From Verrucomicrobiales bacterium (GTDB taxonomy: Bacteria > Verrucomicrobiota > Verrucomicrobiia > Limisphaerales > UBA1100), in assembly GCA_005809105.1 (NCBI GenBank), contig SYLI01000040.1, positions 1 through 46,253 on the forward strand: a DNA stretch of 46,253 nt. Direction: 5' to 3'. Numbering within the stretch: the stretch's first letter is position 1; every line of letters begins with the position of its first letter. Positions 1 to 46,253 of this stretch are shown here, piece by piece. Below the pieces are notes generated by a model. The model saw only the letters and a program-made list of their open reading frames with translations. It had not been told where the DNA came from and made no database searches. The position numbers and the translations under genes are program-made.

Positions 1-20
1 CGGCATGGCAGGAAGCCGAC

Positions 21-115
21 TTGTCACGGCAAAGCCCCGCTTTGTCACGGCATTGTCACGGATGCGATGAGCGACCAAACCCGCGCCAGCACGCACTTGT
101 CACGCTGTCACGGCA
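21..115. repeat. Cluster of five TGTCACGG-like words
   Basis: TTGTCACGG occurs at 21-29, 42-50 and 53-61; TTGTCACGC at 97-105; and CTGTCACGG at 105-113. Three of the copies continue as GGCA. Spacing is irregular (offsets of 21, 11, 44 and 8 bases), so this is not a CRISPR array. It could be a group of protein-binding sites or decayed simple repeats; function unknown. Confidence 0.55.
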
Positions 116-226
116 GAAACACCCCCCCGGAGTGGGTGGGGGCTTCTAGCGAGGTTGCCCCCGCCCTTCTCCCCCAAGGAAAACGACCTGGAAACACACC
201 GGCAAACACCCTTGAAATGGGGGGAA

Positions 227-250
227 GTGTTAGCGTTTGTGTTAGCGTTT
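227..250. repeat. Perfect tandem duplication of a 12-mer
   Basis: GTGTTAGCGTTT is present twice head to tail (227-238 and 239-250) with no mismatch, followed by TAG. It sits in non-coding DNA. Replication slippage is the simplest origin; a paired binding site is an alternative. Confidence 0.7.
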
Positions 251-309
251 TAGCCACCTTCGCGGGGGCGAGAATCTCTAAACCCTTGATTCTATTGAGG
301 ATTCAAAAT

Positions 310-383
310 TGGCGCGGGTGAAGGGAATCGAACCCTCGTCTCAGGCTTGGGAAGCCCACGTTCTACCATTGAACCACACCCGC
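310..383 (-). tRNA. tRNA-Gly (anticodon CCC)
   Basis: Read on the minus strand from 383, the sequence folds as a cloverleaf. The acceptor arm is GCGGGTG/CACCCGC, the D arm GTTC-AATGGTA-GAAC, and the anticodon loop TTCCCAA gives anticodon CCC. The variable loop is short and the T arm contains GGTTCGATTCC. The discriminator is G and CCA is encoded at 312-310. The layout closely matches the E. coli glycine tRNA with the CCC anticodon. The outer two pairs of the anticodon stem are G-T wobbles. Confidence 0.95.
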
Positions 384-468
384 GCTCAAGGCACGCCTCT
401 GTAGCAAAGGACGACCCTCCGTGCAATCGCACAATCGCGGACACTTCGCGACCCCTTTTCCGCCAGCC

Positions 469-2298
469 TCACTTGGGGCCAGCCACCTTGGGCGCCGGAC
501 GCTTCGTCACTTCGCCCAGCAAATCCTTGGGGTCGCGGTAGGTGTACGCGAGAATCTCCGGCAATGGCTCCTGCGTCAGCGTCGGCATCGCGCCCGGTGC
601 GGATTGTTTGCGAACATATTGAACCGACTGCGCCTCTATTGGCCGGCCCTGGGCGTCGCGCCGCAACACCAAGGCGCCATGCCGCGAGAATTCCTCACGC
701 ACCGCGCCCCGGACGCGCGTCCAGCCAAACACCCGGCCCTGTTCGTCCCTGCGGTAGTCGTCCTTCCACACCACCGGCGTGACGAGCGACGGATCCACGT
801 AATGTTCCTTCTGATCCTGCGGCAGGTATTGCACCGATTGAAGCTGGCGCGCCTTGTCGTACACGCGGCGCTCGTTGCCGGGGAAGAGCCACGAGATGAA
901 GCTGGGGGGAGAAGGGTGCTCGCCCGCGCTGGTGAACACCCCGATGTCCACCCGGCAGGTGTGGAGCGCGCCGCCCGGCTCGACCGGCCGGCGATCGTGC
1001 CAGTCGATCAGGATTTCGGCCTTCGCGCCCTGCTCGTCCAGCGGCCGGATGCGCACGCGCGCCGGATCGCCCTGCAGCAGGTGCCAGGTGAAGGTCGCGG
1101 GGCGCCCGTCGGCTGTCTGCGCGCCCACCACCATGCGCCGCTGCCAGCGCGTGGCGCGGGCGACGCGCGCCACCGCGCAGGGGGTGTCAAACACACGTTC
1201 GGCCTCGAAGGGCTCGAAGTAATCCATCCCCGGCTGCGCCGCATCCTCCTCCAGCACCCGCAGGAACACCGGAGGGGCGATGTCCTGCGGCCTTAAGCGG
1301 TGCGCCAGCCGCACCATGCGCTCCACGTCCAGCGAGTCGGCGGCAAACACGGGCGGGTGGGCCTTGCCCGTGAAATAGTCGCCGGGCTTGGCCACCGGCT
1401 TGCGCCCCATGCGAAAGACCATCTGCGCCGTGGGCATGAGCCATTTCTTCTCGACCAGCGCCCGGCGTGTTTCCGGCGTGAACGCCGCGAGGATCTGGGC
1501 GAACGCCTGGAGGAACGCCTGATCGGATCCGGAGGAGCCCTGGCTGGTGATGAGGTAGGGCGTGTTGGCGTGGAACACGTCGCCGTGCCCGTCGGCGTCG
1601 TGGTCGCGGTGCTCCGGGTAAAAGTAGAGATGGTTGTTGATGTATTGCTGGAACAGCCCGGCGACGAGGCGCGGGTTGGCCAGCCCAAACCGGGACTGGC
1701 TGCGCCAGAAGGGCCCCTGAGTGTGCGCCGTCGAGGAGTTGCCCAGCGTCGGCACCCCATGCAGCAGCAGTCGCGCAAAACCGTATTCGTATCCGCGCTG
1801 CCGCAAGGCCGCGTCGTATTCCACGCCCGTGAGCTGGGGAAAGCGCGCCATATCCAGCGCGCTGTGGCCGCGGTCGAGGTTGTCGTAGAGGACGCCGTTT
1901 AATCCCGCGGCCGTCCCTTCGCCCTGCCACTGGCGCAGCAGATCGCCCGCGCCACTTTTCTCCGTGGTGATGGGAGTGGAGGCATTGTGAGCGCCAAAGG
2001 CATGAAGGCTCAGGAACACGCCGCCTTGCTGCGCCCAAAGGATGTTGGTCTCACCCACGCTGGCCACGCGGCCCCGCACGGGCGCCGGTGCCACGCGAGT
2101 GGCGTTGGCCGCCGCCAAACTCGCGGCGTATTCCGGGCTGCCAGGCGCCAGTCGTGGCAGATCCAACACCGACGGGGCGGCGGGTTTGGGCGCCCCGGCA
2201 GGCGGCGCCGCCAGCAATCCGCAGAATCCCGCCACCGCGGCCCCTAGGATCATGAGCATGAGCCGCGGAGAGGCGGTTTGAGAGGGGGCCTGATTCAT
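469..2298 (-). CDS. Secreted protein of unknown function
   Basis: A 609-residue protein whose ATG lies 5 bases after the stop of the upstream transporter gene, so it is probably the last gene of that operon. The frame stays open upstream, but that part is antisense to the transporter gene and looks non-coding. Residues about 8-35 form a basic then hydrophobic signal peptide, followed by an Ala/Pro-rich linker. The mature part has Tyr/His/Asp-rich stretches such as YFYPEHRDHDADGHGDVF and a GSSGSDQAF motif. No catalytic signature of a known family is recognised. It is probably exported to the periplasm or cell surface. Function is not assigned. Confidence 0.75.
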   Translation of the reverse strand: MNQAPSQTASPRLMLMILGAAVAGFCGLLAAPPAGAPKPAAPSVLDLPRLAPGSPEYAASLAAANATRVAPAPVRGRVASVGETNILWAQQGGVFLSLHAFGAHNASTPITTEKSGAGDLLRQWQGEGTAAGLNGVLYDNLDRGHSALDMARFPQLTGVEYDAALRQRGYEYGFARLLLHGVPTLGNSSTAHTQGPFWRSQSRFGLANPRLVAGLFQQYINNHLYFYPEHRDHDADGHGDVFHANTPYLITSQGSSGSDQAFLQAFAQILAAFTPETRRALVEKKWLMPTAQMVFRMGRKPVAKPGDYFTGKAHPPVFAADSLDVERMVRLAHRLRPQDIAPPVFLRVLEEDAAQPGMDYFEPFEAERVFDTPCAVARVARATRWQRRMVVGAQTADGRPATFTWHLLQGDPARVRIRPLDEQGAKAEILIDWHDRRPVEPGGALHTCRVDIGVFTSAGEHPSPPSFISWLFPGNERRVYDKARQLQSVQYLPQDQKEHYVDPSLVTPVVWKDDYRRDEQGRVFGWTRVRGAVREEFSRHGALVLRRDAQGRPIEAQSVQYVRKQSAPGAMPTLTQEPLPEILAYTYRDPKDLLGEVTKRPAPKVAGPK

Positions 2299-2303
2299 GA
2301 TCG

Positions 2304-3497
2304 TTAAACGCTGCGGGCGCCCCCCGCGTGTGTCCAGATGTATCGCATCAGCACGGCGCGCCCCGCCATCGCCAGAGGGATGGCCAGAAGCCCGCCCACC
2401 ACGCCGCCCGCCAAGTGGGCGCCGGCCAGCACGGCCACAATCACGGCGACTGGATGCATGCCCACGCGGTCGCCGATGATGCGGGGTTGAATCACGGTTT
2501 TTTCCAGCAGCAGCACCAGCGCGCAAACCCCCAGCCCCAGCAACGGCGCGCCCCACCACGAGGAAACCCGCATCTGGTCATGATAGGCCAGCGACAGTGC
2601 CACCACGGGCAGCGCCGCCACGATGACGCCAAAGTAGGGGATCAATCCCGCCAACCCCGCCATCGCCCCTAGCAGCACGGCGAAGGGCAGGCCGATGATG
2701 GTGAACCCGAGCGCGAGGCACGCGCCCACACACAGGGCGACGAGCACCTGGCCGCGGAAGAATACCACGAGCGAGTCGTTGAATGCGCCCAGCACGTAGA
2801 TCACCTCCTCCTTGAACTGCGACTCCATGAGAGGGAGGTAATCGCTCCACTTGCGCTCGATGGTACGCGCCTCCAGAAGGAAGTAGAAAGCGAACACCGG
2901 CACCAACGCCAGACCCACCATGAGGCTGAACCACGACGACGCACGGCTTAACTGCTCCGCCGACCAATGCGAGAGGCGCTGCACCGCTTGCACGCCCCAT
3001 TCGCGCAGGGTGTCCTGATGGTCGCGCCACAGCGTCTCCACCTGGCGTCCCACCCATTGGTCACGATAGCGCTGCTGTAATCGCGCAACCGTCTGCTCCA
3101 GCGACTGGGGATCGAGCGCGCGTTGGAGCGCGTCGCCGGCCTTGGCCATCTCGGGCACCACCGCCGTCACCGTCAGTACGGCACCGGCCAAGAGCAGCAC
3201 CAAGCTTGCGCAGAACACGAGTAACACGGCCCGCGCACGTTGCATGCCGCGCAACTGTGAACCGGCACTCTCGCCCGCAACGATGCGCGCCTCCACCCAG
3301 TCCACCAGCGGCGAGAGCAGGCAGGCGACGATGGCCGCCACCATGAGCGGCAGCAACACTGGCGAAAGCCGCTGCGCCAGCCACGCCAAACTCCAGAACA
3401 CCAGCCCCACCACCACCACGCACACGGCCACCGCCACCGTGGTGAGGCAAAACCACAGCACGCGCGCCTGTCGGGGGCTGGGCACAACGTCACTCAT
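2304..3497 (-). CDS. AI-2E family transporter (PerM/TqsA-type membrane protein)
   Basis: A 397-residue polytopic membrane protein. Hydrophobic pairs lie near residues 12-65 and 88-115, then comes a soluble stretch (about 120-185) rich in Gln, Arg and Trp, then five to six further membrane segments to the C-terminus. This 2-1-soluble-multiple arrangement, with conserved pieces such as GLAGLIPYFGVIVAALP and a late VIQPRIIGDRVGMHPVAVI segment, is characteristic of the AI-2E transporter family. Members export autoinducer-2 or, in other cases, exchange Na+ and H+; the substrate here is unknown. The ATG overlaps the proC stop codon (ATGA), indicating translational coupling. The secreted unknown follows 5 bases downstream. 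Confidence 0.9.
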   Translation of the reverse strand: MSDVVPSPRQARVLWFCLTTVAVAVCVVVVGLVFWSLAWLAQRLSPVLLPLMVAAIVACLLSPLVDWVEARIVAGESAGSQLRGMQRARAVLLVFCASLVLLLAGAVLTVTAVVPEMAKAGDALQRALDPQSLEQTVARLQQRYRDQWVGRQVETLWRDHQDTLREWGVQAVQRLSHWSAEQLSRASSWFSLMVGLALVPVFAFYFLLEARTIERKWSDYLPLMESQFKEEVIYVLGAFNDSLVVFFRGQVLVALCVGACLALGFTIIGLPFAVLLGAMAGLAGLIPYFGVIVAALPVVALSLAYHDQMRVSSWWGAPLLGLGVCALVLLLEKTVIQPRIIGDRVGMHPVAVIVAVLAGAHLAGGVVGGLLAIPLAMAGRAVLMRYIWTHAGGARSV

Positions 3498-4312
3498 CGC
3501 GCCCGCCCCAATTGCCGTGACTTTGCCGCGGCGGCGCGCACCGCACCCATCAAGGTGGCACGCAGCCGGCCCCGTTCCAAGCGGTGCAGTCCCTCGATGG
3601 TCGTGCCACCGGGGCTGGTCACCATGTCCTTGAGCGCACCCGGATGCTCCCCTGTCTCCAGCACCATCTTGGCTGCACCCAAGAGTGTCTGCGCGGCCAG
3701 GCGCGTGGCCACATCCCTGGGCAAGCCGGCCGCCACGCCGCCGTCGCTCAAGGCCTCAATGATGAGAAACGCATACGCCGGGCCGCTGCCGGAAAGGCCC
3801 GTCACCGCATCCAGCAGCCCTTCCTTGACCTGCATTGCCAAGCCCACGGCGCCAAAAAGCCGCTGCGCCGTCTCTGCGTCCGCCGCGATGGCGTGCTGCC
3901 CCAGCGCGAACGCGCTGGCCGACGCGCCCACCAGCGCGGGTGTGTTGGGCATGACGCGGATGACTCTCGCGCCGGCCGGCAGCGACGATTCCATGCGCGC
4001 CAGAGGCACGCCCGCGGCGATGGAAATCAAAAGATGCGCCGGGCTCAAATCCGGCGCGATGTCGGCGAGCACGGTGGAAACCTGGTCGGGCTTCACCGCC
4101 AGCACCAGCACCCGCGCCGCGCGCACCACGGCGCGGTTGGTGGTCAGGGCGCGCGCGCCTGTCTGCCGCGCAAATTCGGCGCGCGCCGCCGCCGACACGT
4201 CGCTGGCTGTGAGATGAGAGGGTTTGACCAGCCCGGCGCCGATGCAGCCCTTGGCCAGCGCCGTGGCCATTTTGCCGGCGCCCAGAAATCCGATGCTCAG
4301 GATGGATGGCAC
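3494..4312 (-). CDS. proC: Pyrroline-5-carboxylate reductase
   Basis: A 272-residue cytoplasmic enzyme catalysing the last step of proline synthesis, reduction of 1-pyrroline-5-carboxylate with NAD(P)H. The N-terminus holds the Rossmann dinucleotide motif GFLGAGKMA (residues 8-16). The central part has the VMPNTPA segment. The C-terminal dimerisation domain carries LSGSGPAYAF and the family signature around MVTSPGGTTIEGL. Length is normal for ProC. The start is GTG; no ATG lies close before the Rossmann strand. The 3' end overlaps the transporter ATG by four bases, and the DNA glycosylase gene ends 72 bases upstream, so a four-gene minus-strand unit is likely. Confidence 0.96.
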   Translation of the reverse strand: MPSILSIGFLGAGKMATALAKGCIGAGLVKPSHLTASDVSAAARAEFARQTGARALTTNRAVVRAARVLVLAVKPDQVSTVLADIAPDLSPAHLLISIAAGVPLARMESSLPAGARVIRVMPNTPALVGASASAFALGQHAIAADAETAQRLFGAVGLAMQVKEGLLDAVTGLSGSGPAYAFLIIEALSDGGVAAGLPRDVATRLAAQTLLGAAKMVLETGEHPGALKDMVTSPGGTTIEGLHRLERGRLRATLMGAVRAAAAKSRQLGRAR

Positions 4313-4384
4313 GCGCGGTTTGTAACAGGAACCCCCGGGGCGCGGAAGAAATTCCTGCCCCGTCCAAGTCCACTGCGGGGACGA

Positions 4385-5188
4385 CTACTCGCGCAGGAAA
4401 AAACCGCGCTGCTTTGCGCTGATGGACATGCCCAGCCGCTCCATCACGGCAAGCATGTCCTCCCACACCTTGCGCTTCTCGGACAGCGCCTGATTGCGCA
4501 GCAGGTACGCCGGGTGAAAGGTGGGCATCATGGGAATGCCGGCAAACTCGCGCCAGTGGCCGCGCAGTTTGGTGATGCCCTCGGTCTTGCCCAGCAGCCC
4601 CTCCACCGCCGTGGCGCCCAGCGCGACCAGGGCGCGCGGCTGGATGATTTGAATCTGCTCCATCAGATACGGCCGGCAGGCGTCCATCTCCGCGGGCGTG
4701 GGCTTGCGGTTGCCGGCGGTTTGCCCGGGCGTATCGGGACGGCACTTGAGGATGTTGGCGATGTACACCTGATCGCGTGTCAATCCCATGGTCTGGATGA
4801 TGCGCGTCAGAAGCTGCCCGGCCTTGCCCACAAAGGGCTCGCCCTGCTCGTCCTCGTCGGCACCGGGCGCCTCACCCACGAACATGAGCTCTGCCTCCGG
4901 GTTGCCGACGCCAAAAACCACCTGCGTGCGCGAGGAGGCCAGATGCGCACACGAGATGCAGGGCATCACGCGCGCCCGCAGCGCCGCCAGTGCCGCTGAC
5001 TTGGATAGACCGACAACAGGAGCGGCAATGGGGATCGAGGCGGCCTTTGGCAAGGCCGGCGTCGGCGGGGTCGCAGCAGACAGGGCGGCTAGTTTCGCCG
5101 GAGTCACCGCCAGATGGCTCACGCCCTGGGCCTTGAGTCGCTGCACATGGTCGATGGTGGCCTCCAGTAATTGGTTGTACGCCGACAC
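4385..5188 (-). CDS. Uracil-DNA glycosylase, family 4 (Fe-S type)
   Basis: A DNA repair enzyme that removes uracil from DNA. After an Ala/Pro-rich linker, the catalytic domain starts with CISC (Cys77 and Cys80), followed by GEAPGADEDEQG (about 105-116) and KCRPDTPG with Cys149. A further Cys171 supplies the fourth likely Fe-S ligand, and motif FHPAYLLR lies near 224. These are the hallmarks of family 4 enzymes. GTG at 5188 is chosen as start because the protein then begins SAYNQLLEATIDHVQ, typical of the helical N-terminus. An in-frame TTG at 5242 would add 18 residues of Arg/Pro-rich sequence. It is divergent from the Cys-rich gene at 5292. Confidence 0.93.
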   Translation of the reverse strand: MSAYNQLLEATIDHVQRLKAQGVSHLAVTPAKLAALSAATPPTPALPKAASIPIAAPVVGLSKSAALAALRARVMPCISCAHLASSRTQVVFGVGNPEAELMFVGEAPGADEDEQGEPFVGKAGQLLTRIIQTMGLTRDQVYIANILKCRPDTPGQTAGNRKPTPAEMDACRPYLMEQIQIIQPRALVALGATAVEGLLGKTEGITKLRGHWREFAGIPMMPTFHPAYLLRNQALSEKRKVWEDMLAVMERLGMSISAKQRGFFLRE

Positions 5189-5291
5189 GAGCCGCCAGCC
5201 TAGCGGACCGGGCCGGGGATCCGCACGGCGGAGTTGTCGCAAGTTTTCACCATGCTATTGCCATCGGGCGTCCAGCCGCTACCGTGCCGCC

Positions 5292-5591
5292 ATGACACGG
5301 CATTGCCACGGTTGTGGGAAGGTTTGGACGGCGGCCATGGCCCCCGGGCGTCGTGACACGTGCGAGAGTTGTGGTCGCGACCTGCGCTGCTGCCTTAATT
5401 GCTCTCACCATGACGCAAGCGTTGCCGAGCAATGCCGTGAGCGGCGTGCGGAATTGGTGCAGGAGAAGGACCGCGCAAACTACTGTGAGTATTTCGATTT
5501 TGCCCGGCGCGAATACCGTGCCCAGACCCGTGGCACCTCTGCCAGAGAAGAGGCCGCCCGCGACACGATGCGCCGGCTGCTGGGAGACTAG
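5292..5591 (+). CDS. Small Cys-rich zinc-ribbon-like conserved protein
   Basis: A 99-residue protein with eight patterned cysteines. CxxC pairs lie at 5/8 and 24/27, Cys33, 34 and 37 follow a GRDLR stretch, and single Cys48 and Cys65 complete the set. The pattern CESCGRDLRCCLNC followed by EQC and DRANYCEYFDF resembles a widespread family of short uncharacterised bacterial proteins; zinc binding is inferred. ATG at 5292 is the natural start, since the frame further upstream lies antisense to the glycosylase gene. An intrinsic terminator follows 17 bases after the stop, supporting a monocistronic gene. The biological role is unknown. Confidence 0.85.
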   Translation: MTRHCHGCGKVWTAAMAPGRRDTCESCGRDLRCCLNCSHHDASVAEQCRERRAELVQEKDRANYCEYFDFARREYRAQTRGTSAREEAARDTMRRLLGD

Positions 5592-5607
5592 CCGCGGGCC
5601 TCACCTG

Positions 5608-5635
5608 CTAATGCGGCGCATTAGGCCCGTTTTTT
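5608..5635 (+). terminator. Intrinsic terminator of the Cys-rich gene
   Basis: CTAATGC (5608-5614), loop GGC and GCATTAG (5618-5624) form a perfect 7-bp stem. After GCCCG comes a run of six T (5630-5635). It lies directly downstream of the stop at 5591. Confidence 0.8.
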
Positions 5636-5648
5636 CCCAAAATATCCC

Positions 5649-5676
5649 TTGACACTTTGGCCATCTCATCAATAGT
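5649..5676 (+). promoter_or_regulatory. Candidate sigma-70-type promoter for a small RNA
   Basis: A perfect -35 hexamer TTGACA (5649-5654) is followed after 16 bases by AATAGT (5671-5676, four of six matches to TATAAT). It lies just after the terminator of the preceding gene. No coding region follows on this strand, only a structured stretch ending in a strong terminator. Confidence 0.55.
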
Positions 5677-5682
5677 GGCGCC

Positions 5683-5839
5683 GGTTACCAAGCCGAAGTA
5701 AAGGACGGTGGGGGAAACAGAATTTCGGTCCCGGTCCAGTACAGCCGGGGCCAATATCCTACAGTAGCCTACGTTGTACTGTTTCTGTGTTCACCGGGCC
5801 AGGCAGGCCGCCTTCAGGCCACCTGGCCCGGAATTTTTT
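5683..5839 (+). ncRNA. Candidate structured small RNA, about 157 nt, family unknown
   Basis: The stretch begins about 7 bases after the -10 hexamer and ends at the T run of an intrinsic terminator. Visible pairings are GAAACAG (5714-5720) with CTGTTTC (5779-5785), an 8-bp hairpin GGTCCCGG/CCGGGGCC (5727-5734 / 5745-5752), and a possible pseudoknot. In the pseudoknot, the hairpin loop segment CAGTACA (5737-5743) pairs with TGTACTG (5775-5781) and competes for three bases of the first stem. The neighbouring gene downstream is convergent, so this is not a leader of a coding gene; a trans-acting RNA is inferred. It does not show the SRP RNA, tmRNA or RNase P core motifs. A divergent 6S-like RNA is not excluded. 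Confidence 0.55.
5794..5839 (+). terminator. Strong intrinsic terminator of the candidate small RNA
   Basis: CCGGGCCAGG (5794-5803) pairs perfectly with CCTGGCCCGG (5822-5831), and AA plus six T follow (5834-5839). The T run exists only on the plus strand, so this terminates plus-strand transcription and not the aldolase gene that ends at 5871 on the other strand. Confidence 0.85.
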
Positions 5840-5870
5840 CCGGGAGGCCCCGCGGCCGTATCGCGGGTGT

Positions 5871-6836
5871 TTAATCAAAGGCATGCCCGGCGCAACAGAG
5901 CACGTTGCGCAGTTTGTGGCGCACGAGTTCCTTGACGGCCTTGCGCGCGGGGCCGAGATATTTGCGCGGATCAAATTCCTTGGGCTGCGTGGAGAGCACT
6001 TCGCGGATCGCCGCCGTCATGGCCAGTCGCAGGTCGGTGTCGATGTTCACCTTGGTGCAGCCGGTGCGACGGGCGATCTCAATGTCGGCCTCGGGCACGC
6101 CGGCGGTGTCCTCGCCCATCGTGCCGCCAAAGCGGTTGATCTGTTGCGCCAGATGCTTGGGAACCGAGCTGGCGCCGTGCAGCACCAGCGGGTAATCGCC
6201 CTGGCCGGCATCCTTCAGCGCCTTCTTGATGGACTTGAGCCTCTCGAGGTCCAGATGCTGCTCGCCCTTGAACTTGTAAGCCCCGTGGCTGTTGCCGATG
6301 GCGACGGCCAGCGAGTCGACGCCGGACTGTTTGACAAACTCCACGGCCTCCTCCGGATGCGTGTAGCAACCCCCTTTGGAATAGGCGCCGCCTTCCTCCC
6401 CGTCGTCGTGCTGCGCGCCCACGAGCATGCCCAGCTCGCCCTCGACGACACAGTCGTGCCGGTGCGCGTAGTCCACCACCTTGCGACAGACCTCCACGTT
6501 TTTCTCAAAGGGATCGTGGCTCGCATCAATCATCACGCTGGTGAATCCCTCATCAATGCACTGCTTGCACAGCTCGAAGCTGTCTCCATGGTCCAGATGC
6601 ACCGCGATGGGGATGCTCGAGAGGCTCACCCCCGCCTCGATGAGCTTTTTAAGATACACCGGGTGCGCGTAATCGCGGGCACCCTTGGAGATCTGGAGCA
6701 TCACCGGAGCCTTCTCCTCCTCGCAGGCCTCGATGATGGCCTGCAGCAGCTCCATGTTGTTGACGTTGAATGCGCCGAGGGCGTACTGGCCCTTCAGCGC
6801 CTTGGCGAAGAGTGCTTTGGTGTGGACGAGCGGCAT
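5871..6836 (-). CDS. fba: Class II fructose-bisphosphate aldolase
   Basis: A 321-residue cytoplasmic glycolytic and gluconeogenic enzyme cleaving fructose 1,6-bisphosphate to the two triose phosphates. Zinc and catalytic residues are in place: VHLDHGDS (His80, Asp82, His83), Glu-rich VEGELG (132-136), NSHGAYK (His184) and LVLHGASSVP (His220). NIDTDLR near residue 280 is the phosphate-binding region. Length and order match the class II family throughout, and the ATG start fits the common N-terminus MPLV. It lies 84 bases after the PHP-domain gene on the same strand and is probably co-transcribed with it. Confidence 0.97.
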   Translation of the reverse strand: MPLVHTKALFAKALKGQYALGAFNVNNMELLQAIIEACEEEKAPVMLQISKGARDYAHPVYLKKLIEAGVSLSSIPIAVHLDHGDSFELCKQCIDEGFTSVMIDASHDPFEKNVEVCRKVVDYAHRHDCVVEGELGMLVGAQHDDGEEGGAYSKGGCYTHPEEAVEFVKQSGVDSLAVAIGNSHGAYKFKGEQHLDLERLKSIKKALKDAGQGDYPLVLHGASSVPKHLAQQINRFGGTMGEDTAGVPEADIEIARRTGCTKVNIDTDLRLAMTAAIREVLSTQPKEFDPRKYLGPARKAVKELVRHKLRNVLCCAGHAFD

Positions 6837-6920
6837 GATGCGTGGGCGGGAGGTTGCTCCGCCGAAGCGGCCGCAAAGCCTACTAGAGCCGCCCAGCTTG
6901 GAAACAAAAAAACGCGCCGT

Positions 6921-8183
6921 TCACGGCCGCGGCACCACCGGCTGCACCCAGGCCGCCTGCTTCTCGCCGGCCGGCATGGGGTTGACCATGGACTTTGAGG
7001 AGACCACCTTGGCGCGCACGTAGATTTCGTCGCCGCGAAATGTGTAGGTTGCTGTGGCGCCCAACACCTTCGCAAGCTCGCAGCCGATGTCGGGGCTGTA
7101 GCGGTGCGTCACTCGCAGAGCCTCCCCCGTGGGCTGGCGGAGGGGTTCGTTGGCTGGATCATACCCGCGCCGCGTGCCGATGAAGTAGGTCGTGTATCGC
7201 ACGCCCGGCTCGGCCTCGATGTCCACGCCCAGTTCCGTCGCGCTGCGTCGCACCTCGCGCAGGCGCACGCCCGTGCTGGCATAAAAGTCGCCCGCCTCAA
7301 GGGCTGCGATGAGCGCGGCGGGCTTGAGTTCGGCTGCGCGCACCATCACCCAACCGCGCCCCGGATTGCTGAGTTTGTTGCTCACCGAGTGGTAGTTGTG
7401 CGCGTCATCCGTGGCCAGCCCGTACAGCACGGTGCCCTTGCGCTCGGCAAGCCGCCGCGTGAGGAGGATGTCCCAGATGCGCTCGGTGCCCGCGTGCAGC
7501 GCGTCGCCCTCGTTGCGCACCAAGGGGTGCCCGTTATACACCTCAAAAAACGGCTCGCCGGTGACCTCAAGAAATTCTTCCGCCGTGATGCCCCACCCGA
7601 AGTTGGGGTGATTGAGATGAGGCAGCATGGGCTGGCCCGTCCTGCGACGCTGCTCCAGGATGGCGTTGATGTTGCGCTGCATCACCTGCACCACATTGCT
7701 GCCACCCTGCGGCTTGAGCGGCTCCTGCACATTGGAGACGTTGATGTGTACGGGGAACGCCTTGTACTGATCGGTCACCTCGATGCCTTGCAGCATCAGG
7801 AATTGCCCCGGAGCCTCCACGCGGCCGCGGAACTCTTGGAACGACTTGAGCCGCACCTCCAGCCGGCCCTCGACGCTGCGCGTTTTCACCCAGTCCTCGC
7901 CCCACGCTTTCCGGTAGCGCGCCAGCGCGGGCATCCCGCCCTTGGACTTGGCCACGTCCACCCATCGCTCGCCGGCCTGAAGGCGGTTGTGATCGGTGAG
8001 CGACAGGAAGTGGTAGCCCTGTTCCTTGTACCACCGTGCGATGACCTCTGGATAATCATCGCCATCACTCCAGAGCGTGTGAGTGTGCAGATTGCCCTTC
8101 CACCACTGCGGGGCCGGCAGGGGCGCCGCAGCGGCCGTCGCGCCTGCCGCCAGCAGGCAGGCCAGCCCCAAGAGCGCGCGCAT
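6921..8183 (-). CDS. Secreted PHP-domain metallohydrolase-like protein
   Basis: A 420-residue protein with a signal peptide (residues 1-20, Ala-rich cleavage region). The PHP metal-binding motifs follow: NLHTHTLWSDG (31-41) and SLTDHN (61-66), a conserved HLNHPNFGWG segment in the middle and ATDDAHNY later. These match the CehA/McbA-type branch of the PHP superfamily, whose members hydrolyse phosphate or other esters on three metal ions. Secretion suggests an extracytoplasmic role; the substrate is unknown. The start is one base after the stop of the metallo-beta-lactamase-fold gene, so the two are surely co-transcribed and perhaps act together. Confidence 0.87.
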   Translation of the reverse strand: MRALLGLACLLAAGATAAAAPLPAPQWWKGNLHTHTLWSDGDDYPEVIARWYKEQGYHFLSLTDHNRLQAGERWVDVAKSKGGMPALARYRKAWGEDWVKTRSVEGRLEVRLKSFQEFRGRVEAPGQFLMLQGIEVTDQYKAFPVHINVSNVQEPLKPQGGSNVVQVMQRNINAILEQRRRTGQPMLPHLNHPNFGWGITAEEFLEVTGEPFFEVYNGHPLVRNEGDALHAGTERIWDILLTRRLAERKGTVLYGLATDDAHNYHSVSNKLSNPGRGWVMVRAAELKPAALIAALEAGDFYASTGVRLREVRRSATELGVDIEAEPGVRYTTYFIGTRRGYDPANEPLRQPTGEALRVTHRYSPDIGCELAKVLGATATYTFRGDEIYVRAKVVSSKSMVNPMPAGEKQAAWVQPVVPRP

Positions 8184-8184
8184 C

Positions 8185-9147
8185 TTATTTTTCCTCCTTG
8201 TCCTTGGGTGCCACGCCCGTGAGTTCGGTGAAGGCTTTCTCCACCTGAGCTTCGATGAAATCGCCCACGTATCGCGCGATGGGTTCCTTCTTGCGGATCG
8301 CCATGCCCACGTCCTTGGCGCGCTCGCGCGCCGCCTCCGGCGTCTTCACGGTCTTGGCCAGCTCGCGGACTTGCGCCTGCAACTCGCGGAAATAGGCCAT
8401 CTGGTCGTCCAAGAGCGCGCCCGATGCGTGCGGCCCGTGCCCGGGGCAGACTCGCGTAGCGCCCAGTTTTTTCGCCGCCTCCAGGGTCTGCACCCATTTC
8501 AGGCTGTTGCCGTCGCCCACATAGTTGTAGGGGCCGTTGACGCAGGCGTCGCCGGTGAAAAGGATTTTCTCGCGGGGCAGCCAGACGAACGTGTCGCCCT
8601 GAGTGTGCGCCGTGCCCAGATGCAGCAGCTCGACGCGCCGCTTGCCATCGTCAAACACCAGCTTGGTCTCAAACAAGACGATGGGCGGGCGCAGCTTGCT
8701 CTTGCGCATGTCCTCCCGAGCCTTCGCGGCGAACTCCCACCGGCCGGGCTTGCCACCAAAATGCCCCGTCTCGTATTTTTTCATTTCATCGAGCGCGCCC
8801 TGATGCGCCACGGGGGTCACGCCGTTCTCCAGCCACACCTGGTTGCCGTAGGCGTGGTCGCCATGATGGTGGGTGTCCACCACGAAACGGATGGGCTTGT
8901 CAGTGGTCGCCTTGATCTTGGGCAGCACCTCCAACGCGCCAGAGGGGAAATTGCCGTCCACCACCAGCACGAAATCCTCGAACACAATCCAGCCGTGGTT
9001 GCAATGGCCCGACGCCTTGAGGTCGCCCTCGTGAAAATACACGCCCGGCGCCACCTGTTGAACCTGGCCCACCTTGCCTTCAGCCGCTTGAAGGGGGCCC
9101 GCACAAAACAACAAGGCAGCGCCCGCGAGGGGGAAGATGGATTTCAT
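8185..9147 (-). CDS. Secreted metallo-beta-lactamase-fold hydrolase
   Basis: A 320-residue protein with a signal peptide (about 1-22). The metallo-beta-lactamase zinc motif is DTHHHGDHAYGN (HHHGDH at 93-98), with the further ligands GTAHTQGD (His181), LFTGD (Asp200) and PGHGPH (His237). The set is complete, so it should be an active di-metal hydrolase. Exported members of this branch (quinoprotein-relay or cyclase-like) act on diverse esters and thioesters. The C-terminus is a Lys/Glu-rich helix ending KDKEEK. A short inverted repeat (CCGCC...GGCGG, 9149-9165) sits immediately before the ATG and could partly mask translation start. Downstream partner: the PHP-domain gene, one base away. Confidence 0.9.
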   Translation of the reverse strand: MKSIFPLAGAALLFCAGPLQAAEGKVGQVQQVAPGVYFHEGDLKASGHCNHGWIVFEDFVLVVDGNFPSGALEVLPKIKATTDKPIRFVVDTHHHGDHAYGNQVWLENGVTPVAHQGALDEMKKYETGHFGGKPGRWEFAAKAREDMRKSKLRPPIVLFETKLVFDDGKRRVELLHLGTAHTQGDTFVWLPREKILFTGDACVNGPYNYVGDGNSLKWVQTLEAAKKLGATRVCPGHGPHASGALLDDQMAYFRELQAQVRELAKTVKTPEAARERAKDVGMAIRKKEPIARYVGDFIEAQVEKAFTELTGVAPKDKEEK

Positions 9148-9205
9148 GCCGCCAAAACTAGGCGGTCACCAGACCCGGCGCAACCGCAGAGTTGGCCTCT
9201 CCTGC

Positions 9206-10771
9206 TCAGGGATGCGCAAGGCGCGCCGCCTTGGCATGGCCGCTTCCCAGATGCCGGTTCACCGCGTTGAGATAGGCGCGGGCGCTGGCCTCGATGACGT
9301 CGGTGCTGGCACCCTTGCCCGTCTGCAAGTCGCCGTTGCCAAACATCGCCTTGAGCGTGACCTCGCCCAGGGCATCCTCGCCCTGCGAAACGGCGCGCAG
9401 GGAATAGTCCTTGAGCTGGCCGCTCACTTCCGTGATCCGGTCCATCGCCTTGACCACCGCGTCCACCGGACCATCGCCCGTGGCCGCCTCCTGCCGGGCG
9501 CAGCCTTTAACACCCGGCTTGCGCAGGCGCACCGTGGCCGTTGGCACCGTGTGGTTTCCCGTCGTCACACTCAGGTAGTCCAGCGACCACGTCTCGGGCA
9601 CCTCGGTGATGTGCCCCTCAACCAGCGCGGAGAGGTCTTCGTCGTAAACGAACTTCTTTTTGTCACCGATGGTCTTGAACTGGGCGAAGAGCGCGGCGAC
9701 TTCCGATTCGCCCATGTTGAAGCCCAGATGCTTGAGCCGTGCGGCCATGGCTGCCCGTCCGGAGTGTTTGGTGAGCGGCAATTCCGTGCCCCCCCAGCCG
9801 ACGTCCTGGGGATCCATGATTTCGTAAGTCTCGCGCCTTTTAAGGATGCCATCCTGATGGATGCCGCTGGAATGGGCGAAGGCGTTTTCCCCAACGATGG
9901 CCTTGCTGCGCTGGACCAGGAGGCCGCTCATGCGGGAAACCATGCGCGAACTTTTCAAGATTTCCGGCGCATGGACGCCGCAAGTGGCGCCGCCGAAGAA
10001 GTCGCTTCGCGTGCGCAGCGCCATCACGATCTCCTCCAGCGCGGCGTTCCCGGCCCGCTCACCGATGCCGATGACGGTGCATTCCACCTGGCGCGCGCCG
10101 GCGCGGACCGCCGCCAGGGAGTTGGCGACCGCCAATCCGAGATCATTGTGGCAATGCACACTGATGATGGCCTTGCCGGTGCGAAATTCGGGCACCGACT
10201 CGTGGAGCTGGCCGATGAGCGCGGCGTATTGATCAGGCACGGCCCAGCCCACTGTGTCGGGAATGTTGACGGTGCGCGCCCCGGCCGCCACGACGGCCCT
10301 GCAAATCTGAATGAGAAAATCCGGCTCGGTGCGCGACCCGTCCTCAGGGGAAAACTCCACGTCCTCCACCAAGCCACGGGCGCGCTTCACGCCGTCCACC
10401 GCCAGCCTGAGAATTTCATCCTGCGCCTTGCCGAGCTTGAACTCGCGGTGAATTTTTGAGGTCGCGAGAAACACGTGGATTCGCCCGCGCCGGCCGGCGG
10501 GCTTGACGGCTTCGCCTGCGGCGTCGATGTCCCTGGGGACACACCGCGCCAACCCGCAAATGACGGGCCCCTTGATCTCCCTGGCGATGACTTGGACCGC
10601 CTCAAAATCTCCTTCGCTGATGACCGGGAAACCTGCCTCGATGACATCCACACGCAGCCGCGCCAGCTGTCGTGCCACTTCGCTCTTCTCGCGCAGGTTC
10701 ATGGATGCGCCGGGGCACTGCTCACCATCGCGGAGGGTGGTGTCAAAAATCGTAACGCGTTTGTCGCTCAT
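9206..10771 (-). CDS. leuA: 2-isopropylmalate synthase
   Basis: A 521-residue enzyme making the first committed step of leucine synthesis, condensation of acetyl-CoA with 2-oxoisovalerate. The N-terminal TIM barrel begins with IFDTTLRDGEQCPG (8-21), the signature loop carrying the catalytic Arg and metal-binding Asp, and contains the metal motif VHCHNDLGLA. NAFAHSSGIHQDG lies in the linker. Residues from about 385 form the leucine-binding regulatory domain (GEVTLKAMFGNGDLQTGKGASTDVIEASARAYLNAVN), so feedback inhibition is expected. A Leu-rich mini-ORF and terminator lie upstream. The secreted hydrolase genes and fba follow on the same strand. Confidence 0.97.
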   Translation of the reverse strand: MSDKRVTIFDTTLRDGEQCPGASMNLREKSEVARQLARLRVDVIEAGFPVISEGDFEAVQVIAREIKGPVICGLARCVPRDIDAAGEAVKPAGRRGRIHVFLATSKIHREFKLGKAQDEILRLAVDGVKRARGLVEDVEFSPEDGSRTEPDFLIQICRAVVAAGARTVNIPDTVGWAVPDQYAALIGQLHESVPEFRTGKAIISVHCHNDLGLAVANSLAAVRAGARQVECTVIGIGERAGNAALEEIVMALRTRSDFFGGATCGVHAPEILKSSRMVSRMSGLLVQRSKAIVGENAFAHSSGIHQDGILKRRETYEIMDPQDVGWGGTELPLTKHSGRAAMAARLKHLGFNMGESEVAALFAQFKTIGDKKKFVYDEDLSALVEGHITEVPETWSLDYLSVTTGNHTVPTATVRLRKPGVKGCARQEAATGDGPVDAVVKAMDRITEVSGQLKDYSLRAVSQGEDALGEVTLKAMFGNGDLQTGKGASTDVIEASARAYLNAVNRHLGSGHAKAARLAHP

Positions 10772-10786
10772 GACTGGGGTGGTTGC

Positions 10787-10827
10787 AAAAAATGAAACCC
10801 CACCGGCCTCGCGGCGGGTGGGGTTTC
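10787..10827 (-). terminator. Intrinsic terminator in the leuA leader (likely attenuator)
   Basis: On the minus strand GAAACCCCACC (10827-10817) pairs with GGTGGGGTTTC (10804-10794), an 11-bp perfect stem, followed by A and six T. This lies only 16 bases before the leuA ATG and after the Leu-rich mini-ORF. A terminator placed inside the leader of its own operon is the hallmark of attenuation. GGCGGG in the mini-ORF could pair with CCCGCC in the 5' part of the hairpin as an antiterminator; this pairing is inferred. Confidence 0.75.
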
Positions 10828-10847
10828 TCCATTCGTGTGACCAGAAT

Positions 10848-10922
10848 TCAGAACCCGACCGCCTCGCCCGCCAGGGGCAGTGCGTCGCCTAGCGCCAGTC
10901 GCAGGTTCAGTTTGCCGCTCAC
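10848..10922 (-). CDS. Candidate leucine leader peptide (leuL-like)
   Basis: A 24-codon open frame starting at GTG, with six Leu within an 11-residue stretch (LNLRLALGDAL then PL), five CTG and one CTA. It ends 20 bases before the attenuator-like terminator upstream of leuA. Translation of Leu codons would sense charged leucine tRNA and set the choice between terminator and antiterminator. The same frame extends further upstream (in-frame ATG at 10973), so the true start is uncertain. With the promoter proposed here the GTG would be at or near the transcript 5' end. Supported by position and composition only. Confidence 0.4.
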   Translation of the reverse strand: MSGKLNLRLALGDALPLAGEAVGF

Positions 10923-10929
10923 AGGCTGC

Positions 10930-10958
10930 ACCCTAGTTCCCGACTTCACTGAGGTCAA
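10930..10958 (-). promoter_or_regulatory. Candidate promoter of the leuA operon
   Basis: On the minus strand TTGACC (10958-10953) and TAGGGT (10935-10930) are 17 bases apart. The -35 is good and the -10 moderate (three of six). The word CTAGTT occurs twice on the plus strand, at 10933-10938 and 10960-10965, overlapping the -10 and touching the -35. The second copy is part of the palindrome AAACTAGTTT. This could be an operator pair. Confidence 0.35.
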
Positions 10959-11061
10959 ACTAGTTTTGCGCATCTGGAGCATGCCGATCTGCCTCCAAGC
11001 CCTTGGGCCGCGAAATGTATTGAAGCAAAACTTCTGCAACTGCCACAATGAGCTGACTCAC

Positions 11062-12687
11062 ATGACAACTGATCCGCAGACTCTTTGGAAAAGGTTTCAG
11101 AAGTACTACAAGCATTTCCCGTCAATAGGTCTCTCAATCGACATCAGTAGAATGCACTTTGATGACGTCTTCCTTCAGGGCATGGAAGGGCGAATGCAGC
11201 GCGCATTTCAGGCGATGGAGGAATTGGAGCGTGGCGCAATCGCGAATCCTGACGAGAACCGAATGGTCGGCCACTATTGGCTCCGAAATCCAGCCCTCTC
11301 CCCGACTGAGTCGATTCGTAGCGAGATAGAGTCAAATATCGCTTCCATCGAAGCATTTGCCTCAGACGTCCACTCTGGAAAGATTCAAGGAGTCCATGGC
11401 AGGTTCAAGCACCTGCTCATCATTGGAATCGGAGGTTCGGCTTTGGGTCCACAGTTCATCTCAGATTCGCTCGGAAGCCCCGCAGACGATGAGATGACGT
11501 TGCACTTTTTCGATAACACTGACCCAGATGGGTTCGACAAAGTGCTTTCGACGCTTGAAACCCTGCCGGACGGCAGACTTGGCCAAACTCTGACCCTCGT
11601 CATTTCAAAGAGCGGCGGCACGAAGGAAACAAGAAACGGCATGATCGAGGCAATGGCTGCCTACAATCGGGCTGGGATCGATTTCTCTAAGCATGCGGTT
11701 GCCATTACTGGCAATGGATCGGCCTTGGAGATGGCCGCAGTTAACGATCACTGGATGTCAGTTTTCCCAATGTGGGACTGGGTTGGCGGGCGCACAAGCG
11801 TTTTTTCGGCAGTCGGATTGGTTCCGGCAGCATTGCAGGGTATCGACATCCGGCAGCTGATCCGAGGCGCGGAGGCGTGTGACTTGGTTACTCGTGAAAG
11901 GGAGACAATTTCGAATCCAGCGGCGAGCCTGGCACTGATGTGGTTTCATTCGGGAAGCGGAAAAGGCACTAAGGCGATGGTCGTCCTTCCCTACAAGGAT
12001 AGACTGATTCTTTTCTCAAGATTTCTACAACAACTAGTAATGGAATCGCTTGGTAAGACGCTGGATCTTGACGGCAAGCCAGCCTATCAAGGGCTCTCGG
12101 TGTTTGGGAACAAGGGATCAACGGATCAACACGCTTACATTCAACAACTTAGGGACGGAATCGACAACTTTTTCGTTACTTTCGTAGGCGTTAGCAAAGA
12201 TCGGGCTACAGCAACCGTGTACGTAGAGGATCAGTGGATTACATCTGGGGATTACCTTCATGGCCTTATGGAAGGAACAAAGACGGCACTATTCGAGAAT
12301 GGAAGAGGTTCTATAACGATAAGGATTGATGAAGTATCTCCATTTCATGTTGGAGTGTTAATTTCGCTTTACGAGCGTGCGGTCGGCCTTTACGCGCAAT
12401 TGATCAATGTGAATGCCTACCATCAGCCGGGCGTAGAGGCCGGAAAGTCAGCCGCAAATCGTGTGCTAGAATCCCAGCGAGCCGCGGTGGATTGCTTGAT
12501 GCGGCGGGCTGGCCATTCGATGACGATTGAAGACTTGGCGATGGAGTGCCAGATGGTTGACCGGGCTGAAACTCTCTTCGCCGTCTGCGAACATCTTGCC
12601 GCCAATGGCCGCATGGTCAAGACACCAGGGGAAGGAATCTTCGACGCGAGGTACGCGCTCCCATCCGGCGGAGAAAGTTCGCTCTGA
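11062..12687 (+). CDS. pgi: Glucose-6-phosphate isomerase
   Basis: A 541-residue cytoplasmic enzyme interconverting glucose 6-phosphate and fructose 6-phosphate. Recognisable segments are the [14 protein letters not shown] loop near residue 115, the phosphate-binding [55 protein letters not shown] with the catalytic-region His, and a helical C-terminal extension that looks like a winged-helix tail. ATG at 11062 is chosen because [12 protein letters not shown] begins the normal N-terminal helix. The stop overlaps the mnmG start (TGATG). By eye the G+C is near half, clearly below that of the neighbours, suggesting this pair was acquired or has a different history. Confidence 0.96.
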
Positions 12688-14591
12688 TGTTCAGCTACCC
12701 AAGACAATTCGATGTCATCGTCGTCGGTGCCGGCCATGCCGGAATAGAGGCCGCGCTCGCTTCGGCAAGAATCGGCTGCCAAACGCTGCTGCTCACCGGC
12801 AATGTAGACACGATCGGGCAGATGAGCTGTAATCCGGCAATCGGAGGCTTGGCGAAAGGTCATCTAGTCCGAGAAATCGATGCCCTCGGAGGCGAGATGG
12901 GGATTTGCACGGACTTCACGGGCCTCCAATTCAAAATGCTTAACAAGAGCAAGGGCCCTGCGGTGTGGGCGCCCAGAGCCCAATGTGACAAGAAGGCCTA
13001 CCAGTATAGAATGAAATGGGTTTGCGAGCGCCAAGAGAATCTCACGATCCAACAAGCGCAAGCTTCCGCCCTAGTCCTTGAGGACGGCGCTGCCTGTGGG
13101 ATCGAAACAGCGCTTGGCGTGCGCTATCGCGCGAATGCCATCGTGCTGACAACCGGGACTTTCTTGTCCGCAATGATGCACATTGGCAGCTCCAAACAGC
13201 CAGGCGGTAGGTCTGGCGACGCAGCTTCCACCGGCATCCCGGCATCACTGGCCGGGATCGGACTCGAATTGGGAAGACTCAAGACCGGAACCCCGCCGAG
13301 GATTCTAAAACGATCCGTGGATTTTAGCCGATTGGAGATCCAGCCGGGAGACGATCCAATCCCCTACTTCTCGCACTGGCGGAACGAACTGTTCCACGTG
13401 GAACAGCCACAAGCGGCAATTCCAGCCGGCTCGGCAAGCCAGCCGAGGTATCCCAAAGGATCGATCCTCGAACGGGCGGGCGGGCAGTTGAATTGTTGGA
13501 TTACTTGGACCACACCCAAGACAGCCGACTTGGTGCGAGCAAACCTCCACCGATCGCCAATGTATTCTGGGGCAATCGAAGGCATAGGCCCCAGGTACTG
13601 CCCATCGATCGAGGACAAGTTTGTCAGGTTCTCGGACAAGCCGCGTCACCAGATTTTTTTGGAGCCGGAAGGAATTGAAACCGACGAGCTGTACGTCAAC
13701 GGTTTCTCCACTTGCCTTCCTTTTGAAGTCCAGGTGGAAATGGTTAGGTCCATAGCGGGTTGTGAGAATGCAGAAATACTTCGCCCGGCTTATGCGGTGG
13801 AATACGACTACGTTCTTCCACACCAACTCAAGCACACGCTTGAGTCCAAGGATTGCCCGGGACTCTTCCTGGCTGGACAAATCAACGGAACCTCTGGTTA
13901 TGAGGAAGCTGCGGCGCAAGGAATCATGGCCGGCATCAATGCAGCCAGGCGCACCAAGTCGTTGGGCGGAATCATCCTGCGCAGAGACCAAGCTTATATC
14001 GGCGTGCTCATTGACGACCTAATTACGAAAGGGACAGAAGAGCCCTACCGGATGTTCACAAGCCGATCTGAATACAGACTGCTTTTAAGGCAAGACAACT
14101 CGGACGCGAGACTTTGCAGAATAGGTAACGATATAGGCATCCTTGAAAGCCGAAGATTTAACCATTATTTGAAACTTGAAAGCCAGGTTATCGAAGAGAT
14201 TCAGCGGCTAAAGTCTGTTAGAGAAGGCCAAGTCACGATGGCACAGTTGCTGAGCAGGCCGGGGGTAAAGTACTCGGATTTGCCATCGGCGAATCCAGAT
14301 CTGGATGAAGACATTCGCCACAAGATTGAAACTGAAATCAAGTACGAGGGGTATCTCGAACGCCAACTTGATGACGTCGCCAAGTTTAGGGAAAGAGAAA
14401 GTATGATTATACCCAAGTGGCTTGATTATAGAGAGATACGAGGGATAAGAAACGAGGCGGCTCAGAAACTCTCAAGGCATCGCCCCGAAACCGTCGGCCA
14501 GGCACTCCGCATCTCAGGCGTTTCCCCCGCAGACATCAGCCTTGTGATGGTCAGGATGCGTCGAGGCCAATCATTGCCCGAACCCTCGTGA
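12687..14591 (+). CDS. mnmG: tRNA uridine-5-carboxymethylaminomethyl modification enzyme MnmG (GidA)
   Basis: A 634-residue FAD protein that, with MnmE, modifies the wobble uridine of several tRNAs. The FAD motif [19 protein letters not shown] starts near residue 12. Conserved segments follow: [89 protein letters not shown] and the C-terminal helical domain with KYEGYLERQ. Translation is coupled to pgi by a one-base overlap. The segment following FSHW (about residues 230-267), containing [12 protein letters not shown], looks longer than in typical MnmG and its codons encode the parS palindrome. The usual partner rsmG is not next door. Base composition matches pgi, not the flanks. Confidence 0.97.
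13390..13405. promoter_or_regulatory. Perfect parS-type centromere site inside mnmG
   Basis: TGTTCCACGTGGAACA is a flawless 16-bp palindrome identical in form to chromosomal parS sites bound by ParB/Spo0J, differing from the B. subtilis consensus only at the symmetric C/G positions. In frame it encodes the FHVEQ part of an atypical MnmG loop, much as parS is embedded in rsmG coding sequence in other bacteria. No parA or parB gene is in the window. Only one copy was found by eye. Confidence 0.75.
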
Positions 14592-14629
14592 ATTCAGAAA
14601 ACAGCCGCTGCAGTTTCAATGACGAATGG

Positions 14630-15544
14630 TTACCTGTTTATTTTGGCGTAGGGCATGGACTCAATCATCTTGGCGATCCATTCCTCGGTGATGAACGTGC
14701 GCTTGATATTTAGGTAGATCATTTTCTCAAATCCAAGTAGGTGGCGCGCGCTCTCATTGCCGATGCGGGTGTCGTTGAGGCTGATTGTTTTCAAGCCCGC
14801 CATTTTGGACAAATGCTGAGCGCCCCCATCACGGATGTTATTCTCGCTCAGATCTAAAGACTGGAGCTGGGTCAGTTCTGCCAAGTGGGCCAATCCGCGG
14901 TGTGTGATGGCAGTGCCGGAGAGATTCAAGGCCTCAAGCCCGACGAGTTTGCCAATGTGCACCAGCCCGACATCCGTGATCTTGGTCGCAGCCACCGAGA
15001 GCCGTCGCAGGGATTGGCTCTGTTCCAAAGCCTGAACGCCATTGTCACCCAGCTGTGTGATGTCTGCCACCAGTTCGCGCAACCGGGGCATCGCCGCCAG
15101 ATGCTTCACGCCGGCATCAGTAATGGCGCTATCGGTGATATCCAGCGCCTCAATCGACTCCACCTTGCTTAAAAGCTCGAATCCCTTGTCACCCACCCGG
15201 GTGCCAAAGGCAAAGTAGACCAGGGAAACTTGCGCCTTCTCGTTGAGGTCTATCCGGCGCGAGAGCGACTTGAGCGCTCCATACATATCGCCATGCTGGG
15301 ATTCCAAGGCCGCCACCAACGGATCCACGGGTTCTTGTCCGTCGGCGACCGCTTCACTCGAAGGGCTCTCGATGGAGATCTCTCCCTCCGAAGCAATGGG
15401 GGCAGTCTCGCCGGCCAGTGGCTTGATTTCGGCCGGTGCTGCATTCTGCTGACTGGAGTCAAAGGGGGCAGCAGGGGTGGGCGCTGCCTTCGTGTCGTCC
15501 GATTCGGCGGCAGCAGGCGCGAACAGTTTTCCCCAGAAACTCAT
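14630..15544 (-). CDS. Leucine-rich repeat protein
   Basis: A 304-residue protein. After MSFWGKLFAP the first 90 residues are Ala/Pro/Glu-rich and low in complexity. From about residue 105 to the end there are roughly eight leucine-rich repeats of about 24 residues with the pattern L..L.L..T.ITD.G..HL, for example LVGLEALNLSGTAITHRGLAHL. This short repeat type is common in planctomycetes and verrucomicrobia. There is no signal peptide, so it is probably cytoplasmic, with protein binding as the inferred role. ATG at 15544 is preferred over a TTG four codons upstream. It is convergent with mnmG, 38 bases away, with no clear terminator between. Confidence 0.88.
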   Translation of the reverse strand: MSFWGKLFAPAAAESDDTKAAPTPAAPFDSSQQNAAPAEIKPLAGETAPIASEGEISIESPSSEAVADGQEPVDPLVAALESQHGDMYGALKSLSRRIDLNEKAQVSLVYFAFGTRVGDKGFELLSKVESIEALDITDSAITDAGVKHLAAMPRLRELVADITQLGDNGVQALEQSQSLRRLSVAATKITDVGLVHIGKLVGLEALNLSGTAITHRGLAHLAELTQLQSLDLSENNIRDGGAQHLSKMAGLKTISLNDTRIGNESARHLLGFEKMIYLNIKRTFITEEWIAKMIESMPYAKINR

Positions 15545-15619
15545 CCGCCCCCTCAATGGCTGAGGGCAGCAACCGTGTCAAAGGGCATCGATCCACAGGG
15601 CGGCGATGACAAAAAAGAT

Positions 15620-15705
15620 TGGTGGGAGGAACAGGATTCGAACCTGTGAAGGCGTAAGCCAGTTGATTTACAGTCAACCCCGTTTGGCCACTTCGGTATC
15701 CTCCC
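15620..15705 (-). tRNA. tRNA-Tyr (anticodon GTA)
   Basis: On the minus strand from 15705, the acceptor GGGAGGA pairs with TCCTCCC (15630-15624). The anticodon loop CTGTAAA gives GTA. A long class II variable arm follows, and the T arm is ACAGGTTCGAATCCTGT. The discriminator is A and CCA is encoded at 15622-15620. A run of six T starts four bases after the CCA end and could serve termination. The length of 86 nt fits class II. Confidence 0.96.
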
Positions 15706-15788
15706 GCCGGTGCGACACGCGGGCCGGTGATTTAGCCGAAGACCGCCGCGCTTGTCAAACTCGCGCTCCCTTCGTTAGCTTGGCGCCC

Positions 15789-17135
15789 ATGTTCGCCACA
15801 CTCAGCGACAAACTTCAGCGCGCCTTCCGCAATCTCCGCGGCCTAGGAAAGATTTCAGAGGACAACATCGGCGATTCGCTTCGGGAAGTTCGCATGGCGC
15901 TGCTCGAGGCTGACGTCAATTTCCAAGTCGCCAAGGAATTCATCAGCCGCGTCAAGGCGCAGTCGCTGGGACAGGAAGTGCTGGCCTCGGTCCAACCCGG
16001 ACAACAGATTGTCAAAGTCATCCATGACGAATTGGTCGCCCTGCTGGGATCCACGCACGCTCAACTCGAGACCGGGGGGAACCCCAGCTGCCTCATGATG
16101 GTGGGGCTGCATGGCTCCGGAAAAACCACCAGCACCGGCAAACTCGCGCGGCTCCTGCACAAACAAGGCCGTCGTCCGCTCCTTGTGGCCGCCGACGTGT
16201 ACCGGCCCGCAGCGATGGATCAACTGGCCGCGCTGGGTGCCCAGCTCGAAATTCCCACCTTCGTGCAGCGAGGCGAAACCGATGTGCTGCGAATCGCCGA
16301 GGGAGCACTGGCAATGGCGCGCGCGCAGAATCTCAATCCCATTCTGTTCGACACGGCGGGGCGCCTGCAGATCGACACCGACTTAGTGCAGGAACTCGTC
16401 CGGCTGCGCGACCACATCCGTCCACAGGAAATCCTGCTCGTGCTCGACGCCGCCACCGGCCAAGAAGCCGTCAACATCGCCACCCACTTTGATCAAGCGC
16501 TGGGCATCACCGGCGCCATCCTCACCAAGCTCGACGGCGATGCCCGCGGCGGGGCGGCGCTCTCTTTCAAGTCGGTCACGGGTAAGCCCATCAAGTTTAT
16601 GGGCACGGGCGAAAAGCTGGCCGACTTCGAACCCTTTCACCCCGATCGCATGGCGTCGCGTATCCTGGGCATGGGCGATGTGGTGAGCCTCGTCGAACGC
16701 GCTGCCGAAACCATCGAGGAAGACGACGCCAAGCGCCTGGAGGAAAAGTTGCGCCGGGGCACCTTCACGCTCGATGACTTTCTGGAACAGATGCGCGCCA
16801 TGAAAAAACTGGGGCCTCTGGAAAATCTCGTCGGCATGCTGCCCGGCGGCGATCAGGCGCTGCGCGGCGCTGACCTAGATCGCGGCAAACAGGAACTGCG
16901 CCGCATGGAGGGCATGATTTGCAGCATGACGCCGGGCGAACGCGCCCAGCCCGCCATTCTTAACGCGAGCCGCCGCAAGCGCATTGCCAAAGGCAGCGGC
17001 GTGTCGGTGGCTGAGCTTAACACCCTGCTCAACAAGTTTTCTGAGATGCAGCGCATGATGAAGCAGATGGGAAAAATGCAGAAGATGATGGCGCGGATGG
17101 GTGGCGGCGGGCGCCCTCCTTTCATGGGCCGCTAA
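15789..17135 (+). CDS. ffh: Signal recognition particle protein Ffh
   Basis: A 448-residue GTPase of the signal recognition particle that directs membrane and secretory proteins to the translocon. The helical N domain (1-90) is followed by the G domain: P-loop VGLHGSGKTTSTGKLA (105-120), AADVYRPAA, DTAGRLQ, TKLDGDARGG and the GTGEK box. The M domain is Met-rich and ends in KQMGKMQKMMARMGGGG. Length and order are canonical. ATG at 15789 starts the usual MF-x-LSDKLQRAFRNLRG. The upstream frame runs through the tRNA-Tyr gene and is not coding. The stop overlaps the stop of the convergent serine hydrolase by three bases. Confidence 0.97.
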   Translation: MFATLSDKLQRAFRNLRGLGKISEDNIGDSLREVRMALLEADVNFQVAKEFISRVKAQSLGQEVLASVQPGQQIVKVIHDELVALLGSTHAQLETGGNPSCLMMVGLHGSGKTTSTGKLARLLHKQGRRPLLVAADVYRPAAMDQLAALGAQLEIPTFVQRGETDVLRIAEGALAMARAQNLNPILFDTAGRLQIDTDLVQELVRLRDHIRPQEILLVLDAATGQEAVNIATHFDQALGITGAILTKLDGDARGGAALSFKSVTGKPIKFMGTGEKLADFEPFHPDRMASRILGMGDVVSLVERAAETIEEDDAKRLEEKLRRGTFTLDDFLEQMRAMKKLGPLENLVGMLPGGDQALRGADLDRGKQELRRMEGMICSMTPGERAQPAILNASRRKRIAKGSGVSVAELNTLLNKFSEMQRMMKQMGKMQKMMARMGGGGRPPFMGR

Positions 17136-18448
17136 CGCGGCGGGGCCGCGCCCCAAAGATCGTGCGAGGGCCAAGCCTTCACCGCATCGGCCGCCTGGTG
17201 AATCAAGGGGTCGATGACGCTGGCGGGCGGCGCGCCCGCAGGCGTGCGCTGGGTGTTAAACAGCGCCGCCCAGCACAGCCCGTCGTGCCGCAGCACCAGC
17301 AGCGTGGACGTGCCGGCAAGCAGCCCGTTGTGCCAGTGGTTGGCGCACCCTTCCGTTCCCACAGGGCGTACCTGCCAACCCATCCCGTAATAAACGTCCT
17401 TCGGCTTCCCTGCGGCATCCCGTCCAGCGGGGCCTTCCGGCCGGGCGAACATGGCCGACGTGGTTTCAGCTGTCAGCAGCTTGTGCCGTTCGGGGGCAGC
17501 CACGGCCGATCCAAAACGCACAAGATCGCGGGCCGAGGCGATCCATCCGCCATGCGAGTCCATGGCCTCCAGATGCCACGCTCCGTAGGGCTGCGGCACT
17601 TGCGCGCCTATCGCTGCGCCCATCACCGAGAGGCCGGTCTGATTCCCTGGCGTGTAGTAGCACACCTCTCCTGCAGCGCGCCCCGCCGCCGCCGTTTTTC
17701 CAATCACCGCCCCGGTGATGCCCAGCGGGCGCAACACCTCCTCGCGCACATGCTGCTCATAGTTGCGGCCCGTCGCGCGCTCGATCACCCGGCCCAGCAG
17801 GTTGTAGCCAAAGTTGGAGTAGGCGTAGCGGGCCCCCGGATCGAAATCCAATCTCCAGCCCATCATGAACCGGATGACATCCGAAGCGCCCGCCGGCGGC
17901 TTGGTGCCCAGAGCCGCCGCGATGGCGGTGGAGTGGAACATGGGGTCGATGGAGACATCGCGATCCCAGCCGCCGCGATGTTGCAAAAGATGCCGCACCG
18001 TGATGTTGGCAAGGCGCGGGTCTGCAGGCTGGCCCAGGGGCAGCTGGAATCCATTGGGCCGCGCAGCAAAGACCGGCTGATCCAGGGCGATCTTCCCGCG
18101 TTCCACCTGGCGCAAGACCGCGACGGCGGTGATGGGCTTTGAAATGCTGGCGATACGGAAGAGCGAATCGGGTTGCACCGGCTGCTCCCGCTCCCGATCG
18201 GCCATGCCAAAGCCGCGGGCGTAAACCAGGCGGCCATCTTTGGCCACAGCCAGTGCGGCGCCGGGGATGTCATGCTCTTTAAGGAACCGGCGCATCAGCG
18301 CATCCAGCGGCTCCAAGGCGGGATGTGCTGCGCCGGTTTCGGCGAGTGCTTCCCTCGCCGGCGATGGGGCACCGAAGGCGGCTGGCGCCACACCCAGCGC
18401 AAAAGAAACGGCAAGAAAGCCCAAAGAGCGCGGCCCATGTGAAGTCAT
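17132..18448 (-). CDS. Secreted class C beta-lactamase-fold serine hydrolase
   Basis: A 438-residue protein with a signal peptide (about 1-26, ending AFG-A). The beta-lactamase/transpeptidase fold is shown by SISK (Ser101 nucleophile, Lys104), YSNFGYN near 204 as the second motif, and HNGLLAGTS near 368 in place of the KTG/HTG motif. Such proteins include esterases and D-aminopeptidases as well as beta-lactamases, and antibiotic resistance should not be assumed. It lies 35 bases downstream of the Rieske oxygenase gene on the same strand and could be the last gene of that operon. A related but not closely similar protein is encoded at 30705-31802. Confidence 0.9.
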   Translation of the reverse strand: MTSHGPRSLGFLAVSFALGVAPAAFGAPSPAREALAETGAAHPALEPLDALMRRFLKEHDIPGAALAVAKDGRLVYARGFGMADREREQPVQPDSLFRIASISKPITAVAVLRQVERGKIALDQPVFAARPNGFQLPLGQPADPRLANITVRHLLQHRGGWDRDVSIDPMFHSTAIAAALGTKPPAGASDVIRFMMGWRLDFDPGARYAYSNFGYNLLGRVIERATGRNYEQHVREEVLRPLGITGAVIGKTAAAGRAAGEVCYYTPGNQTGLSVMGAAIGAQVPQPYGAWHLEAMDSHGGWIASARDLVRFGSAVAAPERHKLLTAETTSAMFARPEGPAGRDAAGKPKDVYYGMGWQVRPVGTEGCANHWHNGLLAGTSTLLVLRHDGLCWAALFNTQRTPAGAPPASVIDPLIHQAADAVKAWPSHDLWGAAPPR

Positions 18449-18483
18449 GCCGGAATGTTAGCAGGCAGAAGGTGCCACGCCAA

Positions 18484-19596
18484 TCAGGACCCCGGCACCT
18501 GCTGCGATTCCAACGCCCGAAGGTAGGTACGATCAAACGCCGCCGCCATGGTTTCGAGCGCCGAATAGGGTCCGGGAGTGTAGGTGCTTGAACGGATGCC
18601 TTCCTGCGAAAGGGCGCAGAGGTGCCAGTCCTCCCGGTTCACCTGGTCCCAGAAATCCACGGCGGGCGAAGCGTCAAAGCCGGGCTGGGCCACGGCATCG
18701 GGATGGTAGAGCCATTGGCAGACGATGCGCGTGCATTCCGGCCCCTGCCGGATCAGCCGGTGGGTCAGCACAAAGTCCGGCTGCAGACTGATGAGAAAAC
18801 TGGGGAAGCAGAGATAATAGTAGGCATGCTGAAGGTCCTCGCAGCGGACGCCCGGCAAGGGCGCGGCGCAGCGTCGTCCCGTGCGCGTCAGTCCGCCGCC
18901 GGGATGCGCGAGTTTCATGGGCCCCCCCAGGAATGCGCCTTCGGTGAGGTCGTTGTGCGCGGCGCGATAGGGGCTGATCGCGTTGAGCTCACGATGAATC
19001 ACCGGGCAGTGGTAGCATTCCGAATAATTCTGAACGATGAGCTTCCAGTTCGCGGGCACGTCGTACTCCACCGACCGGACGCAGACCAGCTCGCCCACGC
19101 ACCACGGCGCGAACTTGGTCAGCACCGGCGCGAATGCCTGTTCAAAAGGCTCGCCTTCGGGTGCCAGCCGCACAAAGACATGGCCGTCCCACTCCGCGCA
19201 GCCCGCTTCGCGCAGCGGGTAGTCGGCCTTGGAAAAGCCGGGCGTCTCTTCCATGTGCGGCGCGCCCGCCAGCCTTCCGTCCAGCGAGTAGGCCCACGCG
19301 TGATAGGGGCAGGTGATGTGAGTGCCCAGCTGGCCGGACGGCTCCACGCACAGCCGGGTGCCGCGGTGCCGGCAGACATTGTAAAACGCGCGCAGCAGCC
19401 GGTCGCGGCCACGCACCAAGAGCAGCGGCTCGCCTTCGATGTCTTCGGCGACAAAACTGCCCGGCGACTGCACCCGTTCGGCGCGACCGGCATTGATCCA
19501 GCAAGGACGAAAGATGCGCTCCGATTCCTGCTGGTAGATTTCCACGTCCAGAAAGTAGCGCCGCTCAAGCATGAACGCGCGGTCCGGAGCACTCAT
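18484..19596 (-). CDS. Rieske non-heme iron oxygenase, alpha subunit
   Basis: A 370-residue enzyme subunit. The Rieske [2Fe-2S] centre is CRHRG (Cys75, His77) and CPYHAW (Cys96, His99). The mononuclear iron site is QNYSECYHCPVIH (His196, His201), with a third ligand Asp expected in the DFWDQVNREDW stretch. The pattern QNYSECYHCPVIHREL and the C-terminal GPYSALE resemble the group containing carnitine, glycine-betaine and other amine oxygenases rather than classical aromatic dioxygenases. The substrate is not known. No reductase or ferredoxin gene is adjacent. The start lies 4 bases after the stop of the secreted unknown gene. It is cytoplasmic, without a signal peptide. Confidence 0.92.
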   Translation of the reverse strand: MSAPDRAFMLERRYFLDVEIYQQESERIFRPCWINAGRAERVQSPGSFVAEDIEGEPLLLVRGRDRLLRAFYNVCRHRGTRLCVEPSGQLGTHITCPYHAWAYSLDGRLAGAPHMEETPGFSKADYPLREAGCAEWDGHVFVRLAPEGEPFEQAFAPVLTKFAPWCVGELVCVRSVEYDVPANWKLIVQNYSECYHCPVIHRELNAISPYRAAHNDLTEGAFLGGPMKLAHPGGGLTRTGRRCAAPLPGVRCEDLQHAYYYLCFPSFLISLQPDFVLTHRLIRQGPECTRIVCQWLYHPDAVAQPGFDASPAVDFWDQVNREDWHLCALSQEGIRSSTYTPGPYSALETMAAAFDRTYLRALESQQVPGS

Positions 19597-19600
19597 GAAT

Positions 19601-20935
19601 CTACGGCTGCCGCTCCGACTCGGGAATGTTCACCACGGTGAGCGCGCAGGTGTTAAAGTCAACCTTGCGCGCCCCCGGCACGGCGCCGCGGTTTCCATTC
19701 CATGTGACAAACACCCTCGCGCCATCGGGCGACACCGCCGTGCTGTAGGCGCCTTGCGGGATGAAGCCAAAGGCGGCTTCGCAATGCGCCCGCAGGAAGG
19801 CCACGACCTTGCGCTTGCCCATCTTCACGTCGAATTGCACCACCGGGCTGCCGTCCTGCTCGGCCCCGCCGTGCGCCCCGGGCACGTAGTAGAGGTAGCG
19901 CCCCGTCCGTGGATCGGCATTCAGGCTTGCGGTGTAACCGCGAGTGCCCACCATTGCCGCGCCCAACCGCCGAGCCTTTTCGGTGCGGGTGTTAAACTCC
20001 CACATCTCATCCTGCTCGGTGGTGTACACCAAGCCACTGGGAAGTTCACGGGAGGCGGCGCGCATTCGCAAGGCGGCGTCGATGGCCACGGGCGGGCCAG
20101 GCTTGGCAGGGTCATAGCGCACCAGTCGTTCGGGCGCCGCCTCGCCTGCTGCTTCCCTGCCTGTGGCATGGAAATACAGCCTGCCCGTGCTGCGCGAGAG
20201 GATGGCGCACCGCGCGAAACCATGGTCGTCGCTGTACATCACCTTGCGCCCTGCAAGGTCGTAGGCCAGCAGTTGCACGCGTTTGTTCTGATAGTTGCCG
20301 TCCGTCGTGCCCGCGTAGAATATCAGCCGGTCCGGATCCATCACGCTCGCCGGCAGGCACTGCATGGGAAGCGGCGCATGGGCCACAATCTCCGTCACGT
20401 TCCGGCCGGGGTGATGGCGGATAATCCAATCGCCCTTGTAGTGGTACTGTTCGGTGGTGATGCGGGTGGAACCGCGGTGCGTGGAAAAGTACAGCCACCC
20501 GTCCTTCCCCAGATCGATGCGGCTGTGAATTTTCCCGGGCGTGTAGTGGCCTTGCGGCAGCTTGAGCAGCGCGCGCACATCCACCAGCCGCCTGAGGGTT
20601 TTCGCGCCCGCGTCATATTCGTAGAGCCCGGCGTTCCCGTCCGGTGCCTTGTGGTCGCCGATGGCGGAATAATACTTGTCGCCGACCGCCAGCCCGTCGC
20701 CCCAAGCCGACCACGGTTTGCCGGGATAATCCTGGCCGGGGTAGAACAGGAAATCGACCGCGGGCGCCTGCTTGGCGACGGCAACGCCCTCGCGAAGATT
20801 GGGCCCGGGCTTCAGGAAGGACGCCTCGGTCGACGTGTCCACAGACTTGCCGCTGGGCAAGGTGGGCGGCCACTTCAATGCCTCGGCACCCACCAGCAGC
20901 GTCGGCGCCACGCACAACATCAGGAAGTTTCGCAT
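19601..20935 (-). CDS. Secreted protein, probable beta-propeller, unknown function
   Basis: A 444-residue protein starting MRNFLMLCVAPTLLVGAEA, a signal-peptide-like N-terminus. The rest consists of repeating strands with phrases such as DGWLYFSTHRGST, RLIFYAGTTDGNY, GRLYFHATG, GRYLYYVPG and AVSPDGARVFVTWNG, which suggest a beta-propeller of the NHL/PQQ-like sort. No catalytic family is recognised. The ATG overlaps the TGA of the preceding FG-GAP gene (TGATG), so translation is coupled, and the Rieske oxygenase gene begins 4 bases after its stop. It may be a substrate-binding or extracellular partner in the same process; this is inference from context. Confidence 0.78.
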   Translation of the reverse strand: MRNFLMLCVAPTLLVGAEALKWPPTLPSGKSVDTSTEASFLKPGPNLREGVAVAKQAPAVDFLFYPGQDYPGKPWSAWGDGLAVGDKYYSAIGDHKAPDGNAGLYEYDAGAKTLRRLVDVRALLKLPQGHYTPGKIHSRIDLGKDGWLYFSTHRGSTRITTEQYHYKGDWIIRHHPGRNVTEIVAHAPLPMQCLPASVMDPDRLIFYAGTTDGNYQNKRVQLLAYDLAGRKVMYSDDHGFARCAILSRSTGRLYFHATGREAAGEAAPERLVRYDPAKPGPPVAIDAALRMRAASRELPSGLVYTTEQDEMWEFNTRTEKARRLGAAMVGTRGYTASLNADPRTGRYLYYVPGAHGGAEQDGSPVVQFDVKMGKRKVVAFLRAHCEAAFGFIPQGAYSTAVSPDGARVFVTWNGNRGAVPGARKVDFNTCALTVVNIPESERQP

Positions 20936-22521
20936 CAGGGTTCCTCCACGACGATTCTGCGGTCCGCAGGCGTCTGCCGCCGCGTCACCGACTTTCCTCC
21001 GGGAAATTCCACCGTGACATCCACCTGTGCGAATTTGCCAAGTCCAAAGTGCGCGACCGCGGGCTGGCCGCTGGCATAGCCGTAGCCCACACCAATTTCC
21101 TGCACGCCCCGCAGGCTACCGTCTTGCGCGTCGCGCAGAATGACCCGGGCGCCAATGCCCATGCGGTTGGAACGCCGCCCCTGAGCCACCACCTGCAGCC
21201 AGTGGGCGGGCGCACTCTTATTACTCAGCAGGCGGCTGTGGTTTCCGCCAAACCAGTTGATGAGGAACAAGTCGATGCGTCCGTCGTTGTCAATGTCCCC
21301 GCTCGGGCCCGCCGCAAAGTAGGTGTTGAGCGATTCGGGCGCCACGTTGGGTGTAAAACGCGGCACGCCTTTCGCCGCGCCATCCTGCCGAAAGATGAGC
21401 GGCGTGCAGGCGCCCTGCTGGTTGGTGAGCGCGCTGGAGAAGTAGATGTCGGGCTTGCCGTCGTTGTCAAAGTCCTGAATCTCGACGTGGGGCGACTTGA
21501 CCGGCAGCTCCGCGGGCATACCGCACGCCGCACTCACATCGCGGAATTGCGGCACGCCGTCCTGCACGCCTTCGTTCAGATACACGCGGTTGCGCGCCGT
21601 GGTGCAGTGGATGGACAACACCATGTCCAGCCGGCCGTCCTGATTGAGATCACCAAACGCCGCGCCGCAGGGCCAGTCCTCGCCATGAAGCGGCGCCCAC
21701 GCAAAGGTCTGACGCAGCGAGTCCGGCTCGCGATAGCGCCCGTCCTTGTGGCTCACGAAAAACCGGTTGCTGTGCCCGACGAAAATCTCAGGCCGTCCGT
21801 CGTTGTTGAGGTCGGCGATGGCGCAGCCCAGCCCGAAAAGATCCTCGGGCAACCCGGCGCGCACGGTGACGTCCTCAAAGCGCAGCCCGCCGAGATTGCG
21901 AAAGAGACGCGTGCTGGGCGCGCGTGTAAAACGATCCTCGATGACCAGCAAATCCAGAAGGCCGTCCTGATCGTAGTCGAGCACGCCGATGTTCCGGCCC
22001 GATTTGAGCGTGGGCGGACACGCGCCGCTGGCCTGGGAAATATCCACGAAGCGGCCGCGGTCATTGCGGTAGAGTTTGCAGAAGGCGCCGCGCGACTGCT
22101 GCTGGATTTCGGTGCCCTTGCCGCCGGGGCGCGCGTTATTGCCGACGTAGAGTTCCAGGTCGCCGTCGTTGTCCAGATCGGCAAAAACCGCGCCGCTCGT
22201 GCGCGCAAAGTGGCCCGTCGGGCTGTCGTTCACGCGGGCGAACTGCCCGTTGCCCAAGTTGCGCAGCAGTTGATTGGGGATGGGGCCTTTTGCGGGCGCG
22301 TACTCCGCCAAGGGCCGGTCGGCAAAACCGCCGGCGTAAATATCAATCCAACCGTCACCGTCGAAGTCGCCCAGCGCCCCGCCGTGGCCCATGAGTCCAG
22401 CCAACGGCTCGCGCAGTTTGGCGCGATCGGTGATGTCCTCAAAGCGGATCGGCCCCTCCGCCGAACCGAGCGCACCAGCCCATCCCAGCAGGAGGGCGAC
22501 GAAGGGCAGGCGGAGCTTCAT
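20935..22521 (-). CDS. Secreted FG-GAP/VCBS repeat protein with ASPIC/UnbV domain
   Basis: A 528-residue protein. After a signal peptide (1-20) there are seven calcium-binding-type repeats of the DFDGDGWIDIYAGG kind (DLDNDGDLELYVGN, DYDQDGLLDLLVIE, DLNNDGRPEIFVGH, DLNQDGRLDMVLS, DFDNDGKPDIYFSS, DIDNDGRIDLFLIN), forming a likely seven-bladed propeller. The last 90 residues match the ASPIC/UnbV domain (HWLQVVAQGRRSNRMGIGARV ... VTVEFPGGK). Such proteins are exported and probably bind ligands or surfaces. ATG at 22521 overlaps the molybdoenzyme stop (ATGA) and has AAGGAGG 12 bases before it; a second in-frame ATG at 22542 would be inside the preceding gene. Confidence 0.92.
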   Translation of the reverse strand: MKLRLPFVALLLGWAGALGSAEGPIRFEDITDRAKLREPLAGLMGHGGALGDFDGDGWIDIYAGGFADRPLAEYAPAKGPIPNQLLRNLGNGQFARVNDSPTGHFARTSGAVFADLDNDGDLELYVGNNARPGGKGTEIQQQSRGAFCKLYRNDRGRFVDISQASGACPPTLKSGRNIGVLDYDQDGLLDLLVIEDRFTRAPSTRLFRNLGGLRFEDVTVRAGLPEDLFGLGCAIADLNNDGRPEIFVGHSNRFFVSHKDGRYREPDSLRQTFAWAPLHGEDWPCGAAFGDLNQDGRLDMVLSIHCTTARNRVYLNEGVQDGVPQFRDVSAACGMPAELPVKSPHVEIQDFDNDGKPDIYFSSALTNQQGACTPLIFRQDGAAKGVPRFTPNVAPESLNTYFAAGPSGDIDNDGRIDLFLINWFGGNHSRLLSNKSAPAHWLQVVAQGRRSNRMGIGARVILRDAQDGSLRGVQEIGVGYGYASGQPAVAHFGLGKFAQVDVTVEFPGGKSVTRRQTPADRRIVVEEP

Positions 22522-23150
22522 GAGAATCGTTCCTCCTTCCATGGGTCGGCGGTATTGGAGTAGCCGCGCACCTCCCAGAATCCGGGCGCGTCGCGATCGG
22601 CAAACTCAATCTCCGACACCCACTTGGCCCCCTTCCACGCGTAGCGTTTGGGAATGATGACGCGCGCGGGCCCGCCGTGATCACAGGAGAGGGGCTGGCC
22701 GTTCCACGAGTGCGCCACCAGCACGTCGTCGTCCATGCACACATCCAGCGGGTTGTTGGTGGAGTAGCCGTCGTAGGATCTAAAGATGACGTGCGCCGCG
22801 GCGGCAGTGGGGCGCGCCTTCTCGGCCAGGGTGAGGAAGGCGACTCCCGCAAACTTCATGTCGTACTGGCTCCAAGTGGTGACGCAGTGGAAGTCGCTCG
22901 TGTCGGTGAATTGCGGCAGCCCCATGAACTGCTGCCAATCCAGCGTGAATGGGTTTTCAACCGCGCCGTGAATCTTGAGCCGCCAGTCTGCGGCCGACAC
23001 GGCGGGTTTCACACCCAAGTCCAGAACGGGAAAGTTGGTGACAAGACGCTGTCCGGGGGGAAGCCGTTGGGCGCTCGGTGGCATTGTCGGGCGCCTGCCC
23101 GCCATCTTGGCGGCCCAACGCTCCTTCGCCTCGATATAATTCGCCTTCAT
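22518..23150 (-). CDS. Sulfite-oxidase-fold molybdopterin-dependent oxidoreductase
   Basis: A 210-residue single-domain molybdoenzyme. DFHCVTTWS carries Cys89, the expected molybdenum ligand. SYDGYSTNNPLD, LSCDHGGPARVIIPKRYAWKGAKWV and FWEVRGYSNTADPW are conserved cofactor-binding and C-terminal segments of the family. Unlike MsrP/YedY there is no Tat signal, so it should be cytoplasmic. It has no heme or dimerisation domain, so it is the short form. The electron partner and substrate are unknown. It overlaps the next gene by four bases and starts 41 bases after the aldo/keto reductase gene. Confidence 0.92.
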   Translation of the reverse strand: MKANYIEAKERWAAKMAGRRPTMPPSAQRLPPGQRLVTNFPVLDLGVKPAVSAADWRLKIHGAVENPFTLDWQQFMGLPQFTDTSDFHCVTTWSQYDMKFAGVAFLTLAEKARPTAAAAHVIFRSYDGYSTNNPLDVCMDDDVLVAHSWNGQPLSCDHGGPARVIIPKRYAWKGAKWVSEIEFADRDAPGFWEVRGYSNTADPWKEERFS

Positions 23151-23191
23151 GGGCCCTTAGGGACGGGGCCGCAGCCGCCACGAGCCGCCGT

Positions 23192-24352
23192 TCAGGTTCC
23201 TGGGTGCGTGCATACCAGATCGCGCGACGGATCCAACCCCCATCGGCTGGCGATGGCGGCAAGCTCGTTGTTCATAGGCCACTGGTCGGGCACCGGCTCT
23301 CCGGTGTAACCGGGGTTTCCTCCCTTGAGCTGCATGCAGCCTTTGTTGTCGCCAATGCGCCGCAGGGTTTCGCAATCCTCGGCGGAGAGTGTCAATGGCG
23401 AGAGACGAGCATCCGCACCCACGGCCGCCAGCTCGTCGATCTTCGACTCGATGGGCTTGGCGTCGGGCCCCACCTCCTGAATGAGCGTCGGCACGACGCA
23501 TCGGACAGAAGGCTGGCTGAGTGTCCACAAGCAGGAGAGCTGGAGCATTGTCAACCCGTGCTTCCGGGCGATGGGCCGCATCCGGTCCAGCTTGGCATTG
23601 CCCGCCTCAACCCAGCCCGCGGGGCGAAACGTGCGATGATCTCCGTGGCCAAACTGGTGCCCGGGCTTGACGTCGTCGTGGAAAATCCCGCCGTAGTCCA
23701 CCACGCGCGCGGTGATGTCAATTTGATGCTGGGCGGCGGCCGCCAGCACGTAGCTGCCCGGCCAGGGCTCCATGGGGCTCAGGATGATCATGGCCTCGTC
23801 GATGAGGCTGTGGAACCGCTCGAAGCACTGCAGCACATCCAGCGAGAACCCGTTGGCGGGGCCGGGCGCGATGCCCAGTCGGCCGGTCAGCTTGCCTTCG
23901 CGCAGCGACTCCATCGCCTTCCACACCGCGTCGCTGGAGTAGCCGATGGAATCGGGATTGTGAAGGAGCAGGGCGTCGAAGTGTGGGGTGCCCAGGCGCG
24001 AGAGCGACTTCTCCGCAGCCATCTTCAAGTACTCACCATACTGGTCCGGGGCGCGAAGCCGCGCATCGGTGAATCGCAGATAGCCTTTGGCTCCGTCGCG
24101 TTTGCCCGGATAGATGTCGTGCCCGATGATGCCCACCAGGCAGTAGCCCGAACGCGGCACACCGGCCAGGGCCCTGCCCAGCATCGTGTCGGCTTCGCCC
24201 ACGCTGTACACGTCGGCCGTCATGAAGGTGCGCACGCCCTTCTCGTAGGCGCGCTGGATGCAGGCGATGTACCGCTCCTCGCTCAGCGGCTCGCCAAAGT
24301 GCATGTAACGGCCGCCGCTCCAAGCCCCCAATGCTGTCCGGGTGAGTTCCAT
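23192..24352 (-). CDS. Aldo/keto reductase family protein
   Basis: A 386-residue protein with the aldo/keto reductase barrel pattern. The N-terminal region has FMTADVYSVGEADTMLGRAL (the Asp-Tyr pair of the active site). Next come SLSRLGTPHFDALLLHNPD, MESLREGKLTGRLGIAPG and LSPMEPWPGSYVLAAAAQH, and late segments LSCLWTLSQPSVRCVVPTLIQE. The chain is longer than the common 320 residues because of a C-terminal extension ending DLVCTHPGT. The expected active-site Lys is not obvious in the usual place. It is probably the first gene of the minus-strand operon that runs to the Rieske oxygenase and is cytoplasmic. Confidence 0.88.
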   Translation of the reverse strand: MELTRTALGAWSGGRYMHFGEPLSEERYIACIQRAYEKGVRTFMTADVYSVGEADTMLGRALAGVPRSGYCLVGIIGHDIYPGKRDGAKGYLRFTDARLRAPDQYGEYLKMAAEKSLSRLGTPHFDALLLHNPDSIGYSSDAVWKAMESLREGKLTGRLGIAPGPANGFSLDVLQCFERFHSLIDEAMIILSPMEPWPGSYVLAAAAQHQIDITARVVDYGGIFHDDVKPGHQFGHGDHRTFRPAGWVEAGNAKLDRMRPIARKHGLTMLQLSCLWTLSQPSVRCVVPTLIQEVGPDAKPIESKIDELAAVGADARLSPLTLSAEDCETLRRIGDNKGCMQLKGGNPGYTGEPVPDQWPMNNELAAIASRWGLDPSRDLVCTHPGT

Positions 24353-24439
24353 GAATTGCGTGGGCGATTAGACGCGCCAAGCCCGGGAAATTCAAACCAC
24401 TTCTGACAGGGAGACTTGAGAAGGCTCTTTTTTCTAAAG

Positions 24440-24468
24440 TTGGCAAGCGGACGGCCGAGTCGTACATT
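24440..24468 (+). promoter_or_regulatory. Candidate promoter for the MORN-2 protein gene
   Basis: TTGGCA (24440-24445) and TACATT (24463-24468) are 17 bases apart (five of six and four of six matches). The ATG lies at 24476, which would place the transcription start at or next to the start codon and give a leaderless mRNA. No ribosome-binding sequence precedes the ATG, which agrees. Confidence 0.45.
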
Positions 24469-24475
24469 AACGACC

Positions 24476-25807
24476 ATGAAGCCCGTCCCTCCGGCCCTGT
24501 GTGCCGTACTTTTTTTTGCCGGCGCCCTGATTGCCGATACTCCACCCGCCGCCGCGCCTGCTGGCGCACCTGCCCCCGCTCCGGTTGCCGTCCCTGCAGT
24601 GGCGCCATCCGAGCCAGCCGAACCGGCAGCTCCCGCAGCACCCGCCTCAACGCCGCCCAAGCCAAATGCCCCGGGCGAGGAACTGGGCTTGGATCAAGTC
24701 CTGCAAAAGGGGGCGCTCCATTTTGCCGCAGGCCAGGCGCTGCCGATGCACGGCAAGGTCGCCATCTACGACGAGAAGGGCAACGTCCAGCGCGAGGTGA
24801 TTTTCAAGAATGGCCGGATCCATTCGTGGGTCGAGTGGCAGGCCGGCAACGTGAAGGTCGAACGCGTGTATGTGGACGGACAGGAAACCCAACGCATCGC
24901 ATGGCGCGGGGACAAGAAGTGGTTTGAAATCACGTTCGTTCCCTCCACGGCCCCTGCGGGCACACCGGCAACCACAACCCCGCCCGTGACTGTGCCGCCG
25001 GTGGCTCCCCCCACAGGCCTGCCCGAACCGCCGGTGCCGCCTCCGGCGGTGACATCGCCCAAGCCGCCGACCGTTCCGCTGCCTCCTGCCGTTCCCCAGG
25101 TGCCGCCGCTCCCAACCGTTCCGTCAATCCCGCCAAATCCGGAAGCCAACAGGACGGCGGAACTGGTGCCGCTGCCCTCGCCAACGCTGCCCGTCGTGCC
25201 GGTGCCGCCGGGCACTCCTGGCGAACCCGCGCCGCGCAAGCTGCCTGCGTTCATCCCGGGACAGCCGGTGTTTCCGCCGGAAAAATCAGCGACGCCCAAG
25301 TCCGAACCCGCCGTGCCCGACCCCATCAATCCATCCGCTCCAAAGCGAGTCGCGCCCCAATCCACCACGCCTCCGGAGCCTCCCGCCAAGCCTCCGGTTT
25401 CAGTCCCGGAATCCAACCCGCCCACAGCGCCTGCAGCAACAGCGCCTTTGGCTGCCAAGCCGGGCGAGGCGATGGACCCGCTCATGCTCGAAGTGCGCAG
25501 CAATATGCTGGTCTACCAGAAGGGCTCCAAGTCGCCCTTCTCGGGCAAGTCCATCTTGTATGATGAGAAGGGCAACCGAATCTACGAGGGGACTTTCTCG
25601 GAAGGCCGCCGTGATGGTGCGGGCATGGAGTGGCACGCGGCCGGGCAGAAAAAATTTGAGGGACAGTTCAAGGCCGGCACCATGTTTGAGGGCATCGTCA
25701 CATGGTACTACGTGGGCACGGCCCAAAAGAAGCTCGAGCTCACCTGCCGCCAAGGCGAGGTGGTCACCGGCATTGTCTGGAACCGCGACGGCTCGCTGCG
25801 CTGGTAA
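24476..25807 (+). CDS. Secreted Pro-rich protein with MORN-2/YwqK-type repeats
   Basis: A 443-residue protein with a signal peptide (MKPVPPALCAVLFFAGALIA). Next come an Ala/Pro linker, a first repeat module (KVAIYDEKGNVQREVIFKNG, about 93-112), and a very long Pro/Thr/Val/Ala linker (about 160-335). A second module at the C-terminus contains SILYDEKGNRIYEGTFSEGRR, MEWHAAGQKKFEGQFKAGTM and LELTCRQGEVVTG. These are the MORN-2 (YwqK-like) repeats. The Pro-rich linker suggests spanning of the periplasm or an extended surface protein. Its function is unknown. It is divergent from the aldo/keto reductase gene. Confidence 0.85.
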   Translation: MKPVPPALCAVLFFAGALIADTPPAAAPAGAPAPAPVAVPAVAPSEPAEPAAPAAPASTPPKPNAPGEELGLDQVLQKGALHFAAGQALPMHGKVAIYDEKGNVQREVIFKNGRIHSWVEWQAGNVKVERVYVDGQETQRIAWRGDKKWFEITFVPSTAPAGTPATTTPPVTVPPVAPPTGLPEPPVPPPAVTSPKPPTVPLPPAVPQVPPLPTVPSIPPNPEANRTAELVPLPSPTLPVVPVPPGTPGEPAPRKLPAFIPGQPVFPPEKSATPKSEPAVPDPINPSAPKRVAPQSTTPPEPPAKPPVSVPESNPPTAPAATAPLAAKPGEAMDPLMLEVRSNMLVYQKGSKSPFSGKSILYDEKGNRIYEGTFSEGRRDGAGMEWHAAGQKKFEGQFKAGTMFEGIVTWYYVGTAQKKLELTCRQGEVVTGIVWNRDGSLRW

Positions 25808-25916
25808 GCCAGCCGAGGCTCCCTCCCCCCATTCCTGCGAACGCGGGACGCACTCGATCTGTTGCTGATGAACCACAGCAGCTTTGACCGCTGTGAGCAT
25901 ACGTCGCAGCACAACA

Positions 25917-26336
25917 ATGAGTTGTCAGAAGCACCGAACACTCGCATCGAGGATCAAGGCAGCGAACTTGGCGCTCCTCGCCGACGGGAACTTGGACATC
26001 ATTGGTGAGTTTTTCACCCGGGACTATGTTGCCCACGTCACGGACGAGGATTTGGCCCTGGGTCACGACGGAATCCGACGATTCCTCGGCATGTATCAGC
26101 GTGCCTTCCCCGAGCTTCTAGTCGAAATCGAGATTCTCGTGGAGGGGAAGGATCGGGTTGCCTGGCAAAGGACGCTCCGAGGCACGCAGCGCGGCGCCTA
26201 CAAAGGCTTCCCTCCCACTGGTCGTCCAATCGTTTGGCGGGACATGGTTACAAGTCGGTTCCGCGACGGTCTGATCGCGGAAGACTGGGTGATCACTGAT
26301 CTCGCCGAGCGTCTGCTGCTTGCGAGGAAACGGTGA
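25917..26336 (+). CDS. SnoaL-like ester cyclase family protein
   Basis: A 139-residue protein of the NTF2-like fold. Visible elements are LLADGNLDIIGEFFTRDYVAH, a polar GHDGIRRFLGMYQRAFPELLVEIE stretch, AWQRTLRGTQRGAYKGFPPTGRPIVWRDMVTSRFRDGLIAEDWVI, and a C-terminal helix. This matches the SnoaL/ester-cyclase group found in many bacteria, often of unknown substrate. Start at ATG 25917; in-frame TTG at 25884 and GTG at 25893 would add up to 11 residues. No ribosome-binding sequence is visible. It stands at the left edge of the accessory stretch. Confidence 0.85.
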   Translation: MSCQKHRTLASRIKAANLALLADGNLDIIGEFFTRDYVAHVTDEDLALGHDGIRRFLGMYQRAFPELLVEIEILVEGKDRVAWQRTLRGTQRGAYKGFPPTGRPIVWRDMVTSRFRDGLIAEDWVITDLAERLLLARKR

Positions 26337-26370
26337 CTGACGTCTGGGAACGACCCTAGGCTCACCATAA

Positions 26371-27774
26371 TTTGCATCCGGAGGTGGCCACGGCTCTGCG
26401 CTTGCCCAAGCTGATCCCACCCCCATTCCTTACGGCCATCGTGCGAACTTCTCCATTGTCTATAACGTCGCAGGCAAATACCTTCGCAAGATTAACTCCC
26501 ACCCTAGGATCGCCGCCGGGTTCGCGTCCGCCTTCATCACTATCCTCCTGCTCTTCACAGTCTGCACTTCCGCCGTCGTCTTGCCGCCGGTCAATATTGC
26601 CGTCCTGGGCTTCGAGTCGTCGATGGTCACGGTGCTACCCGGCGAGCCTGAGATCATTGCCGAGCCCTACGACGCGATCGTCGTCGTAGGGCTCGCGTTT
26701 CGCGGCACGACGCAGGAGGGCGTGGTTTACGGGCGCGGCGCCGCCTACTACTCGCAGCCGCGCGGCCGCGCCAAGAGGATCTACGAGGAGCTCGGGCTGG
26801 ATCCCATCGAGAAGACCGCCATCCCGGAGCCGATCGACACCTACTTCTGGAAAGGCAAGCCCTTTGGGCCCAAGCTAAAGGCCTTCCTCGACAGCTACAG
26901 CCAGTCGGCACTGGGCGGGCGGACAGAAGACGTCAACGCGATGGCCTTTGCGAATTTCTACCTCGCAGAAATCGAGACCCGCTACGCTTGGCCGGGCGGC
27001 ACGGCGGGTGCGGCCGTCCACATGGTCGCGAAGCTCGAGGCCCACAACAAGACGATCCTGCGCACCGGCACTGCGGTGACGAAGGTGAAGAATGTCGAGG
27101 GTGGCGTCGAGGTAACTTGGATCGAGGGCGGCAAGGCGCGGCGCGCAAAGGCAAAAGCGTGATCATGGCCGTCCCGCCGAAATCCGCCGCATGGATCGTC
27201 GAGGGCTATCCCGCCGATCGGAAGGCGCTGGTCGGCCGGCTCCCCTACGCCGACTACATCCTGCACAACGCGTTCACCTCAAAGGAACTCTACACGAGTG
27301 CCTACGACACATGGATGACCGATGGCCGCGTCTCCGACATCATCACGGCGCGCTGGATCGAGACGAAGGGTTTTAAGGAAAAAGCGAAGGACGGGCCGGG
27401 CATCCTCACGCTCTACCAGCCGATGGCGCCCTTCCGCAAAGAGAGCCTCCAGCGATCCCGCGCACGTCAAGGCGATGGCCCTCGAGCGTCTGAAAGAGGC
27501 GGTGCCCCTCGTGCCGGCGCTGCACAAGGAACCTTCACTGAAGGTCGAGTCCTACCGCTGGCCGGCCTCCATCCACATTGTACCGACGAACTACTTCTCG
27601 GAGTGGGTGCCGAAGCTCAAGGAGCCCATCGGCCGCGTGCACTTCGCGGGCAACAACCTCGGCACGCCCAGTTTCGAGGAGTCCTTCTACCGCGGCTGGC
27701 TCGCCGCGAAGGCCATCGAGAAGCTGTTCACGCAGGTTCAGACGCAGCCGCCGCAGCACGCCTTCCAGGAATAA
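26371..27774 (+). pseudogene. Broken flavin amine oxidase-like gene
   Basis: Amine-oxidase-like protein pattern is split over three reading-frame segments. The first (26371-27162) has no start codon before a TTG at 26581. It encodes a hydrophobic segment (AAGFASAFITILLLFTV), then PYDAIVVVG where the FAD Rossmann motif should continue, but it jumps directly to GTTQEGVVYGRGAAYYSQPRG, so about 30 residues with GxGxxG are missing. The frame shifts near 27155, continues as SVIMAVPPKSAAWIVEGYPADRK, and shifts back near 27440. It then ends with the family C-terminus HIVPTNYFSEWVP ... GRVHFAGNNLGTPSFEESFYRGW. The lost cofactor motif makes loss of function likely even if one shift were a sequencing error. 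Confidence 0.82.
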
Positions 27775-27880
27775 CAGAAGCACAGAACCCGGCCTTGACA
27801 TGAGCGCACAAGGACGCATGAGATCCTTGCCTTCCTCATACTGACCGTGGAGGACAAGCCAAAGAAATGGAGAGTCAAAC

Positions 27881-30685
27881 GTGAACTCTAAACTGCAACT
27901 TAGGGACTTGTGGACGGTGTTGACTCCGGAGGAAATCAAGGACGGATGCCGGTGCTTGCTCGAACCCGAGGAGAAGAGCGGCGAGAAGACTCGGGGACAG
28001 AGCGGGCAAAGAAAACAGAAGCAGAAGAAGTGGAATAGGAAGCAGGGTGAGCAGAGCGATCTGAGACAGCAGCAGAAGGAGAAGAGGCGGGAGGAGATAC
28101 TGGAGGGCTTGGCCAAGGCGCAGCGATTTCGCCTGATATTTGTAAAGAGCCGCCCAACCGCGGATAACCTGACCGATCTTGTCAAACGCATCGGTTCACA
28201 TGAGTTCGAGCAATTTCAGGAGGATGTCATTCGCGAGTGGCTGGTCCGGCATCATCTGCCTATGCTCTCGGATTTCCTGAATGCGAGTGGTATTCCTCAA
28301 GAAAACGGTTTCGTAGTTGATGATGATGATCGGCCAGACCCGTCACCCAGTCAGTTTGAGGCTGGAATAGCCAGCGTCATGGCTCGGCACAATGCGAGGG
28401 AGGTGGGTCTATATCTCGGTTATCTGGTCCTGTGCGGTGGGAAGTTCTTTTCGGCGTTGCCACTGGCGTTGGATGCCAAGGCTGTCTGTATCGTAGATCT
28501 CCTGAAGCTCGAACAGCCTGCGGTCGCCCCCGTGATCGTGCCACCCGCGGAACCTGTCGCGCCGGCCATTCCAGAGGACTCGGACGCCTTCACGACTTTG
28601 GACAACTGGCTGATTCGCGCGGCCGTCGCTTCGGCCTTCGGTGAGTCCGGCGCGTTGACGCCGGATCAGGTGAAGGACTTGGTGGAAGAGGTCGTGGAAT
28701 TGAACGCACAACGGCAGCACACGCTGTTTCATCGTGGTTTTCTACACACTCTGTTCAACAAGCCGCTGACGGTTCATTTTCCAGGTGAGAACGAAGTTCG
28801 GCGGCTCTGGTATTTTACCGGAGCGGTCTTTGGCCTGCTCCGCTACAAACACAAACACGAACAGGTTTTGCGGTTGCTGCGAGAGAACCCGGACCTGACC
28901 GGCCAGCTCTGTGAGAATTGGAAGGAGCGCTGTGGAAGCATGCTGCTGCCGCAGATTCATCCCATCCTGTGGGAGGCGAAGGAATTTGGCATGCTCCAAC
29001 GCTGGGTGAAGGGGCAGATCGTCCGGCTGAAGCCGGAGCACCGCGCGAACCGGTTGATGCAAATCCATTACGACGCGGCGTCACTTGTGCGCCGGGGGCA
29101 GTGGGCGGAGGCGAAGGGGGTTCTGGATTTCCTAGATGACTTCGTCCGGACTGCCAACGGACTGCCGTCAAGCTTCCCGGACTGGTTCTTGCCGGCCAAT
29201 GACCGGAAGCGCGCCCAGGTCTTGCAACTCAAGGGCGATTTCCGCGGGGCTGAGGCCTTGCTCAGGCCGTTGAGCGAAGGTGGAGTGATTAAAGATGCCG
29301 GCAAAGTGCTTTGCGATCGCGCCTTGATCACGGCCGGATTCCGTTCCTTGATGGCGGTCTTGCCAGGCAAGGAGGAGCAAAATGGCTGGGCGATGATCGT
29401 CGCCTTGAAGGAGAAGGCTAGGCATCTGTTGGAGGAGGCCGTCTGTAAGCATCCAGACTCCGGCGCGAATGCCCATTTCTGCCTTGGGTTGATCGCCTTG
29501 CAGACGGATGCGGCCTCGCCGATCGCAGCGGACCATTTCGGATCTGCCTTGGACGGGATGTTGAAGGAGGAAAGGGTCTATTCCGAAGGCGGCTTGATCC
29601 AATGGACTCGCTTCCTTCTTGGGTTGGCGCTGCTTGAGAAAACCGAGACCGCGGACTTGCAGCACGCCCGTGATTACATCGAGCAGTCCATCCAGGCTCC
29701 AATAGTGTTTCCGTTATGGTTGTGGAGCCGGGCGATGCAGGCCTCCGCCTTGTTCAATGACAAGACACTAGGCCAGCAGATTGCCGAGCACCTCCTGAGA
29801 AATCGTGGCAGCGATGCCTACCGTGTCATCTGGGATAGCGGGCTGGTCGTGTCCGTGGGGTCGCTCAGGAAAACCTATCTGACGTGGATGGAGGACGCAT
29901 CGCTGCCGTTGCATGAGAAATGGGAAAGCCTCAATGCGATGTTGCCCGCCGCGTTGATAGAAGACGACGCCTCGCAGGCCGAAGACATCCTAGACGCGAT
30001 GGAGGGTATGGCTACGAAAGGCGGGGATTATCGGGCCAAATTCCTAGAGTTGCTGGAGAATGACAGGAACTACTCCCCGGCGTGGGAGCTTGAGGATGCC
30101 ACCCACTGCAGGATAAAGTTCCATGAACTGGAGGGCAATCTTGCGGACGCTGCCGCTCTTCTGCGGTCGCGTTTTTTCGCCCTATGGGCGGCACGTGATT
30201 CAATCAGTATCCAGGAGGCGGCAGCGGTCCTGGAAAGAATGCAGGAGCTGCGCCATGATGACGCCGACATCCGGCAACTTCGGGTCGTGTTGTCTCAGAT
30301 TGAACCGCAAGCCGCCCATGATGAATGCCCCCTGAAGGCTGGTGCTTTGGTGCGTGTACTTTACGTTGGCGGCAATGAGACCCAGATCGCCTACGAAGCG
30401 GATATCCGTTTGGAACTTGCACGGCTCTATCCGGGATTGAAAGTGGAGTTCTACTATCCGGGTTGGAAATCCAATTGGAATGTCCACCTCGACAGGGTGC
30501 GGCCCAAGATTTCTCAATCAAATGCCGTTGTTCTCAGCAGGATGGTCAGAACCCAGTTTGGACGAAAAGTGCGTGCTGCCTGCAATGCGGGGACCCCATG
30601 GTTTCCCTGCACCGGCAAAGGGAAGCAGTCTTTGAAGCGGAGCATTGAATCCGCTGCACTGTGGGCGGCCAACAAGAAGGGATGA
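27881..30685 (+). CDS. Large TPR-like protein with DUF2325-like C-terminal domain
   Basis: A 934-residue protein, apparently cytoplasmic. Residues 30-75 are Lys/Gln/Arg-rich and highly charged. About 80-210 form a compact region (EWLVRHHLPMLSDFLNASGI, YLGYLVLCGGKFFSALPLAL). About 240-810 are alpha-helical and look like degenerate tetratricopeptide-type repeats. Residues 821-934 start VRVLYVGGNE, then AVVLSRMVRTQFGRKVRAACN and GTPWFPCTGKGKQSLKRSI, closely recalling the DUF2325 pattern (Rossmann-like VGG start, then a segment with a polar loop). GTG start with GGAGAG seven bases before. A perfect TTGACA at 27795-27800 upstream may be a -35 element. Moderate G+C. The role is unknown; a signalling or conflict role is only speculation. 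Confidence 0.85.
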   Translation: MNSKLQLRDLWTVLTPEEIKDGCRCLLEPEEKSGEKTRGQSGQRKQKQKKWNRKQGEQSDLRQQQKEKRREEILEGLAKAQRFRLIFVKSRPTADNLTDLVKRIGSHEFEQFQEDVIREWLVRHHLPMLSDFLNASGIPQENGFVVDDDDRPDPSPSQFEAGIASVMARHNAREVGLYLGYLVLCGGKFFSALPLALDAKAVCIVDLLKLEQPAVAPVIVPPAEPVAPAIPEDSDAFTTLDNWLIRAAVASAFGESGALTPDQVKDLVEEVVELNAQRQHTLFHRGFLHTLFNKPLTVHFPGENEVRRLWYFTGAVFGLLRYKHKHEQVLRLLRENPDLTGQLCENWKERCGSMLLPQIHPILWEAKEFGMLQRWVKGQIVRLKPEHRANRLMQIHYDAASLVRRGQWAEAKGVLDFLDDFVRTANGLPSSFPDWFLPANDRKRAQVLQLKGDFRGAEALLRPLSEGGVIKDAGKVLCDRALITAGFRSLMAVLPGKEEQNGWAMIVALKEKARHLLEEAVCKHPDSGANAHFCLGLIALQTDAASPIAADHFGSALDGMLKEERVYSEGGLIQWTRFLLGLALLEKTETADLQHARDYIEQSIQAPIVFPLWLWSRAMQASALFNDKTLGQQIAEHLLRNRGSDAYRVIWDSGLVVSVGSLRKTYLTWMEDASLPLHEKWESLNAMLPAALIEDDASQAEDILDAMEGMATKGGDYRAKFLELLENDRNYSPAWELEDATHCRIKFHELEGNLADAAALLRSRFFALWAARDSISIQEAAAVLERMQELRHDDADIRQLRVVLSQIEPQAAHDECPLKAGALVRVLYVGGNETQIAYEADIRLELARLYPGLKVEFYYPGWKSNWNVHLDRVRPKISQSNAVVLSRMVRTQFGRKVRAACNAGTPWFPCTGKGKQSLKRSIESAALWAANKKG

Positions 30686-30704
30686 CCGTGTGCCCTTTGA
30701 TCCC

Positions 30705-31802
30705 ATGAAACGGCGTGCCTTCATCCAGACCGGATTGGTAGCTGGCTTGGGAACGCCCGTGTTCGCTGCGTTGCAGCGCGAGCGACTGGACGAGGCGGCC
30801 GGGATTCTCACGCGCGCCGCGCGCGATGGCCAGATTGGCTCGGCGGTGATGTGTGTGGTTCAGCGCGAAGCTTCGTTCACTCGATCCTTCGGCAAAGCTC
30901 AGAGTGCAGAGGCGATGTTCCTTTTGGGTTCCATCTCCAAGCCCATCGCGGTGACGGCGCTGATGTCTCTATTCGATCGCGGCGAGTTCAAGCTGGCCGA
31001 TCCGCTAAAAAAGTTTATCCCGCAGTTCGCTGGCGACAATCGCGAGCACGTCACCATGCAGCACCTGCTCGCGCACGTCTCAGGCCTACCCGACCAGTTG
31101 GCGGACAACGACGCGTTGCGCCGCAAGCACGCGCCGCTTGCCCAGTTCGTACTGCACGCGATTCGCACGCCGCTGCAATTCGCCCCGGGCTCGAAGTATC
31201 AATATTCGAGCATGGCGATCCTGCTGGCGGCGCGCGTCGCGGAGATCATCAGCGGCACCGACATCCTGAAACTCGTCGATGGCGCTGTCTTGCGGCCGCT
31301 CAAGATGCAGCACTCTGCGCAGGGCTTGGGAAGGTTCAAGCTCGATGACATGGTCGCCTGCCAGACCGAGCGTGCTGCCCCGGAAGCCGGCGGCGGCGAT
31401 CCCAGCGCGAAGGAGTGGGATTGGAACAGTCCCTACTGGCGCAAGCTCGGTGCGCCGTGGGGCGGCACGCATGCGTCGGCACCGGACGTTGCAAGATTCC
31501 TGACCGAGTTCCTCGATGAGAGGGGGACTGCAGTCAAACCCGCGACCGCCAGACTGATGATGCGCAACCATAACCCACACGGGCTCACTCCACGCGGGCT
31601 CGGATTTGCTTTTGGCTCCTCGGCTGGAAGCAAAGGCTGTTCGGAAAGGACGTTCGGCCACACGGGTTCAACCGGGACACTCGCATGGGCCGACCCTGCG
31701 ACGCACACGATCTGCGTCGTGTTGACGTCGCTCCCTGCCCGTGCGGCGCAGCCGCATCCGCGCGATCTTGCTGCACACGCCATCGCCGCCTCCATGCGGT
31801 GA
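30705..31802 (+). CDS. Exported class C beta-lactamase-fold serine hydrolase
   Basis: A 365-residue protein. [21 protein letters not shown] is a twin-arginine-like or Sec signal. The nucleophile motif is GSISKP (Ser76, Lys79), the second motif YQYSSMA, and the third [10 protein letters not shown], so the catalytic set is complete. Such enzymes are esterases, D-aminopeptidases or beta-lactamases; no resistance claim is made. Start at ATG 30705, 19 bases after the stop of the DUF2325-like gene, so it is plausibly co-transcribed with it. The next gene, an alpha/beta hydrolase, begins 65 bases downstream. Confidence 0.92.
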
Positions 31803-31867
31803 TACGAAAGCCTCCCCCTCTACTTTTCTTGCAACCTGCCAAACTCATCGACAGAGTTCCCACAAAC

Positions 31868-33196
31868 ATGCGCTCATTTTCTTTTCTGTTGCTTGTTCTC
31901 GCAGGCACCTTGTCTGCCCAGCAGCCGCCCTACGACGTCTTTCCTCCGGCGAATCCGCCCTACTACCGCGTGCGCTACGAGGCTTCAGCCAAGCCCGGCG
32001 AGTTGGTTTACGCGGTGAACTACACCCTCTGGGTGCCGCCGGGAATCAAGACGCTGCGTGGTGTCATCGTCCACCAGCACGGCTGCGGCGAAGGCTCGTG
32101 CAAGTCCGGCCTCACTGGCGCCTACGATCTACACTGGCAGGCACTCGCGAAGAAGCACGGCTGCGTGCTCTTGTCGCCCTCGTATGAGCAGCCCGACAAG
32201 GCCAACTGCCAGCTCTGGTGCGATCCCCGCAACGGCTCGGGCGCTGCGTTCCAAAAGTCACTCGCCGACTTGGGCGCGAAGTGCGGTCATTCCGAACTCG
32301 CGACCGTCCCGTGGGCGCTGTGGGGCCACAGCGGCGGCGGACATTGGGCAGGCGGCATGGTGTTGCTGCATCCCGAGCGCGTCGTCGCAGCGTGGCTGCG
32401 CTCTGGCGTGCCTCCGCTCAAGGCCGCCGAAGGCCGACCAGCGCCCTACACGATTTCGGACGCAGCGTGCCGTGTGCCGGTGATGTGTAATCTCGGCACC
32501 AAGGAAGGCGTCACCGACAAGACCAACCGCTTCGCCGGTGTGTGGCCGGGTGTCGAGACGTTTTTCAACGCGATGCGCTCGAAGGGTGCGCTCATCTGCG
32601 TCTCGGCCGATCCGCTGACGAGCCACGAGTGCGGCAACCAGCGCTACCTTGCCATCCCTTGGCTCGACGCGTGCCTCACCGCGCGCCTGCCGACAAACGC
32701 CGGTGCCCCCTTGAAGCCCATGTCTGCCGAGGACGCGTGGCTCGCTCCGTTGCACGCGGGAGAAACCAACATGGTCGCTCCGGTGCCCGCGAAGAGGTTT
32801 GAGGGTGCGAAAGAAAAAACCGTGTGGCTGCCGAACAAAGCCATCGCCCAGGCATGGGTGCAGTATGTCAAAGACACCGCAGTGGCCGACACCACGCCGC
32901 CGCCAGCACCGACGAACCTCCGCATGAAGGGCAATGAACTCACGTGGGAAAGCGAGGCCGATGTCGAGAGCGGCCTTGCGCGTTTCATCATCGAACGCGA
33001 CGGCCAGTTCCTCGCCAACGTCCCCGAGCAAGGCAAGAATCCGTTCGGGCGGCCGGTTTTCCAAAACCTCCAATACAGCGACACGCCGACTCAGCCGTTG
33101 ATCCAAATGCGCTTCACCGACACGAAAGCCGAAGCGGGGAAGACGCACCAGTACCGTGTCATTGCGGTGAACACAGCCGGCTTGAAGTCGAAGTAG
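31868..33196 (+). CDS. Secreted alpha/beta hydrolase with fibronectin III-like C-terminus
   Basis: A 442-residue protein. The signal peptide is residues 1-17 (ending SAQ). The hydrolase fold shows [12 protein letters not shown] for the oxyanion region and [14 protein letters not shown] with nucleophile Ser155. Several Cys residues (CGEGSC, NCQLWC) may form disulfides in the exported enzyme. From about 345 to the end, [21 protein letters not shown] ... [14 protein letters not shown] is a typical fibronectin type III module, often for binding carbohydrate or for spacing. The substrate is unknown. ATG at 31868 gives a clean signal peptide; the upstream frame is antisense or overlapping noise. 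Confidence 0.9.
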
Positions 33197-33283
33197 CGAA
33201 CGCCCGGGCGCCAGCAGGAAAGACCATGCCATGCTTTCGGGCCTAGAGAGAGCGTCCCTTGACCGTGCCTCCGGAGGTGAACT

Positions 33284-34270
33284 ATGAAATCACCCATGTA
33301 CCACCTTTCCGCCCCTGCTCGCGTCCGTATCGTTGCTGTGTTGCTCATGCTCGGCGGGATGGCCGCGCCGCTGGCGCGTTCCGCGCAAGGCGCTGACAAG
33401 TGGATCGACATCTCCAGCGCACTCGTGGCGCGCCAAACCAACAACGGCGCCAAGGCAGCGTGGCCTGGCGGCTGTTCGGGCGTGGTGGAGAATCGAACGA
33501 ACGGGGATGTCACCATCAAAGTCGTCGGCCTGAGCCTGTGGTGAAGCTCCGACAAGGGCGGCCACCGGAAGCGGGTGGATGGCGACACCATCTCCGGCCG
33601 GGATGAAACCGGCTGGGCCACCAGCGGCGACCAAGACGCGCCGGGGCGGCTCGCCAGTTTCCAAGCTGGACGGGACGGCGGCGTGACGTGGAAGCAACTC
33701 ACGATTCATCTCTCCGGCAAGCCCGACCGCCTCTCGATGGCCGGTGTGCTCAATGCGACGACGCTCGTGTATGGCAGCGGCGAGGGCATCCATCGCAGCG
33801 CGGACGCCGGCGGCACTTGGGCGAAGGTTTCCCCCGTCAATCCGCAGACGAGAATCCCCGTCCTCTTTCGGGGCGTGCATTATCTGGGAAGCACCCACGG
33901 ATTGCTCGCCAGCAAGGATCTCGGCGCGACGTGGCAACCGCAGGGCGCGGCGGTGAACGTCTGGCAAGGCCCGTTCTTCGGCCGGGACGAGAAGCCGATG
34001 CTGGTGGTCGGCAAGGACGGCGCGTTCCTCACGAAGACCGCCGGCGCGGACTGGAAACAGGTGGCGAGCCTCAAGCCCAAGGGAGGTGGCTTCGTGTCCA
34101 CTCCGAATTGGTTTGGCTGCCACGCGTGGGATCCGGTGAACCACATTCTTTACGCGTCGGTCACTGGGAAATCTCGTTTACAAATTGGATCTCTGAACGC
34201 GCCCGCAGCGTCCGAATGCGTCGGCGACGGGAAGGACGGGGAGCTTCCCAGATCACCTCAAGCGGTTTAA
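33284..34270 (+). pseudogene. BNR/sialidase-type repeat gene with an in-frame stop
   Basis: Start ATG at 33284 with GGAGGTGA four bases before it. The signal peptide extends to about residue 37, then DKWIDISSALVARQTNNG ... VVGLSLW is followed by TGA at 33542-33544. The same frame continues without another stop to 34270 as SSDKGGHRKRVDGDTISGRDETGWATSGDQDAPGRL and then Asp-box-like repeats (GIHRSADAGGTWAKV, GLLASKDLGATWQPQ, GAFLTKTAGADWKQV). This is the usual layout of secreted sialidase/BNR propellers. The LASFQ/AGRDGGVTW joint suggests a further internal deletion. A nonsense mutation in a former secreted propeller gene is the simplest reading. Confidence 0.75.
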
Positions 34271-34279
34271 GATCCGCAA

Positions 34280-35158
34280 ATGCAACGGCTCATCTTGGGT
34301 GTGATTCTGTTGGTGTGCACGCTCTCGGCGCAGGAAGCGCCCACGTTCACCCGGCAGGAGGATGTCATTTACGGCCGCAAACACGGCACGGCGCTGACGC
34401 TGGATGTCTTTGAGCCTGCCAAGAAAAACGGCTGCGGCATCGTGTACATGGTGAGCGGGGGCTGGTTCTCCAGCCACGCTTCGGTGAACGCCGCCAACTA
34501 CAAGGTGTATCTGGACCGCGGCTACACGGTCTTTGCCGTGGTGCATGGCTCGCAGCCGAAGTTTCACATTCCGGAGGCGCAGGCCGATGTGCATCGCGCG
34601 GTGCGGTTCATCCGCTCCAACGCGGCCAAGTGGAATGTGGCGCCCGACAAGCTGGGCGTCACCGGCGGCAGCGCGGGCGGCCATCTCTCGCTCTCGCTAG
34701 GCACGCAGGGCGCCCCCGGGCCCGCCGACTCGAAAGACCCGGTGGATCGGCAGAGCAGCGCGGTGCAGGCCGTGGCGTGTTTTTATCCGCCTACGGACTT
34801 TCTCAATTATGGCCGCGAGGGTGAGGACGCCACGGGCGTGGGCACGCTCAAGAACTACAAGGGCGCGTTTGGCCCGCGCGTGGACTCCGACGAAGACCGC
34901 CGCAAGTACGCGCGCGAGATTTCCCCCATCTACCACATCACCAAGGGCACGCCGCCGACCCTCATCATTCACGGCGACGCGGATTTGCTGGTGCCCATTT
35001 ATCAGGCGCAGTCGTTCATCGAGCGGGCGCAAGCCGCAGGCGTGAAGGCGAAGCTGGTGGTGAAGAAGGGCGCGGCGCACGGCTGGAAAGACATGGGTGC
35101 CGACATGGTGCTCTTGGCCGACTGGTTCGATGAACACCTGCGCGGCGGGAAGAACTAA
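34280..35158 (+). CDS. Secreted alpha/beta hydrolase (esterase/lipase-like)
   Basis: A 292-residue protein with a short signal peptide (1-17, ending SAQ). The fold is shown by GCGIVYMVSGGWFSS (oxyanion-hole region), GVTGGSAGGHLSLS (nucleophile elbow GGSAGG near residue 133), THE-like IIHGDADLLVPIYQ with the acid, and KKGAAHGW with the catalytic His. These are features of the esterase/acylpeptide-hydrolase-like group. It starts 9 bases after the end of the broken propeller gene, so its expression may have depended on that gene's promoter. The substrate is unknown. Confidence 0.92.
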   Translation: MQRLILGVILLVCTLSAQEAPTFTRQEDVIYGRKHGTALTLDVFEPAKKNGCGIVYMVSGGWFSSHASVNAANYKVYLDRGYTVFAVVHGSQPKFHIPEAQADVHRAVRFIRSNAAKWNVAPDKLGVTGGSAGGHLSLSLGTQGAPGPADSKDPVDRQSSAVQAVACFYPPTDFLNYGREGEDATGVGTLKNYKGAFGPRVDSDEDRRKYAREISPIYHITKGTPPTLIIHGDADLLVPIYQAQSFIERAQAAGVKAKLVVKKGAAHGWKDMGADMVLLADWFDEHLRGGKN

Positions 35159-35179
35159 GCCAATTCCTAGCCTCCCGCC

Positions 35180-35848
35180 TCAGCGCGGCCGGAGGATGGC
35201 GCGGGCAGGAGCGCCGTCGGCTCCCAGAATTTTGAGCGGCAAACACACGAGATCGTAGCGGCCCGGCTTGATGCGGGAGAGATCAAGCCCCTCGATGATC
35301 CAGACCTGCGCACCCAGCAGGATCTGATGGCACTCCACGCCGTCGGCCTTGTAGCCGCCCACGGAGAGGTAATCCACCCCGACCGTCATCACCTGCCGAT
35401 CCACCAGATACTGCGCGGTGTCCGCCGGGATGTGGATGAACTTCTCGTCAAACGTGCTCGTCCGGGCCATGCGCCAGCTTCTAACCGAACTGCGCGTCTT
35501 GAAGAGCACGCGCTCTCCCTTCCGCAGCCGGTGCGCCCGCAGTTCCTCCACGGTGATCTTGTGCTTGTGGAAAATCTCAATCACGCGGCAAGGGCCGATG
35601 ACGGCATCGAGCGGCAGCGATTCCATCGTGCAGCCGTCGGCCACGAAATGGCGCGGCGCATCCATGTGCGTGCCGGTGTGCGCGCTTAAAGAAAGGTGCG
35701 TGAGATTGCACGGGATGGTCTTGCCGGGCTGGCCGGGGAGTGGGTCGCCCAGTTTGACGTGCAGCTTGACGTGACACTCGGGGTCGCCCGGCCAGTGCAC
35801 CATGCCATCGCGCATGGTGACGGAAATGTCGATCCAAGGGCTGCTCAT
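35180..35848 (-). CDS. Cyclase family protein (kynurenine-formamidase-like)
   Basis: A 222-residue metal-dependent hydrolase. The family motif is LSLSAHTGTHMDAPRHF (His57, His61, Asp63), and IDISVTMRDGMVHWPGDPE at the N-terminus and TVGVDYLSVGGYKADG in the middle are also characteristic. Members hydrolyse N-formylkynurenine or isatin, but many have unknown substrates, and there is no tryptophan-degradation gene nearby. It starts 30 bases downstream of the stop of the zinc dehydrogenase gene on the same strand, so the two are likely co-transcribed. It is convergent with the hydrolase at 34280. Confidence 0.92.
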   Translation of the reverse strand: MSSPWIDISVTMRDGMVHWPGDPECHVKLHVKLGDPLPGQPGKTIPCNLTHLSLSAHTGTHMDAPRHFVADGCTMESLPLDAVIGPCRVIEIFHKHKITVEELRAHRLRKGERVLFKTRSSVRSWRMARTSTFDEKFIHIPADTAQYLVDRQVMTVGVDYLSVGGYKADGVECHQILLGAQVWIIEGLDLSRIKPGRYDLVCLPLKILGADGAPARAILRPR

Positions 35849-35878
35849 ACGTAAAGGGGCTGTGTTCGCAAGAGGTGT

Positions 35879-36988
35879 TTACTCGAAGGAAATGACATTC
35901 TTGATACCGCGGGCGTGACCGGTGAGCAGGTCGCGGAAATCGTCGGGCTTGTGGCGCGAGGAGATGACGGCGCGGATGGCGGCGGGCCAGCGTTTTTGGA
36001 ATTCGCCCAGATCGCGAATGGCGCCCTCGAATGCGGCGCGGTCGGCGTTGACGGTGCCCACGATGGCCTGATTTTTGAGCACGATGTTGCGCATCAATTG
36101 CGGGCCGGGAACGGGGATGTGCCCTTCGGGCGCGGGGATGCCGGTGAAGATGAAGATGCCATTCTGCCCCAGCATTTCCAGCAGCGCAAACGACACGCCG
36201 GCGTGGCCCACAGCCTCATAGACCAGATCAATGTTGCCAACCTGCCGGGCGAGTTGCGCCGCGTCGGTTCCGGCCGAAGAGACATAGCGCGCTCCAAATG
36301 ATTCCACGAGCGCCGCCTTGGCGTTGGGCTTGGGCGACCGCGAATAGACCCAGGTGTCAAAGCCCTCAAGCACAAGTTTCATCGCGCCAAGGATGCCGAT
36401 GGGCCCGGCGCCCAGCACCACGGCGCGCAATCCGTGCCCGCGCGGTTTGCCCGGCGTGGTGCAGGCCCAAGGCAGGCGGCCCTGTGTGGCCCACGCCTGC
36501 GCCAGACCTTTCTCGGCGATGGTGAGCGGCTCGGCCAGCACGGCCAGATGGCGCAGACCCGCCGGGACGTGGTTGAGGTGGCGCGCCTCTTCCACATACT
36601 GCTCGGTCATGTAGCCGTGGACTTGGTTGATGCCCCGCTCGACGAAATCGCCCGTGGCACAAAAGTCCTGCAGGCCGGCGCGGCAGGGGCGGCAATGCGC
36701 GTGCGGGCAGGGCCGGCGCACACTGGGCACCACAAGGTCGCCGGTTTTAAACTGCGTCACGGCGCCGCCCACCTCGACGACCTCGCCCAGCGATTCGTGT
36801 CCCAGAACAAGATACGACTCGCCGCGCGGCGGCGCGCCGTAAACAAAGGTGCAGATTTCGCGGTCGGTGCCGCAGATGCCCACATCGAGCGTGCGCACGC
36901 GAACGTGGGTGTCAGCCGAGAGATCCGGCGCAGGATGGTCGAGCAAGCGCACTTCGCGCAGCGCGGGCAGGACGGCGACGGCTTTCAT
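35879..36988 (-). CDS. Zinc-dependent dehydrogenase, glucose-1-dehydrogenase-like
   Basis: A 369-residue medium-chain dehydrogenase. Catalytic zinc: DVGICGTDREI (Cys39) and LGHESLG (His64, Glu65). Structural zinc cysteines are present in CPHAHCRPCRAGLQDFC (94, 99, 102, 110). GVL-type NAD(P) fold at VVLGAGPIGILGAMKLVLEGF with SRSPKP after strand 2, suggesting NADP preference. The DREI and GHESLGEVVEVG phrasing and the C-terminal QAIVGTVNADRAAFEGAIRDL are those of glucose 1-dehydrogenases of the archaeal/bacterial medium-chain type. Sugar specificity is an inference from similarity. It is likely the first gene of a pair with the cyclase. Confidence 0.9.
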   Translation of the reverse strand: MKAVAVLPALREVRLLDHPAPDLSADTHVRVRTLDVGICGTDREICTFVYGAPPRGESYLVLGHESLGEVVEVGGAVTQFKTGDLVVPSVRRPCPHAHCRPCRAGLQDFCATGDFVERGINQVHGYMTEQYVEEARHLNHVPAGLRHLAVLAEPLTIAEKGLAQAWATQGRLPWACTTPGKPRGHGLRAVVLGAGPIGILGAMKLVLEGFDTWVYSRSPKPNAKAALVESFGARYVSSAGTDAAQLARQVGNIDLVYEAVGHAGVSFALLEMLGQNGIFIFTGIPAPEGHIPVPGPQLMRNIVLKNQAIVGTVNADRAAFEGAIRDLGEFQKRWPAAIRAVISSRHKPDDFRDLLTGHARGIKNVISFE

Positions 36989-37162
36989 GGGCGGCTTTTT
37001 TTCAGGATGGAGTCCTGTGTCAGGCTGCGCTTGCCCTCACGGGGCGAGCGGGGGCGCAAATCGTATCGGCGCCGTCAGGCAAGCCAATACATTTTTTGGG
37101 GGGCTTGACAGCATGTGCAGGCGGGGGAAAATCGCCAGCGAACCACTTGGCCCTTATTTCTC

Positions 37163-38398
37163 ATGAAATCATCCCTCACTTGCTTCGCGCGGCCGCTCCT
37201 CAGAACGCTGACAGGGGCGACTGCTCTCACGTGCGTCCCCGCTCTGCTGGCGCTGTTCATCCAGCCGGAGATTGAAACCGTGCCCGTGGCGCGCGTGATC
37301 GCCAACCTCGAGGCGCTCGTGCGGAAGAATCCCAAGGACGCCAATGCGCGTTTTAACATCGCCCGGGCCCATGCCATGGCCTTTGCGGTGAAGTCGGAGA
37401 GCGCGCAGGTGCGGCGCGGGGGCGAGACCAACGGCGTGTGGTTTGACTTCACCCCGCCTCACATCCCCTTCGTGGTCAAGCCCACGGAGGACGCCGGCAA
37501 ACTCAAGGCGGCAAAGGATCATCTGGAGAAGGCCGTCGCCAGCTACCGGGACGTGTTGAAGGCGCAGCCAAACCACTTTTCGGCGCGGCTGGGGCTGGCT
37601 TGGTGCCTCTTGCAGAGCGGCGACAAGGCCGGGGCGGTGAAGGAGTTTCGCGCGGTGATCCAGTTGGCGTGGGACAAGGAGAAGAATATGGAGGCCGCTG
37701 GGTTGGATTTTCATTCGGTCGTGGCGGAGGGTTCGCGCTACCTCACTCCCCTTCTGGATGCAGAGAAAGACCGCAACGAGCTGGCAGAGCTCAAGGAGCG
37801 GGTGCAAAAGGTGAACCGCATCATGCGGCCCATCACGCCGGTGGCCGTGCCGCTTCGCGCGGGGTTGCGCGCTGATGAACTGGTGGACGGCCGCGCCCGC
37901 GTGCGCTTCGACGCGGACGGAACGGGCTGGCAGCACACGTGGACATGGCTCACACCCGATGCAGCGTGGCTGGTGCACGACCCGGCCGGCAGCGGCAAAA
38001 TCACTTCCGCTCTTCAGTGGTTTGGCGGCGTGACGTTCTGGATGTTCTGGCAGGACGGCTACGCGGCGATGGCGTCGCTGGACAACGACGGCGATGGGCA
38101 ACTGGCCGGTGGCGAACTGGCGGGCTTGTCGCTCTGGCATGATGTCAATGGCAACGGCGTCAGTGACGCGGGCGAGGTGCGGCCCCTCTCGGCGCATGGC
38201 ATCGTGGCGCTGAATTGTCGCGGGCAGCGCGGCACGGGTTCGGCCGTGGCCGCATGGTGCGCCAAGGGCGTGACGCTGCGCGACGGCAGCACGAGGCCGA
38301 CGTATGACCTCATTTTGCAGCGCGTGGCCGACGATCCAGCCTCGCAGCCTCAGCCCAGCCCGCGCGCGTCCAGATCGTCCTCGTCGAGCCCAAGGTAG
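37163..38398 (+). CDS. Secreted TPR protein with EF-hand-like C-terminal region
   Basis: A 411-residue protein with an uncleaved or cleaved signal (residues 1-34). About 45-200 contain tetratricopeptide-type helices (VRKNPKDANARFNIARAHA, VLKAQPNHFSARLGLAWCLLQSGDKAGAVKEF). Later comes a region with DNDGDGQLAGGELAGLSLWHDVNGNGVSDAGEV, two EF-hand-type calcium loops. The last about 16 codons overlap the zincin gene on the other strand and read as low-complexity PSPRASRSSSSSPR. The 174-base region before it, divergent from the zinc dehydrogenase gene, holds TTGACA at 37107-37112 but no clear -10. The function is unknown. Confidence 0.85.
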   Translation: MKSSLTCFARPLLRTLTGATALTCVPALLALFIQPEIETVPVARVIANLEALVRKNPKDANARFNIARAHAMAFAVKSESAQVRRGGETNGVWFDFTPPHIPFVVKPTEDAGKLKAAKDHLEKAVASYRDVLKAQPNHFSARLGLAWCLLQSGDKAGAVKEFRAVIQLAWDKEKNMEAAGLDFHSVVAEGSRYLTPLLDAEKDRNELAELKERVQKVNRIMRPITPVAVPLRAGLRADELVDGRARVRFDADGTGWQHTWTWLTPDAAWLVHDPAGSGKITSALQWFGGVTFWMFWQDGYAAMASLDNDGDGQLAGGELAGLSLWHDVNGNGVSDAGEVRPLSAHGIVALNCRGQRGTGSAVAAWCAKGVTLRDGSTRPTYDLILQRVADDPASQPQPSPRASRSSSSSPR

Positions 38399-38739
38399 TG
38401 GCCCAGCTCGTGCAGGTAGGTGGCGCGGACTTCCTCCCGAAACACGGCCGCGTCGCCTTCTGCGTAGTCCCAAATGTTGGCGAGGAAGATCAGGATCTGG
38501 GCGGGTAGCGGCGCCTGCGTGGCGCCGGTTTCTGCCATTTCTTCTCCCACGAAAAGCCCGAGCAGATCCTCCTCCATGCCTTCGTCCACGAGCGCAGAAC
38601 TGGGGAAGGGTTCGTAGGTGACGGGCAGCGACTGCGCGCGCGCACGCAGATCGGCAGGCATGGCGCGCAGTGTTTCTGCAACCTCGTCGCGCGCCCAAGC
38701 CAGCAGCGTGGGCCACGGCGGCAGGTCGGGCGCAGGCAT
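38350..38739 (-). CDS. Small zincin-like metallopeptidase (MetX-type family)
   Basis: A 129-residue protein. The zinc motif is LHELGHYLGLDEDD (His110, Glu111, His114, then an acidic third ligand about Glu120). The N-terminus is helical, followed by an ILIFLANIWDYAEG strand and an EEVRATYLHELGH helix. This is the standard layout of the short family of putative metallopeptidases in bacteria, whose substrates are unknown. It starts 4 bases after the mntR stop and is in an operon with it. Its last 49 bases overlap antisense the end of the TPR/EF-hand gene. Confidence 0.92.
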   Translation of the reverse strand: MPAPDLPPWPTLLAWARDEVAETLRAMPADLRARAQSLPVTYEPFPSSALVDEGMEEDLLGLFVGEEMAETGATQAPLPAQILIFLANIWDYAEGDAAVFREEVRATYLHELGHYLGLDEDDLDARGLG

Positions 38740-38743
38740 GAGG

Positions 38744-39172
38744 CTAGGGGGCGCCGTTGCGCCGCGAACGGTGGAACTGCCGCAGCGTGGCCGGATGCGC
38801 CTCGAAGTAGGTCGCCAAGTCGGCCAGGCAGTCCACCGTCTCAGGAGAGAGGTGGTGTTCCATGCCCTCGATGTCCACCGCCTGGGTTTCGGGGGACAGA
38901 TTGAACAGGGTGAAGAAGCGTTTGAGCGTGGCGTGGCGCTTGCGAATCTTGACTGCCACGGCTTGGCCCGCGTCAGTGAGCATCAGGCCGCGGTACTTTT
39001 CGTACTTCAAATAGCCGGCGTCGGCCAGCCGCTGCACCATGCTGGTCACCGAAGCCTGCCGGACGTTGAGCGAGTGGGCGATGTCGACGACGCGCGCGTA
39101 GCCCTTGGCCTCCATCAATTCGTGGATGCGCTCCAGATAATCCTCGGCGCTCTGGCTGGGTGAGGATGGCAT
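38744..39172 (-). CDS. mntR: Mn(II)-dependent transcriptional regulator, DtxR/MntR family
   Basis: A 142-residue regulator, the same length as B. subtilis MntR. The winged helix-turn-helix lies at about 12-70 (SAEDYLERIHELMEAKGYARVVDIAHSLNVRQASVTSMVQRL), followed by YLKYEKYRGL and the metal-binding dimerisation domain with DIEGMEHHLSPETVDCL. MntR represses manganese-uptake genes when manganese is sufficient. No transporter is next to it. ATG at 39172 is chosen over an upstream GTG/ATG extension because it gives the normal N-terminus. It is divergent from the pentapeptide channel gene, 148 bases away. Confidence 0.93.
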   Translation of the reverse strand: MPSSPSQSAEDYLERIHELMEAKGYARVVDIAHSLNVRQASVTSMVQRLADAGYLKYEKYRGLMLTDAGQAVAVKIRKRHATLKRFFTLFNLSPETQAVDIEGMEHHLSPETVDCLADLATYFEAHPATLRQFHRSRRNGAP

Positions 39173-39320
39173 GCGGCGGCCACAGTCATACGCCGCAGGG
39201 CGCCCGCTGGCAAGGATGGCCATCCCCGGCCGCGGCAAGAATAGTGTTGTCTCGGGCGCGGGAAGAGGGTAGCCCTTACCCGTTCCGCTTCATTGGAAAG
39301 GGCGGCCTTTTTTTGACACC

Positions 39321-40706
39321 ATGAGTACAACACCCGACGCTCCGAAGCACACCGCCGAGGAGATTTTTACGGCTTTGCAGAAGTCCGTGGAGACGGGAGA
39401 GCCCATCGAGGAGAGTCACAAGAATGCCCGTGGGCTGAACTTTCTGGGCCGCGACTTCTCCGGCATGGAGTTGACCGGAATGGATTTCACCGGCTGCGAG
39501 ATGAGCCGCACGACCTTCTCCGGCGCCATCTGCCAGAACACGCTCTTTGACAGGGCCACGCTCTTCCAAGCCAAGCTCGACGACGGCGAATTCCTGGGGG
39601 CGAGCTTTGTGGAGGCCAATCTGGACGAGTGCTCGGGCAAGAACGCGGGCATGGGACAGACCAAACTCAATCATGCCAAGATGCGGCGCGCCAGCATGCC
39701 CGGCGCGACCTTCGTCAATGCGACGCTGGCCCACGCCGACATATCGCTGGCCAAGATGCCCAAGTCGCGCATGCTCGAGTCGGACTTGAGCCATCTGCAC
39801 GCGTCGCAGGCGGACTTGAGCGGCTGCGACCTGCGCGAGTGCAATCTCGACCACGCCACGTTCAACAAGACCACGATGGTGGCGGCGCAGATGCGCGGGG
39901 CGCGCAACTACACCACCGCCTACTGGATTGGGGCGGACATCCGCGACGTGGACTTCGCCGGGGCCTACCTCGTGCGCCGGCACATCGTTGACGAAAACTA
40001 CCTCGAAGAATTCCAGAAACAGAGCACCTATCACCAGTGGCTCTATCGGGTGTGGTGGCTCTCGTCGGACTGCGGCCGCAGCATTGGCCGGTGGACGTTG
40101 CTGCAGGTGGGCGTCGTGGCCTTCTTTGGATTGCTCTTCTATTCGATGGACGGCACCTCGGCCGGCATCAAGACCGACAAGCCGCTGGTGGAGGCGGGCT
40201 TTGCCACGGCGGGCGTCACCAACGGCATTTTTTCGGTGAACGGCGTGGAGATTGAGGTGAACGCGACCGAGCATTCCTTCGCCGACATTGCAGAAACGGT
40301 GGCGCAGGCGACCAAGAACATGGTCAAGCTGAGCTACGACGCAGCGGCCGACGTGGTCCAAATTCATGGTGAGGCCAAGTTCGAGGAGAACGCGACGACG
40401 CCGTCCAATTTCACCGTGGTGACCAAGCTCGGGCAGGATCCCTCGCAGAATTCGTATTGGGACAACACCGACCGGCGCTTGGGGGTGATCTCGCCGGACT
40501 TTGCCATTCCCGGAGACTTGGTGCGCACGTGGTACACCCCGCAGTATTACGCGGTGGTGGCAGCCACGACGCTGGGTTTTGGCGACGTGCTGCCCAAGTC
40601 CACGCGCGCGCAGGTCGTGACCAACCTGCTGACCATTTTCGGCTATTTCGGGCTGGGCGGTCTCATGACCATTCTGGGCAATCTGTTGGGTCGCCGCGGC
40701 GAATAG
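39321..40706 (+). CDS. Pentapeptide-repeat ion channel fusion
   Basis: A 461-residue membrane protein. Residues about 35-215 are pentapeptide repeats (A/C-D/N-L/F-xx; for example LTGMDFTGCEMSRTTFSGA and ADLSGCDLRECNLDHATF), a right-handed beta-helix likely cytoplasmic. A membrane helix follows (WTLLQVGVVAFFGLLFYSM), then an exported or luminal region of about 130 residues. A pore module follows: YYAVVAATTLGFGDVLP with filter TTLGFGD, a variant of the potassium filter TVGYGD, and the last helix LLTIFGYFGLGGLMTILGN. Potassium conduction is expected but not proven, and beta-helix gating is speculative. ATG at 39321 follows a weak AAAGG/CCTTT hairpin with a T run. Confidence 0.88.
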   Translation: MSTTPDAPKHTAEEIFTALQKSVETGEPIEESHKNARGLNFLGRDFSGMELTGMDFTGCEMSRTTFSGAICQNTLFDRATLFQAKLDDGEFLGASFVEANLDECSGKNAGMGQTKLNHAKMRRASMPGATFVNATLAHADISLAKMPKSRMLESDLSHLHASQADLSGCDLRECNLDHATFNKTTMVAAQMRGARNYTTAYWIGADIRDVDFAGAYLVRRHIVDENYLEEFQKQSTYHQWLYRVWWLSSDCGRSIGRWTLLQVGVVAFFGLLFYSMDGTSAGIKTDKPLVEAGFATAGVTNGIFSVNGVEIEVNATEHSFADIAETVAQATKNMVKLSYDAAADVVQIHGEAKFEENATTPSNFTVVTKLGQDPSQNSYWDNTDRRLGVISPDFAIPGDLVRTWYTPQYYAVVAATTLGFGDVLPKSTRAQVVTNLLTIFGYFGLGGLMTILGNLLGRRGE

Positions 40707-40729
40707 GCAGCGGGAATTGAAGGGCGCAC

Positions 40730-41581
40730 ATGGCTACAAAATTTTCATTCTTGGGCGACGTCGACGCCAAGGCCCGGCTCGCTGAAATCCTGGGCAATTT
40801 CGAGCTGCCGCGGTTTCGCAAGGCGATCTTCGAGACGCTGCGCCGCCTGCGCGATCCGGACAGCTCCAACAACCAGATTAGCCAGGTGATGTCCACCGAC
40901 GCCGATCTGGTCTCGCGCGTCATGCGCACCGTCAACTCCACCGCGTACGCGCCGCGCTGCCCCATCACCTCGCTTGACCACGCCATCGCCATGATGGGCA
41001 ACTCGGCGCTGGAGCGCATCGTGATGTGCATCGGCGCCCGGGCGACGATGCCCAGCAAGCTGCCCGCCTACCTCATTCTCAAGGACTTTTGGAAAACGGC
41101 GGGCAAACGCGCCGTGCTGGCCAAGGAGGTGGCCGACGCCACGATGCCCGCCAAGGCCAATTTGAGCTTCAGCGCGGGATTTTTGCAGGACATCAGCGTG
41201 CCACTCATCGCCGCCTCACGGGGCGATGCGTACAGCGCCGTGTACACCGCCGGTGCCAAAGGCGAGGCCGAACTGCACTTGCTGGAGAAGGAAGCCTTCG
41301 GGTGGGATCATGCCGAGCTGGGCACGATGGTGTGTTCGGAATGGGACATGCCCGAGGATCTGGCCGGCGCCATCATGCATCAGAACACGCCGGATAGCGC
41401 GCTTTGCCCGGCGCCCGTGGCCTACGTCTCCTCGCTCTGTGAATCGCATCCGGAATCGTGGAACGAGGATTTCACCCGTATTGTGAAAGACAAACACCCC
41501 GAGCTTAGCGAAGAGCGCATCCGGGAGATTGTCGCCCAATGCGGAGCCAAGGCTGACGAACTGGCCAAGATGCTGGGCTAG
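40730..41581 (+). CDS. HDOD domain protein
   Basis: A 283-residue cytoplasmic protein. The HDOD domain is seen at LRDPDSSNNQISQVMSTDADLVSRVMRTVNSTAYAP and SLDHAIAMMGNSALERIVMCIGA, with SFSAGFLQDISVPLIA and FGWDHAELGTMVCSEWDMPEDLAGAIMHQN as the later HD-like helices. HDOD proteins are non-catalytic relatives of HD-GYP domains and act in signalling and stress responses. There is no partner output domain, so it is a stand-alone HDOD. It starts 23 bases after the channel gene and is likely co-transcribed with it. Confidence 0.9.
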   Translation: MATKFSFLGDVDAKARLAEILGNFELPRFRKAIFETLRRLRDPDSSNNQISQVMSTDADLVSRVMRTVNSTAYAPRCPITSLDHAIAMMGNSALERIVMCIGARATMPSKLPAYLILKDFWKTAGKRAVLAKEVADATMPAKANLSFSAGFLQDISVPLIAASRGDAYSAVYTAGAKGEAELHLLEKEAFGWDHAELGTMVCSEWDMPEDLAGAIMHQNTPDSALCPAPVAYVSSLCESHPESWNEDFTRIVKDKHPELSEERIREIVAQCGAKADELAKMLG

Positions 41582-41594
41582 GGTGCGCGGGCTG

Positions 41595-41661
41595 CCCTCC
41601 CCTTGGAGGGATGTGGAAGGCGAAGGGGAGTCCTTTGGCTCACGGCGTCGGGGCGTGAGCC
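41595..41661. other. Two hairpins between the HDOD gene and atpB
   Basis: CCCTCC-CCTT-GGAGGG (41595-41610) is a perfect 6-bp stem with a 4-base loop. GGCTCACG ... CGTGAGCC (41637-41644 / 41654-41661) is an 8-bp stem. Neither is followed by a T run on either strand, so they are not obvious intrinsic terminators; an mRNA-processing or stability role for the atp transcript is possible. Confidence 0.5.
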
Positions 41662-41692
41662 GGCGGGACGGATGGCAGCCCCAAAATTGTGC

Positions 41693-41720
41693 TTGTGAAA
41701 AGTGGCGCGTTACCTATTTT
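41693..41720 (+). promoter_or_regulatory. Candidate promoter of the atp operon
   Basis: TTGTGA (41693-41698) and TATTTT (41715-41720) are separated by 16 bases, each matching four of six consensus positions. About 70 bases of leader remain before the atpB ATG. The leader carries a run of seven T at 41752-41758 (gtggggtttttttg). Confidence 0.35.
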
Positions 41721-41798
41721 CTCCCCGCCGTTTGCACTTTGTTCGTGGGGTTTTTTTGTTCCTGCGACCTGTGCGCTAGACTGCGGATCCAAACAGGC

Positions 41799-42695
41799 AT
41801 GAGACTGCTCGCAATGCTTTGGCTGATTTTGGTGGGGGCGCCCTGGGCGTTTGCCGCCGAGGGCAAGCCGCACGAGCTCTCGCCCAAGGCCACCATCCTC
41901 TGGGACTTCGGTTGGTTCGCCATCACCAACTCCATGGTGGTGACTTGGACGGTGGCGGCGCTGCTCATCGTGATCACCCAAGTGGCAATGTCGCGGGGCA
42001 ACGCCGTGCCCACCGGCCTGCAGAATTTTTGGGAATGGCTCATCGAGGGGCTTCACGAGTTTCTGGAGGGACTGCTGGGCGCGCACCTCATCAAGGGCAC
42101 CTTCTGGTTCTTCGCCTCGTTGTTCCTGTTCATCCTGTTCACAAACTGGTTTGGGCTGGTGCCCGGCGTGGGTACCGTGGGCTGGGGCGTGGTGGAAGAC
42201 GGGCATTTCCACCTCACCGACCCGTGGATGCGCGGTGGCAACGCCGACCTCAACATGACCTCGGCGATGGCGCTGCTCTTCTTTGCCCTGTGGCTCTTCT
42301 GGTCCATCCGAGCGCTGGGCGTGGGCGGATTTCTGGCGCACATCTTTGGCGGCCAGGGTGGCACCGGCGCCATGCGCGTGTTTTTTGTCGCCATCTTCTT
42401 TTTCGTGGGGCTCATTGAGGTGATCTCGATTGCCTTCCGGCCGGTCTCGCTGAGCTTCCGGCTCTATGGCAACGTCTTTGCCGGCGAGAACATCCTTGAA
42501 TCCATGCTGGCCCATCCGTGGCTGGGGTGGCTCCTGCCGCTCCCCTTTTATTTTCTGGAACTGCTCGTGGGTCTCGTGCAGGCGCTGGTGTTCACACTGC
42601 TGACGGCGGTGTTCACCTCGCTCATGATTGGGCAGGGGCACTCAGAACAGGGGCACGGCACCAAGGCGCCCGAGGGCGCGCCCGCCGGCCACTAG
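41799..42695 (+). CDS. atpB: F0F1 ATP synthase subunit a
   Basis: A 298-residue membrane subunit carrying the proton half-channels. The N-terminus MRLLAMLWLILVGAPWAFAAEG is hydrophobic and signal-peptide-like, followed by HELSPKATILWDFGWFAITN. Conserved membrane segments are LIKGTFWFFASLFLFILFTNWFGLVPGVG, the catalytic helix with Arg in FRPVSLSFRLYGNVFAGE, and PFYFLELLVGLVQALVFTLLTAVF. Start ATG at 41799; the frame upstream is antisense-like noise. First gene of the visible atp operon; no atpI is seen. Confidence 0.96.
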   Translation: MRLLAMLWLILVGAPWAFAAEGKPHELSPKATILWDFGWFAITNSMVVTWTVAALLIVITQVAMSRGNAVPTGLQNFWEWLIEGLHEFLEGLLGAHLIKGTFWFFASLFLFILFTNWFGLVPGVGTVGWGVVEDGHFHLTDPWMRGGNADLNMTSAMALLFFALWLFWSIRALGVGGFLAHIFGGQGGTGAMRVFFVAIFFFVGLIEVISIAFRPVSLSFRLYGNVFAGENILESMLAHPWLGWLLPLPFYFLELLVGLVQALVFTLLTAVFTSLMIGQGHSEQGHGTKAPEGAPAGH

Positions 42696-42764
42696 CGAAA
42701 ACCATTTCGGCGCCGGACCGTGGCACACGCGGGGGCGCTGGATACAACAAAAAGGAAACAGCAT

Positions 42765-42971
42765 ATGTTCGCAGCACTGACTGGGAGTCTGCATATCGGC
42801 CTGGCTGCGTTGGGTTCCGCGATCGGCGTGGGGTTCATCGGCATGAAGGCCGCCGAAGCCACCGGGCGCAATCCCGGCGCCGCGGGTGAGATCCGGAACA
42901 TGGCCATCATCTTTGCCGCACTGGCCGAGGGAGTCGTGTTCTTCGCGATCTTCCTGGTGAAGCAAGGCTAA
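42765..42971 (+). CDS. atpE: F0F1 ATP synthase subunit c
   Basis: A 68-residue hairpin protein forming the rotor ring. The first helix is GLAALGSAIGVGFIGMKAAEATGRNP with the Gly-rich packing motif. The polar loop is RNPGAAGEIRN, and the second helix MAIIFAALAEGVVFFAIFLV carries the ion-binding Glu in ALAEG. The residue after that Glu is Gly rather than Ser/Thr and there is no Gln in the first-helix binding position, so protons rather than Na+ are the likely coupling ion. ATG at 42765 has AAAGGA 8 bases before it; a frame extension to GTG 42720 has no support. Confidence 0.97.
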   Translation: MFAALTGSLHIGLAALGSAIGVGFIGMKAAEATGRNPGAAGEIRNMAIIFAALAEGVVFFAIFLVKQG

Positions 42972-43012
42972 AACCCGGTGGGCGCGCTCGTCGCGCCTGC
43001 CGCCAATTTAAC

Positions 43013-43597
43013 ATGATTGAGCACCTGTACGTTCTAGCGGCCGCCGTGGGCAACGCGACCGCGGAGGCCGGCAACGCGACGGCCGGCGAGAACCCGGCGC
43101 AGGCGCTGGCCCGGCAATTTGGCTGGGAGCCGCGCCTCTTTTTCTCCCAGGTCATCCTGTTCATCATTGTCGCCTTCGCGCTCAAGAAGCTGGCGTATGA
43201 CAAGGTGCTGCAGACGCTGCACGAGCGCAAAACGCGCATTGCCGAGGGGCTGCACCACGCGCAGCGCATGCAGGAGCAGCTGACCGAGACGCAGAAGGCC
43301 CATGTCGAGGTCATCACGCAGGCCAGCACCCAGGCCACCAAACTCATCGAGGAAGCCCGCGAGCACGCCGACCGGTCGCGCGAAGAGCAGTTGGATCGCG
43401 CCAAGGCCGAGGCGGCGGAGATCGTCCGCAAGGCGCAGGAAGCCATCGCCGGCGAGCGCGCGAAGATGCTGGCGGAATTGAAGCGCGAAGTCGGCCGTCT
43501 TGTTGTGGAAACGACGGTGAAGGTGGCCGGCAAGGTGCTGACGGCCGAGGATCAGCGTCGCCTGATTGAACAGGCCAACAAGGAACTCGCCGCGTAG
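43013..43597 (+). CDS. atpF: F0F1 ATP synthase subunit b
   Basis: A 194-residue stator subunit. The N-terminal 28 residues carry a small internal duplication (VGNATAEAGNATAGE). The single membrane helix is LFFSQVILFIIVAFALKKLAY (about 42-62), and the rest is a long charged coiled-coil with regular Ala and Glu/Lys/Arg that runs to the end (KVLQTLHERKTRIAEGLHHAQRMQEQL and further). Only one b-type gene is present. The intergenic distance to atpE is 41 bases and to atpH 19 bases. Confidence 0.95.
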   Translation: MIEHLYVLAAAVGNATAEAGNATAGENPAQALARQFGWEPRLFFSQVILFIIVAFALKKLAYDKVLQTLHERKTRIAEGLHHAQRMQEQLTETQKAHVEVITQASTQATKLIEEAREHADRSREEQLDRAKAEAAEIVRKAQEAIAGERAKMLAELKREVGRLVVETTVKVAGKVLTAEDQRRLIEQANKELAA

Positions 43598-43616
43598 CTT
43601 TTTTAGAACGGCACTG

Positions 43617-44015
43617 ATGAAGGGCAGCAAACAGACACGTCAAGACGCCAAGGCGCTCTTCCGAGCGTGCGTGGTCGGCGGCCGGCTCGATGAAGGGCGC
43701 GTGCGGGAAGCCGTTGCGAGCGTGCTTCGTGGGCGGCCGCGCGGGTACAGCGAGTTGCTGGGGCATTTCCGGCGGCTGGTGCGGCTGGAGCTGGATCGGT
43801 GCACCGCGCGCGTGGCCAGCGCCGTGCCGCTGGACGACGCGCAGCAAAGGGACGTGGCCGGCCGGCTGCGCCAATGGCGCGGTGCGGATCTCCGGGTGGA
43901 GTTTCGCGAAGAGGGCGCGCTCTTGGGTGGCTTGCGCGTGCAGGTGGGCAGTGATGTGGTGGACGGCACCGTGCGGGCGCGACTGGATGCGCTGGCCGGG
44001 GCTTTTGGCACCTAG
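43617..44015 (+). CDS. atpH: F1 ATP synthase subunit delta, short form
   Basis: A 132-residue stator protein that links F1 to subunit b. The family C-terminal signature is GGLRVQVGSDVVDGTVRARLDAL, and the ARLxxL end helix is clear; the N-terminus reads KGSKQTRQDAKALFRACVVGGRLDEGRV. It is about 45 residues shorter than the usual delta (about 177), mostly in the middle of the helical N-terminal domain. Some verrucomicrobial genomes are known to have such short forms, which I recall but cannot check here. ATG at 43617 is chosen because the earlier frame overlaps atpF out of register. Confidence 0.9.
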   Translation: MKGSKQTRQDAKALFRACVVGGRLDEGRVREAVASVLRGRPRGYSELLGHFRRLVRLELDRCTARVASAVPLDDAQQRDVAGRLRQWRGADLRVEFREEGALLGGLRVQVGSDVVDGTVRARLDALAGAFGT

Positions 44016-44033
44016 GCGATTTTTTCAAAGACT

Positions 44034-45566
44034 ATGAGCAACCTCCTCCAAGAAATCGAAGCGCAGATCACCGGGGCAAAGACGACGGCACAGCGGCACA
44101 ACGTGGGCGTGGTGCGCCAGATTGCCGATGGCGTGGCGAAGATCGAGGGCCTTTCGGACTGCATGGCCAACGAGATGCTCGACTTTGGCAACGGCGTGAC
44201 AGGCCTGGCGCTCAACCTCGAGGAAACCGAGGTGGGTGCCGTGATCTTGGGCGACTACCTCGCCGTGCGCGAAGGCCAGGAAGTGCGCACGACGGGCAGG
44301 CTGCTTCAGGTGCCCGTTGGCAAGGCCCTGCTGGGCCGGGTGGTGAATGCCCTGGGCCAGCCGCTGGACGGCAAGGGGCCCGTGGACGCCACGGATTTCT
44401 ATCCCGTGGAGAAGATTGCGCCGGGCATCATCAAGCGCCGCCCGGTGAGCCAGCCGATGCAGACGGGCATCATGGCGGTGGACGCAATGATTCCCATCGG
44501 GCGCGGCCAGCGCGAGCTCATCATCGGCGACCGCGCCACGGGCAAGACGACCATCGGCATGGACACGATGATCAACAACGCGCGCATCAACAAGGCTGGC
44601 GCGGCGGCGGGCGAGAAGGACTTCCGCCCCCTGTACTCCATCTACGTTGCCATCGGGCAGAAGCAGTCCAACATTGCCCGCGTCATCACCGATCTGGAGC
44701 GTGAAGGCGCGCTCGAATACACGATTGTCATCGCGGCTTCGGCGTCGGACAGCGCCACCAACCAGTTTCTGGTTCCCTTTTCAGGTGCGGCCATGGGCGA
44801 GTGGTTCATGGACAACGGGATGGACGCGCTCATCATCTTTGACGACCTCTCCAAGCACGCCGTGGCGTACCGCCAGGTGTCGCTGGTCCTCAAGCGCCCC
44901 TCGGGCCGCGAGGCATACCCCGGCGATGTGTTCTATCTGCACTCTCGTCTGCTGGAGCGGGCCACCAAACTGTCCGATGCCAACGGCGCCGGTTCACTCA
45001 CCGCGCTGCCGATCATTGAGACTCAGGAAGGCGATGTCTCGGCCTACATCCCGACCAATGTCATCTCCATCACCGATGGCCAGATCTACCTGCAGCCGGA
45101 GTTGTTCGCCGCTGGCGTGCGGCCAGCAGTGAATGTCGGTATCTCGGTGAGCCGCGTCGGTGGCAACGCCCAGATCAAGGCCATGAAGGAAGTGGCTGGC
45201 TCACTGCGCCTCGACTTGGCCGCCTTCCGCGAACTGGAAGCTTTTGCGCAGTTGGGCACCGAACTCGACACCTCCAGCCAGCGCCAATTGGACCGCGGCG
45301 GTCGAATGGTGGAGATGCTCAAGCAGGGCCAGTATGTGCCGATGGATGTGATCGATCAGTGCATCTCGATTTTCGCCGGTAGCAAGGGCATCCTCGACAC
45401 CCTGCCAGTGAATCAGGTGCGCGAGTTCGAGACCGCGCTGCATGAACACCTGCGCACCACCGGTCGTGGTCTGCGGGAGCAACTGGTGCAGAAGCGTTCC
45501 TTCAAGGGACTAGAGGACCAGTTCCTCGCCGCCCTCAAGGCGTTCCGGCAGAACTGGAAGACCTGA
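44034..45566 (+). CDS. atpA: F1 ATP synthase subunit alpha
   Basis: A 510-residue nucleotide-binding subunit. The Walker A motif is [13 protein letters not shown], preceded by [19 protein letters not shown]. Walker B is [17 protein letters not shown], with [15 protein letters not shown] and the signature region [22 protein letters not shown]. The C-terminal helical domain ends FRQNWKT. The N-terminus [11 protein letters not shown] is typical. The reading frame is intact to the end, but after about 44,950 the codon choice seems to shift (more GGT and GCT by eye). The gene is followed not by atpG but by an opposing dockerin-like gene. That contrast raises the possibility of a contig join inside atpA. 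Confidence 0.95.
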
Positions 45567-45575
45567 GCTCCCCGT

Positions 45576-46253
45576 TCAGTTGGGGCAGGGGCCCCAGGCG
45601 GCCAGCAGTTGAGCGAGATCGCTGGCGTCGACCTGTGCATCGCCATCCATGTCGGCCAGCGCGCAAGACCCAGCGACTCCGAACTGAGCTAACAGCACCG
45701 CTAGGTCAGCCGATCCAACGGCAGCATCGCCATCGAAATCACCCGGGCAAGACTGGCCGGTCATCTCCACATCCACCAACAGTTGTCCCAGCGCCCGGGC
45801 CAAGCGGCGCTGCCCCCACGGCGTGAAGTGCGCCATGTCGTAGTGCGCGCACCATTCACCATCGAAGCAGCCGTGCCAGAGTTCCATGGCTCGGCGCAAG
45901 TTGATGAAGTGGATGTTTGGTTCGATGAGCGCCAAATCGGCCGCTACTCCGGCAGAGCGCGAGAAGCCGTCATGGAAGAACAGACTGGGAACGCTCGCCT
46001 CGCCCACCAGAATGATCGGCAGGCATGGGTCGTCCATCCACAGACGGACGCGCGCGATGAGTTGTTGGAGTCCAGCGTGGAAGGAGTCCGGCGTCGCCCC
46101 CGCAGAAGCGAAGTCGTTGGCTCCCAATTGGATCATGATCGCGTCTGGATCAATCGCCCGCAGCATCGGCCCGGCCTCTGAGTGAGTGTTCAGGTGCGAT
46201 TGCACCGTGTAGCCGCCTTCGGAGAATGACTCGACCAGCAGCCCGCGCGGCGA
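45576..46253 (-). CDS. SGNH hydrolase with dockerin-like C-terminus (5' end outside window)
   Basis: At least 225 residues; the frame is open to the window edge, so the start and probably the GDS nucleophile motif are missing. Visible are IQLGANDFASA (GxND block), YDMAHFTPWGQRRLA (the Asp-x-x-His block) and then a Cys-rich Ca-type tail: CPGDFDGDAAVGSADLAVLLAQFG and DMDGDAQVDASDLAQLLAAWGPCPN, two dockerin-like loops. This tail is typical of Phycisphaerae planctomycetes and unlike the rest of the window. Only 9 bases separate its stop from the atpA stop, and it occupies the usual atpG place. Dockerin-like tails usually mean secretion and attachment. Confidence 0.85.
   Translation of the reverse strand, partial: SPRGLLVESFSEGGYTVQSHLNTHSEAGPMLRAIDPDAIMIQLGANDFASAGATPDSFHAGLQQLIARVRLWMDDPCLPIILVGEASVPSLFFHDGFSRSAGVAADLALIEPNIHFINLRRAMELWHGCFDGEWCAHYDMAHFTPWGQRRLARALGQLLVDVEMTGQSCPGDFDGDAAVGSADLAVLLAQFGVAGSCALADMDGDAQVDASDLAQLLAAWGPCPN

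Follow-up and report, generated by a model that had tools for sequence, protein, structure and literature searches.

What is encoded between positions 5683 and 5839 of the 46,253-nt stretch of DNA analysed here (the window), in the gap that separates a small protein gene from the next gene downstream? An earlier interpretation made from the letters alone (the sequence-only reading) had proposed that the gap contains no coding frame and specifies a structured, trans-acting small RNA of no known family, with its own promoter and terminator. We addressed the question through the genomic context of the locus, the distribution of its homologues, the covariation of its stems and comparison with catalogued RNA families, and the features identified are collected in Table 1.

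Table 1. Features of the RNA gene locus in window coordinates
Feature	Position	Strand	Basis and remarks
Intrinsic terminator of upstream zinc-ribbon-like gene	5608..5635	+	Terminator scan and sequence; parts that gene from the RNA gene
-35 box TTGACA	5649..5654	+	Read from sequence, promoter scan
-10-like AATAGT	5671..5676	+	16-nt spacer from TTGACA
Possible 5' hairpin CGGTT-ACCA-AGCCG	5682..5695	+	Sequence; stands in place of the order's boxA-bearing 5' domain
Predicted transcript	5683..5839	+	~157 nt; inferred from promoter and terminator
Hairpin P2 (5727-5734 with 5745-5752)	5727..5752	+	Covariation
Pseudoknot 5' strand CAGTACA, within P2 loop	5737..5743	+	Covariation, alignment-free check
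Conserved junction UCCUACAGUAGCCUAC, P2 to pseudoknot 3' strand	5757..5772	+	Per-column conservation, 86 homologues
Competing (rival) stem ACAGTA/TACTGT	5761-5766/5777-5782	+	Sequence, fold
Pseudoknot 3' strand TGTACTG	5775..5781	+	Covariation, alignment-free check
Conserved segment entering terminator stem, UUCUGUGUUCACCGG in window, UUC..GAAAAUUCCCCGG in order	5783..5797	+	Conservation, alignments
Terminator hairpin P3	5794..5831	+	Mid-stem variable and covarying, base invariant, apical loop conserved and pyrimidine-rich
U-tract	5834..5839	+	Sequence

Promoter, Terminator and Genomic Context

The signals expected of an RNA gene were present at the locus. The perfect TTGACA and the fair -10 that had been read from the sequence form the sole sigma-70-like site in 5300-6200, a region in which 0.2 are expected by shuffling, and the terminator said to precede the RNA gene was recovered by a terminator scan, as was the very strong one said to end it, a hairpin with a U-tract. 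An aligned TTGAC box occurs in 14/14 loci of the window's family, the flanks of which are not conserved, and a TTGAC box lies at most 140 nt upstream of 97 of the 106 homologues, compared with 11% of random 140-nt stretches. Across the order that box is usually followed by a 17-nt spacer, and frequently by an extended -10 (TG). These features point to an independent transcription unit. The U-tract was present in 101 of 107 loci tested (the 106 homologues and one match, L176, that was subsequently rejected). A good -10 was not visible in two genera of the window's family, g4 and g5, so the start site is approximate; elsewhere in the order a transcript of ~190 nt is predicted, longer than that of the window (Table 1). 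In agreement with the proposed lack of a coding frame, no ORF is conserved, the longest ATG frame having a median of 3 codons across the homologous transcripts.

The upstream gene (5292-5591, + strand) encodes a 99-aa cysteine-rich zinc-ribbon-like protein without a Pfam match, and the downstream gene (5871-6836, - strand) is the convergent aldolase gene that had been claimed, its product being a class II fructose-bisphosphate aldolase (fba, Pfam PF01116). The window also has, at 6921-8183 (- strand), a gene whose 420-aa product has an LHTHTLWSDG PHP-like motif and no Pfam match at E<=0.001. Throughout the window's family the RNA is found between the zinc-ribbon-like gene, which is on the same strand and ends ~100-160 nt upstream, and a convergent gene, either fba or a PHP-like gene. 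The nearness of that upstream gene would suit a 3' UTR product or a mere terminator structure of the gene, a reading that is extremely improbable with the gene's own terminator and an independent, conserved -35 box intervening, and with the nearest upstream gene pointing away in 75 of 89 cases outside the family (by an ORF heuristic).

Neighbours vary among the other families, and include fba, ileS and an aconitase-family gene. In some of these families a same-strand gene begins ~60-190 nt after the RNA, namely ileS in f57 (with a gap of ~80-90 nt) and the aconitase-family gene in f4/f54, as might be expected if the RNA acted in cis on the next gene, as its leader or attenuator. That is very unlikely overall: the next gene is convergent in the window, in its whole family and in other fba-bearing families, the downstream genes are unrelated between families, and the terminator is always strong. 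The consistent same-strand downstream gene that would mark a riboswitch or cis leader was not found, the neighbour being convergent in the family and a different gene elsewhere. A leader or riboswitch role, which had been called unlikely at the outset, is thus excluded in the window's family, where the next gene is convergent in all members, and is unlikely elsewhere because the neighbours vary. By computational measures the locus has what defines an independent transcription unit, that is, a conserved promoter box, a terminator and variable neighbours. As the neighbours differ among families and no same-strand gene follows in the window's family, we infer from these sequence comparisons that a structured non-coding RNA is encoded in this stretch by a gene that stands alone and is transcribed on its own.

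A separate observation concerns the upstream side of the locus. In many families a glnB-like PII nitrogen regulator gene is divergent from the RNA (e.g., L146 3469-3807, and also the upstream sides of L107, L108, L126, L132, L134-L136 and L144), and it is possible that the RNA gene and the PII gene share a control region.

Distribution of Homologues

Folding energy contributed little to our assessment of the locus. The z-score for 5678-5842 was -2.87, and -0.24 once the terminator was removed, so that folding energy is by itself weak evidence and the thermodynamic z-score was dropped as proof of an RNA gene. It is conservation that makes the RNA gene credible. The search for homologues by BLASTN that the sequence-only reading had suggested matched 13 other genomes of the same family with E values of 1e-61 to 1e-16. 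A first covariance model, built from 13 sequences, identified the RNA in 123 of 320 genomes of the order, and a second, rebuilt from 86 homologues and run on a quality-filtered sample of the class, identified it in 68 of 74 well-assembled genomes of the order among the matches listed, with six lacking it. The genomes compared were mostly metagenome-assembled. Sequence records that match the core exactly carry the label Verrucomicrobiota (e.g., Pedosphaera sp. Baikal-deep-G217), and the order that carries the RNA is probably Limisphaerales/Pedosphaerales.

The second model gave no convincing match outside the order in the class sample, its three weak hits there being in two genomes and via the terminator. 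One of them (L176 in G422, 29.9 bits) has no pseudoknot and resembles a terminator match, and those in G637 (30.6 and 27.7 bits) match through the terminator module alone; all were rejected. G637, which is from another class of the phylum, has two near-identical terminator modules, AACTCCTCACACACCCCGGCCGGCCCCGGYCATCCCCTGRCCGCGGGCCGGCCGGTTTTTT (L186 341-437 and L187 316-424, both on the - strand), one directly after a stop codon, and their apical loop, CATCCCCTG, is identical to the loop of the order's RNA. These modules may represent a terminator that is repeated, or a loop with a shared function. A scan of viral contigs for the terminator-loop motif gave at least 80 stretches and was not informative.

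Within the order the RNA is single-copy as a rule. A tandem pair of copies is present in G255 (L168 1903-2036 and 2228-2360, - strand), and two or three dispersed, diverged copies in each of G067, G066, G226, G231 and G077.

Secondary Structure and Covariation

Covariation, the other check that had been called for, was found in P2, in the terminator hairpin and in the pseudoknot. Four pairs of P2 have two-sided changes among the 13 sequences, and P2 pairs rank among the strongest covarying column pairs in the 86. Taken together within the family, P2 and the terminator hairpin have eight pairs with two-sided changes in 22 cells, a result reached in 0/500 shuffles, and both also covary order-wide. 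The roughly 155 bases of pairings originally described correspond to a structured sequence of ~157 nt with stems supported by covariation.

The pairing of CAGTACA with TGTACTG had been claimed from the window alone, where the strands are complementary, and it also covaries across the order, which makes it the best-supported element of the structure. Its six core pairs are 93.5% standard and all six have two-sided changes; 42 cells were changed on both sides compared with 7.7 after shuffling (0/500 shuffles), as counted on an alignment made without fitting to the pseudoknot. An alignment-free check gave a pseudoknot helix of at least five Watson-Crick pairs in 70 of the 86 homologues versus ~4% when the 3' segment was shuffled. 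The paired strands differ by lineage: GTACA/TGTAC, AGCACA/TGTGCT, ATACAG/CTGTAT, GTTCA/TGAAC, AGTTC/GAACT and AGTAAA/TTTACT.

The further proposal, that this pairing competes with an adjacent stem to give two alternative folds, is weakly supported, as the two are unequal. The minimum-energy fold of the window contains the rival stem, which is present in 9/10 homologues of the window's family versus 1/76 of the others, and we consequently rejected a conserved two-state switch. As judged from the homologous sequences, the pseudoknot is an order-wide feature and the rival stem a lineage-specific one. A divergent homologue in the same family, G002 (L079 / L014), retains the terminator hairpin and the pseudoknot, whereas its U-tract and rival stem are gone.

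Other candidate stems were treated with more caution. Closing stems for a P1 helix (TTTC/GAAA in the order, GAAACAG/CTGTTTC in the window) are plausible and were left unclaimed, being too invariant or overlapping the pseudoknot. The possible 5' hairpin of the window has a counterpart with a two-sided change in a same-genus homologue (CGGTC-ACCA-GACCG), which is weak evidence from two sequences only.

Comparison with Known RNA Families

A locus was counted as a member of an Rfam family if its covariance-model score reached the gathering threshold. Rfam 15 gave nothing over the window but two tRNAs, nothing credible in 5560-5960 at E<=10 and no match on 20 distant homologue loci. The check that the sequence-only reading had proposed against all Rfam models, 6S RNA included, thus returned no known family for the window or the distant homologues. 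The 6S model (RF00013) is unmatched at the locus, and the genome has its 6S gene elsewhere (G000:C9:30508-30679, L026, 53.9 bits), so that this identity was rejected, as were those of tmRNA, SRP RNA and RNase P RNA, all three of which are also encoded elsewhere in the window's genome. In several relatives the 6S genes score just under the gathering threshold, and the Rfam model therefore underdetects 6S in this order.

The order's RNA is comparable to 6S RNA in being standalone, structured, of similar length, broadly conserved and possibly linked to the transcription machinery. It differs in having no covariance-model match to it and in having a pseudoknot rather than a long open-complex-like hairpin. 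A search of the literature found no description of the pseudoknot RNA, the Weinberg 2017 survey being outside its scope. With no Rfam 15 match, strong conservation and covariation, the original suggestion of a family not previously known is borne out, and we regard this as almost certainly a real, previously uncatalogued RNA family.

A boxA-like Motif in the 5' Domain

Outside the window's family, a boxA-like motif, TGNTCTTTGA, was found in 64 of 76 homologues versus 1.2% of background stretches, usually ~14-20 nt before the RNA core and at a constant position within the 5' domain. Its core, TCTTTGA, recurs in every rRNA leader of the order that could be read, 123-146 nt ahead of 16S, and there it is boxA. 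The motif is in a hairpin loop, just before the closing strand, in roughly half of the homologues that bear it, and the stems of those hairpins differ yet are complementary (GGGCA/TGCCC, GAGCAATC/GGTTGCTC, GCTGGC/GCCAGC and CGGAC/GTCCG), although a swap control of the hairpins was not discriminating as many sequences share GGGCA/TGCCC. In the f57 homologues a hairpin precedes boxA. None of 10 sampled homologues of the window's family, the window included, has the motif, and this family has lost the boxA-bearing 5' domain and most of its C-richness, and has kept the RNA core.

In rRNA transcription, boxA is the site of NusB-S10 (PMC5725501). The order's RNA is similar to the transcripts that bear boxA, such as the rRNA leaders and the suhB 5' UTR, in that a strong promoter shortly precedes the motif, which in some cases follows a hairpin or sits inside one; in contrast to them, the order's RNA is a short terminated RNA and not an operon leader. 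Potentially, then, the RNA is a decoy or sensor that titrates or reports free NusB-S10, thereby adjusting rRNA antitermination in a manner loosely like that of 6S RNA on RNA polymerase. The fixed position of the motif, the complementarity that is kept as the hairpin stems change and the same motif in the rRNA leaders all speak for such a role. However, boxA may act in cis only, on the RNA's own transcription, and the RNA persists in the window's family without it, which makes the decoy or sensor role less likely for the RNA family as a whole, and we judge it unlikely. The broader proposition, that the near-universal RNA with its portable boxA and pseudoknot core engages NusB-S10 in trans and thereby controls rRNA synthesis or the assembly of ribosomes, is in our view distinctly unlikely.

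Proposed Function

By exclusion, the RNA is probably a trans-acting regulator, although a local role is possible in those families with a same-strand gene close downstream. The most conserved unpaired residues in the 86 homologues are pyrimidine-rich. They comprise the CCUAC junction, UUCCCC ahead of the terminator stem and the apical loop CAYCCYCUG; four junction residues (C5759, C5768, C5769 and C5772) are nearly invariant. The apical loop of the terminator, CAYCCYCUG in the order consensus and C-rich outside the window's family, is less so within it (CCUUC). Accessible C-rich boxes are a signature of sRNAs that act at translation initiation (PMC3861533), and it is because the conserved unpaired segments resemble the C-rich seeds of such sRNAs that we favour a trans-acting, probably multi-target sRNA. 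By this analogy the RNA could well act by pairing with mRNAs. Known C-rich-seed sRNAs, the Rsa family and RNAIII of Staphylococcus and LhrC of Listeria, likewise have accessible C-rich loops in conserved hairpins (PMC3861533), and their own promoter and terminator. They belong to another phylum and have no sequence or covariance-model relation to the order's RNA, which, unlike them, has a covarying pseudoknot core and a boxA in its 5' domain.

These conserved unpaired residues might just as well serve to bind a protein or ligand, the RNA then being a ribonucleoprotein component or a riboswitch-like aptamer released as a short transcript, with the junction and pseudoknot as its pocket. Invariant junction residues that flank a covarying pseudoknot do resemble binding cores in general architecture. 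Nevertheless, the downstream gene is inconsistent, an alternative terminator/antiterminator is not conserved across the order and nothing points to a partner, and we hold this explanation to be somewhat unlikely.

Our overall reading, a tentative one, is a standalone RNA of a new family that acts in trans as an sRNA at ribosome binding sites on a pseudoknot scaffold. The exposed C/U-rich segments would pair with Shine-Dalgarno regions in the manner of C-rich sRNA seeds, the pseudoknot would act as a stabilising scaffold, and several mRNAs would be repressed or modulated at their ribosome binding sites. In most of the order, the boxA-like site in the 5' domain may let NusB-S10 join the nascent RNA, a recruitment that would couple the synthesis or folding of the RNA to the rRNA transcription machinery. 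Neither boxA nor a C-rich terminator loop can be essential to the core function, since the window's family has no boxA and a less C-rich loop.

Significance

Verrucomicrobiota include a major environmental order in which nearly every genome examined has kept this structured RNA, yet the family is missing from Rfam 15, and a 2022 review listed only eight sRNAs for the whole PVC group (PMC9029176). The near-universality of the RNA in the order points to an important role. A directly testable question follows from the boxA-like motif, namely whether Nus factors act on small RNAs or through them, one that was omitted by a published bioinformatic survey of boxA sites, in which non-coding RNAs were left unconsidered (PMC5725501). 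With boxA in most of the relatives, the RNA may link regulatory RNA to ribosome production, and if it does engage NusB-S10 in trans, it would rank with 6S RNA, as an RNA that regulates the antitermination machinery.
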